Source: Labia minor (taxonomy: Eukaryota; Arthropoda; Insecta; Dermaptera; Spongiphoridae). From it: a stretch of 64,000 nucleotides of DNA. This document shows positions 1 through 64,000 of the stretch, piece by piece. The position numbers and the translations under genes are program-made. The notes beneath the pieces were generated by a model. It made no database searches. It had not been told where the DNA came from and saw only the letters and a list, made by a program, of their open reading frames with translations. The stretch lies in contig OY720350.1 in the NCBI GenBank assembly GCA_963082975.1, positions 46,330,734-46,394,733 on the forward strand. The letters run 5' to 3'. Numbering within the stretch: position 1 is the stretch's first letter; each line of letters opens with the position of its first letter.

Positions 1-575
1 ATAAATTAATTTCCAGCTACAGAAACAATTTCAAATAATTTAAATGTATCTATTAATGAAATCAAAAACAGATATGGATATAATATAAATATTTTTAATT
101 TTATTTTATTTATAATATATAAGTAGGAGCTGGTTGTGACGTCATGAAAGGCTGGGTGACGTCATATAATTTTAAATTAAGAAATAACTAATGAAGATGA
201 TTTTCCCGAGGATAAAACCAATACAAACTGCATGATTTGTGGAGATTTGTAAAAAAATCTCTTCATGTGAAATTTTGTATGAAAATAACCCTTCCCTTCC
301 TATCGTCGATCGCTACACTTCCGGTTTTCGGATATACACCAAAAGTTGATCAATTCATCATACTGATGCATTAAGTAAATATACCAAATTTCATCAAAAT
401 CCGTTGAGCCGTTCAGGCTGTACATATCTATACGGACGGACGGACGGACGGACAGATATCATGCTAAAGATACTTTTTTCTGTTAAGAAAATGCATGATT
501 CGTGTAGATATGTAAAAATCTCCACATGTGAAATTTGGTGTGAAAACAATACCTCCCTTACTATCGTCGGTCGGT
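1..575 (-). mobile_element. HINE-2 copy A (non-autonomous Helentron-like repeat), cut by the window edge
   Basis: Reverse-oriented copy of a family also present at 20518-21159 and 22334-22950. Its 5' end is intact: ACCGACCGACGATAGT read on the minus strand from 575. Its 3' end, with the GTCGGTCGGT subterminal repeat and hairpin, lies beyond position 1. Inside are a (TCCG)n-type tract near 430-450, a duplicated CACCAAATTTCACATG block, and two TGACGTCA palindromes at 137-144 and 157-164. No coding capacity is visible. Confidence 0.8.
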
Positions 576-1022
576 AAAAAATAATAAACGAAATGACTAA
601 ATAAATTTTCATCTCGATGATCATATTATAGATAACTAAAAAAACTACTTACTTCCTCGTAAACAAAACAGGTATCTATTTATTGATAGTGGAATTTATA
701 ATAAACTAGCTTCAGTCGTATATACAAGAGAAAACCAATTAGGAAACCACAGGTTGACATTTCAAGGACATGATGGGACGATATATGACTTAGGGCTTAG
801 GACATCTGAGTTCAATAACACCTAGAAACAGAAGATATATAGGTATATATATATACATTCCAACTGAAGAAATAAATATTTAGATTGAAATTATCATTAT
901 TAAAGTTGTTTCAAAAAAATAAGAAAAATTTGAAATTTCATAAAAAAATAAAACAATATTATGATAAAAGAGCATCGTTAAATAATAATATAATTCAATG
1001 GGATTGAAATTAGAAACAAAAT
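576..1022. other. AT-rich non-coding spacer
   Basis: No open frame, repeat end or RNA signal was recognised here. It lies upstream of the first visible UGP2 exon and is probably intronic, because the N-terminal exons of that gene must lie further left. Confidence 0.4.
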
Positions 1023-1760
1023 CTGGAGTGTCTCCACTCGACTATCTCGCAATTTGAATTAGATTAAATAACATATATTATATTTAAATTATATTTAATT
1101 AGTTCAATTATAAATTAAAATTAATAAATAATATTTATTAAACCAGCGCGTGATTGGCTCTTTGTTGATGCCATCTCGTCTGGTGCTGGCGCGTAATTTG
1201 CAGTGTTAAATAATTAATTCCGGTACTTTCAGTGGTTCAATCAAGCTGAAATTCTATATATAGCAGTTTTATACAATTTTTAATCATGTGAAAATCTATC
1301 AAACATATATCTTTATTTTTACGGTTAGTTTAGAGCAGTGATTCTCAAACATTGTGCCTCGGCACTTTTGTGTGCCGCGAGATTATCAAAATGTACCGCC
1401 AAATTATTACAAACTTTTTTGGAACTAGGCTCTTAACCATTTCCAACTTTTTTATTTTTTCAATTTGTTTCTAAAAAAAAAAAAAGGTAAACCGTTTTTG
1501 GGACTACTTTTTTTCAATATGGTAAACTTTTACACTTATTTTTTTCTTTGTGTGCCGCTAAATTTTTAAACCATTAAAAGTGTTCTGCGGTAAAAAAAAA
1601 TGGTTGAGAATCACAGGTTTAGAGAAAAAAAATGAAAGGTATGAAAATGAATGCCCACTTCCGTCCGGATGGCTACATTTCTCAAAAGTTGATAGAAAAC
1701 TACGAATTTTGAATAATGCCCGTGTACCAAATTTCATTATTCTAACTCAATATATGATCA
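1023..1760 (-). mobile_element. HINE-1 copy, interrupted by a hAT element
   Basis: Starts with the family 3' hairpin (CTGGAGTGTCTCCACTC) and the subterminal GACTATCTCGC, then runs through the interior in reverse. At 1336 it is broken by a 281-bp hAT MITE and resumes at 1617. It ends near 1760 without the 5' terminus, so it is 5'-truncated. It lies upstream of the first visible UGP2 exon, probably in an intron. Confidence 0.8.
1336..1616. mobile_element. hAT MITE nested in HINE-1
   Basis: Terminal inverted repeats CAGTGATTCTCAAAC and GTTGAGAATCACAG are flanked by an exact 8-bp target duplication, GTTTAGAG (1328-1335 and 1617-1624). CAGTG ends with 8-bp duplications are diagnostic of the hAT superfamily. 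There is no coding capacity. The flanks rejoin into the HINE-1 consensus, so this insertion is the younger of the two. Confidence 0.9.
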
Positions 1761-2029
1761 TTAATTTGAATCAAAAATTTGTCTTGAAACATAAAACTGT
1801 ATGATTTTACCTTTTTCCTTTAAATTTTTAATTTTATTTTAAAAGAAACGTTTTCAGGTTGAATTTCCAAATACTAAATACAATGTTTCAACAAAAGTTG
1901 TCAGTCCAATCTTTAAATATAATTATTATTAATTTATTAAAAGAAAATAATTAATTACTTAATTATTATTGAATAATAATTTATTAATTTTTATATTTAT
2001 TTTGAGTTAATTTTGTGTTTATTTTTTAG

Positions 2030-5206
<3,177 letters not shown>

Positions 5207-5286
5207 AAATTAATTAATTAATTTATCGAATTCGTAATTTAGTTCTGAAAATTCATTCCCTGAAATATAAATATATATATATTAAA

Positions 5287-6593
5287 TCTTATATAACTAT
5301 CGTTTGCACCATTGCTTTTTGATTATAAATATAGGATAATTATAAATATATAGTATATCTTTATAAATTTATATCCAACTTATTTTTGATGTTTTTTTTA
5401 TTAAAAATTTATATAATATATATATATATATATATAATACTTTTTATTCACTTTTATAAAATTATTTCTATCTTTTAATGTATTTTTTATTTTTTATTTT
5501 ATTCTAATACTTGAAGCCAGTCAACTCCAACCATTATTCTACAATTATAATTTTTCTCCAGACATCCTTATCCCATTTTATCTCACTTTTTCATTTTTTT
5601 TTTCAATCAATAGAGAAAGGAAATTTTACCTAGGCAAGTCAAGTGTTATTCAAAGAAGATTCTTATAAATTAAATGGTTTTTGTTGAATCATATTCTCCC
5701 CTACCCCCCTCAGATGAGTTTAATAATTATATTTAATTAATTTTAACAAAAGATATAATTATGATTAATATAATATAAATTAAAATTGATTTATTAGATT
5801 TAAAAAACGAATTTCTTCCTTATATAACAAGGCTGTGTTAATTATTCCTGGAATATCTCAAAAACAAAATTTGAAAGAAAAAATACGTTTTGCAATTTTT
5901 TAAAAATTATCATATATTGAAAGTCAGGAAAATTGTATTAATTATTGATAATAAAAGTATATACATTATACAATTGTTCAGAACATTTGGAATACCTATA
6001 TATCGATATTTAGAAAAATAATAAAAATTTTCTAATTTGGTGCTTAGGAACCCCTCTAAAAAAAATCAAAAAGATTTTTTAAGATCAATAAGGCAATGAT
6101 GATAATGATTTGACATTATCGGGGCATCTTTTCGCAATGAGCAGAAATGTATTTCTACATTAAACTAATATTCTTCTCAAAAAATAAATTTAATAAATAC
6201 ATAAAAAAATATAAAATTTAAATTACACAATTATTTCTGTATTAAATTTTTTAGAAATATATTTAAAAACGCAACAAATTTTGAAATCATTCAAAGGTAT
6301 CGCATTTATAGATTAAATAGCATTGTATTATAATCAAATTATATTAATAAATTTTAAAATAAATTCTTTTAGATTAAATTCTAAATAAAAAAAACTAATA
6401 AACTATTAACTCTAATATATAATTTATTACAATTATTATATATTTTAGGGTAGTGTAAGTAAATAAATCTCGAATTTTATGGATTAAATGTTTTTTCGTT
6501 GAAGGTTTTTCCATTAAAAATGTTGGAGTTGTTAATTATGGGGAAGTAAATATCAGTTTTGTGGTAAAATTAAATTTTATTGAAAATTCAATA
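5287..6593. other. AT-rich intergenic DNA downstream of UGP2
   Basis: Contains (TA)n runs (for example near 5412-5438) and a C-rich patch near 5700. Nothing coding or recognisable as a known element was seen. Confidence 0.4.
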
Positions 6594-6601
6594 TGTTAAA
6601 G

Positions 6602-7363
6602 CAGGGATGGGCAAACTTTTTTAGGATGCGGTCTACTTCTAATTTTTATACAATAAGTCGGTCCACCAGATATTTATTAAAATAATAATAATAATAAACA
6701 ATGTGGTATAAATGTACATAGGTAACTAAAAAAATAGAATAAGAAAGGAACTTAGGTATATATTTTCAAACAAAATTTAAAGATTATAAAAGTATAAAAA
6801 TATCAAGTTCATAAGAAATATTCTGAATCGAATTATTATTTAAGATAAAGTCATGTGAAATTGTCCGCATTAGAAGATTTACACTGCATATCCTCTGCTA
6901 ATTTAGTAAATCTTGGTGTATAATTACTAACTGCCAGTCTTGTACTGCATTCGAGGTGATTGTCTGTAAGACGGGAGCGATATTTTGATTTAATTATATT
7001 CATCGTAGAAAATGCAGATTCACATAGGTAGGTAGAGCCAAAGAACGATGTTAAATTTAATGCGAGACCTTTTAAATTAGGATACTTAACTTCGTCCATT
7101 AAATTCCAAAAAATATTTGTAGGATCTGAATTATGTGCTTTTAAAATTATGTCATTTTGAAGAAGAAGAACTTCATCTTCCTCAATACTTATAGAAAACA
7201 ATTCGTTTATATTTTTGGTTATTTCTTCCCCGAGTAATGGAATTTTTTATAATTTTTTTGCTAAGGAGTAGTTTAAGTAAAAAAGGCAATGAGTAAAGGC
7301 GATCACTTTAAAATGACTCGGCGGTCCACCAGTCGATCGCGATCGACTTAATGCCCATCTCTG
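6602..7363 (-). mobile_element. Internally deleted hAT transposon with intact ends
   Basis: Ends CAGGGATGGGC and GCCCATCTCTG are flanked by an exact 8-bp duplication TGTTAAAG (6594-6601 and 7364-7371). At 762 bp it keeps only the C-terminal part of a transposase on the minus strand. The BED finger and most of the catalytic core are missing. Confidence 0.9.
6851..7246 (-). pseudogene. hAT transposase C-terminal dimerisation domain
   Basis: The open frame includes YPNLKGLALNLTSFFGSTY, LCESAFSTMNIIKSKYRSRL and TDNHLECSTRLAVSNYTP. These match the hAT family C-terminal dimerisation region (LFGSTYLCE.LFS.MN..KSK.RSRLTD..L). The frame is open to the element interior and ends in a normal stop, but about 500 residues of a full transposase are absent. 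It is a deletion derivative that could only move if supplied with transposase in trans. Confidence 0.85.
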
Positions 7364-7545
7364 TGTTAAAGGGTGAGTGGGCATTAAGGTAATTATTAGT
7401 TTTTATTAGACAATCTCATCTTTTCCTCCCCTCAATACCACACACACACAAGAAAATTGAAATTAAAATATTTATTTTAAAATGTTGGAATTCAAAGTTT
7501 ATTAAATTACTTAATGATAATTATATTAATTTGAATAGAAATTAG

Positions 7546-8012
7546 CTGGAGTGTCTCCACTCGACTATCTCACAATTTGAATTGGATTAAATAGCATAAT
7601 ATATTGTATTAATTAATTATAAATTAAAATTAATAAATAATATTTATTAAACCAGTGCATGTTTGGGTCTTTGTTGATGGCACCACGTCACGGGTTGGTG
7701 CGTGAGATTTGCAGTGTTAAAAAATTAATTCTGGTACTTTCAGCAAATAAATCAAGCTGAAATTCTGGACATAGCAGTTTTATACAATTATTAATCATGT
7801 GAAAAATTATCAAACATATATCTTTATTTTTACGGTCACTTTAGAAATAAAAAAATCAAAACGTTGTAGGTAATGACCCTCTTCCGGTTGAGTTACATTT
7901 CTCAAAAGTTGATAGAAAACTACGAATTTTGAATAATGACCATGTACCAAATTTCATGATTCTAGCTCCAACCGATTTTGCGTAATCTTGGCTACATACA
8001 CACACACACACG

Positions 8013-8050
<38 letters not shown>

Positions 8051-8076
8051 AACACACATTTCTCTGGCGAGATAGT
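7546..8076 (-). mobile_element. HINE-1 copy, both termini present
   Basis: The 3' hairpin CTGGAGTGTCTCCACTC is at 7546 and the 5' end reads as GGCGAGATAGT at about 8066-8076. It contains a long (CA)n tract at about 7997-8050. The block after the microsatellite, present in other copies, is deleted so that the microsatellite nearly abuts the 5' end. Confidence 0.85.
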
Positions 8077-8794
8077 AAAAGGATAAAACATGTGAGAGAA
8101 AATCTCATGAATTAACTCTGTTCACTATCTCAGGGTTGGAAATAAAATTTTAAATTATTTGAAAGTTACTATAAAATATCTTTCTTCTTCCTACACCAAT
8201 AATAAGTGGCGGCTGGTAAGACGATTTTTTTTAATTAAAGGATTATATACAAGGCGAGAATCATTATTCTTTTAAAATACGAATTAATAATATTTTTTTT
8301 AACTTATATTCATATATAAAAAAAAAATAAAAAAAAAATTAATTTTATTAAATATTGTTTTTTTGGAAATTAGACTTAAATATTATTCATAAAAATAATT
8401 CATTATTATATTGGGTTTGGCTGGTAATATTAATACTTGGGACACCGAGCTGATATACAATTCTTTAATTATTTATTACAATTATTAAATGTTGCATCAT
8501 TGCATGGAACTTGGGGTCCTCAATAATACATAAATATGTATTATTAGATATATGTTTCTAAGTGCATGAATATTTTTTTTTTATTGGAAGAATGATAAAT
8601 ATATATCGTAATTTATAATTATAAAATATTATTAAAATATATATTTTTAATTTTATTTCGAAATTAAATAAAAAATTTTAAAATATTTTAAATATAAAAA
8701 AAATATCTTTTAAAAAAAGGCGGGAGTCAAATTTCAATATGAGTGTCATTTGTCCATATATAAATTAAAAGATAAGATAAGTTAATTAAAATAT
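8077..8794. repeat. AT-rich stretch with low-complexity interspersed repeat
   Basis: About 8625-8730 matches 11290-11400 and 11482-11552 (AATATTTTTAATTTTATTTC-type sequence ending near GGCGGGAGTC or GCGGGAATC). A short block, TTAAATGTTGCATCATT, recurs at about 10970-10985. GGTAATATTAATACTTGG with CACCGAGCTG near 8420-8455 has a relative near 54820-54905. These are probably eroded mobile elements. No coding sequence was seen. Confidence 0.5.
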
Positions 8795-9789
8795 ATCTAA
8801 TCAAAAACATACCTGTTAAAAAGGGGGCCAAGTTCCTATCGGCTATTTGTTTGCCTAAAAAAGGGTTCAAATCCATCCCAATGCCAAGTTTAGATGCACT
8901 TCAAAATCATTCATAATCATTTTTATCAACAGCCTGATCCACTGGTAAACATTTGGCATTCCAAAGAATCGCCACCACACCCAGTCCTCCGCCTCCTGCA
9001 TCCAGGCACGCCACTTTATTCACGTCAACGGTCCATCTGGCCGAAATTCACTTTACCATACACCCAACTTAAAATATGGTATAGTTGTTAAAATACGTAG
9101 GTACATGGTTTAAAATATCAAAAATTATAATACTTAGAAATTTGAACTTGGCAGGTTTTCGTACTGTACGTAACACTCGTCCCACACCAAGTCCTCCGCC
9201 TCCTGCATCCAGGCACACTAAACGCCACTTTATTCACGTCAACGGTTCATCTTGCCGAAATTCACTTTACCATATACCCAACTTAAAATATGGTATAGTT
9301 GTTAAAATACGTAGGTACTTGGTTTAAAATATCAACAATTTTAATACTTAGAATTAGCAGGTTAATTTATATATTTAAATAATAAATATAATTATACAAT
9401 TAATCTAGTGTTACGTACAGTACGAAAACCTGCCAAGTTCAAATTTCTAAGTATTATAATTTTTGATATTTTAAACCATGTACCTACGTATTTTAACAAC
9501 TATACCATATTTTAAGTTGGGTGTATGGTAAAGTGAATTTCGGCCAGATGGACCGTTGACGTGAATAAAGTGGCGTGCCTGGATGCAGGAGGCGGAGGAC
9601 TGGGTGTGGTGGCGATTCTTTGGAATGCCAAATGTTTACCAGTGGATCAGGCTGTTGATAAAAATGATTATGAATGATTTTGAAGTGCATCTAAACTTGG
9701 CATTGGGATGGATTTGAACCCTTTTTTAGGCAAACAAATAGCCGATAGGAACTTGGCCCCCTTTTTAACAGGTATGTTTTTGATTAGAT
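8795..9789. repeat. 383-bp inverted repeat with a 229-bp loop
   Basis: The left arm 8795-9177 and right arm 9407-9789 are reverse complements. The coordinate sums at both ends of the arms agree (8795+9789 = 9177+9407), so there is no net indel, and the longest 65-residue open frame in each arm is identical. Position 8868 carries a box-B-like GGTTCAAATCC. A transcript across the unit would fold into a long hairpin RNA. It could also be a foldback mobile element, a very recent palindromic duplication or an assembly artefact. Confidence 0.9.
9180..9352 (+). repeat. Diverged direct copy of the arm, inside the hairpin loop
   Basis: This segment repeats 8977-9144 of the left arm in the same orientation, with visible substitutions and a small insertion (CACTAAACGCCAC for CACGCCAC). 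A tandem duplication of the arm sequence therefore pre-dates the inverted duplication. Confidence 0.8.
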
Positions 9790-10109
9790 TTCAATACTTT
9801 TTTTTAAGAAAGCTTCCTATTTTTTCCTTTTTGTGCCGCGCCCGCGTCCATTCTTAGCCTTTGAAGTAATTTTGTGTTTTAAAAAATTGCAAATTTTTTT
9901 AAATTAAAATTATATTTGTTTATATATTAAATATAATAATTTTATTTGTTCTTTTATTTTATAGTTCTGAATTTCCAACTTGTATTAAATAATAAATAAT
10001 TAGAACTATTAATATTAATTGAAAATTATATAGAAACTGTTAAGTTATAACAATAAAAATAAACAAACATTAATTTAAATTATAAAGTAAAATGGTTTAA
10101 CACTATTAT

Positions 10110-10740
10110 ATATATTTATAATTTACACCTAACGCTACTTGTATATGTAAAATGTCACTTCCAGTAGTCAGATCATGATGAAATTTGGTATCTGAATTTT
10201 TTTCATATTTTTAAATCTATATACAAAATAGGAAGCAAATATCTCGAAGCAAACTGGTACTTTACTTGAAAGGTAAACGCAACCAGTGTAGGTAAAGTAC
10301 CACTTCCGGTTAACCGATTTTGACGAAATTTTGATAGAAATCTACAAACTGTGAATAATATCGGCGTACCAAATTTCGAAGTCCTAGCTTGATTAGTTTC
10401 TGACAAAACCAATGAATTCGTTTGAATTCGTTAAAATCGCATTGATATTCGATTATAACAACTCAAGCTTGACCGATTTCTTAAATTTCATAATTTTTTG
10501 TTAACCTACTTATAACACACGACCTGTATGCCAAATTTCATAGCGCTAGGACAATTGGAAATACCCTAAGAATTTTGTTGACCAATCAGTGAATCAGTTC
10601 CAAAATAAGCTATTTTCACAGGGTCATATTTCAGGATCTACTGAAGCTATAACTATGAAATTTGGCATATTGCTTTAGTTCTAGTATATGACTACGTAGA
10701 TAAAATTTTATCTCTGTACTTGCAACAGGCACTGAGATAC
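10110..10740. repeat. Degenerate repeat with motifs shared with both HINE families
   Basis: Contains CACTTCCGGT, CGATTTTGACGAAATTTTGA and several CCAAATTTC blocks. At 10177-10190 is GATGAAATTTGGTA, which also occurs in HINE-1 and HINE-2. No termini were recognised, so class is uncertain. Confidence 0.45.
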
Positions 10741-11281
10741 AGGGGGGTCAAAAGTGACTCCAAACCATTCGTGTAAATATACTTACGGCATGCGCGCGGC
10801 TTGCTGGAACTTGGCCGGCGCACTGCCGTGCGCATAGATATATAAACAAAAGCAAAATTAAATAATAAAAATTTATAAAATTTTGAATTAATATTAAATT
10901 ATTAGTTAATGACTAATAAGTAATTAATAAAATAAAAAAAATAAAATTTATTACAATATTACAATTATTAAATGTTGCATCATTTTAATTAATAAAATAA
11001 AATAAAAGAAATTAAATTTAATCAAAGAACAATGAATAAATAAATATAAAATAATAGATAAAAAAAAAAAAAAAATTTTTTTCCGCCGGTTTCGATCCTG
11101 CTAAGTTGACTATTCAAAACAGTGCCTTTACCCAATAGACTAATATATCTTATCTTATTATGCTAGCTAAAATTGTATATATCTATATTTCTTTCTATAA
11201 AATGACATTTTTAATCTCTTTGCAAGAATTATATGTTTTTTTTGTTTTTGTTTTTGTTTTTTTTGAGAGTGATTAATAAAT
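10741..11281. other. Spacer with a GC-rich patch and a tRNA-like stretch
   Basis: 10780-10845 is GC-rich (GCATGCGCGCGGC, GGCCGGCGCACTGCC). On the minus strand about 11086-11160 has a box-A-like TAGTCTATTGGG and a box-B-like GGATCGAAACC about 40 bases later, suggesting a degenerate tRNA-derived SINE. No foldable complete tRNA was confirmed. Confidence 0.4.
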
Positions 11282-11640
11282 ATATATATATATTTTATTA
11301 AAAATAAATATTTTTAATTTTATTTTGAAATTAAATAATGAATTTTAAAATATTTTAAATATATAAAAAAATGTTAATACAATTCATTTAAAAAAAAGCG
11401 GGAATCAACCAACCGTATTTTTTTGTTAATAATTAATTAATTAAGATTAATAAATATATATATATATATATATATATTATTAAAAATAAATATTTTTAAT
11501 TTTATTTCGAAATTTATTTTATTTTAAAATATTTTAAATATAAAAAAAATATTAATTGAAGTAAAATTGATGACGTCACACCCATATATAATTTTCAATT
11601 AAGAAATTAATAATGAAGCTGTAAGTTTCAAGAGATGTGA
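11282..11640. repeat. Tandem AT-rich repeat relics related to HINE-2
   Basis: Two copies of the AATATTTTTAATTTTATTTC block (about 11300-11400 and 11482-11552) are followed by GATGACGTCACACCC and TTTTCAATTAAGAAATTAAT. These resemble the TGACGTCA-bearing part of HINE-2. It is an eroded or related family member without ends. Confidence 0.45.
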
Positions 11641-12017
11641 TCAATAAAACTCAATTTTTCTTTATAAATACTATATCTAGTGTAAATTTGAAAAAATTCG
11701 TTAGAGCGGTTTTTGAGAACCAATGGTTATATATATATAGAAATATATATACAATTTTAGCTAGCATAATAAGATAAGATAACTTATATTCTTTGTAAGA
11801 GAAAGGGATCTTGACACTTCTCTGCAGTACTGTACCTATTATTTTAAAATGTTTACATCTCACAGGATGGGGAAATAAAAGCCAATTTATTTGTTTTTAT
11901 TTTTTTATAATTTGTGCAAATATTAATAATTAGAATTTTCGTCTTTTTTTTCATTTATGTAAATTTTAAAATAGAGATAAAAAAAGAAATGAAATGAAAA
12001 TAAAATATACATGCTTT

Positions 12018-12055
<38 letters not shown>

Positions 12056-14089
12056 CTATTTAATATTTTTATTTAGTTTTAATTTTTTTAATTTATTTAT
12101 TTAATATATTTTCATATTTGTATATAGATATATATATATGTTATTTTTTAATATAGTAATAAATTTTCTTTTATAAAGATTGTGAAAAAACATTGATTAA
12201 AGGACGTTTTACTCGTTGGTTTTGTAGTGAAAACACACACACACACAAAAGTTTTTTTTTTTATCAATTTTCTTGAATGTAAAAAGAATAACTTTATTTA
12301 TTTTAATAGGGCCAAGTTTTAATAGATTATATATAATGGAAATTATTTTATAAAAAGATTTTATGTTAAAATTGAAAATAAATAAATAATTATTGAAAAA
12401 AAAATGTGAATTCTAGAATCAATTTTTGATTAATTTTTAATCAATTTGAAAATATAAAATAATTTGATTTAATCTATTTGCCATTCTATAAAATATTAGA
12501 TTATTTTGTGTGTTTTATTTTATTTAATCTTGTTTTAAAGAATTGGATTTATAAAAGGCACAAAGTTAGAGAAAGAGAGAGATAGATTGTTAAAATTTGC
12601 CATATAGATAGAATTTCGATTTGGCAGCCATTTTCGAATGATTTGAATTAGGAAAAGGATGCATTTTTTATAATATTTATATATATTATAAAAAAATGTT
12701 TGAATGAATGAAGAGAAAATAAAAATATATATATTTTTATTATATTCACATGGAGGAATTTTGTTGATATTTTTCTAATTTTAGAAAAAATATAAAATAT
12801 ATATAGCCCGCCTGAGTTTGCAACCTTATAATAAATTATCATATACATTCGTTTAAAAAATTTTATCAATTTGTTTTTATATATTTATATGTAATTCGAA
12901 ATAAATATTAATTTCAAGTATCTTTGAAATTTTAATTTGGAAAGTTATTATGCTTTTAACATAATTCATTAGAACACTACTTTTTTTTTTCATAATTAAA
13001 ATTATAAAATATAATTATGGAAAATAAACTTCATTTATTTTTCATTTTAATCAAATATTGAAAACAAAAAATAATTTCTCTAATTTACTACAACTACAAA
13101 TTACTTTAATTTATTAATAGAATATATTAGGAAGCGGGTGCAATTTTTATTCACTATATGAAAAAAATGAAACTGATAAAACAATTCAGTTGTTATAATT
13201 CTATTGCTGTAGTTATTGTTATGTTCATTTAATAATATACTACAAGAGAAAAATGTAAAGTTTTCATCTGAATCTCATTCTTAAGTAATTTTTCTTTTTC
13301 TTTTTTTTGTTATTTAAGTTAAATAGCATATTGACTAAATTTCATCACTATGAATAAATTCTTATTGTAATTTTTATTTTAATTTTTGTTTTCTTGTTAC
13401 TAATTTTTATAATCCAAGTGAAATGTTAATTTTAATTTTTCTAATTTCATGCAATTTCTTGTTTCATTTATTATTATTATTAATATTTTAATTATTATAA
13501 TTATTATTATTATTAAAATTTTATTAATGAAATGATAAAAAAAAAATTCTAAAATAGTATATTGTATATTATAATATGAATTTTCTAATTTAAGAGAAAT
13601 TGTCTATTAGGTAATTCATAATGAATAGAAAAAGATTAATTGAAAGCTAAAAGACGGATTGAAAATTTTTCTAATTTCAACATGAATTAGATGATTTTCT
13701 GGTAAAACATTTATGATATGTCTTTTCATGTGAAATCCTTGGATTGTTCAAAATGAATAATATATAATTATTTTTATTTTTATATATTATTATTCACTAA
13801 TATTCTTTAATTAATTGAAAATTTTGATAAATAAATAAATAAGTCTTTTTTTTAATTTATCATAATTTGATTGAAAAATTACTTTAAAGTTTAACTCATA
13901 TCGACAAATATTGGACTGAGAACAAGAAAATTACAAGGTTTAAAAAAATAACTCCCATTTTGGAAAAATAACAACACCAAAGTCTTGATAAGGGGCCTAA
14001 TAAAGGACCAAATGGTCACATTGGTTTGAAAAAGATGTATATAAAGTTGTATTTCTAAACTTTGTATTTTTCCAACTGACTTTCCGCGG
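11641..14089. other. Long AT-rich intergenic stretch, nothing coding
   Basis: Holds (TA)n near 12020-12047, a short (AC)n near 12234-12246, (ATT)n-type sequence near 13470-13515 and many A or T runs. No gene, RNA or element ends were recognised. Confidence 0.4.
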
Positions 14090-14097
14090 GCTGATAC

Positions 14098-14364
14098 CAG
14101 TGATGTATTGGTAAAATATGAAGTAAGGGAATGGATAGTGGGAGCAAAAAAAAAGTCCTATTTTAAGCAAACTATTTTTTCCATATAATTTTTTATTTTT
14201 TCTTATTCTTACTATACAAAATATTAACGAACACAAAAAAAGAAATTCAAACAGTAGATTTAAGTGGGAGTTGTCGGGACATGATAAAGTACTGGAACGC
14301 GTTCCGATTCTGAAAAAAGGTAAGGGAACGTCGTTCCCCGCGATCTCCTCCCAATACACCACTG
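14098..14364. mobile_element. hAT MITE (267 bp)
   Basis: Ends CAGTGATGTATTGG and CCAATACACCACTG are inverted repeats with hAT-type CAGTG termini. The flanking octamers GCTGATAC and GCTCATTC agree at six of eight positions, consistent with an aged target duplication. The interior has no coding match. Confidence 0.7.
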
Positions 14365-14372
14365 GCTCATTC

Positions 14373-16357
14373 ATACTCTATATAATATATATATATATAT
14401 TTACTAATCATCCAATATTATCATAAAAAAACAATAAATTTTTTAAAAATATATTTTATATTTCGAATTTCCATATGAAGAGAGAAAATATTAATTTAAT
14501 TAAATTTTTATTAAAATAACACCACTTCCTTGTCTCTATTGAATTGTCAATTGAAATTTTGATATTTTTGTTAGTTATAGAAAGATTTAAAAATATTTAG
14601 AATAATTTATTATTATTTATTTTTAAATACTCCTAATATGTTATATTTTATCGAATTTGAATAATTATTGAATTTTAATTTTGTCAAAGGGATCGAAACT
14701 TGAAATATATTTAATAGACCCAGAAAATCATCTAAATTGTTTATTAATTTTAATGAATTTTATAATTTTATATTTTAGGATTAGAATCCGAAAGGCTATT
14801 GAGTGATAATAATAATAATAAATTGCAAAAAACAATGCTCTATTGCTTTTTAAATGCACATAAATTTTAAAAATAATCCAATTAATTAATTGTAATAAAA
14901 TAAATTCAAATATATTTCTTTATTTTTGAGGGGATTTGAAAAATGTTATTGTAATTTTTAAAAATTCAATATTTCTTTAAAATTATTTAGTTTATTTATC
15001 CAGAAAGAAAATAATAAAATATTTTGAAAATAAATAAAGAAAAAAGTATAAATTATGTTTATAGTAAATCATATTCATTTTAAATTTGATTTTGATTTTT
15101 ATATCTGAATTTGTTATAAATTTGATTATGATATTTTTTGATATTTCATTAAATAATAAGTTTTTATTTTAAATTTATTAAAAATTAATTGACATTAATA
15201 TATTTTTATTTATTTATTTTTGTTTTTAATTAATCTATGATGAAAATGTTAAAGGAGAAGGTGAATGTAAGTGTAATGATAAAAAGCAAAAGAAAACACC
15301 GATACGGCGTTCAAAAAGGGTGACCAAAGCAAACGAAACAAAAAACGGATAGGATTTTGTCAAGAAGCACAGAAGAGCTTCTCATACAAAAAACCATTCG
15401 GCTGCATTTTTTTTATAGTTTCACAGAAACCAAAATATCTCTAAGTATGTAAAATAGCTTAGCTTTTTTGTTTTTTTTTATTTATATTTACATAATTTTA
15501 TTTCTTTATAAGTATTTTTATTATTAATATTATAAGCAGCAAAGGCGGCAATTTTTTTATATAATATATGTATATAATATATGTATATGTTTGAATATAT
15601 ATTTGAATATATATATATATATATATATCTTTGTATCTTGTTATAAAAATGGATTGATTGGAGTAAAGCTCTCGATATCACGCCACGAGTTTTTCGCTCG
15701 TGAAAGTTGCCTACTGAAAGAGAGTTTAAAATTTGTATTTAAAAGTTTTATTTAAATACTTGTATTTAAATTTTAAAAATCAGATTATATTATATATTTA
15801 CAATTTGCGCGATCATATATGTATATAGAATTTTTTAATTCTTTTTTTTTTATTCCAATATATATAGATATATTTTTTTTGATTTTTTTTTTGATACAGA
15901 TAAAAATTGGCCAAATTTTGTTTTTAATTTAATTTGAAGAATTTATCACTCAAATGTCTTTAAAAATGGGGATATTTTAATATTTTCTAGTAAATATTAT
16001 AATTTCTTTATTTGTTTTAAAATTCCAATTTTACCCAAAGATGTACTTTTCTTTCATTATAATATTTTAATCAATTTCATCAGAAAGAACACAAATCGTT
16101 TTATTTCATTCATTTTGATTGTAATAAAATTTATGCAAAAAAATAATTATGAGTAAAACATTTTATTAGATAAGTATTCATAATTGTTCAAAATATAATT
16201 TTATTGTCTGATTTACTTGAATAAGAGATAAGAGATAAAAATAATAAGAAAATAATAATTTTAAAAAATTAAATATGTCATTGGTGTTGGCCCTATGATT
16301 GGTGACATTTTGATCAAGATGCTCTTTAACACCCTTATAAAATTAAAGAAAAAAAAA
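14373..16357. other. AT-rich intergenic stretch with one small hairpin
   Basis: The notable points are a less AT-rich patch at 15240-15410 with no convincing frame, (TA)n near 15600-15630, and a short perfect hairpin CACGAG/CTCGTG at about 15683-15702. No gene was recognised. Confidence 0.4.
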
Positions 16358-16379
16358 ATAATAATAATATAAATAAGTA

Positions 16380-16615
16380 GGAGGCAGCTTAGCCGTGTGT
16401 GTATAGTGGCAATTTTCTACACATGAAGTCGGCGTTCGATTCCAACTAAGAACAAAAATTTTCTAATAAATTCAATTTAACATCAGCTGCCTCCCGGTCC
16501 AGGAACTGACAAGCCTGGTTCTAAATAACCCTGCAACAGCAGGATTACTTCAAAAAATAAGCAACCACAAAGTGGGAGCTTTGCGTGATCCCAGATGGTC
16601 CAAACGCAAATAATA
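16380..16615 (+). mobile_element. tRNA-derived SINE, copy 2
   Basis: A tRNA-like head with box-B-like GCGTTCGATTCC is followed by an AT spacer and a body starting TTCAATTTAACATCAGCTGC, shared with the SINE at 4196. It ends in a (TAA)n tail. A 22-bp target duplication (16358-16379 and 16616-16637) shows recent retrotransposition. The initial GGAGGCAGC is complementary to GCTGCCTCC at 16486-16494. Confidence 0.85.
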
Positions 16616-16637
16616 ATAATAATAATATAAATAAGTA

Positions 16638-17480
16638 ATTAGAGGTATTGATGCGTCCTTCTTTGAGTGGTTCAATTTTAGGAGCAAATTTGTATTCTAA
16701 AAGATGAAAGTACAAGTGCATTTAAAATTTTCACACTCATTAAATAAATAAATTTAATTCAATTATTTTCTTGATATATACATTTTCATTTTATGAATAT
16801 TTTTTTTTTTTTTGATTTCAATTCCTGGCAAACCCTCCAACAAATTCAACTTATATTATAAATATAGTATTAAGATTTTTAGTACAATACAATATTTTTT
16901 AAATTGTACAATAAAATTTCATTAATTTTTTATATATAATGTAATATGTAAATATTGAAGTTTTGGTTAAATTTTTTTAAGTTCGATCAAGAATGAAATA
17001 TAAATATAAATAATTTATATTGTGAAAAATTGAGATCAAAATATTAGCATAATTGGCAAGTGTAGATTCCGGAGTAAATCAGTATTCATAGCATGTAGTT
17101 TAATTTTAAGAAAAAAATAATAAAATCATATATACTTTGTAATTTACATTTTGAGTATTGGTCCAAATTCAATTTAAAAAATTTTATTAATATTATTTAT
17201 GGTTTAATTTATAATAAATTAGTTCAATTAGTTGGAGTTATTTGTAACAAATATAATAGATAAATTTTTATTTTTCAATTCATTTCTTCATATTTTCATA
17301 CTTATAACCGCCTGTTCCAAAATCAAAAGTTCAATATTTTGTTCTAACCAAATCCGTAGGCAGAACAAAATATTCTCATACCAAATTCTTATGGTCGGAT
17401 TCAATATGATAATTATTCATCCTCCTTACTTTTCATCTATTAGTGAATCGAAATGATAATAATAATGAATTATTATTCTT
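16638..17480. other. AT-rich intergenic DNA between the two host genes
   Basis: Nothing coding on either strand stands out. It borders the 3' end of the minus-strand gene. Confidence 0.4.
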
Positions 17481-17486
17481 TTTATT
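17481..17486 (-). terminator. Polyadenylation signal AATAAA
   Basis: AATAAA on the minus strand lies about 23 nt beyond the TAA stop at 17509-17511 of the five-exon gene. Canonical hexamers are frequent by chance in such AT-rich DNA, so this is supported by position only. Confidence 0.5.
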
Positions 17487-17508
17487 TAAATTCAATTCGA
17501 GTGGATGT

Positions 17509-20500
17509 TTAAAAAGAAGCCGTCATCCGATAGAGCCCTGTATAGCCACAGAGACGAGCTCGGAGTGCTGGGAGTAGAAGTGCCGCTGCTGAGAGATTTT
17601 CCAAGAAATTGGAACACTCACAAAGCAGCAGATACATTTTATCTCCGTGGGAGATGCTTTTATGGAGGGTGATCCGTTTGAGGCCAACAGATTTAGGCAA
17701 ATATCGGTAAAGCATCCGAGCACCTTAAAAAAAAAACGAATCATTTTCACATTTTAATTTAATTTCAAATAAAATTATTATTTTATATAATTATATAATA
17801 AAGAATAATAATACAAGCACATCTGATTGGAAATCCCTTTAATTAATAAAAATAAAAAAAATGGTAATTATTTACATCCGAGATAGAAATGATTGTCCCC
17901 AAGAGGGCGATACCTTCAACCAAGCTTGGCTTTAGGTCAAGAGATGGCGCGGCCTTCACCATTGTAATTACCACCAATTAAAATAATTTTTTTGAATGAC
18001 TTTAGTATGAATTTAACTTATTCTAAAATAAAATAAACCGACTGATTTGCAATGTTAAAAAATTAATTCCGCTACTTTCAGCGATTCATCAAGCTGAAAT
18101 TCTATATATAGCAGTTTTATATAATTTTTAATCTGGAAACATAGTAATAAGAAATTACAAAACCAATTTACCTGTCCAATAGAGCCAATTTTGTTCAAAT
18201 TTCTCTCCATCATCGCCTTCAAAGACTTTATAAACAGAAATGATATATCCGGTTGCGGGTGATCGGGGTGGTCGTTTGGCGCCGGGGGTAGCGGCCGCAT
18301 CGAGAGGCGGCCTAGCGATAGTTGCAACTTCGTTGTATAAATCCAGGGTATGCATTGCCGTATACCGAATAGATCTTGGATCGAATTTTCTCAGGGAAGC
18401 TGCAGTTAAGGAGCGATGGAATGCACTAGGGTCGGTCTGTTGTTTGTTGATCACGTAATATGCAATAAAAGGGAATTCAGCTAAAACAAATACAAGTTCT
18501 TTAATTTTCAATTTTTTTTTAAGATTATACTAATATTATATTTGATTTAATGTTGAAATTTTCTAAGTAATTTGACTTTCTCATTTTAAATACTGTGAAT
18601 ATAAGTTTACAACAGAGGTTCTCAAACTGTGATACATGTTATACTCACTGGTGGTACCTTATAGCCTGATAATGGTACAGAACAGTTACTTCTATTAAAG
18701 AAATCATGTTAGTGGTACCTCAACCTTTTGATTGAAATTTCTGTAATACCAACTTGAAAAAGTTTGAAAACCTCTGGTCTTTAAAGAAATGAAACATTTA
18801 ACCTCAATATATTGATTTAACTATGAAATAACTGCTTTTTTTAAATCTCAGTTCAGTTCAACCACTTGGAATCATTCATATGGTGATTATGTTAACAGTT
18901 AATTATGTCAAGAAAAAGTTAAATAAATTATAATTGTTATTCTGTAAAGTTGAAAAAAATGTACCAGTGATTGAGCTACAGTGACGATATACAAATTAGA
19001 AATTTATGAATAAATATCAGCACAAAAATATAATAATAACATATATTAAAATTTTAAAAAATTCTCAAATATTTTTATTTATTGAGAGATATTTACGATC
19101 CCTTTTTGCATTAAAAGAGTTTGAATTCATTTTAAATGAGTGTGAATCATTTATGAATTATGAAATTGAATCTAGATTTAGTCACTTGTGTGAAAGTTTA
19201 TAACCTTATATTATTTATACCATTGGAAATTAAATTAAATTTAATTACAATATGATATTTACGTAAATAATATATCCTATTTCTAAAGATATAAGAAGAA
19301 AAAAGTTTAAATTTTATTAGCCAAACCTTTTAACTTAATTGATATTCGAATTAAGTTTTTGAACATGAAACTTTTTTTTCATTTCATGAATGGTTTTTTT
19401 TCTCATTGCGAGAAAAGTAAATTCTTTTTACTTGAATTAAAAAATTCACTTTCTCATTTATAACAAAAAAAAAAAAAAAGAATCAATACACACTTTGATA
19501 AGGATAAATGATTCAAAAAAAAGTAGAAAAAAAGAATCTATTCTTCACAATCAAAAATATTTCATACTCGAAATAACCTGAATGCTTTTTCTCTTTTTGA
19601 AAGAAATAAAAAGTATATACATATCAAATAGTGTATCCTTTGTAATATTATTTGGATTAGAGGAAAAAAGTTCACATTGAATTCACGTTACCGTTTTTCT
19701 CCATATTGGCAAGGAGCATGCCTTCAATGGCGGTTTTTGCTTCCCCCACCTCATTGAGAAGGGCACAGGCGGCAGTTCGCTGGTCATTTAAAGGCCTCGC
19801 CAAAGGACTTTCAAGCTCTGGTTCGATTGGCTCCAGAGGTGACATCAAATGCAGGAGAACACATAATTTTGGATCTTCTACCTCAAGAACACTAACAGGA
19901 CTTGGACACTTTTCAGCTGGCATCTGAAACATTATCAAATTATATCTATTTTTCACTAAAAATTTACACCTTGAAAAGAGTATAAACAAAATTAAAATGT
20001 ATTACAGGTTGGTTGAAAAGTTTTGAAAACGACATCTGTAATTCAGTAGAAAAATCAAAATTAATACGTGTTACGGATAAAGTATTTATATTTTTATTTA
20101 TTTTTTTTATTATTCAGTTTATTTTGTTTGTCTATTTTTCTTATTATAATTTTGTTTGAATATTTTTCTTATTATATTAACAAAGTTATTTTGTCGCATT
20201 AAGTTTAAAATATAATATATGTATATAGATATAATATTTCGACAAAGGGGAGGAACCATCTCCCTCCAAGTTTTTATATATTTATGAGTTGAGAATTGGC
20301 AGTTGAAAAAGATATATCATCCTGATATGACCTTGTAACTAACACGTCCCGTGATATAATTATTTTTTTTATCATCACACCCTGTGATAACTTTCCTATT
20401 ACTCCCTGTAATAATAGTGAATTACATTATCTTATTTTTTTTTATTTAAATGTCTTATATTTAATGTGTTTAAATTTTTTTTATTAATTAAAGTGTTTTC

Positions 20501-23500
20501 CTTTTCCCTTATTTTTTACCGACCGACGATAGTAAGGGAGGTATTGTTTTCACACCAAATTTCACATGTGGAGATTTTTACATATCTCCACGAATCATGC
20601 ATTTTCTAAACAGAAAAAAGTATTTTTAGCATGATGTCTGTCCGTCCGTCTGTCCGTCTGTCCTTCCGTATAGATGTGTACAGCCTGAACGGCTCAACCG
20701 ATTTTGATGAAATTTGGTATATTTACTTAATGCATCAGTGGGATGAATTGATCAACTTTTGGTGCAAATCCGGAAACCGGAAGTGGTAGTATTAGCGATC
20801 GACGATAGGAAGGGAAGGGTTATTTTCACACCAAATTTCACATGAGGAGATTTTTTTATATATCACCACCAATCATACACTTTGTATTGGTTTTATCCTG
20901 GGGAAAATTATATTTATTAGTTTTTTCTTGATTTAAAATTATATGACGTCATTCAGCCATTCATGACGTCACAGCCTGGTCTTACATATATATTATAAAT
21001 AAAATAAAATTAAAAATATGTATATGTTATATGCCTATCTGTTTTTTATTACATTAATAGATATATTAAAATTATTTGATATTGTTTCTGTAGCTGGAAA
21101 TTAATTTACTTCAAACCGTCGGTCGGTTCGGACCTGGCCACAGGTCAACTTATTTTTTCACCCTTTTGTATTCTGGGATAAAGACAATTTACCCAAAGTC
21201 TGGCGCCCATAATTTACTTATAATACAATTCACAGTCATCGTGGTTCATTACAAGTGCCTCATATTTGGATCCTCTTACAGTTTATTTTTAAAGAACTTA
21301 CTATATAACAGGTGTCATTAAATATCAAAGAATATTAAAATCAAAATATTATAGTATTCGGAATATTGTCCTTTAAACCTATATCATAAAAGGTGACACA
21401 ATTCAATGCATATTTATTATTATTATATTCTCAATGAATAATACATATTATAGAATAAAAACAATACCTTCCTTACTATCGTCGGTCGGTTGTTTATGTT
21501 TAAAATAAAACTGAGAACATATTACTTAATAAATGCAGTTTTTGTTAAAAAATAATATCGTCTAAATGGTGATATTATCTACGATGACATTTCTCTGAAC
21601 GTAAATAGAGATGTATTCTGTAACAACTTTCTTTTGTCAGGCTTACTTAATCGGTTCTCATTGAGCTGAGCAATGTTTTTCAGAGTATTGATTTGACTAT
21701 TCCCGTAAAAAAAGTAAGGAGGCGTCAAGTCTGGACTTCGTAAGGGCATTGGATGTCACCTTTCTTTGAAATTCGTTTGGTTAGGTTAATTTGTCTAACA
21801 TCTGCTAAAGAGTCATTTGACGTTTGAATGGTAGCGCTGTCTTGTCTAAGTCCTTCAATTCTTTATTTTTGAATACTCAAGTCCTGGAGTGTAAAAACAT
21901 ACTAACATCTTTACATCATAGCTATCGGTGTCAACAATGATATTTCACACAAAGCACCAAAAAACACTGCACGACCCTAAAGTAACATGAGCAGCAAACT
22001 CATGATGAGGGATTATTGGATCTGACGTGAAATGGCAGCGATTACATATTATCTTAAGTTTAGAGAAGTTTAGACACGGTATTGCATTATTAACTAATTT
22101 CGTTCTTAGTTTTCTATTTTAGCCATAAATATTAATTTTTTTTGATTTTTTCAAATATACATTCTACTATTGTGCCACCCCTTATATGCTAGTATGTGTC
22201 AAAATAGTTTCAAATATAATTCATAATATGAGTAGTTATAAATGTATATATTTATATATATTTGTTTAGGAAGAGGGAAAATCTTCAAAGGAGTGTATCA
22301 TTTCTTCCTACTAAAAACCTCTTCCCTATTTTTGCCGACCGATGATAGTAAGGGAAGTATTGTTTTCACACCAAATTTCACATGAGGAGATTTTTACAAA
22401 TCTCCACTAATCATGGATTTTCTTAACAGAAAAAAGTATTTTTAGCATAATGTCTGTCCGTCTGTATAGATGTGTACAGCTTGAACGGCTCAACGGATTT
22501 TGATGAAATTTGGTATATTTACTTAATGCATCAGTATGATGAATTGATCAACTTTTGGTGCAAATCCGCACACCGGAAGTGGTAGTATTACAATAGGAAG
22601 GGAAGGGTTATTTTCACACCAAATTTCACATGAGGAGATTTTTTACATATCACCACGAATCATGCACTTTGTATTGGTTTTATCATCTTTTATCAAAAAT
22701 CATCTTTATTAGTTTTTTCTTAATTTAAAATTATATGACGTCATCCAGCCATTCATGACGTCACAGACTGGTCTTACATATATATTATAAATAAAATAAA
22801 ATTAAAAATATTTATGTTCGATCCATATCTGTTTTTTTATTGCATTAATAGATATATTAAAATTATTTGAAATTGTTTCTGTAGCTGGAAATTAATTTAC
22901 TTCAAACCGTCGGTCGGTTCGGACCTGGCCACAGGTCAACTTATTTTTTCTTTATTTTGAAAATCTAATAATCGTTTCTTAATATTTCATCAAGTTTATC
23001 TCCCTTTTTTCAGTGTATTTATATATATAATATGAATATGAATATATATATATATATATATGAATAATTACTTGAATGTTGCAAAGATTATTTAATTTGA
23101 CTGATTTGATTTTTTGTTGGCCAAGAGAAAAATAAATGAGAATCCAGATTGAATTCTTTTACTAATTAGAAGAAATATCGAATGGAGGTCTCTCAAATGA
23201 TCACAGCTGACCCTGCGTTATTAAAACCCCGCGATCTGGCTGCGAGCGACAGATTGTTTCAAACATCGAACAATCACTTTTTCCTTGATCCTCAATCAAA
23301 TTTACTCTGAGCCAGGGGTGGCCAACACGTCGACCGCAAAGGCTTTAAAAGTAGCCCGCGAAGCCAAAGTTGGACAATTTGTTTTAACTTAAATAAATGT
23401 TTGTAATTCTTAATTCTATAATTTAATCTTACAATAATAAATTATTTGTGAAACATACACATAGTTTGGCCACACCTGATATATACAATCATTTATATTC

Positions 23501-26500
23501 TGAAATAATTTTATACAAATGAATATATAATTTTAGCGTTTCTGAAAGTATTCAACTAGAATTTTGTTTACAGAGTCTAAATTTTCACTGCGTAATAACA
23601 GTTTTGACAATGAATTGAAAACATGCATACTTTCCATTTCATGTTTCAACTAGAAGCATCATCCTCAAATTAATTAGAAATGTATTTAATCACTTCCTCT
23701 ATTGTGCGCAATTTGAGATCTCTAGGTAATAGTCTAACAGGTAGATACCGAGGTACCTTAGTTATTATACTCAAGATATTGTTTTGGGTCCGCTGTAATT
23801 TAATTATATTGGATACACTTTAAAATAGATGGAAATCTTTTTTTTTGACAAAAGTAAATATGGTTTTTTACATAATTGTATGATAACTTAACTCACATTC
23901 GATTCGACCATTTTAATATATTAATATTATATAGGAGTTAGAAATTTTCTTATATTAAGAAAGAAGAAGAAATGATGAAGATATCTAATAGTTATATCAG
24001 GTCGAATAATGCACGTGAAAGTAACATTGCAAATTAAATATTTCATAATTGAAAGTGAGAAATTTATATATAATTTACCTGTATATATAATTAATCCCCT
24101 AACTAAGCTTATTTTCTTATTTAAAGAATTGATAAGTGATATTCTTCTTCCTCTAAATAAGGTTGAATTTAAAGATAAAGATCAGAGGGGGACTAGTAAG
24201 GGAACTGATAGAAAAAAGTGAAAAGGTAAAGGAGATGATTTTTCCATGTGAGAGGGAAGGCAGAAAAAACCATGAGCTCACGTGAGGGCACGAACGCCAG
24301 TCCCTGAAATAAAATTCTTTTCTACTGGGATTATAGAAAAGAATCTACCCGTTACCCAGGATATTATTTTTAAATTTATTAAAAATTAATTTTAAAATTT
24401 CATGAAACTTATTCAATTTTTTCTTATTGCTTCATAATATTATATAAAAACAATAAAATCATTTCCTTCCTTTTCAAGTATTTTTTATGTTATTTAATAA
24501 TTAATTTAAATAATATTATATTAAGCTTTATAATTATATTATTAATTAAAAATCTAAAGAATAAAATTATAAAAAATTAACAAATTGAAAGATTTGAACT
24601 CAGACAAAATAATTACTAATCATATACCTATCCGTTGCGACTGTCCTATCAACTAGTAAAAACATAGGAAAGAAATCCACTTGAAGGCTACGAAAATTCA
24701 GTCCATAAGCAATACAAAGCAAAGACTTTATTCATTAAATATTGATTAAACAAAGAAAAATAATCATGGAAATAATTATAATACAAGAAATACAAGAATC
24801 AAAGATAATCTTGTATTGAGAGAAGAGATATGCAAAGAATAATCATTTAATATAATTAATCAAAACATTCGACGTCATTCAACATGGCAGCCGAAATCCC
24901 ATTGCAACTGTCAAAATTCAATAATTAATATTTAATTAAGGAAGCATCATAAAATTATATAATGCTAGTGAAAATGAATCTACATTGAATAACGAGTATT
25001 TTGATATGCGTTTTATATATTGTTATCAGAAAATGTTTATTTCAAGTGTAAACATGATACCAAATAAAAATTAATTATAATTTTCATTTATATTTCACTA
25101 AAAATCCATTTTATTGAAAATCTGGCGAAAATTCTGTTGTATCTTTTTACTTTTATTCATTTTTTATGAAATTTTGTTATTAATTTGTATAAACTGAATC
25201 CAATTGAATAGAAGTGTTTCTGCTAATTTTCCAAATCGTTCTATAAATATGAGTTCCAAGTTTTTACTATTATGAAGCGTAGGAGAGGTGGGTCCTCTCA
25301 GAGGCATATAAGACATGTCTCACTCGTGATTATAAGGGGTTTTGCTAGTCGAAGGGTTGACGTGATCTGGATATATTTGAATAAACCCCCGAAGGGGGTT
25401 TATTCAAATATATATAGGAGACTCTAAAGAGTCTCCTATAAGAGACAAGAATTTCATTTTTTTTTCTTTTTAATGAATCTATGCTAGGTATTCTCCTTCA
25501 TCCAAATAAATTTGATTTTTTGAATGATCAGGGGAGGGGGGGGGAGAGTAAGAGTAAGGGAATGGATGGAAAGGCGTCAATGGGTAAAGGACATGATTCC
25601 TCCAGGTAGAAGAGGGATTTAGAAGAAATCATGAGCTCACGTGAGGGCAGGAACGCCAATCCCTGAAATAGAATTCTTTTCTACTGGTTTTATAGAAAAG
25701 AATCTACTCGCTACCCGGGATATTATTTTTAAATTTATTAAAAAATAATTTTAGATCATAATCATCCTATATGTTATTATATCTTTTATATATACCATAT
25801 ATTTATATTTATATATATTTTTCTTATCCCGATAATTAATATACTTTTTATCCAGGCTTCCCTTTCTCAAAACACCGTTTAGTCCTAGACTACTCTACTC
25901 TACCCAAATTTCGCCTCTTATTTTTACGGTCACTTTAGAGGAAAAATAATCAAAACGTTGTAGGTAATGAACCTCTTCTGGTTGAGCTACATTTCTCAAA
26001 AGTTGATAGAAAACTATGAATTTTGAAATGCCCATGTACCAAATTTCATCATTCTAGCTCAAACCGTTTTTGCGTAATCTTGGTTACATACATACACACA
26101 CACAGACATTTTTCTCAACTTTAGTGAAAATGATTCAGGAACCTTCAAAACGTATAAAAACATCAAAATCTCAACATCGAAAATTTGGCGAGATAGTAAA
26201 AAGAGAAATATTTAAAAATAAGGATAATGATAATGAGAGAGTGAAGTTATATTCAATGTACGGGCAACAGGCAATATCTTTGCTTGGCTAGTCAGGTATA
26301 TTATTTAAAAAAAAATTAAAATTAAAATTTAAAATAAATCTATTTTTTTATAAAAGTTAAATGAGCAAAAGAATATAAACAAAAATTATTTCGTTGATTA
26401 AGAAAGTAAAGCAACGATAAAAAATATAATAAAATAAAAAAATCTTGATTTAAATTTTTTTTCCGATCTGACCTGATTCGCTATTTGCATTTCTATTTTA

Positions 26501-29500
26501 GATTAAACACATCTTTAGGCGTATAATGAATGGGTTTGGGTGTAAAAGTGATGGGAAATGATATCCCGACAAACCCTCAGGAATACTTTGGCACCGGTGA
26601 GTGTTACTCAACAACCATTGATACTATTTTTAAGAGATCTTCAGGGATATAAATCATGAAGTGTCAACATACGTTCTACTCATCGTGGGAATATAAAAAA
26701 AATTATTGACACGTTAAAATTTTCTTCTTTGTCTTCTTAAGCTATTTATTAGCCAGGTGCGTATGTAATGTATATTCGAATATATCCCCTTTTGTAGGAC
26801 TTATTTGTTCAATATTAAACCAAAATTGTCAGACATAATAGCATACTAACATAATTTAATATATCTATTTAGTTGTGATTGAATAGGACTTTTTGAATTC
26901 TAAAATAAAAGATAAAAAAAATAACAAAAAAGAATGATTAATGCTATTAATACTATTTTTGAATCTTGTGAATTTAAAGTTTGATTATTTTATTTAAATA
27001 ATTTTAAATTCTAATTTTAACTAATATTTATTTAATAGTATATATAGGAAAAATATTATATAGTAAAAATAAACTCATTATTATTTGAATTAATTTGGTT
27101 TATATTTAATAGGGCTTTGACCTCTTGATACACCTGGATAATAAATCATTTATTTTGTTAAATTTATTGAAAAAAGAATTCATAGATAACGTAGAAATTA
27201 AAACAACTATTTATATTAGTTTTTTTTTAATATAATAACCTATTAAATAATATTTTAAAAAATTAAAAAGAAAAAAAAAACCGAAAAAAATCTTAAGAAA
27301 AAGTTGTGATTTTAAAAATTAAAAAACTCGACTATCTCGCAAATTTGAATTGGATTAAATTACATAATATTTTATATTTAAATTCAATTTAATTAATTAT
27401 AAATTAAAATTAATAAATAATATTTATTAAACCAGTGCATGTTTGGCTCTTTGTTGATGGCACCACGTCACGTTTTGGCACGTGAGATTTGCAGAGTTAA
27501 AAAATTAATTTTGGTACTTTCAGCGATTCAATCAAGCTGAAATTCTATATATAGCAGTTTTATACAATTTTTATTCATGTGATAAACTATCAAACATATA
27601 TCTTTATTTTTAGAGGAAAAAAAATCAAAACGTTGTAGGTAATGACCCTCTTCCGGGTGAGCTACATTTCTCAAAAGTTGAGAAAAAACTATGAATTTTG
27701 AATAATTCCCGTATACCAAATTTCATTATTCTAGCTCAAACCGTTTTTGCGTAATAACACACACACACAGACATTTTTCCCAACCTTAGTGAAAATGATT
27801 CAGGAACCTTCAAAACGTATAAAAACATCAAAATCTCAACATCGAAAATTTTCGTGATCGCAATACTATCTCTTGCGAGATAGTAAAAATTATGATTTGA
27901 TAAAATATAATATTGTTTAACTTCATTGGATATTAATAGAAGTAAATAAATCCAATTGACAAATAAATAAATGAATATTATTAGAAAATGGTATTTACCG
28001 ACACCCCTGCAGGTAAAAACCGGTCCAGGCTAGCAACAGGAATGATAAAACAATCCCTGTTGAGGGTGGCGAGAGAAACAGGCTCTCCTCGAGCAGCGGG
28101 TGGCGGATGTGAACTATCTGTAGCTGCACCAGGACCGGCAGCTGCAGCTGAAGGGGCTGCTGCTCCATAGGAAGCAGCCACCGCTTGACGGATTCCAGCC
28201 GCGATTCCTGAAGACTCCCGGCCACCGCTGAAGGACACTTGGCGGGAGGCACCAGGCGAATCCTGCGCCTGCAAAATTCAAGCAAACACTTTTTAATAAT
28301 AATAAACTTTTGATTAACAAAATTATCATCATTGTTTTTTTTTATACACTTAATGTTTGTTTTGATGGAATTTTATAATCAAATTTTAACTAACTTACTA
28401 TTAACTAATTGACTATAAATTTTACATACTTTCTTTATAACGATGATCTTACATTAATTTATCTTTAATTCAATAAAAAGTGATAAATTAGTCAAAATTA
28501 ATTAAAAATTTCGATTTATTTTCAAAAGTTTTATGATTTGAATACGAGATGGAGTTACTTGTTATAGAGATTTAGTGTAGTGCTAGATATTTAGTCATAT
28601 CTAAAAATATGTATAGTAAATATGAAATAATCACAAAATACGAGATTAATTCTATAAACGCGATAAACAACATTTCTCACTTTATTCTCTACTTAATTTA
28701 TCCACACATACATATTAGTATTGAATATTTTCTAAATATCTAACTTTTAAAGTTTTTATCACTTATGCCAGAATCGGGTCTCTCCCCCCGCCCTCCCTTT
28801 TATATAAAGTATGTTTTTAAAATCAAATATTTTTTTAAATTTCATTTTAATTTATTTTTCCTCTTAATTAGATTCATCTAATTTCTCGTTGATAGACTAA
28901 TTTCTTGAGTGTTTGCTTTCATTTCCTTTTAAATATCACAAACAAAAAGAAACATCCAACTCTTCTAATTCTAATTAATTATATATATATTAAGAATAAG
29001 AATATAATATAAAATAATAGAAACGGTGGTTTGTTATGTTATATACATACATTAACTTTTTAGATAAATTATTTATTTTGGAAATTTTGTTTTTTTTTAA
29101 ATTTTTAATATGAAAAGTCCACAAAAAAAGTTTTTATTTGTGAATTTATAACTTTCTTCCAAAATTTTAACTTAATAAGTATATATGGTACAGAATGATA
29201 AGTTTAGTAGCTTTTAAAAATCTTTAAATAAATAAAATTTAAATTAAAAATTATAAAATTATAATATTATTTTATCTATGTAGTTTTATATACATTTTTT
29301 GTGGTAAATTATAATAAATAAAAAGCGAGTTTTTAATCAATGATTCATTATTAATTGTTCAATTTATTATGACTAATAGAAAAGAGTTTATATTGGTGAA
29401 ACTATTGAAAAAATTTAAATTCTTTAATGCATAGTATATTTTTGTATTGAAAATTGAATAAATATTTCTCTCATATACAATATGTGCTTGCATGTATCTT

Positions 29501-32138
29501 GATGAGCGACATCTATTCGTTAGTATCAATGGAATCAAACTAACCTAACGATTAAATTTGATGTTTTTAACATTTCGCTGCATAAAATAACAGTTTTTCA
29601 TTTAGTATTATTGAGTTATATATAGAGGTTAATCATAGAGAGCTCAAAATTGCATTTTCGACAATTATTACTTTTGTTGTTTGATTTAAAGAAATTTTCT
29701 GCCAAGCCGATCAACACTTTTAGAAATTTATGGTGATGCTGCTCCGTCATATCCCAATTGATTCTTTTTGTTTTTAAAAGTGTTTGTTGTCAATGAAAGA
29801 ACAGCCCAAAAGACTTATTGGACGAGAACCCATCTCAAACTCTCAAAGAACTTTTAGACAGCTTAGCAGTTGATGCATTAACTATTTCGAGACGTTTACA
29901 TGCAATGGAAAAGATCCAAAAGGAGGGAAAATGGTTTCCACACGAATTGACTGAAAATGCCATTTTTGAACCTCGGGGGAGGGGACATAGAGTTATAAAC
30001 TTGTGACTCATGGAAATTTATTGTTGTACTTTTCTATTCATAAAATGAATAATTCATATTAATAAATAAAATTTTTATTTTCCCAAAACGGTAATTCTTG
30101 GAATAAATTGGACGGAATTGGAAGAAGTGTCGGTCTCTTAGATGGCACCAGCCGGACGACTGTGGAAATCGTCTGAGCCAAAAAATTTGCTGTTCTTTTC
30201 TTGGTGTGACATTTTTTCACATATTTCCGATTCTTGCCAGACAAGTAAGAGACGACAGCTTTTCAGTGTCAAAATGTAAAACTTTCCATTCTGAATAGTT
30301 TTTGATCACTAGAGATGCATTGTCAAAGACTGAACCTTCAAGTTTCAATCACTGGAAAAAATTGACAATAACTGGGTAATTGTTCATTTTTTATTTTTTG
30401 ATAAAACCTTATAAATGCCTCATTCTTTGAACCTAAGACTATTTTTTTCAGCAGAACTTAAAGCAGCAGAATGAGCAGAAATTGAAGTTCCAAGTGACAA
30501 AAATTTATGGATGTAATGTGCTGGTACCTTTTTAACCTATAACTATTTTCAATTAGTTTCAAAAATCCAAAAATATTAGAGTTTATCAGCTGGAATTTTT
30601 TTTGATGAGTTATTCGAATTCGCCTTTTAGGCGATCATTGTATGGTATAGAGGAGTTAACTTGTATAATTAAGTGAACAAGTATAGACCAATTATTTTTA
30701 AAAATTAAGAAATTAATTCTTTTTTTTTCTCATCCGGATTATGAAAATGAATATGTAAAGTATTAAAAAAAAGGAAAAAGAAAAAAAAAAGTCGAATTGG
30801 CAGTCGTGGGACTGGCCGACAGAAGTGAAAACTTGTGCGTAAGAAATTTGAAAGCAGACGGAATGCGCACCAGCTTCACGAGAAAAATGAAATTTATATA
30901 CGTATATATATATATATATATATAAAATTCATAATTATTTTTTTCAGCAAACTGATTATTATTACAAAAATATTAAAAATACGATGTGTATGAATATATA
31001 TATATATGTCTGTCTGTCTGTGTGTGTGTCTGTGAAATACTCAAAAACTACCCGTCCGATTGCGATGAAACTTTCAGGGATTGTTGTGGGCGTCCCAGGG
31101 AAGGTTTTAGTGTAGTTAAATCCAAAATTAATTTATCCAAAATTAATTTAATTAGTAATATTTTGGTAAAAGTCTATTTATGGTTACCATGGTTACATTG
31201 AAAAATTTACAATAAATAAATAAAAATAATTGGAAATCTTTTCAACTTATTATTTTGATAAATTTTATTAATATTTTAAATTTTTTTTAAACTGCCAAAA
31301 ATAACATACCCATAATAATAGTTGTAATAAAAATAAAAATATAAATCACAATGTAAGTAAAATATTGAATCGTTTTATTTATATTGTTTCAATTATTGTT
31401 TGAATATTTATTAAATTTATATATAGATTAATTTACATGTTTAAATGTATATTTAATAAATTTATTTATTGATTCTTAATATTAATAATTCCAATTACTT
31501 TCTTGAAATTTTTTTTTATTTAAAAGCATATTCAGCATATCTCGCAAATTTGAATTGGATTAAATAACATATATTAATTTAAATTAAATTAAATTAATTC
31601 AATTATAAATTAAAATTAATAAATAATATTTATTAAACCAGCGAAAGTTTGGCTCTTTTTTGATGGCACCACGTCACATGTTGGCGCGTGAGATTTCCAG
31701 TGTTAAAAAAATTAATTCTGGTACTTTCAGCAATTCAATTTTCGATGTTGAGATTTTGATGTTTTTGATGTTATAAATAATATTTATTAAATTATAATTT
31801 AATTAATTTAATTTAATTTAAATTAATAAATATTATTTAATCAAATTCAAATTTGCGAGATAGTCGAGTGGATAGTGGAGTGTTTGGCTCTTTGTTGATG
31901 GCACCACGTCATGTGTTGGCGCGTGAGATTTCCAGTGTTAAAAAATTAATTCTGGTACTTTCAGCGATTCTATCAAGCTCAAATTCTATATATAGCAGTT
32001 TTATACAATTATTAATCCTGTGAAAAATTATCAAACATATATCTTTATTTTTACGGTCACACACACACACACACACACATATTTAAAAATTAATTTATTA
32101 AAATATATATTATATAATATATTATATATAGTATATAA

Positions 32139-32173
<35 letters not shown>

Positions 32174-35100
32174 GAAATTAATTTTAAATTATATAAATAT
32201 ATTAGAAATTAATTTAATATAATTTAACACATAATAATATATTAAAATATTTTATTTTATATATACATAATTTAGTAATACTGATTATTAATGTAAATAT
32301 AAATAATAATATTTAATATGGCAAATATGTAAAATTTTGTAAAGAATGTATCAGAAGTTTAGTGTCTAACATTCTGGCGTATTGCGCATGCGTATATCGG
32401 TCGGGTCGGTGTCGTTTTGGAATCTCACGCGAAATCTATATTTTTTCCCCATCCGCAAAAGTGCTCAACGCCGCTAAAGAAGTTTTCACTTCAACAAATA
32501 AAAACTAGAATTGATATAATGATTAGTGGTTCGTATAGGGTTGATATTTTATATTTAGCTCCGCAATCGATGTTACGGAGGTCTCAGTCAGCATGGTGAT
32601 TTCAAACCTATAGTACTTGAAGTATTATATGTATATTATATTACATCAAAATATAACAATCATCTGATAAGAAATAAATAATAATAAATATAATTCTTCA
32701 AAATCATTTTTTTTTTAACCAAGTGAAACTTGAAAGATACTAACCATAAGATTGAGAAATTTCGATTATATTCTAAAAATATTATTTAAAAATAAAGAGA
32801 AAATAAAATATAACAATCACGAATATATTTCTATTAAACAACATGAAATTGTACTAAGAGGGGGACGCAACTATAAACTAAAATTATTTTTCTAGAGAAT
32901 AATTTAAGTCTCAAATTAAATATTTTTCATTTTCTAATACAGAATTTCTCCCTACATAAATAGAAATTGAAGTATATAACTATAAATTGATTTATTATCT
33001 ATTATTTTAATAATTATATAAGTAGTAAAATTATTAATTAATATCAGAAAGAATTTGTATTATCGAAGTTGAGTTATAAATTTTGAATATCGAAATATTC
33101 TCATTAAATGATGAAATGCTAAGGAAGATAACTTTACTGGAAAACTATATTATAAGTGAATTCTAAGAATTTTAATTGAAACTGTTTGCTAAAGTTAAGT
33201 TGTCAATCACACTATATGCATCCCAATTAATTAAGAATTAATTTTAAATCAAGGAGAGAAGTGAAATTTCTCACTAGTTTCTCATTTCATTAGATATTCC
33301 TTTTGTTGACATTTGGTTTTATTTCTTGTCAATTTTAAATCTATGAATTATAGATTAGCTAATTATTTAAATTTAAAGTAAATTCTACATAAATGTTTTT
33401 AGATTTGCCTTATAAGTATATATAAGGTGGTTAATGAGAAAAAAAGGGTTGAAAATAAGATTAAATTAATTTGGTAGCACTCTGGATTAATTTAGAAGAA
33501 TAAATGGGTATTGAATCTGCGAAGGTTGATAAGGGAAATGATAAAATTGAATTCGTTCAGATTAAAAATGCATATATAAAATTAAACTAAAATTACGTAT
33601 GTATTTAATAAAAATAAAAAATTAATATTATAAAAATAGATAACAAAGAAATTAATCTGAAATTGAAGAAATTGATATGGTATCGTTATAGATAGGAATA
33701 TTATAAATTAAATGAATTTGAATTTCATTAAGTAATTGCAATTATTTAAATATGGATCGACCACTTAGCTGTTATTTAATCAATAATGAGTTCGGGGAAC
33801 ACTGGGAATTCACGTGAAGATTCTTGGTTATTTCCTCAAGGTATCGTGTCTATTTTCTTATCTGGGCGGGCATCGGCTTCCTTGCTCCACGGGTTGATCC
33901 TTTTAGTTTTTCTCACTTAGTGAAGAAGTCACCTCCCTTAAACTCTCTCCAAGAATGATCATAACTGTCTAAAAATGTAGAAGCTCATCATCCCCTCCAA
34001 TGTAACTTGGCTAATTGTCCACCCCTCACTCCCTCTTGGGTAACGAAGAGGTATATCATATGGGGACCAGATGGGATGCATTTTTATGAGTTTTTTAAAA
34101 CAAGAATTCAATAAATATCTTAACTTTTAATAGAAATTATTTCTATTGTCTCTGTCGGCTGGTTTACTTGATGTGTTACGCCAAAAGGTCTTTCATTCTC
34201 TATCCCAACAACTTCTTTATATTCTCTCACATGTGTTCAAAAAATAACTTTCTAGATGGTTGCCCCCACCATTGTATATATAAAAATGCATTTTTATGCT
34301 TATATATTACAATATATATATTATTATTATTATTATTTGCGCATAGACCCTGATGATCACGCAGAGCTTTAAATTTTGAATAATGCCCATGTACCAAATT
34401 TCATCATTCTAGCTCAAACAGTTTTTGCGTAATCTTGGTTACATACATACACACACACATACACACACAGACAGACATTTTTCTCAACCTTAGTGAAAAT
34501 GATTCAGGAACCTTCAAAACGTATAAAAACATCAAAATCTCAACATGGAAAATTTTCGTGATCGCGTGGCGAGATAGTAAAAATGAATGCCAAATTAGAG
34601 CGTTGTGCTGGATAATATGATATTTTGGTTGGTCAGAATTAATTTGTTTGACCAGGTATGTGAGAACACACAGTTCAAATATCTATTCTCGTTCTTTCCT
34701 CTTAATTAATTTCTCCGAAAACTTCTGTTTCAATCACCAGTGACTGTATTAAATTGTTCTAACATCATAGTCTATACAAAATAAATAAAAGATTTCATGT
34801 TTCATTGCATTTCAATGTCCATTTTTATAATTCAATAGTACCCTTATTAAAAATTTTAATTTCTTACTGAGATTATTTTATTTTATTTTTTATTTCTATT
34901 TTAAGACAAAAGTGTTCGCTGACCCGGATATTCAGAGTAGAAAGTTCAAGGCGTTAAATGAGTCTAAATATTCTCTTCATTTATGAAATTAAAAAAAAAA
35001 AAAATGATACCACCTTGCAGTAACACATTTCTTTCCCTTCTTTTTCTTCTTAATCAATTAATCATCCAAAATTTATTTCATTTTTTCCCAGACTAAAAAA

Positions 35101-38100
35101 AAATTAAGACAAATAAATTCTTATGTTCTGATATTGAACTGGTCATATTGATTTATTTCATTTATTTTTTTAGACATGTTAGAAATCTACTTTCAATTTC
35201 TAAAAAAACTTCCTTCCTTCAAGGGAATCTTGACTCTATTTCTTTCTTAATGTGGTCAGTCTTCTTGCCCTCCATTTTAGTCACTTTTTATCAAGAGTAC
35301 ATATTCAAATTTCATTTCATTTTTACTATCTCGCCAGAGATAGTATTGCGATAACGAAAATTTTCGATGTTGAGATTTTGATGTTTTTATACGTTTTGAA
35401 GGTTCTTGAATCATTTTCACTAAGGTTGAGAAAAATGTCTATGTGTGTGTGTATGTATGTAACCAAGTTACGCAAAAACGGTTTGAGCTACAATGATGAA
35501 ATTTGGTACATGGGCATTATTCAAAATTCATAGTTTTCTATCCACTTTTGAGAATTGTAGCTCAACCGGAAGAGGGTCATTACCTACAACGTTTTGATTT
35601 TTTTTTCTTCTAAAATGACCGTAAAAATAAAGATATATGTTTGATAATTTTTCACATGATTAAAAATTGTATAAAACTACTATATATAGAATTTCAGCTT
35701 GATTGAATCGGTGAAAGTACCAGAATAACTTTTTTAACACTGTAAATCTTACGCGCCAACACGTGACGTGGTGCCATCAACAAAGATCCAAACATGCGCT
35801 GGTTTAATAAATATTATTTATTAATTTTAATTTATAATTTTTAAGTAATTAAATTTAATTTAAATTAATATATGTTATTTAATCCAATTCAAATTTGCGA
35901 GATAGTCAAGTGGAGACACTCCAGTTTTTTATTTATAGTAAATAATCCTCTTTATCCGTGACGGTTCAAATAGCTCTTAAATTTTCCTTAAATGTTTAAA
36001 TTAATTGAAATGTTCCAAATAAATGGAAATATTTATTTTTAAACTGTATTTGATTATTACATTATTATTAAATATTTATATATATTCAAAATTTTATTTA
36101 TCATTTTCTTTTCTTAATTTATTGGATAATACTTTTCCAGTGGATTCCTTTTACAATTGCAAATAAAATAATATAATAAATAAATAATAAATAATTTAAT
36201 TTAATTTAAATTAATATATGTTATTTAATCTAATTCAAATTTGAGAGATAGCCGAGTGGAGACACTCGAGATTTTTTTATTTGCATTATTTATTTAATGA
36301 TAGGGTATTTAATAAATTTCATATGGATGAATATAAAAGTTCTATTCAAATTCCACACAGTTATTTTATTATTATTATTATTATTATTATTATACATTAT
36401 TATAATTCATATATTCATATATTTAATTTCTTATACCTAAACAATACCTAGTATTTATTAATAAACAAATTTCCTTAGAATATTGAAAATTTTGAAAAAT
36501 AATTTAAATATATATATATATATATACTAATCTATTTTTAAAATCTAAATAAAAAGAGAGAATAAAAATCTTTAATATTATTATTTTTTAATATTTATTA
36601 TATTACTTTAATTTTAATTAATAGATTTATTAAAATAATATTTTACATATAAATACATAAAAAAATTAAAAATATTTAAATGATTAATATATAATAATAA
36701 ACATACTTAAATTTAATCAATAAAAGTATAAATATTTTGTTTTATAAATTTATCAATATTTTTTTACATTTAATTACATTTAATTATATTATTTATTATA
36801 TTATTTTATTATTATTAATAAATCCTAAATATTTGTTATCACGAATTAATTAATTAATGAATTTAAAATGAACTTTTGTCATCTATAATGAAATTTATCA
36901 TTTTTTTAAATTTATTTTTTTAAACCCCATTTAACCATTTATTTTGAAGGTTTATTTATTTTAAGCCAAGCACACCTTCCCTCATTTTTCTCAATGCTAA
37001 AGAAGAGGTGGATTGAGGTAATCCATCTCATTAGGGATTTAAAGCAATTTAAACTCAACGAGAACAGTAATATATTTTATTTATCTGGCAAACAGAGTGT
37101 TTATCAGTTCCCAAGCTTAACGAGATTGTCAAATTAATTCCAACGTTGATAATCTCACTGTGATTATTCCAGATCAGTCAGACATTCATTCATCTCATTT
37201 CGAATAAATGAAATCTCTCAATCTACTATAAAAAGATAAATGAATTTGCAAGTAAAAAAATTCACCTTTTTTAAAAGGATGATTAATTTTCATTCAAGAA
37301 ATAGAAATCTATCTATTATATTATTTAACTAATCGTAATGTTCTAAAATTTGTATCTCAGGACTTGGAAACTAAACTCATTAAATCAATTAATAATATAA
37401 TAATTTTATTGATTAATTGTTCTAAATTTCGTCTAAACTCTCAAGGCCTTTCTCTCTTGTCTTTAAATCATGCGTGCCAAGTCAATTTCCGGCTTTTTAC
37501 TTATCAAAAACACCCTCACCGCCTACAAATCACGCAGCCGTTTAGTCGTGATTTGATCTATTCAAATATCACGTGACGTGTGGGAGTACATGAAATGACT
37601 TCGTGTTTTGGGTCAACTGTATATTCAATGGACCTTTGTCAATAAACAAACAACTAATTTGGATGTACTATATTGTATATTAGAGTTAATTTTGTATAAT
37701 AAACACTTCTATAAATTTTTTACATAAATTTTACAAATTAATTTACCTAATTTTTTTATATTTATGATCGAAATTATAGGTGAAAAATCATCAAGAATTA
37801 GAAAAAAAAACTATAAAAATAATAATGATAATAATATATTATTATTTTATTTATATATATATAATATTATATTTTTTCGTTTAGGTTTCAATAAGTTTTT
37901 ATTATTATGAGAAATTATTTCCAGGTAATTTTCACTTTTAATTGTGAGATTTGGGTCTCAACGTTTCGGCACCCATTTTTCCGTCATTTTCAAGAGAGTT
38001 TATTTAGATAAGAATGTTTTTTTGGAATTCTCGGTCTTGGTCTGTGTGACCAAGATTCGATGTCGGGGGGGAATTTCTGTCTGTCAGTAGCTGACTGACA

Positions 38101-38989
38101 TACATCTGATTTTGATGTCAACTCAGGACCGACCAGTCAGAACTTCGGAACACTGTAAGTCCAAAATCTCCTACTCATTCAATCCAAAACGCCGACATCG
38201 ACTCTTGGTCACACAGACTAAGACCAAAAATCAAAAAAAAAATTCCCTCCTAAATAACCTCTCTTGAAAATGGCGCCAAAATGGGTGTCGAAACTTTGGG
38301 ACCCAAATTTCACAATAAAGCATGAAAATAACCCAGAAATAATTTATCTCATAATAATATTTATAATATTATTAATAAGAAATTATAATATGTATTATTA
38401 TTATTATTATCCGACTTTAGCTCACTTTCTCAGCAAATTGCTGAAAAACTTTCACCCATCCCTTTAGATGTTATATGGGATTGGGCTCGGACGGTGTGGA
38501 GAGAGAATTCACCCTAACCCACACGGATAACCTGTCTCTCAGCTCATCATTAGGAATTTCCGCACTATGTAGCAAGTTTGAAGAATAACAGACTTGTTAA
38601 TCAGTGGTATATGGTCTTCTGAAATTCCCAATATTTTTAAATTTTTCTTCAAATTGTTACTGGAGACACCCTCCACCGAGATAACCCCCGGGGTAATTTT
38701 CACCTCTCCAATCTTCCAGATACGCCTGATTTCCATCGCGAGGTTCTGATATTTATTTATCTTTTCCTTTTCGGTTTTTCGGATGTTATGACTAAGAGGG
38801 ACCGCAATGTCAATCAGATAGGCCCACTTTTCTTTTTTATTTATTAGTAAAATGTCGGGCCTATTATGGTCGCAGGTCTTGTCGGTCAATATCGGGCGGT
38901 CCCAGTATAACACCCATGTGTTATTCTCCAAGACGGGATCAGGGACATACCTGTAGTAGGGGGTGGGGCTAGGAATCAGATGGTGTTGA

Positions 38990-39021
<32 letters not shown>

Positions 39022-41060
39022 CTCAAATATTATTTTTAATAAATTAATATAAAAACCCTTATTTAATAAATAGTGAAAAATATGTCTTTATGACTTTAAT
39101 TACAAATATTCATACGACAAATATTTATTTAAAATGTATTTATTATATTTAAAATACAAAAATGATTTTTTTATATGGAAATGATGAGCACACTTTTATA
39201 ATTACAGTAGAGAGGGAAAAACTTTTTGCCTCCAATGCCCGATAGTGATTTTTATAATTTGCAGCGGTCCATATAAATATTTTATTTATAACAAAAATAA
39301 GATTTAATTACAATAAAATTGGACGTTATTTTACCTAGTTGTTTTATATTTATTTTTGAAATTTATAAAAAAATATTATTTAAAATCTCTAATTTTTGAT
39401 GATTTTTTTTCAATGCTACTTATTTAAGATACAGAATCTTTGATAGAAGAAGCACCTTTTTATTCTATTCTAAACAAATTACATTTTAATTATATTGTAT
39501 TTGATATTCAATATAAACTTCTGATGTTTCCAACTTTAATTGATTTTTATAATTTATTTAAAAAATATTGACGAGATTCTGGTAAACATAAAACAAACTA
39601 CAATAAATACTTGAAAATACGAAATTTATAGGAAAAATAATTTAATATTTAATTCCAGTTAAAAAGGTTCAATTGAACAATCGTATAAACATACAATATT
39701 ACAGTTAAAACAATACAAAAAGACTTTAAAAATAAAATAAGGTTTTTATAATTATCATAATATTATTAATATGAGATTTTATAAATGTATATATATATAA
39801 TATATATTAATATATTTATATATAAAATATACATTTATATATATATATTGTCTTCATAAAAAAGGTTATTTTCTATTGTTTTGTTTCCTTTCTATCGGGG
39901 ACATATACAATGTATAAAAAAAAAGATATTTTCTCTATACCATCTGAGGGGAAAAAACTCCTCCTCAGTGGAGATACAACTGATTAATAAGAATTCATCA
40001 TTAATTTTAATGCTATGAAATATTTTTAAATACGTTCAAAATGAAAATCTATCCTAAAATCAATATTTATGTTTCAAAATCCGTTGAAAAAAAATTAATC
40101 GGAGCAATACTAAAAGTAATTAATCGCTTATTAATTACAATTAATTAATTATAATTCAATTATATTTCTTCTATACCTTCCATTGAAATATCTATAAAAA
40201 TTTTCAAAAGTCTATCTCAATAAAAAGTCGATGAAAAATCAATTTCAATTTGTCAAAAGAGCGAACAGACAGACAGACGCCAAGTGAAGTTAAGAAAAAC
40301 GTTATAATATAAAAATTGAATGAGAGCAAGTTCAATTACTCAACTCTCTACAGACTCTTCCTACATCAACTATTTTACGCTCGAGCATTTATTATCTAAT
40401 TTTATAAATAAATTAAATTGTCTGTAAATTTAATAATGCAAATAATAATAATATTTAAAATAAATTAGTATTTTTATAAATTATTATTTTTCTTTTTTTT
40501 TATTGGTTTGTTTTTAAGGTAGTTTTTTTAAAATAAATTTTCATAATGAAAACACTGACAAAAATAAAATAAATATGTAAATATATAAATTCAATGAAAG
40601 AAGTTATGAAATTATTAATAATTTTCCTGTGGAAAATTGAAAATATTTTTAATAAATGAATTTGTCAAAAAAATATTTTTCTCTTAAAAGAATTCTAAAA
40701 ATAAATTAAAAAAAATAAATCAGGAATTGTAAATGGATGGAAGAGTGTGAGTGTTACCTGATTGGATGTTTTTCTTCTGGAGCTGGAGCCGCCACCGACC
40801 GCCCATTTCATGAGTGTCACCGACGACCTCCTGCCTCCGGAATCGGCCGCCTCCCCCAGGCCAATCGCCGCACAACTCTGACAACCTGAAGGCGGAGACA
40901 AGAAGATGTGAGTGCGAAAGTGGTGTTCCTCCATCATCGAGTAATCGTGGCCCCGAGGTCGTTTGCCATGATGGCCTTTGCCCCCTTTGGACGCACTCTT
41001 CCCGAAACCACCCCCACGGCTCTCTTCCCCATGGAAATGTTTCCGAAATAGGATATTCAT
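17509..41060 (-). CDS. Unrecognised 442-residue protein, five exons
   Basis: Exons on the minus strand are 41060-40758, 28268-27999, 19923-19692, 18480-18172 and 17723-17509. Every junction is GT/AG, phases match (0, 0, 1, 1), and the sum of 1329 nt is exactly 443 codons including TAA. The start is ATG at 41060. The N-terminus is basic and Gly/Ser-rich and holds HHFRTHIFLSPPSGCQSC, which looks like the first half of a C1-type zinc-binding domain (H-x13-C-x2-C) but has no clear second half. Exon 2 is Ala/Pro/Ser-rich, with likely disorder, and ends LATLNRDCFIIPVASLDRFL. Exons 3-5 look conserved and helical, for example NDQRTAACALLNEVGEAKTA, EFPFIAYYVINKQQ and NWLYWTGARMLYRYLPKSVG. There is no signal peptide or clear membrane span. 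I do not recognise the family and assign no function. The introns of 12.5 and 8.1 kb hold most of the window's mobile elements. Confidence 0.85.
18044..18135 (-). mobile_element. HINE-1 internal fragment in the last intron
   Basis: About 90 bp of the family interior (GATTTGCAATGTTAAAA ... ATATATAGCAGTTTTAT) with neither terminus. It lies in the 448-bp intron between exons 4 and 5 of the minus-strand gene, 37 bp from the splice donor at 18171. Confidence 0.75.
18613..18776. mobile_element. hAT MITE (164 bp) in an intron
   Basis: Ends CAGAGGTTCTCAAAC and GTTTGAAAACCTCTG are inverted repeats of hAT type. Flanks GTTTACAA and GTCTTTAA match at five of eight positions, so a target duplication is plausible but decayed. 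Confidence 0.7.
18777..19691. other. Intron sequence between exons 3 and 4 of the minus-strand gene
   Basis: AT-rich. A 65-codon plus-strand frame at 19006-19203 has no recognisable similarity and lacks flanking support, so it is not called a gene. Confidence 0.4.
19924..20517. other. Start of the 8.1-kb intron, AT-rich
   Basis: No frame or element ends were seen. A TTTTTTACC junction at its right edge marks the start of the HINE-2 insertion. Confidence 0.4.
20518..21159 (+). mobile_element. HINE-2 copy B, full length
   Basis: The 5' end is ACCGACCGACGATAGT. Near the 3' end is its inverse, CCGTCGGTCGGT, followed by the hairpin GACCTGGCCACAGGTC and a T-rich end. This asymmetric terminal/subterminal inverted repeat with a 3' hairpin is the known layout of Helentron-type Helitrons. 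Internally there are (TCCG)n repeats, a duplicated CACCAAATTTCACATG block and two TGACGTCA sites at 20944-20951 and 20964-20971. It encodes nothing. Confidence 0.85.
21457..21490 (-). mobile_element. HINE-2 5'-end scrap
   Basis: Only the terminal 34 bp of the family is present, in reverse orientation, ending ACTATCGTCGGTCGGT. It lies about 300 bp after the 3' end of copy B. Confidence 0.7.
21540..22130 (-). pseudogene. Fossil mariner/Tc1-superfamily transposase
   Basis: On the minus strand 21710-21760 can be read, with a frame change, as a decayed version of the RSPDLTPPDFFLWG motif of mariner-like transposases. After it comes LNENRLSKPDKRKLLQNTS. Frameshifts and stops abound, and no terminal repeats were found. 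The assignment rests on that short motif. Confidence 0.4.
22334..22950 (+). mobile_element. HINE-2 copy C, full length
   Basis: Begins GCCGACCGATGATAGT and ends with GTCGGTCGGTTCGGACC, the GGCCACAGGTC half of the hairpin and a T-rich tail, as in copy B. It has an internal deletion in the TCCG tract. TGACGTCA sites at 22736-22743 and 22756-22763 keep the same 20-nt spacing as in the other copies. Confidence 0.85.
23313..23478. mobile_element. hAT MITE related to the element at 58942
   Basis: Starts CAGGGGTGGCCAACACGTCG and ends GTTTGGCCACACCTG. The 5' 140 bp match the start of the longer hAT element at 58942 apart from a missing GGTCGACCGG-type block. Flanking octamers do not match, so the insertion has been rearranged or one end is not original. 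Confidence 0.7.
23521..23800 (-). pseudogene. Degenerate coding-like fragment of unknown origin
   Basis: Reverse translation gives ITKVPRYLPVRLLPRDLKLR then TIEEVIKYISN and a stop. In another frame it gives HVFNSLSKLLLRSENLD and SVNKILVEYFQKR with a stop. The composition looks protein-like but I do not recognise it. It may be part of a dead transposon. Confidence 0.25.
24180..24395 (+). repeat. Tail fragment of the palindrome-bearing repeat family
   Basis: Matches the distal part of 25530-25760: GAGCTCACGTGAGGGCA, CCAGTCCCTGAAATA, and the TTCTTTTCTA/TAGAAAAGAA hairpin. It lies just upstream of the complete copy in the same orientation. Confidence 0.75.
24496..25918 (+). repeat. Palindrome-bearing repeat family, copy alpha
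   Basis: The first 942 bp are collinear with 63059-64000 without net indels and with only about 20 mismatches noted by eye. The distal 600 bp match 60950-61714. On the minus strand 24590-24675 resembles a tRNA-derived head (box-B-like GAGTTCAAATC). The distal part holds two adjacent palindromes (25371-25413, 25416-25437), a G-run and a third hairpin (25673-25703). It ends exactly where a HINE-1 fragment begins at 25918. No protein is encoded and the class is unknown. Confidence 0.8.
25371..25437. repeat. Adjacent palindromes in copy alpha
   Basis: The first is a 20-bp perfect stem (25371-25390 with 25394-25413) with loop GAA and stem base ...AAACCCCC/GGGGGTTT.... The second, at 25416-25437, is AGGAGACTCT/AGAGTCTCCT with an AA loop. 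Such stems could form cruciforms in DNA or hairpins in RNA. Confidence 0.9.
25918..26197 (-). mobile_element. HINE-1 5' half
   Basis: Contains the family interior from TTATTTTTACGGTCACTTTA to the 5' end GGCGAGATAGT at 26187-26197, including a short (AC)n. The 3' half and hairpin are absent. Confidence 0.8.
26198..27324. other. Intron sequence, AT-rich
   Basis: A 26500-26700 patch is less AT-rich but shows no frame or splice-supported exon. Nothing else was recognised. Confidence 0.4.
27325..27884 (-). mobile_element. HINE-1 copy lacking the outer hairpin arm
   Basis: Starts ACTCGACTATCTCGCAAA, so the first strand of the 3' hairpin is lost. It runs to the 5' palindrome ACTATCTCTTGCGAGATAGT at 27865-27884. 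It sits 115 bp from the donor of exon 2 of the minus-strand gene. Confidence 0.85.
28269..29674. other. Proximal part of the 12.5-kb intron, AT-rich
   Basis: No coding or element signal was recognised. 28780-28800 is a short C-rich patch. Confidence 0.4.
29675..29960 (+). pseudogene. Fossil mariner transposase, N-terminal DNA-binding part
   Basis: Plus-strand translation gives LLEIYGDAAPSYPN, the end of the first helix-turn-helix in mariner transposases. After a frame change it gives DENPSQTLKELLDSLAV and ISRRLHAMEKIQKEGKWFPH, matching the second helix-turn-helix. The catalytic part is absent or unrecognisable downstream. It is a dead remnant. Confidence 0.75.
29961..31534. other. Intron sequence with a decayed repeat
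   Basis: 31005-31200 has TCTG/TG repeats followed by CCGTCCGATTGCGATGAAAC and TTTAGTGTAGTTAAATCC, a layout like the interior of the Helentron-type repeats, but no ends were found. (TA)n lies at about 30900-30925. 30090-30300 is possibly more of the mariner relic. Confidence 0.4.
31535..32070. mobile_element. Rearranged HINE-1 sequences, partly head to head
   Basis: 31535-31745 is the 3' half in reverse orientation without the hairpin. 31745-31780 jumps to the 5' interior (TTTTCGATGTTGAGATTTTG). About 31780-31865 is a 3' end in forward orientation up to GCGAGATAGTCGAGTGG. It is followed directly by another reverse-oriented interior from GTTTGGCTCTTTGTTGATGG to TTTTTACGGTCAC. At least two copies have recombined here. 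Confidence 0.7.
32071..34320. other. Intron sequence; microsatellites and a less AT-rich patch
   Basis: (AC)n lies at about 32059-32080 and (TA)n at about 32144-32170. 32340-32600 and 33770-34080 are richer in GC but have no splice-supported exon. The former starts with an NRF1-type palindrome. Confidence 0.4.
32383..32394. promoter_or_regulatory. NRF1/Ewg-type motif TGCGCATGCGTA
   Basis: Matches the YGCGCAYGCGCR consensus except for one base. It is embedded in a locally GC-richer segment within the 12.5-kb intron of the minus-strand gene. It could mark an alternative promoter or an unrecognised gene start, but only the motif is seen. Confidence 0.3.
34321..34368 (-). mobile_element. SINE 3'-end fragment
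   Basis: Reverse complement of the last about 50 bp of the SINE at 16380-16615: (TTA)n, TTTGCG, then GATCACGCAGAGCT, against GATCACGCAAAGCT there. The head is missing, as in 5'-truncated retrotransposition. It abuts a HINE-1 fragment. Confidence 0.65.
34369..34577 (-). mobile_element. HINE-1 5'-terminal fragment
   Basis: From TTTAAATTTTGAATAATGCC to the 5' end GGCGAGATAGT at 34567-34577, with an (AC)n microsatellite. The rest of the element is absent. Confidence 0.75.
34578..35324. other. Intron sequence, no recognised content
   Basis: AT-rich with pyrimidine runs. No open frame with support was seen. Confidence 0.4.
35325..35924 (+). mobile_element. HINE-1, full-length copy
   Basis: The 5' end ACTATCTCGCCAGAGATAGT is itself a hairpin. 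The inverse of its first ten bases recurs as GCGAGATAGT near the 3' end, followed by the TGGAGACACTCCAG hairpin. T-rich flanks on both sides fit insertion between two T residues. The interior has GATGAAATTTGGTA, CCGGAAGAGGGTCATTACC, ACGTGACGTGGTGCC and a TG microsatellite. No protein is encoded. By this layout it is a non-autonomous Helentron-type Helitron. Confidence 0.9.
35925..36168 (+). repeat. Duplicated flank shared with 51795-52037
   Basis: Reverse complement of 51795-52037 at high identity, immediately next to a HINE-1 copy in both places. The HINE-1 insertion therefore pre-dates the duplication of the whole segment. Confidence 0.85.
36178..36273 (+). mobile_element. HINE-1 3'-end fragment
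   Basis: Last about 95 bp of the family (TATGTTATTTAATCTAATTC ... GAGAGATAGCCGAGTGGAGACACTCGAG). It lies 250 bp after the full-length copy and in the same orientation. Confidence 0.75.
36274..37904. other. AT-rich intron sequence
   Basis: An (ATT)n tract lies at about 36362-36393. 37440-37620 is less AT-rich without a supported exon. Confidence 0.4.
37905..38370. repeat. Long inverted repeat, arms about 165 bp
   Basis: The left arm (about 37905-38070) and right arm (about 38200-38370) are imperfect reverse complements. GGTCTTGGTCTGTGTGACCA pairs with TGGTCACACAGACTAAGACC. TTTCAAGAGAG pairs with CTCTTGAAAATG, and CCAGGTAATTTTC with GAAAATAACCC. The loop carries TCTGTCTGTCAG and CTGACTGACAT. 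It lies 170 bp beyond the stop of a retrotransposon relic on the minus strand and may belong to it. Confidence 0.7.
38539..38985 (-). pseudogene. Non-LTR retrotransposon C-terminus with restriction-like endonuclease motif
   Basis: A 130-residue open frame contains NTWVLYWDRPILTDKTCDHN and RPDILLINKKEKWAYLIDIA, then VPLSHNIRKTEKEKINKY. PD...(about 12)...D with nearby K residues is the PD-D/E-K signature of the R2-like restriction-like endonuclease that nicks target DNA. Coding can be followed upstream to about 38985 only with a frame change, so this is a 5'-truncated dead copy. The reverse transcriptase part is absent. Confidence 0.75.
38986..40757. other. AT-rich intron sequence next to exon 1
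   Basis: (TTA)n lies at about 38992-39019 and a palindromic (TA)-rich block at about 39780-39850. No coding signal was found until exon 1 of the minus-strand gene. Confidence 0.4.
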
Positions 41061-41330
41061 GGTGATAACCTAAGACACCATTCCCTTGATCAAGGCACTT
41101 TGTCAAGGCACGTCGTCCGATCGCAGCTCAGATCGCCACTCAACTGGTCAGTGGCCAAGGAAAAGTCTACCGGCGAGACCCCGCGCCCACCCCCGGACTC
41201 TCCACCACGCCACCGACAAAATTAATAAGAAACACGCAGACTGAGACGAGAGCAATCACACACAACCACACTTCCTCTCCCCACCCTCTCAGATATGCTA
41301 TTATTCCAGAACAAACTAACCTTCATTTAT
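41061..41330 (-). promoter_or_regulatory. Putative 5' UTR and promoter of the five-exon gene
   Basis: This segment upstream of the ATG at 41060 is markedly more GC- and CpG-rich than its surroundings (GATCGCAGCTCAGATCGCC, GAGACCCCGCGCCCACC). It is followed outward by pyrimidine/purine-biased sequence and then AT-rich DNA. No TATA box was seen. The call rests on composition and position. Confidence 0.45.
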
Positions 41331-42603
41331 AATAACAAAAAAATAAATAAATAAATAAATAATAAAAATTATTAAAACAACTACTTCTATTACTACTTTT
41401 ACTAATAATAATATCTATGAAAGTAATACTAGTATATTCTATGATTTAAAAGAAATATATAAAGTAATTATTAATACTAGATCAAGGTAGAGATTTTTTT
41501 TTAAAAAAAATACTTTGCCAAGTTTATTTAAAGCATTTAGCTATTCTTGGTCGATTTAAAAATTATTAAACATCTTCTAATAAACTAATTAAAAATGCAA
41601 TAAATCCCTATTTAATATATAATCGAATAATTTAATAACGAAATAACAATGTAAAATATGTATTGGTGATTGAAGAAATTGATTTACAATCGAGAGTCCA
41701 TCATTCGATTAATTCTGGTACGATTAACTCTGGTACGATTAAGAAGGTGGTTAATGAATCGTATTATATCACTTATCAATTGTAAATTTATAATACCGAA
41801 TCAAGCGATCGATCCCAATATTTTATATATTTAAATGTTCATTGTAACCTTTAAGACTATAGTTAAAAATTTAATACTCTAGTTGATAAAAGAATAATAA
41901 TAATAAATTAATACAGAGTTAAATAACAAGGTGCACAGGTTCAGTTTTAAAGAAATATCTCATTATCTGATTTAGTAAATATACTTTGAAAAATCAATTA
42001 ATAAATGAATATATTTACACTTTTAAACTGTTTTAATTAAAATAAAAAAGAAAATAAAGTAGAATAATTTCTTAAAAAAACAAATGTAGTTTATATACAA
42101 ATAAAAGGCCGGAATATAATATGGTATTTTCATCATCTATCGTAGATGATTTATGATGTTTTAGTTAATTAAAAAAAAAAGAACCGTCTCGATTAATCAT
42201 GGGCGTTGTCCAACTCCCATTTCCTCTTCTACTCTCTCGGTACTTGTACTTACTTAATTAGTCAACAATTTTATTTAAAAAAAAATACTGATATGCAAAA
42301 TATTTGATCAAATAAGTAAATATTAAAATCCATAACCAGGATAGTTTATGTCAATTAAGATTTACAAAATGAAAATAAAATATCTAAGTACAATTTAATT
42401 ATATAAATTATTAATTAAGAATTTAATCTATTTTTTAGATTATTATTTGATTTTCATAGTTTTATTATAAATAATTAATATAATATTTAACATTTCTATA
42501 AAAATCCCCTCATTAATTTGTATAAGAGATTTTAATAAATACATTTTCGATAAAATTATTATTATTTAAATTTTTAATTTTTTTTTTTTTAATTATTATT
42601 TTT
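41331..42603. other. AT-rich sequence upstream of the minus-strand gene
   Basis: (AAAT)n lies near 41340-41365. Nothing else was recognised before the HINE-1 copy. Confidence 0.4.
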
Positions 42604-43197
42604 ACTATCTCGCCAGAGATAGTATTGCGTTCACGAAAATTTTCGATGTTGAGATTTTGATGTTTTTATACGTTTTGAAGGTCCCTGAGTCATTTTCACT
42701 AAGGTTGAGAAAAATATCTGTGTATGTGCATGTAGACAAGATTACCCAAAAACGGTTTGAGCTAGAATGATGAAATTTTGTACATGGGCATTATTCAAAA
42801 TTCATAGTTTTCTATCAACTTTTGAGAAATGTAGCTCTACCGGAAGAGGGTCATTACCTACAACGTTTTGATTTTTTTTCTTCTAAAGTGACCGTAAAAA
42901 TAAAGATATATGTTTGATAATTTTTCACATGATTAATAATTGTATAAAACTGCTATATATAGAATTCAGCTTGATTGAATCACTGAAAGTACCAGAATTA
43001 ATTTTTTAACACTGCAAATCACGCGCCAACACGTGACGTGGTGCCATCAACAAAGACCCAAACTTGCGCTAGTTTAATAAATATTATTTATTAATTTTAA
43101 TTTATAATTTATAATTAATTAAATATTATTTAAATATAATATATTATGTTATTTAATCCAATTCAAATTGCGAGATAGTCGAGTGGAGACACTCCAG
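42604..43197 (+). mobile_element. HINE-1, full-length copy
   Basis: Starts ACTATCTCGCCAGAGATAGT and ends GCGAGATAGTCGAGTGG plus AGACACTCCAG. Its TG microsatellite is nearly gone (TGTGTATGTGCATG). Confidence 0.9.
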
Positions 43198-44541
43198 ATT
43201 TTTTTAGAATTAAACAAAGTTGATGGTCTAGGAAATAAATGCCTTTTGGGGGAGAGAAGGAAGCTCTGTTATATTCAATATCATTTTCCTTAATTCTAAA
43301 ATTTGGGTAATTGAAATTTATAAAATAAATATTTAATTTTAATTTTTATTCAAATTTCACAAAGAAAAGTAATTTTTAAAGGATAAGGAGTTTCTAAGTC
43401 AGATACTTTTGAAACTAATAATAAATCATTTTATTAAATTAATCATTCAATTACATTTTTATGTTTAGTTTACTTTAAGAAAGAAACATACTTATTAAAT
43501 AAATGTTTCATAGAGAGCATCATTCCGAATGAGCAAGCAACATCATTAGGCGAGGAAAATATTTAGAAATAGACTGAAGGTTAGGAAAATAAAGTAAAAA
43601 AAAAAACAGATCGAGTGTAAAATGAGGAAATCAGTTTGAAAATCAACAAAAAGGATGGTTTCCTTTAATTTATTTAATTAGACTGTTAATGATTGAAAAC
43701 ATTTATTTTATATAAATGAATTGAAAAAAAAAATTCAACCAGAATTCTTTATGAACGTTTTAGGATTATAATTTATTTTTTTGTTTTTATTTTATAATTG
43801 ATGAGATAAATATGTGAACAGTCTCTACTTGTTTATAATTATTATGCAACTCAATATTGTGCTCATCTATTCTCATATATAAATAGTTCAAACAGCGAAG
43901 AAGAAATATTTAAATATTCCACATTATTATTCTTACGTTATTATTCACGACAATGATTGTCGTGTTGTCAAAGATTAAAACAGACGAATATACAACGTAG
44001 ATACAATATTTTAGTTAAAAATAAAATGAAATAGAAAAAGATAAGACCTGTTTAATTTTGAAATTAATTCAAGAATTTAAAAAAGTACTTAAATATTTTT
44101 TCATTTGCTGAAAGAAAATTGTATTTGCAGATATTGACACAATCTATAATTTTCATTAAAATTATTTAAAAAGATACATACAATAAATATAATTCATAAT
44201 AACAATTATTTAAATTTTATTTTTTATTTTAATATTATATAAATATAAAAACAGTAAAATAATATATTAAGTTTCATCATAATATCATTAAAATTAAAAC
44301 TTTTTAAAATCAAAAATAAAATTACAAAGTAGCAAATTACAAAATTCATAAAGGGAAAAATTTACAATTCCTCTGTATTGATTACAACCATAATTTAATT
44401 AATATATAATATTTAACCCTTTGTTACTTGTGACATTTAAATATAATTGAGTTATTAAAATAAACAAAAAAAATAAAGATATTAATTCCTAAATTACTCG
44501 ATGGGATGTATTGTAAAAATCAATATAAAAATACAATTTTT
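43198..44541. other. AT-rich intergenic DNA
   Basis: No coding frame, RNA gene or element end was recognised. Confidence 0.4.
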
Positions 44542-44686
44542 ACTATCTCGCCAGAGATAGTATTGCGAACACGAAAATTTTCGATGTTGAGATTTTGATG
44601 TTTTTATACGTTTTGAAGGTCCCTGAGTCATTTTCACTAGGGTTGAGCAAAATGTCTATCTGTCTCTCTCTCTCTCTCTGTGTGCT

Positions 44687-44771
<85 letters not shown>

Positions 44772-45213
44772 AGACAAGATTACGCAAAAACGGTTTGAGT
44801 TAGAATAATAAAATTTGGTACACGGGCATTATTCAAAATTCGAAGTTTTCTATCATCTTTTGGGAAATTTAGCTCATTATGAAGAGGACCATTAGCTACC
44901 ACACAAGTTTTCATTTTTTTCCCTCTAATAAAGATATATGTTTGATAGTTTTTCTCATGATTAAAAATTGTATAAAACTGCTATATATAGAATTTAAGCT
45001 TGATTGAATCGCTGAAAGTACCAGAATTAATTTTTTAACACTGCAAATCTCACGCGCCAACACGTGAAGAGCCAAATATGCACTGGTTTAATAAATATTA
45101 TTTATTTATTTTAATTTATAATTTATAATTAATTAAATTTAATTTAAATATAATATATTATGTTATTTAATCCAATTCAAATTGCGAGATAGTCGCTAGT
45201 GGAGACACTCCAG
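44542..45213 (+). mobile_element. HINE-1, full-length copy with expanded TG tract
   Basis: Both termini are present (ACTATCTCGCCAGAGATAGT; GCGAGATAGTCGCTAGTGG with AGACACTCCAG). The subterminal part has a small insertion, CTA. It is longer than the other copies because of the microsatellite at 44689-44767. A block around the ACGTGACGTGGTG motif is partly deleted. Confidence 0.9.
44689..44767. repeat. (TG)n microsatellite, about 39 units
   Basis: Uninterrupted TG from 44689 to about 44767, preceded by (TCTC)n. It occupies the same place as shorter TG/TATG tracts in the other HINE-1 copies, so it grew within the element. Confidence 0.95.
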
Positions 45214-46017
45214 CTATAATTTAACTTAACTCAAAAAGTTTTGATCGATTTTAATTTTTTTCCAATAACACCGTAGGACATTAAGAGAAATCGAATGGGG
45301 TTTCAATTGTTGGAATCCCCGTTAAAGTCGTTTTAATCGAGTTCATGTTACCGAAATCGTTCTTTGCCTTTTAAATTTATAGATAATATAAATTAACATT
45401 GTTTTTATTAATCAGATAATAATAATTTTCAATGTTCCATGTTTATTGAAACAGAAGACACTCTCTGGTTGTTATTCTATGCGGCAACAACATCTAAAAT
45501 CCGTTTCCAGTTTCAGTTCATTAACAAAAGCTGTGTTAACAACTTTCCATTTTCCAAGATAATGCCATTCCATCTTTCCTACCATCTCGACATCCATAAA
45601 ACATAGTTTATTTTTGTTGAAAACTCATTCTATTTTTTAACACGTATGGATTCTATTAAAAATACAAGTTTTGTTTTTTAGTTTATGGTAAAATAAGATA
45701 TTTTTATTACAAAAAAAAAATGTTTTTATGATGATTATTTATTCTTTTAAGCCTATATTAAGATTTACATATATAGGCATACTACTCAACATACATTGTT
45801 AATTTAGATCCGGTCATTTTTCTATTTTGCTTTTTTCCAAATAAAAAATTAACTATTTTTTATTTTATTTTTAAATAAACATTAATAAAATTGAATAGAT
45901 TAATATTCTATTTAATATTCCATTTAAATATCTATTTAATTTTATGGTATACTCCAACTGGTCTTTTCCTGTGCTACCTCCAACTTGTAAATCGTAATAA
46001 CTATTAAATATATAATA
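45214..46017. other. Intergenic DNA, nothing recognised
   Basis: 45240-45600 is less AT-rich, but no frame is supported. Confidence 0.4.
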
Positions 46018-46520
46018 AACGAGGGCAGGTCAATAATTCCGTAACATTTTGAATGAAATACAGGTTTTTTGATAAAAAAATTATTTTAGTTTTCAACGTA
46101 GTCTCCTTTGAGCTCTATACACTTCGTCCAACGTTTCTCAAATTTTTTTATTCCTTCAAAAAAATTAGATTTGTTAAGGACATCAAAATAGATTTGTTTG
46201 TGAGATGATTTCATCGTTGGAGTCAAATCTCTTACCGGTGAGTTATTTCTTCAGGTTTGGAAACAAGAAATAGTCACTCGGAGAATAGGGATGATGAGGG
46301 AGCAATTCTTATCCCAATGGATTTTCATGGAAATTCTCTTTTTCCATTTTCATCTGGAGGTATTCTGCTAATAATGGATGTCAAACAAAAACTAAAACAC
46401 CCAGCTGGTTCAATTTTCGACAGGTGTCAGCTGATTGTTGCCCGTTGACAGGAGCATTGTTGCCATTTTATTTAAGAGACGGGAAATTCGAAAAGTCACG
46501 GACTTATTGACCTTCCCTTG
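46018..46520 (-). mobile_element. Internally deleted mariner element
   Basis: TA-flanked ends AGGGCAGGTCAATAATTCC and GGACTTATTGACCTTCCC form inverted repeats of mariner type. On the minus strand, with frame changes, the remains of a transposase read PYSPSDYFLFPNLK, LTGKRFDSNDEIISQTN and KRWTKCIELKGDYVEN. The first is the third-catalytic-residue motif region and the last is the usual C-terminus. The N-terminal half is deleted. Confidence 0.85.
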
Positions 46521-48109
46521 TATTAAAAATTATTTGTTCACAGCTTATATTTTTCCAATTTGATTAACATCCATTTTTTAAAATGAAAACATATGATTAT
46601 TAAAAGAATTAAAAATATTTTTACTAAATCCATTCAATTGTTAGATTATTTTTCATATATAAAAACCAAAATTAATGATTCTGATAAAAAATATTATAAG
46701 ATCAGTTTACCTAAATGTATAGCTTTTATTTACACATATAATTTGAAAAGACTAAAGTTGATGATAAAATATGAATTGACGCAGTATATAAAGATATTAA
46801 TTCCTCACCGGGGAAGGGGTAGTTCTCAATTTCAAATTTAGCCAATTGTCTAACTAAATAACAAACATTTTTCGTATGCCAATTCAGAAATTAACAAATA
46901 AAAGATCTTATAGCTTTGTAAAAATTAAAAATACAATTTTATGATAAAATAGTTAATTTATTATAGTTTATAAAAATTATTATTAACTACAAAAGCATTT
47001 TTAATTGATTAAATCATGAAATGAAAAAAAATAATTAAGTTCTTTTCTTTAAAATACGATTGAAGTGAAGAAATCTTTTTAAAGATTTAAGAGATTATCC
47101 CCATCAACTAAAATGAATGGACTACCTTTAAATAAACAAAATAAATGTCAGAATTATTTACATGAAATGTATTGACGTAAAAGAAAAGAACAGTCCTTTA
47201 CTAAAATCGATCTGTTTTTATTAAATTTCTCAAGATGATATTCTTTCTTGAATTTCTTCGATTTTTCATCTTCCACCTTTGTCATTGTTTATTTATTATT
47301 ATATATTAATGTCTATATGAATGTTAAAGTGTCCGCATTATGAAGAATAGTTTTTGATGAAATTTTTTATTTATAAACTTTAATTTAACTTGATTTGTTT
47401 GTTTATATCTGTATTTAACGAAATCTCTGCAATGCGACAACTATCACTATGTTTCATGTTTAAGTATTTGATACTTAATTCAAAAAAATAAGGTTAAAAG
47501 AGAAAAGTAAAGAATAAATATAAAATGAATATTTAACGAGATTTTGTTTCAACTATAAATGCACTTTAAAAATAGAAAATAATTTTTATTAGTGAATTTG
47601 TAAACCAGTTGAATATTTGAGGTAGTCCCATATGACTTGTCGATCGATATGTACAATCGGTATATACAATATATTCAGTAGTTTATATTTGTATACAATG
47701 TCTATCTTTTTTTTAATAAATATATTTTAAAAAATGTTTTTAGCAGTAAAATAGTAAAATATTTTAAAAAAGTATTTTGAAAATAAAAAAAATTAATATT
47801 ATTTAAGTTTTAACAAATTTGTTAAATTACAAAATAATATTTTTAAAATCAACTAAAATATAAAATAATGTTTTCAATTCCAGAGGATTTTTAAAACCAT
47901 TAATAAAACGAAAAATAAAAAAAGAGTGAGTGATTATAAGAAACGTGAGCTTGTACATTCGATTAGGATGGGGAAGGGAGGAAAAAACACAACCCCACAT
48001 ACGTGAATGTGAAAACAATCTTTTTGAATCTTAAAAGTGGAGACCTGTGAAAAAACTCATACCGGAAATGAATCGGCATTATAATTAATACCTTTACTCA
48101 GAACGCAAC
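46521..48109. other. AT-rich intergenic DNA
   Basis: An 82-codon plus frame at 46593-46841 has only low-complexity composition and no similarity. Nothing else was seen. Confidence 0.4.
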
Positions 48110-48530
48110 CTTAGAGAACAAGAAAAAACGCAAGGGACCAAAGGAGCCAAAGTGTCTGGATACCTAGACAATTTTATATGGAAGAACAAGTATATAACTT
48201 CAGAAAGTGGTCACTTATGGAGCTGAGTCAAGAGCAGATACAACTGTCACAAAACAATTACTCCGAACATCTGAGATGAAAATTGTGAGGGCTATTCATG
48301 GCAAAATACTGTATGATAGGATCCACAGTGAACACCTAAAAAAAGGGGGACTTCAGGACATAGTCGAATGGGTGGACATGAGAAGGATATGCCAATAGAC
48401 CTGAAGGGGTCACAAGTCGAGAAAGACTCAAGAAAGAGAGGGAAAGGAAAAGAAAGATATTGGTTGAACAGGTGCATGCACCTATACAGAAGAAGAAGAA
48501 GACTCAAAAATACCTAAGAAATTTTCACGA
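48110..48530 (+). pseudogene. LINE reverse transcriptase C-terminal fragment
   Basis: Translation gives TKGAKVSGYLDNFIWKNKYI, then, after a small frame change, TYGAESRADTTVTKQLLRTS and EMKIVRAIHGKILYDRIHSE with LQDIVEW. This is the conserved tail after the reverse transcriptase domain in jockey-like insect LINEs (Y.VE.RADT..TK..L...EM). It ends in a purine-rich AAG run. It is 5'-truncated and frameshifted. Confidence 0.75.
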
Positions 48531-49617
48531 TTGAAAGGTAAAAATAAATTGACTTGTGATTTATTGAGAATTATAAAAATGGGTATAAATGACCAACATT
48601 CTTTTATCTTTATTAATTAATAATTATTTTAAAATACCCACAAATGTACTAATTAATTTGGAATAGTTTCGAAAACAACATCGTTTTGGGGGCAGTTTTT
48701 AATAAATTAGATCCTTTGCAGTTTTGAAGTATACTTATGGTGGTTGCTTAATTGCTACATAATCCTCCTGGGTATTTCTCTGGAGTTGAAAGTTGCTCTA
48801 ATAAACATGCTCGATCCTTTTGCAATGTGGTTTTTGTGGGAAATGGTTAAAATCTCTTTGACTCTCCATTTATGCTTACCCTTGATAATATGAAGTCTCA
48901 AACAAACTACTTATATTTATTTATTATTTTTTAATTTCAATATATTTCAGTATATTTTGTACCTATTTTTTCTTAACATTAATACTAAATATTCTAATAG
49001 TATATTTACACCTGTATAATTCAAGAATTTTTGTTCAAAGAATTAAAAGAAAATAAAGTATTTTTTTTTTGCTTTTTTTTGGAATATATCTCTATTTTAA
49101 CCAGCTTTCTCAGAATTGTTTATTATTTTTATATTTTATTTTTATTTTTAAATATCGATGCACTTGGCGAGGTTCGATCCCTCGAACTCGAGTCGGTGGA
49201 CCATGACAAAAACCGCGTGGTTACCCTCCTGGTCAAATATTTTTATTTAAAATTAAAAAAAAATAATTGTTTTTTGTTTTTCATTTTTATAATTTAATTC
49301 TTTTATTTATTAATTTGTTATTATCCTATTGGTTAAATAATTTTTGGTTCCTTTGAATTACAGAATAAGTAATAATTCATTCCAATTAATTATTTACACA
49401 AATGGATTATTGATATCGTTGGAAGTTGTTAAGATAAAAAAGAACGATTATTTTGCTGCTATTTATGGTAAAAGATCGATCTTATTCGTGACATATGTGA
49501 ATGATTGACTCAATTGGGGCTGATAAAATTCTAATAAGCGTGATCTATTTAAATAACATGGCCAAGGAAAATAATGGCTTGAAAATAATATACACTTTGC
49601 TCTTGTATCTAGTTATG

Positions 49618-49651
<34 letters not shown>

Positions 49652-50387
49652 CATATATATATATGTATATAAAGTAGGTAAAATTATTAATATTTTTCGA
49701 GAAATGTAAGAATCAAGTTAAAATATTCAATGGTTTGCACGAACAAAACAGGCTTGCATTTATAATAAGAAACTTGAGGTGTAGGCGATTGGGGTCAATC
49801 TAGGATTTGTTTTATCTTGATGACAAAAATGATCTGAATGGGGAGGGGAAAGGAAAGAGTTAATCGTAAAGTAATTATTTATTTATATTTATCTTGGTTT
49901 TGTTCAATAGTAGAATTATTTTCGTGAAATGTGATAATAAGTTAATTGTTTTTTTTTTGTTATATAATTATTATGTGAAATACGTGTAATACTTAATTAA
50001 AGAAATTTTATATTTTCAGATATATTATTAATATATTCAAATATATACACACATATTATATATATTGACATCAAAGAGAAATCATAAAATAAATATATAT
50101 TATAAATGAAAGTTATATGAAAAATTTAAATATGTGATTTTAATGAGGAATTTATGTTTTGTTGTCTCATTAAAATGATCATCGAAAACAACACATACCA
50201 TTCTAAAATAAATTTTAAATTCAAGAATGATATATTTATTCTAAACAAAATAAATTTATGTGAGCTGTGCTCACATTTATTTCTTTACACAATATTTTTT
50301 TAACTATATCTATTTTAAATTGTAGAAATGTATTGGGTTGTATTGTATTATTAAAATTAAGGTAATTATTTAAGTAAACGCATTTTC
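48531..50387. other. AT-rich intergenic DNA with a tRNA-like patch
   Basis: 49160-49225 contains GAGGTTCGATCCC on the plus strand. On the minus strand it has TGACCAGGAGGGTAACC followed by GAGTTCGAGGGATC, resembling box A and box B. It may be a decayed tRNA-derived SINE. (TA)n lies at about 49623-49668. Confidence 0.4.
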
Positions 50388-51840
50388 GTGGATTTGGATA
50401 ATACACCTATCCCCCGATTTACACGGTACTTGTTTTACACGTTTTCGCTTTTACACGGTTTTCCAAAGTTTTTTTTTTTGTTTTTACCGCACTCTACTAA
50501 ATGCTACTATGTTTGAACACGTGTGCTGTGTACACATCTCACGGGGAATCCCGAGCTTATGTGCTGACTTGCTGCACATGCACACTGTGTCTGTATTTCT
50601 TCGCATAAAATTAAAGTTTTATCTACGGAAAATTGTATTTGAGTGAAAGTTTCACAGTTTCAGAAAGATTTAATTTTCCATATTCGTAAATTACAAGTGA
50701 GTGCATAATTTAGATTATTATAAATTAACATAAATTAAAAAAAATTATAGGCTTATAATGTCGAAAGAAGTTAAAAGAAAAGTTATTTCTTTAGAAACTA
50801 AAATCGAAATTTTGGATCGAGAGTAGTAGATGTTGCAAAATCATATAGCATGAACGAAGTTTCAATAAGAACTATTAGAACAAATGTAAAAACAATTAGA
50901 AAGAGTGTTGCAGCTGGCAATACCACGAGTATGGGCACAATTGTTAATAACCGATTTTATTACCACCTCTCAGAATGTAAATATTTCTGCTTCAAACATC
51001 GAATCGGCACAAATAACTTCGAGTGATGAAAGTGAATTCCAACCTTCGATTCCGAAAAAAAGAATGAGAGTAATTTCTGATAGTGATGAAGGATAATAAA
51101 ACACCTTTGGTTTTATTTTTTGTTCTTCTGTTTAATGTATTGTAATTAAATAAAAAAAAACAGTGTTTCCGTAATATATTACATATTTTAACCTTTCAAT
51201 GCATTTTATTTTTATTTCTGTGTACACCTAAAAAAATTGAAAAAAATCACAACTGTTAAATAGCAAAATTATGCATTTTCTGCAAGCTTTTCGATTTACA
51301 CGGTTTAGATTTGAAAATTTTTAATTTTCGATTTACACGTTTTTCTCAGGAACGTATCTACCGTGTAAATCGGGGGATAGGTGTACTATTCCAGTGGGTT
51401 CCTTTTGCAATTCCAAAAAAACTTTTCTTATGAAATTTTTTCGGGCCTCTTCTAGTTTACGAGATAAAAATTATTAAAATAAAGATTTTTTTAAGTTTGA
51501 CTTGTTAGTTATGAACGTCGAAATGTGCTATTAAGTAAAGTTTATTGACTAATTCACTAATTATTCATTTATCCACTAATTTTTGGTTTTTAAAAGTTCG
51601 GTTTGTATATAAGAAAATTATTTAATTAATTTTTTAATTTTCATAAATCCAAACCGAAAAAAAAAGAAAATTAGTGAGCCCTCTGGTAGTCAAACGGATA
51701 AAACATGCTAGCTAATCAATGGATTTATATGCAAATATTAATAATTTTTATCTCATATACTAGAAAAGACCCAAAAGAATTTCATAAGAAAAGTTTATTT
51801 GCTATTGTAAAAGTAATCCACTGGAAAAGTATTATCCAAA
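50388..51840. mobile_element. Element with about 100-bp inverted arms, split by a Tigger-like insertion
   Basis: The left arm (50388-50403 continuing at 51384-51477) and right arm (51742-51840) are imperfect reverse complements: TCCAGTGGGTTCCTTTTGC pairs with ATTGTAAAAGTAATCCACTGG. CTTTTCTTATGAAATTTT pairs with AATTTCATAAGAAAAG. Its right arm continues into the segment duplicated at 35925-36168. The superfamily is not determined. Confidence 0.65.
50404..51383 (+). mobile_element. pogo/Tigger-like transposon, internally deleted
   Basis: Perfect-looking ends CACCTATCCCCCGATTTACA and TGTAAATCGGGGGATAGGTG are flanked by TA on both sides (50402-50403, 51384-51385). That is the Tc1-mariner/pogo signature. 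50758-50900 encodes an N-terminal helix-turn-helix like that of Tigger/CENP-B proteins: KRKVISLETKIEILDRE, then VVDVAKSYSMNEVSIRTIR after a frame shift. A short C-terminal piece ends KKRMRVISDSDEG. The DDE catalytic core is deleted, so it is non-autonomous. Confidence 0.85.
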
Positions 51841-52037
51841 AAATTAAGAAAAGAAAATGATAAATAAAATTTTGAATATATATAAATATTTAATAATAAT
51901 GTAATAATCAAATACAGTTTAAAAATAAATATTTCCATTTATTTGTAACATTTCAATTAATTTAACCATTTTAAGGAAAATTTAAGAGATATTTGAACCG
52001 TCACGGATAAAGAGGATTATTTACTATAAATAAAAAA
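51795..52037 (-). repeat. Duplicated flank shared with 35925-36168
   Basis: Reverse complement of 35925-36168. Both are joined directly to the 3' end of a HINE-1 copy, which marks this as part of one duplicated segment of at least 840 bp. Confidence 0.85.
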
Positions 52038-52635
52038 CTGGAGTGTCTCCACTCGACTATCTCGAAATTTGAATTGGATATAATATATAACATGTATTAT
52101 ATTTAAATTAAATTTAATTAATTATAAATTATAAATTAAAATTAATAAATAATATTTATTAAACCAGCGCATGTTTGGCTATTTGTTGATGGCACCACGT
52201 CACGTGTTGGCGCGTGAGATTTACAGTGTTAAAAAAGTTTTTCTGGAACTTTTACCGATTCAATCAAGCTGAAATTCTATATATAGTAGTTTTATAGAAT
52301 TTTTAATCATGAGAAAAACTATCAAACGTATATCTTTATTTTTACGGTCAGTTTAGAGGGAAAAAAAAATGAAAACTTGGTAGGTAATGGTCCTCTTCAT
52401 AATGAGCTACATTTCCCAAAAGATGATAGAAAACTTCGAATTTTGAATAATGCCCGTGTACCAAATTTTATTATTCTAGCTCAAACTGTTTTTGCGTAAT
52501 GTTGTCTACATACACACACACACACACACATTTTTCTCAACCTTAGTGAAATTGACTCATGGACCTACAAAACGTATAAAAACATCAAAATTTCGACATC
52601 GAAAATTTTCGTGATCGCAACACTTTCTGGCGAGA
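52038..52635 (-). mobile_element. HINE-1 copy, 5' end slightly truncated
   Basis: Starts with the 3' hairpin CTGGAGTGTCTCCACTCGAC. It ends TCTGGCGAGATGAATG, where the last bases of the 5' terminus are lost. Contains a short (AC)n tract. Confidence 0.85.
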
Positions 52636-53500
52636 TGAATGTATTATTATTATTTATTGAATTGTTATATAAAACTAGAAATTAGATTGATATACAATTG
52701 AAATAAATAAATTAGTAAAAATATGTTCATCATCATAATTGAAACATTTTAATTTAATGATTAATTTCAATTTTTGGATTTTTTTTTACGAATGACCCAA
52801 CATTGTAATGCTGCTATTGAAAAATATTTTATAACTTTTATTAATTTTAGGCTTATTTATAGATAAGATAGTAAAAATATAATAATTTAAAAGCAAAATT
52901 GAAAAATATTCTTATTATTCTCAATATACATATAATATAGATTTATTTTTTTTACCTCATTTGATGTAAAAGACCCCGGATCTTTGAATAAAGCCTTACA
53001 TGGACAATTTATTATTATTTTTTTCTTTCAAATAAAGGAATATTTTTCCAAAAAATCGTCTGCAGATAAATTTGGTTGATTTTCAAATATGTATAGATAT
53101 AGATATAGTTGTCATTATTAATCAGGCAGAATCTTTTGAAATATTTTCTAGGTAGTTACATTGTTATATAAGAATTAATAAGTTTTCATAAGACCTTATA
53201 GAATTCTAATTTTATATGTTTTTTATAATTTAGATTAAAAATTATACAATAATTGTATTTAAATATAAGTACATATTTGTAAAATAAGTAAATTAGAACA
53301 AAAAGTTGATTTTTTTATTTTATATTTATATTCTAGATAAAAGTAAATATTAAATAACAGTAAATTGTACAGTCTTCTCCCTACTACTTCACCCAGATAT
53401 CTTATTGCGAAGAGATATTAATATTCTACAATAATTGTATTTAAATACAAGTAAAATAAATAAATTTTAGTTTTATATTTATATTCTAGATAAGTAAGCA
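52636..53500. other. AT-rich intergenic DNA
   Basis: A short block (ATAATTGTATTTAAATA plus a TTATATTTATATTCTAGATA block) occurs twice, near 53250-53335 and 53430-53490. This is a small direct duplication. No coding was seen. Confidence 0.45.
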
Positions 53501-53504
53501 CACA

Positions 53505-53538
<34 letters not shown>

Positions 53539-53647
53539 CATTTTTCTCAACCTTAGTGAAAATGACTCAGGGACCTTCAAAACGTATAAAAACATCAAAA
53601 TCTCAACATCGAAAATTTTCGTGATTGCAATACTACCTCTGGCGAGT
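53501..53647 (-). mobile_element. HINE-1 5'-terminal fragment
   Basis: (AC)n and (AG)n, then CATTTTTCTCAACCTTAGTG through to CTCTGGCGAG. The terminal GATAGT is altered. Confidence 0.7.
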
Positions 53648-55140
53648 TATTAGAAAATAGAAATAGAGATAGTAAAAATAGAAATACTATCATAAAGAAT
53701 AAAAAATAAAATAATAAAAATTTTATTTATTGATTATTTTTTTTTTTTGTTATCACAAATAAAATATTTATTACATATTTCATTAAAATCAATTTTATAG
53801 AAAATCCTATAACAATAATAAGGTTTTATTTTAAAGGTTATGTCATTGAAAATTGGATTTATATTTTGCGAGTATTCATTTTCCTCGCTTGGTTTTTCTT
53901 TCCCCTTTCCTCTCATTTTATCCTCCTTTGCCCGTCCCCTCACCTTCTCCCTGCCCGTTTGAAATTGGCCACTATACGATGGAATGCCTCTTTGCCTGTT
54001 GCTGAATGACGTCAGTGTTTTTGGACCGGTATCAAAACTTGGTCGGCCTCCCGTCGTTCATTCTCATTTTCCTTTTGCTATGATAATATCTACTACATAA
54101 ATAATCAAAATGTCTTTTCTGATGAAGAAATAAAAATAAAAAAAAATTCGATGAAATTCAAGTAAAATAAAAATATCACCCATCAAGTCAATTGAAATTT
54201 AATTAAGTAAAATTGAAAAAAAAAAAAATAAATAAATAAATAATAAAAAAAAGAGATTCTTTCAATGTCAATGCTATTTATACAGGCATATGTTCTCTCC
54301 GGGGATTATTCAAGGATTGCGTGGTTTCAATTCTTTTATTAAACCCCCCAAGAGTCAAGAGCACCATCATCAAAGGAGTTCTGTGATTTCAAAATATAAA
54401 TAGAATTTTAATAAATGACAATGTATTCCTTGCGTTATCAAATGATGACTGATTTGTATATATGCTTATTTACATGGATTTACATCCATCGTTATTCATT
54501 CATTCTATGTAAATAAATTTAAAAGATTTGTCAAGAAACAGAATTCAAAGAAATCTCCCATCCATAAATCAAATTAATTATATGCATTATTAATTCAATT
54601 AAATGGGACTCTTTTCATAACTTTAGAAGAAGAAAAAAAAAATGTTTTGAAATTTAATATTAAAAAATAATTAATCTAAAAACATTTTTGAATTGAATTT
54701 TTTTTTAATAATTCTAAAATAAGATATTATAATATAAGATTGAATTAAATACTTTTTTTATTTTATTTTGACAATACCATATTTATATTATATACGTATA
54801 TATATATATATATATATATTACTACCTGGTTCACCGAGCTGCCGCTTGGTCATTAAAAATAATTATTCCTTATTTGCTGGCAATATTAATTACTGGTTCA
54901 CCGAGCCACCGTTCAAATAATTTAAAAGAACATAAAATATATAATCCTTAAACGGATGTATTAATGCTCTGAAAGACAGAAAAGTATGACCTGTTGATAA
55001 TAACATTTCGTAATTTGATTTAATTTAATAAATTTTGTATTTACGGAAACGCTGTCTGACGTAGTTGATGATGTTATTTAAATTTCCTATTTTATATTTT
55101 ATATATTAACATATCGCAAATTTTATGCCATTTTTAAATT
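53648..55140. other. Intergenic DNA with a pyrimidine-rich patch
   Basis: 53880-54070 is GC-richer (CTTTGCCCGTCCCCTCACC) and contains ATGACGTCAG at about 54006. No transcript start or exon could be supported. 54820-54905 carries two copies of a CTGGTTCACCGAGC motif related to 8420-8455. Confidence 0.4.
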
Positions 55141-55710
55141 TAAGTTTTGAAAACCACATCACTCAAATGTCGTCCTACACTGATTTAGGCGCTCGCGGTA
55201 GTTTTCCATGACTTTCACCGTCATTTCCACAGGAATTTCTTCAATTGTTCGAGCAATTTCCCTTCGTAAAGCAAGAAGGGTCCTTGGTAAACCTTCGATT
55301 TGAGGTAACCCCAAAGGAAGAAGTCACATGGAGTGAGATCCGGTGAGTGCGGCGGCCAGCCAAGATCACCTCTCAGAGAAATGAGGCGACCTGGAAACAT
55401 TTCCCTGGCGACTTCTTTTTCAATGCTAATTTGACAACCACACTGTAATCGTAGCGTGATGTGGAACAGGATCATGACGCTCGAGTCCGAAATGAATTCG
55501 AAAAGAACGTTGTGTAGCAATTATCGAACCGCCATTTTCGATAAACCGCTCAATAACAAAATCACGATGTTTACCAGACCAAGGCATGTTGACTACTGAT
55601 AAATGGTATAAAACCGGCTTTCTAACGGTTTTTACCCCACTACTCTACCTGCTCCCTCTTCTGAAAAAAAGGGATATGAAATTCGATAGGTTTTTCTGCC
55701 CCACCCTGTA
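55141..55710 (-). pseudogene. Fossil mariner-like transposon with transposase C-terminal half
   Basis: The outer end near 55708 reads ACAGGGTGGGGCAGAAAAAC on the minus strand, a common insect mariner-like terminus. The frame gives GWPPHSPDLTPCDFFLWGYL and KSKVYQ, the last catalytic-aspartate motif. After a frameshift it gives ARTIEEIPVEM and NYRERLNQCRTTFE. The other terminus was not identified. Confidence 0.75.
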
Positions 55711-56912
55711 CTATGTAATTAGATAAAAAAATTAAATAGATCCCCATATAAATAAAATGTTACCTTCAAAATATTAACCTTTTTTCCAGTATAATTTTTA
55801 ACACGAATAGGTATTTTATATAAATATTTTTAAAGACAGAATGAAACAATCCGGTTTCCACTGGCACATACTCAAAACTTCAGTATCATTGGAATTAAAC
55901 CAGATTAAACCTAGATTGAATTTTTAAAAAGATAATAATAAATATGATTTTTTTAATAAAATATTTAATATTATTTTTTTTTTCTTAAGAAAAGTTTTTT
56001 CAATTTTATCCAACTTTTTAACAATAAAAAAGTTTAGGATTATATAACAAATTCTTACGCTTAAATTATTCACTAATTTATTAAAAATTCACAAAACGAT
56101 TTAAAAAATCAACTATTCTTAAATAAAAAGTTTTTTAAAAATCGATAAATTACTAAATAATCGATTCTTGAATAAAACAATTTTTGCATTGAAAATATTA
56201 TTGAGTACTTGCAAGATTTCATATCTATGTATGGAGGTACCTAAATAAAAAGAGTAAGGGGCAGATACCCTCCTAGAAAATAAATAAATATAGTTATAAA
56301 GTGATGAAAAAGAGTAAAAATTATTATATGCTTACTGGTTTAATTATTTTCAAAATTCTTAAAATTTTGACTATAATTGCTTTTTATTTTCTAAAAATAT
56401 TACAAAGTGAATTACCATTGTTTTCCTCTTCCCTAATTTCGATTCATTCGTTTTTTCTAAAGAATTTGTAGACAATAAAACTAATTTTAAAAATTATAAA
56501 ATAATATTATGTATTCAAAAACTATTAAATGTTCTTATATTTTATAGAATATATTTTCATATTTCGACCTTCCAATCGTTTGGCTTTTCATTAATCTTTC
56601 AAATATATAGTATCTTTTTTATATTCTAATCAATCATAGATTATCTCTTAATGTCTAATGTCTACATTTGTCCAAGTCTAATGAGTGAGAGATCAAATTT
56701 TTTTTTATAGACTTTGATTTAACTTGCATTGTTTGTGTTTTGTCTCTATTTGTTTACATGAGCATTTACATAAATCACCGCTATGTTAGAACTATTGTGT
56801 TATTAAAACTATTTATCATAAATTAAATAATATAAACACGTTTTTAAATAAACGATAATTAATTCTAATAATTAAGATTACAAAGAAGCAAAATCAAGAA
56901 TCCATGTAAATA
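55711..56912. other. AT-rich intergenic DNA
   Basis: No coding frame or repeat ends were recognised. Confidence 0.4.
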
Positions 56913-57504
56913 CCAAAGCAGGTCAATAAGTCAGTGACTTTTTGAAGAAATACCTGTTTTTTGATAAATTTATTTTGTAAAGTAGTCTCCTTTGTTCATT
57001 ATGCACTTCGTCCAATTTTTTAAACCTTCTAAAAAAATAAGATTTGTCGAATTCACCCCGAGAAACCCACTGTTTTGACTGCTGTTTGGTCTCTGGTGTG
57101 GTAGATCCACGTTTTATCCAAGGTTACGAAACTCGGTTTCAGTGATGTTTTTTAAATGCTTAATGAGCACATGAAACTCACTTTTATCCATTTTCTTCTC
57201 AAATCTCGAGTTAGTCTGCTATTAAAGGATGTCAAACAAAAACTAAAAGACGTAAATGAAAACAAGAAATTGTCACTCGGGGCTAAATCCAAAGAATAAG
57301 GCGGATTATTCATGGATTTTCATGGAAATTCACTTTTTCCATTTTCTTCTCAAATCATTAAGTAATCTGCTATTATTGGATGTCAAACAAAAATTAAAAC
57401 GCCCAGCTGGTTCAAATTTCGTCAGCAGTCAGCTGAGTGTTGCCTGTTGACAGGAAACATTTCATTTAAGAGACGAGAAATTCAAAAAGTCACGGACCTA
57501 TCAT
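56913..57504 (-). mobile_element. mariner element, second copy of the family at 46018
   Basis: The left end GCAGGTCAATAAGTCAGTGA and right part AAAAAGTCACGGACC match the 46018 element. This copy keeps an upstream piece of transposase on the minus strand, RFVTLDKTWIYHTRDQTAV, equal to the first catalytic motif (FVT.DETW..H) with Glu replaced by Lys. An internal stretch (ATCTGCTATTA..GGATGTC) is present twice (57217-57250 and 57365-57398). It is inactive. Confidence 0.8.
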
Positions 57505-58718
57505 ATGATATCTGGGAATAGTGCTGTATTTCTGTAATCCATTGTCCAAGTCGAGTAATGCTAGTCTAGTCATTTATAATTATACCTTAATATTAAATAT
57601 TAGGGTAAGTAATTTAGCCAAAATTTTCTAAAATAATTAAATAATATTTATTTTATTTATTTATTATAAATAAAATAAAATAAAAATTAAATAATAAATT
57701 TCATAAGTTCTCTAATAATTTTTTATAACAATACTTTTCTACTAAAAGATGATCTCAAACTTAAACTGATTTGTCCTTACCTTGACATGTATTGATTATG
57801 TAGAGTTTGTAGAGTATTAATTCTATCATATTAAATTTGATTTATGTATTATAAGTAACGAAGGTGATAATAGCATAACTCCTCACCCTGAACTCAATTA
57901 GATATTCTACAACCATCTAATACCGATTAATAATTGAGGATTAGGAAAAAATATTTGTTCTGGAACAATTACCGAATATTCGATCAATAAATAGTAAATA
58001 TTTCATGATAACAAACAAACAAAGTTTCAATTGCGTAAATGAATAACTAATATTTGTTCCCCATCTCTCAAGCATTAGCTAGAATCTATGAAAATTGTGT
58101 TTATTTACTATTCTTTTACTATTAAATTAGATATTACTCTCGAATTTAGCCTAGGAAAATGTTTCTGTTTGTCCATTGTCCTTGAGTGATTTGCGTGACA
58201 TGCAGTCGAGGGATGTAGTCGTGACCTCCCAAGGGGAAGATTACACGGTGAAATATCAATATAACATGTGCGACACAATATTAAAAGCAAAATTAATAAA
58301 AAACGATGACTTATTCAATGAACAAGCGTAGGATAATTATTTTGAAATTGAAATTGATTTCAAAAACATACAAAAAAAAAAAAATTCATCAATTTCTTAT
58401 TAAATACATGTTTGAGGCAAAAGTTTTAATTAAATGATTAAAAGGCAAATGTTCAATGGATAAAAGAACAATTTCATTCAATAAGTACCTAAAAAGAAAA
58501 AGTTCAAATAATAATAATGAATAACAAATGAGAATATAGAATTGACTGACATGCGTAGTAAAAGAGAAAAAATATAATTAAAGTATAATTGAATAAAAGG
58601 GAGAGAGTGAGACAAAAATCGTTTTATTTAAATTTAGAATTGAATTTGTGGAAAATGTGTCGATTATATCTGATATTTATCTAATTGAATGTGACGAATA
58701 TTTCTATAGATAAAAAAT
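57505..58718. other. AT-rich intergenic DNA
   Basis: Nothing recognised on either strand. Confidence 0.4.
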
Positions 58719-58941
58719 CTGGAGTGTCTCCACTCGGCTACCTCGCAAATTTGAATTGGATTAATTAACATATATTATATTTAAATTAAATTTAATTAAT
58801 TAAATGTTAAATTAAAATTAATAAATAATATTTATTAAACAAGCGCGTGATGTCACGTGCTGGTGCGTGATTTGCAGTAAACATGTTAAAAAATTAATTC
58901 CGATACTTTCAGCGATTCAATCAAGTTGAAATTCTATATAT
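58719..58941 (-). mobile_element. HINE-1 3' half, cut by a hAT insertion
   Basis: 3' hairpin CTGGAGTGTCTCCACTCGGC through AAATTCTATATAT, where the hAT element starts. The remaining 5' half is not found on the far side, so a deletion accompanied or followed the insertion. Confidence 0.8.
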
Positions 58942-59400
58942 CAGGGGTGGCCAACACGTCGACCGCGGTCGACCGGTTGACCGCAAAGGCTTTAAAAGTA
59001 GCCCGCGTAGCCAAAGTTGGACAATTTGTTATAACTTAAATAAATGTTTGAAATTCTTAATTCTATAATTTAATCTTACAATAATAAATTATTTGTGAAA
59101 CATACACATACTGTTTATATTTATCCTGATAAGATAAACAATGTAGTAATACTGAACGCGCTCTGTCGCGCTAGTTGGTAGTTGTGTGGCCGTATGTCTC
59201 AAATTGTTTTTGCTCTGTAGTGAACATAGTCAGGGCGCATATCAGTATCAGTGTGTGTTAGAGCGATTGTAAAGTGACAGCCAGTGAAGTGACAGTCAGT
59301 GATAGAGAACAGAAGTAAGTATGTTAGTTATTGTTTTAAATATTCCGTAATTATATCTTTAGTAGGTAAATTCTAAAATAATATTTAACCCTATTATTTT

Positions 59401-59940
59401 ATAATGAATAATCCAAGTACAAGCCGGAAAAAAACGTATCATTATCACAGTGAATGGAAAGAAGATTATTTCTTTACTATGATGAAAGATATGTAAATGT
59501 ATCTGTTTTATTTGCAATGCAACAGTAGCTTTGTCTAAGAAAGAAAACGTTAAAAGACATTATCTAACAAATTATAAAAATTACGAAGAAGATTATCAAC
59601 GTGGCACTGCGTTAATATAGCAGAATTAGAAGAAGAAATACTTAATATTAAATGCGATATAAATCTAAAATCAATGGTTTCAGATAGCAATTTTTGGAAA
59701 CTAATAAGCAAAGATAAATATTCAAATATGTCGTCAATGGTTGCTCGTTTCAATTCCTTCTTTGGCTCCACATATTTATGTGAATCCGGATTTTCTTATA
59801 TGAATGCGATCAAAACAAAACCTCGTTCGCAAATAACAGATCTACTTTTAGAGTCATGCTTAAGAATTGCTTTAAGTTCATATGAGCCAAATTTTGAGAA
59901 ACTTGCTGGTCTTATGCAATGCCAGGTTTCATCCAAATAA
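59401..59940 (+). pseudogene. hAT transposase remnant: BED finger plus dimerisation domain
   Basis: From ATG at 59404 the reading is MNNPSTSRKKTYHYHSEW, then, across a frame change, FICNATVALSKKENVKRHYL. The latter is a C-x2-C ... H-x-type BED zinc finger. After a deletion, FNSFFGSTYLCESGFSYMNA, KPRSQITDLLLESCLRIALS and YEPNFEKLAGLMQCQ form the C-terminal hAT dimerisation region, with a stop at 59938-59940. The catalytic DDE region is missing. Confidence 0.8.
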
Positions 59941-60041
59941 AAATTGTATGCTTAAAATTTGTTTTGTTCGTATTTATTTCTTAACATTGTATTTATTAAA
60001 ACTTTAATAAATATTGTTAGAATTCATAAAATAAAAAATAT

Positions 60042-60256
60042 ATCGTCGGCTTAGATTGCAAACCTGTTAACTCATATTCAGCATATTTTGCACACCTTTC
60101 TTAAAACGGATAAATTTTTTGCTTGTCACGTGATTTCAATTAAATAGGTGCATAATAGCGGTGTTTCATAGCCAATGTAAGGTGTTTTTCTCCTTCTAAT
60201 AGTGTGATAATGTAATTTTTAACCAAAAGTGGAGGTTTGCAATTTAAATCGGCGAT
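60042..60256. mobile_element. Candidate 215-bp MITE inside the hAT element
   Basis: ATCGTCGGCTTAGATTGCAA at the left is mirrored by GGTTTGCAATTTAAATCGGC and GAT at the right. Superfamily and target duplication are unclear. Confidence 0.45.
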
Positions 60257-60325
60257 ATTAATGACTTCTTTAATTATCTTCTAAAATTTTAAAATTATTT
60301 GCCCATATCCATAGTCGACCGCAGA

Positions 60326-60701
60326 CTATATTTTATTCAAAAAGTAAGCAATGCAGCATTGATATGCTGTCCCCTCCAAGGTTACCGAGAAGCAAAGCAT
60401 TGGAGGCGGGGGCGAAATTTATTAAATATATATAATTAATATGTCAGTAAAAAGTTAAAAATCTATATTTTATAAAATTAAATTTTTATTTGAATCTTTT
60501 CTAAAATTTATTAAACTTCATTTAAATTAATAGGAATAAATAAATTTACAATTAATTCTTGATTGAGGGATGATTTCGGTGGTGACGCCGGTCAACGTCT
60601 TCGACGGGAAAGGGAATGGGTACTGAAATCGCTTGAAGCTGCTCACCGGCAGGCCAGGAGGGAGGGTGGGAGGAAGGTGAGAAGAGGTGGCGGAGGGGGG
60701 C
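60326..60701. other. Spacer with a GC-rich patch
   Basis: CCCCTCCAA and TTGGAGGCGGGG near 60372-60412 can pair. 60580-60700 is GC-rich (GGTGACGCCGGTCAACG, GGGAGGGTGGGAGG). A 70-codon frame here is composition-driven, and no gene is supported. Confidence 0.4.
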
Positions 60702-61714
60702 AACATGGCGGCAAATCTTTTCAATCTGTCAAATTTCAATAATTAATATTTAATCAACGAAGCACCGTAAAATTATATAATAGTAATGAAGATGAATCTA
60801 CGCTTCATGATGAATCTATTCGTATAGGTTTTATCTGTTGTTATGAGGCAAGATTTTTGTTGAACTGTAAAACTAAACCAATATTAAAATTAATTAAAAA
60901 TTTCCATTTAATGATACGAAAAAGCAATTTTATTTAGAATCTGGCTAAAATTATTGTCAATGGATTTGTCTTGGTCACAATTTACAAGATTTAGTCAAAA
61001 ATTTTACTAAAATGAAAACCTTTGATTAGATTGGTTTTTCTAATTTTTCAAAGCGTAATATAAATATGAGTTCCAAGTTTTATACTAATGTGAAGCGTTG
61101 GAGGGGTGGGCCCTCTCAGAGACATATAAGACATGTCTCACTCGTGAATTTACGGGGTTTTGCTTGTCGAAGGGTTGACGTAATCTGGATATATTTGAAT
61201 TAACCCCCGAAGGGGGTTAATTCAAATATATATAGGAGACTCTAAAGAGTCTCCTTTAAGAGACAAGATTTGAATTTTTTTTTCTTTTTAATGAAGCTAT
61301 GCTAGGTATTCTCCTTCATCCAAATAAATTTTATTTTTTGAATGATCAGGAGAGGGGGGGGGGGGAGAGTAAGAGTAAGGGAATGGATGGAAAGGAATCA
61401 ACGGGTAAAGACATGATTCCTCTAGGTAGAAGAGGGAAATCATGGGCTCACGTGAGGGCAGGGACGCCAATCCCTGAAATAGAATTCTTTTCTACTGGGA
61501 TTATAGAAAAGAATCTACTCGCTACCCGGGATATTATTTTTAAATTTATTAAAAAATAATTTTAGATCATAATCATCCTATATGTTATTACATCTTTTAT
61601 ATACCATATATTTATATTTTTCTTATCCCGATAATTTATATACTTTTTATCCAAGGGGTTCCCTTTCTCAAAACACCATTTACTCATAGACTACTCTACC
61701 CAAATTTCGCCTCT
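60702..61714 (+). repeat. Palindrome-bearing repeat family, copy beta
   Basis: Aligns to copy alpha from CAACATGGC onward. The first 300 bp are diverged, while the palindromes and distal part are well conserved. Its first stem has the paired change described under findings. It ends GACTACTCTACCCAAATTTC and GCCTCT, as does alpha. Confidence 0.8.
61189..61255. repeat. Adjacent palindromes in copy beta
   Basis: 20-bp stem 61189-61208 with 61212-61231, loop GAA. Relative to alpha the base at 61201 is T instead of A and its partner at 61219 is A instead of T. The second palindrome, at 61234-61255, is identical to that of alpha. Confidence 0.9.
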
Positions 61715-61948
61715 ACCTCCCCCTCCTCTCATATCCATTCCAAAATGAAGTATTTATTTTAATTGAAGTTATAAATTTAAATGAAAAATAACAGCCCTTC
61801 CATTTACAATTTTTTTAATAAATGATTGACTAGATATTATAATTAGAAAGGTAATATTTTCAAAATTAGTGATAGAATCGATTTGAAATCTAAAAAGGGA
61901 TATTTGAAAAAATAAGATAAAATAAATAAATAAATATTAATGTATTTG
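61715..61948. other. Short AT-rich spacer
   Basis: Begins with a C-rich patch (CTCCCCCTCCTCTC) and is otherwise AT-rich. No features were recognised. Confidence 0.4.
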
Positions 61949-62965
61949 TGTTACGGTAAATGTCCACTCTTGGGAAATGTATACATTTTCTGGTAAATGT
62001 GTACATTTCCCAAGAGTGTACATTTACTGTAACAAAAGTTAGGTATAAGTAAACTGAATATAATTTATATGTACATTTCCCGGCAAATGTGTACACCTGC
62101 CTTTACGTTTTGGTAAATGTTATCTTCGTATTTTAAGGAAAGGTGGAATACAAGTAAATTAAAAATGTTGTTGCAGTAAAAAAAAATTTATTTAAATAAA
62201 CATAATACAAAAAGCTTTAATAACGAAAATTATTTTAATTCAAAAATGTGAATGAGAAACAAAACATACTTATTACATATAATATGTCGTAGCTTATGAT
62301 CCCAATATTCATAAATACTATTTTCGTCCTAGTTTTTTAGGACCAATACGATCGGAATCAAACAAATAATTATAATATTAATATTTTTTTATTATAACAG
62401 TTAAATTTTATAAAATTATATAGGAACATATAGAAATTTCATAATGAAGAAAGTGCTATTTATTTGAGCAAGAATTGCTATTGTGGCACTTGGAATTACA
62501 TAATATTCCAGCATTTTTACAACTGCATTTTTTTGAGGAACATGTTCCTTTACAGATGCATCTTTTAAAACCTTGGCCACCAGTAAGGGACTGCATTCCT
62601 ATAATTTCTCTTACCGATTTCTCAACATCTTGAGGAACATCTTCGTATGATATAAACTTTTGTTCACAAATGGCGAATTCATGCCTAGAATAAGATTGTT
62701 TTAAAATTCCCTGTTTAGTTCCTAATTTATATAAATTTTTATCGTCATCTCTAGACAAAACAACGCAAATCAAATTTTTGGGATCCGTTTTACCACGTAT
62801 GCTCACATTTACCAAAACGACATGGTCATTGTGAATTCAATGTACATTTCCCTTATTTGAAATTGTAAATGTTAGTTGAATGCACATTACCCAAATGAGG
62901 AGGCTAATGTGCACATTTACCGGAAAATGTGTACATTTGCCACAATATCTACTTTTACCGTAACA
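61949..62965 (-). mobile_element. Ginger-like DNA transposon, non-autonomous
   Basis: Ends TGTTACGGTAAA and TTTTACCGTAACA are inverted repeats starting TGT. Both subterminal regions hold several variants of GGTAAATGTGTACATTTCCC in both orientations, likely transposase-binding arrays. Flanks TTTG and TATG are a weak match to the 4-bp duplications known for Ginger. The only coding remnant is a C-terminal cysteine-rich domain; the integrase core is deleted. Confidence 0.7.
62456..62815 (-). pseudogene. KRBA2/Ginger-type integrase C-terminal domain
   Basis: The open frame reads VVLSRDDDKNLYKLGTKQGI, then LKQSYSRHEFAICEQKF, SVREIIGMQSLTGGQGFKRC and ICKGTCSSKKCSCKNAGILC, with NSKCHNSNSC near the stop. 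The C-x-C-x3-C...C-x-C...C-x3-C cluster and GQG(F/Y).RC motif match the tail of integrase-derived proteins of the KRBA2 type found in Ginger elements. The frame is open through the normal stop. A start and the DDE core are missing. Confidence 0.75.
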
Positions 62966-63058
62966 TATGTATATATATATTTTAATTTTCTTTTGTATTT
63001 TTATTATCTAAGTAATTAATAAATTAACATAATACTAATAAAATTAATTAATATTCAT

Positions 63059-64000
63059 AATAATTAATTTAAATAATATTATATTAAGCTTTATAATTAT
63101 ATTATTAATTAAAAATCTAAAGAATAAAATTATAAAAAATAAACAAATTGAAAGATTTGAACTCAGACAAAAGAATTACTAATCATAGACCTATCCGTTG
63201 CGACTGTGCTATCAACTAGTAAAAACATAGGAAAGAAATCCACTTGAAGGCTACGAAAATTCAGCCCATAAGCAATACATGGCAAAGACTTTATTCATTA
63301 AATATTGATTAAACAAAGAAAAATAATCATGGAAATAATTATAATACAAGAAATACAAGAATCAAAGATAATCTTGTATTGAGAGAAGAGATATGCAAAG
63401 AATAATCATTTAATATAATTAATCAAAACATTCGACGTCATTCAACATGGCAGCCGAAATCACATTGCAACTGTCAAAATTCAATAATTAATATTTAATT
63501 AAGGAAGCATCATAAAATTATATAATGCTAGTGAAAATGAATCTACATTGAATAACGAGTATTTTGATATGCGTTTTATATATTGTTATCAGAAAATGTT
63601 TATTTCAAGTGTAAACATGATACCAAATAAAAATTAATTATAATTTTCATTTATATTTCACTAAAAATCCATTTTATTGAAAATCTGGCGAAAATTCTGT
63701 TGTATCTTTTTACTTTTATTCATTTTTTATGAAATTTTGTTATTAATTTGTATAAACTGAATCCAATTGAATAGAAGTGTTTCTGCTAATTTTCCAAATC
63801 GTTCTATAAATATGAGTTCCAAATTTTTACTAGTATGAAGCGTAGGAGAGGTGGGTCCTCTCAGAGGCACATAGGACATGTCTCACTTGTGAATATACCG
63901 GGTTTTGCTAGTTGGAGAATTGACGTGACCTGGATATATTTGAATAAACCCCCTTCGGGGGTTTATTCAAATATATATAGGAGACTCTAAAGAGTCTCCT
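63059..64000 (+). repeat. Palindrome-bearing repeat family, copy gamma, cut by the window edge
   Basis: 942 bp, the same length as 24496-25437 and nearly identical, including the tRNA-like minus-strand stretch (about 63150-63235) and the CATTCGACGTCATTCAACATGG block. The distal part lies outside the window. Confidence 0.9.
63934..64000. repeat. Adjacent palindromes in copy gamma
   Basis: 20-bp stem 63934-63953 with 63957-63976. The loop is TTC, the reverse complement of the GAA loop in the other copies. The second palindrome, at 63979-64000, is unchanged. Confidence 0.9.

Follow-up and report, generated by a model that had tools for sequence, protein, structure and literature searches.

In coding genes of Saccharomyces cerevisiae, ten spacer inversions have been described across strains, nine of them on arms that were already perfect and some of them recurrent, and in YBZ1 a GAA/TTC flip recurs between 10-bp arms (Abraham and Hazkani-Covo 2021, PMC8604942). 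The palindrome described here resembles these cases in combining homogenisation of the arms with inversion of the spacer, in perfect inverted repeats that are short and closely spaced, and it shares the TTC and GAA spacers. It differs in its setting. The yeast cases belong to protein-coding genes, whereas here one palindrome is carried by hundreds of transposon copies and also shows paired insertions and deletions. Against the ten yeast inversions we count at least eight in 40 scored copies, as well as 15 perfect forms of the stem among 100 listed places.

In rRNA genes, template switching creates and maintains RNA hairpins, with compensatory changes and loop inversions as the result (Monttinen and Loytynoja 2022, PMC8794818). 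In that system, as in ours, compensatory changes and loop inversions can be explained by template switching in DNA. The rRNA loop inversions were rare, six with a compensatory change and 69 alone, which the authors link to conservation of the loop; inverted loops here make up about a third of the copies. In a transposon whose loop is little constrained, one would expect to see the inversions that rRNA conceals.

Plastid genomes contain small hairpin-loop inversions, with segments of 5-50 bp (Kim and Lee 2005, Catalano et al. 2009, as cited in PMC12928735). These too are short segments that flip recurrently between short inverted repeats, but they belong to organelle genomes, and the citing text does not speak of homogenised arms. 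Bacteria and yeast have quasipalindrome correction hotspots, where imperfect inverted repeats are made more perfect by a templated switch (PMC3820800, PMC7202029). The sections of these two papers that we draw on report experimental mutation studies and name neither a transposon family nor standing variation. The mechanism is already published, and the present case is unusually rich in events. A literature search with little coverage of subscription journals found no report of this mechanism in a transposon family.

The palindrome in the window and its host element

The window, by which we mean the whole 64,000-nucleotide stretch that was analysed (G000:C9:46330734-46394733; the genome measures 604 Mb and comprises 71 contigs), is AT-rich and has eight open reading frames of at least 100 aa in 64 kb. 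The genome size and the sparse genes suggest a eukaryote. An earlier note on this DNA had claimed a palindrome at 25371..25413 with a perfect 20-bp stem in three copies, and both direct reading of the sequence and mapping bear this out. The alpha copy of this hairpin (hairpin 1; 25371..25413, + strand) has 20-bp arms around the loop GAA (25391-25393), with a variable pair, which we call N, at 25383/25401. The beta copy (61189..61231, +) also has GAA, and the compensatory change ascribed to it is present: pair N is T-A, with T at 61201 and A at 61219, where alpha has A and T. The gamma copy (63934..63976, +), which extends beyond the end of the window, has A-T at pair N and, again as claimed, the inverted loop TTC where alpha and beta have GAA. 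All three hairpins have 20-bp arms, a 3-nt loop and zero mismatches. Folded with DNA parameters, the 43-mer reaches -18.4 kcal/mol, whereas 200 shuffled versions average -3.81 (sd 1.63); this z of -8.95 rules out a chance palindrome. A search of the window for tRNAs gave zero matches.

Hairpin 1 of the alpha copy is followed by another strong hairpin, hairpin 2, GGAGACTC-TAAA-GAGTCTCC, at 25413..25440 (+), with A/T outer pairs. Three weak hairpins close by served for comparison: hpA (GAGAGG-TGGGT-CCTCTC; 25283..25299, +), hp3, which has a 9-nt loop and a bulge (25670..25705, +), and hp4, which consists of A/T pairs only and has a bulge (25723..25748, +).

The palindrome is internal to a repeat that looks like a hAT DNA transposon, apparently a non-autonomous one, an identity that is new relative to the earlier note. 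The terminal inverted repeats of hAT elements are short and begin with CAGGG. In the shared body of the fetched copies the left end of the family is CAGGGGTGGCCAACACG and the right end GGCCACACCTG, both of this form, and outside them lie exact 8-bp target-site duplications in five elements (L016, L018, L019, L027 and L052) and one with 7 of 8 matching bases in L014. We assign the family to hAT because of these ends and duplications. Paired ends were sought in 58 loci, a few of which overlap, and in the window extended downstream; six passed, in a set whose loci span 3-10 kb each, many being too short for both ends. L022 and L025 have no clear end on one side. The five elements with exact duplications are 2761-5478 bp long, and L018, the longest of them, shows a gap of roughly 1.9 kb relative to other copies, as expected from a nested insertion.

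In the window, the left terminal inverted repeat of the alpha element (CAGGGGTGGCCAACACGTCGACCG) lies at 23313..23336 (+) and that upstream of the beta copy at 58942..58965 (+). Both are exact matches, and the family ends and target duplications add to the case for the first. The left end of the alpha element is thus intact at 23313, and its right side is cut at about 25918, the start of another repeat family. The part that aligns with other fetched copies is 24495..25918 (+), and about half of 20 long loci align with alpha only from about 24880 onward. Neither alpha 23313-25918 nor the beta stretch 58942-61714 has an open reading frame of 100 aa or more, and the family therefore looks non-autonomous. 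We had also considered a tandem repeat or long terminal repeat, as tail fragments recur upstream of a full copy, and, for the hairpin, a Helitron. Both are ruled out by the hAT ends and the 8-bp duplications.

Several neighbouring features touch on this family. A fragment at 6851-7201 (-) matches Pfam Dimer_Tnp_hAT, the C-terminal dimerisation region of the transposase (E 9.4e-07), and it adjoins a degenerate end at 6602-6620 that resembles the right end of the family with 3 substitutions. The whole stretch 6602-7201 (-) is possibly the remnant of an autonomous relative. A direct repeat, 24109-24394 and 25459-25753, about 78% identical, lies upstream of and within the element body, and similar pieces occur upstream of the body in many copies. 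The stretches 25918-26186, 27326-27911 and 35310-35930, among others, belong to a different abundant repeat family with some ten occurrences in the window, in either orientation.

Stem and loop variation among copies

A flank pattern, CTAGGTATTCTCCTTCATCC, has 815 exact matches in the genome, where its reversed control has 0, and both outer 12-bp arms of hairpin 1 are found at 577 places. The first 100 of the 577 places listed are all on contigs C1 and C2, and their outer arms are intact because the search required it. The inner stem is perfectly palindromic in 92 of them. These stems fall into 15 kinds that differ in paired substitutions, in runs of C5 or C6 with a matching G5 or G6, and in paired insertions or deletions; the imperfect eight mostly have unequal C and G runs or a mismatch at the variable pair. 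Pair N, which lies next to GAAT, takes all four Watson-Crick states in these 100 stems: T-A 52, A-T 29, G-C 9 and C-G 8, with one T.T and one A.C.

The loop of hairpin 1 is GAA at 398 places genome-wide and TTC at 183, so that 183 of 581 are inverted, and both loops occur in nine of the 15 perfect stem kinds. Stepwise change between them is unlikely, since all three bases differ and other loops are rare (two TTA and one GGA among the 92 perfect stems). The loop of the shorter hairpin 2 also inverts, with 370 TAAA and 37 TTTA genome-wide (37/407). The copies thus have two features expected of an inverted repeat maintained by template switching, a spacer inverted between unchanged flanks and paired changes that keep the arms identical. 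Two arrangements of linked copies were also seen. Five copies of hairpin 1 stand in tandem at G000:C2:16374845-16381865 with a spacing of about 1.74 kb, four sharing a stem form and GAA and the fifth having a lengthened stem and TTC. L006 (G000:C9:54784376-54784542) carries a head-to-tail duplicated hairpin module.

For closer comparison, 61 candidate copies yielded 51 aligned copies. Hairpin 1 is perfectly paired over 20-21 bp in 43 of the 45 that could be scored, both exceptions being at the variable pair, and is disrupted in the other six. The many unpaired stem substitutions that, according to the earlier note, would tell against a maintained palindrome are thus not seen. Loop and stem frequencies among L001-L028 are biased toward intact alpha-like hairpins, because these loci were mostly picked by similarity to a query containing hairpins 1 and 2. 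The genome-wide loop counts and 30 loci selected by the flank (the first 30 of the 815, all on C1) are free of this bias. Alignment A1, of 41 copies, omits ten of the 51, six for disrupted hairpins and four for aberrant flanks; the four of these ten that have intact hairpins are all perfect. Similarity-chosen copies and the window's own make up 22 of its 41 rows.

In A1, Watson-Crick pairs fill 818 of 820 cells in hairpin 1, 404 of 408 in hairpin 2, 525 of 531 in hp3, 234 of 240 in hpA and 400 of 409 in hp4. Hairpin 1 therefore has 2 non-Watson-Crick cells in 820, against 25 in 1588 (6 of them G-T) for its four shorter or weaker neighbours (Fisher p 0.0019, or 0.019 with G-T counted as paired, 41 rows), in a comparison that omits copies whose hairpin 1 is disrupted. 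Restricted to the 19 rows that were selected by flank only, the corresponding figures are 1/380 and 13/738 (p 0.043, or 0.11 with G-T as paired), and in this unbiased subset the contrast is only modest. The covariation score of the 41 copies, whose hairpin is intact by choice, is 0.074, against 0.014 (sd 0.004) for shuffled alignments, and 0 of 500 shuffles reach it; four pairs show changes in both arms. With the partner slid along, the score never exceeds 0.012. Because shuffles take no account of how the copies are related, the slides and the adjacent hairpins serve better as controls.

Recurrence of the changes was assessed on a tree built from flanks only, with the hairpins excluded (45 copies after six of the 51 were omitted for aberrant flanks; 794 columns; 16 of 42 inner branches well supported). 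The loop of hairpin 1 has changed at least eight times among 40 scored copies, ten inverted and 30 not, with the one TTA loop (L041) counted as TTC. The stem form has 21 changes, the length of the C run ten and the loop of hairpin 2 four. Pair N has 14, or at least 13 with Watson-Crick states only, which rules it out as a mere subfamily marker, and at least nine of its changes cross between purine-first and pyrimidine-first states, a step that G-U intermediates cannot bridge. Nine flank sites with 8-12 minor copies have 4.1 changes on average and never more than 6. At the five sites with 13-14 minor copies the counts are 6, 7, 9, 8 and 8, a range that overlaps the eight changes of the loop, so the loop stands out only moderately. 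It carries little phylogenetic signal, as 104 of 500 shuffles of its labels give eight changes or fewer (mean 9.2). Close relatives can differ in orientation: loop 1 differs between alpha and gamma at a flank distance of 1.6% and between L029 and L030 at 2.3%, and loop 2 differs between L005 and L011 at 0.25%. The average flank site has 1.01 changes on the tree. The flanks beside hairpins 1 and 2 (25320-25368 and 25440-25456) have about twice that average, a pattern compatible with local mutagenesis or with alignment problems but proof of neither.

Disrupted copies have a pattern of their own. Of the 30 flank-pattern places that head the list of 815, 22 retain both arms, with perfect pairing in 21, and eight are disrupted. 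Five of these eight (L044, L045, L046, L049 and L052) keep the left arm to or through the loop and have lost the right arm; L032 and L051 have lost all or nearly all of the hairpin, and L042 lacks the left arm. Breakpoints at the apex would fit a template that is folded during DNA synthesis.

Probable arm copying and loop inversion, and the alternatives

The variation is probably the result of recurrent copying from arm to arm and inversion of the loop, mediated by the hairpin in DNA, with polymerase template switching as the most likely agent. On copying, a single strand would fold into the 20-bp hairpin with its 3-nt loop, and the nascent strand would sometimes be templated by the opposite arm. 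Were the copying confined to the arm, a mutation in one arm would be either erased or written into the other, and the palindrome would stay perfect while its sequence could drift. Copying that ran through the loop would leave it inverted, from GAA to TTC or back, and a switch without a proper return would skip the second arm and leave a deletion from the loop onward. We infer that this happens in copies that are already inserted. Recurrent loop inversions, paired changes in the arms, paired insertions and deletions, and deletions that start at the loop all give good support to the involvement of a DNA hairpin, which was among the readings that the earlier note had offered. That note had also offered selection on a hairpin. 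Selection on an RNA hairpin fails as a source of the loop inversions; selection on the sequence of the arms may still act.

Under selection for a functional RNA or DNA hairpin, such as a transcript that is processed or a structure that binds a protein and is required for mobility, compensatory substitutions would restore pairing. This would suit the 16 of 20 stem pairs that are invariant in 41 copies whose flanks average one change per site, and the outer arm ATATATTTGAAT, which has changed in just one of the 41 copies and there in both arms. Such selection leaves reverse-complement loops unexplained, and a structured RNA would be expected to conserve the orientation of a loop that here is inverted at 183 of 581 places. 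Nor could the nine or more crossings at pair N pass through G-U. The 820 cells of hairpin 1 contain no G-U, which is a weak argument as only two cells are mismatched at all, and a search of the window against Rfam at the gathering threshold gave zero matches. As the explanation of the whole pattern, such selection is quite unlikely. An artefact of assembly or sequencing is very improbable. Hairpins and C/G runs are hard for some sequencing chemistries, and the states described here are known from the assembly alone, but most changes of run length affect the two arms jointly, four pair states are each seen repeatedly in the 100 listed stems, and the two loops turn up again and again, at hundreds of places spread over several contigs.

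Extrusion of a cruciform is a serious rival, even if we think it unlikely. Mismatch repair within the extruded hairpins would then homogenise the arms, and the loop would be inverted when the four-way junction is cut and rejoined. It predicts perfect arms and inverted loops just as template switching does, and a 20-bp arm with a 3-nt loop is a good candidate structure. The conversion through a cruciform that the earlier note proposed cannot be separated from template switching at replication by sequence alone. Extrusion on its own, however, does not predict the one-arm deletions to or through the loop seen in five of the eight disrupted copies, which bear only indirectly on a dependence on replication or polymerase switching. 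We infer polymerase template switching as the agent in preference to cruciform resolution or repair. The shuffling of a few old loop and stem forms by exchange between copies, through gene conversion and possibly through inverted alignment by way of the palindrome, is quite unlikely to account for the pattern. It would draw on the homoplasy of the flanks, with its mean of 4.1 changes at sites with 8-12 minor copies and 6-9 at those with 13-14, and on copies that lie near each other and in a local tandem array. Yet the eight changes of the loop exceed those of all nine flank sites of similar frequency, the paired stem forms found once each among the 41 copies (L047, L054 and L056) need paired events to arise, and exchange does not alone keep the arms matched. 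Exchange probably does occur to some degree, as the flank sites with 6-9 changes mean that either it or poor resolution of the tree makes some contribution.

Template switching in its simplest form does not fit everything. If copying from arm to arm were neutral, each pair would be expected to change roughly as often as a flank site does. The 45-copy tree leaves 431 of 792 flank sites (54%) without any change, against the 16 invariant pairs of 20 (binomial p 0.017). The changes of pair N, in turn, exceed those of every flank site (maximum 12). We do not accept purely neutral copying as a full account given this invariance. With 16 of 20 pairs fixed and one hypervariable, there is a hotspot at N and probably constraint elsewhere. 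Either the arms are constrained in sequence, as a palindrome bound by a protein could be, or mutations concentrate strongly at the position of N. It is conceivable, though a long shot, that the palindrome is functional in the transposon and that the flip and the rewriting of the arms are coupled to its life cycle, for example through gap repair that copies across the hairpin after excision. Every mobilisation could then flip the loop and alter a single dedicated base pair, and a molecular record of these events would remain.

Covarying base pairs are standard evidence for a conserved RNA structure. If our reading is right, a mutational process can imitate this evidence, and matched changes need not mean that a working RNA is preserved. 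Here an apparently non-coding stretch of a transposon combines strong covariation with loop inversions that selection on RNA cannot make. With hundreds of copies and adjacent hairpins of differing length, the rates of copying and flipping could be measured in one genome as a function of stem and loop length, against the flanks.

The window holds some further features. An open reading frame at 18155-18511 (-) matches Pfam DUF7153 (E 9.6e-21) and is likely a piece of protein-coding sequence. Self-complementarity is found at 8795-9177 against 9789-9407 (100% match), and in 9182-9609 and 37900-38359, each against its own reverse complement (83% and 74%). The self-complementary stretches 8795-9789 and 37900-38359 are probably foldback-type elements.
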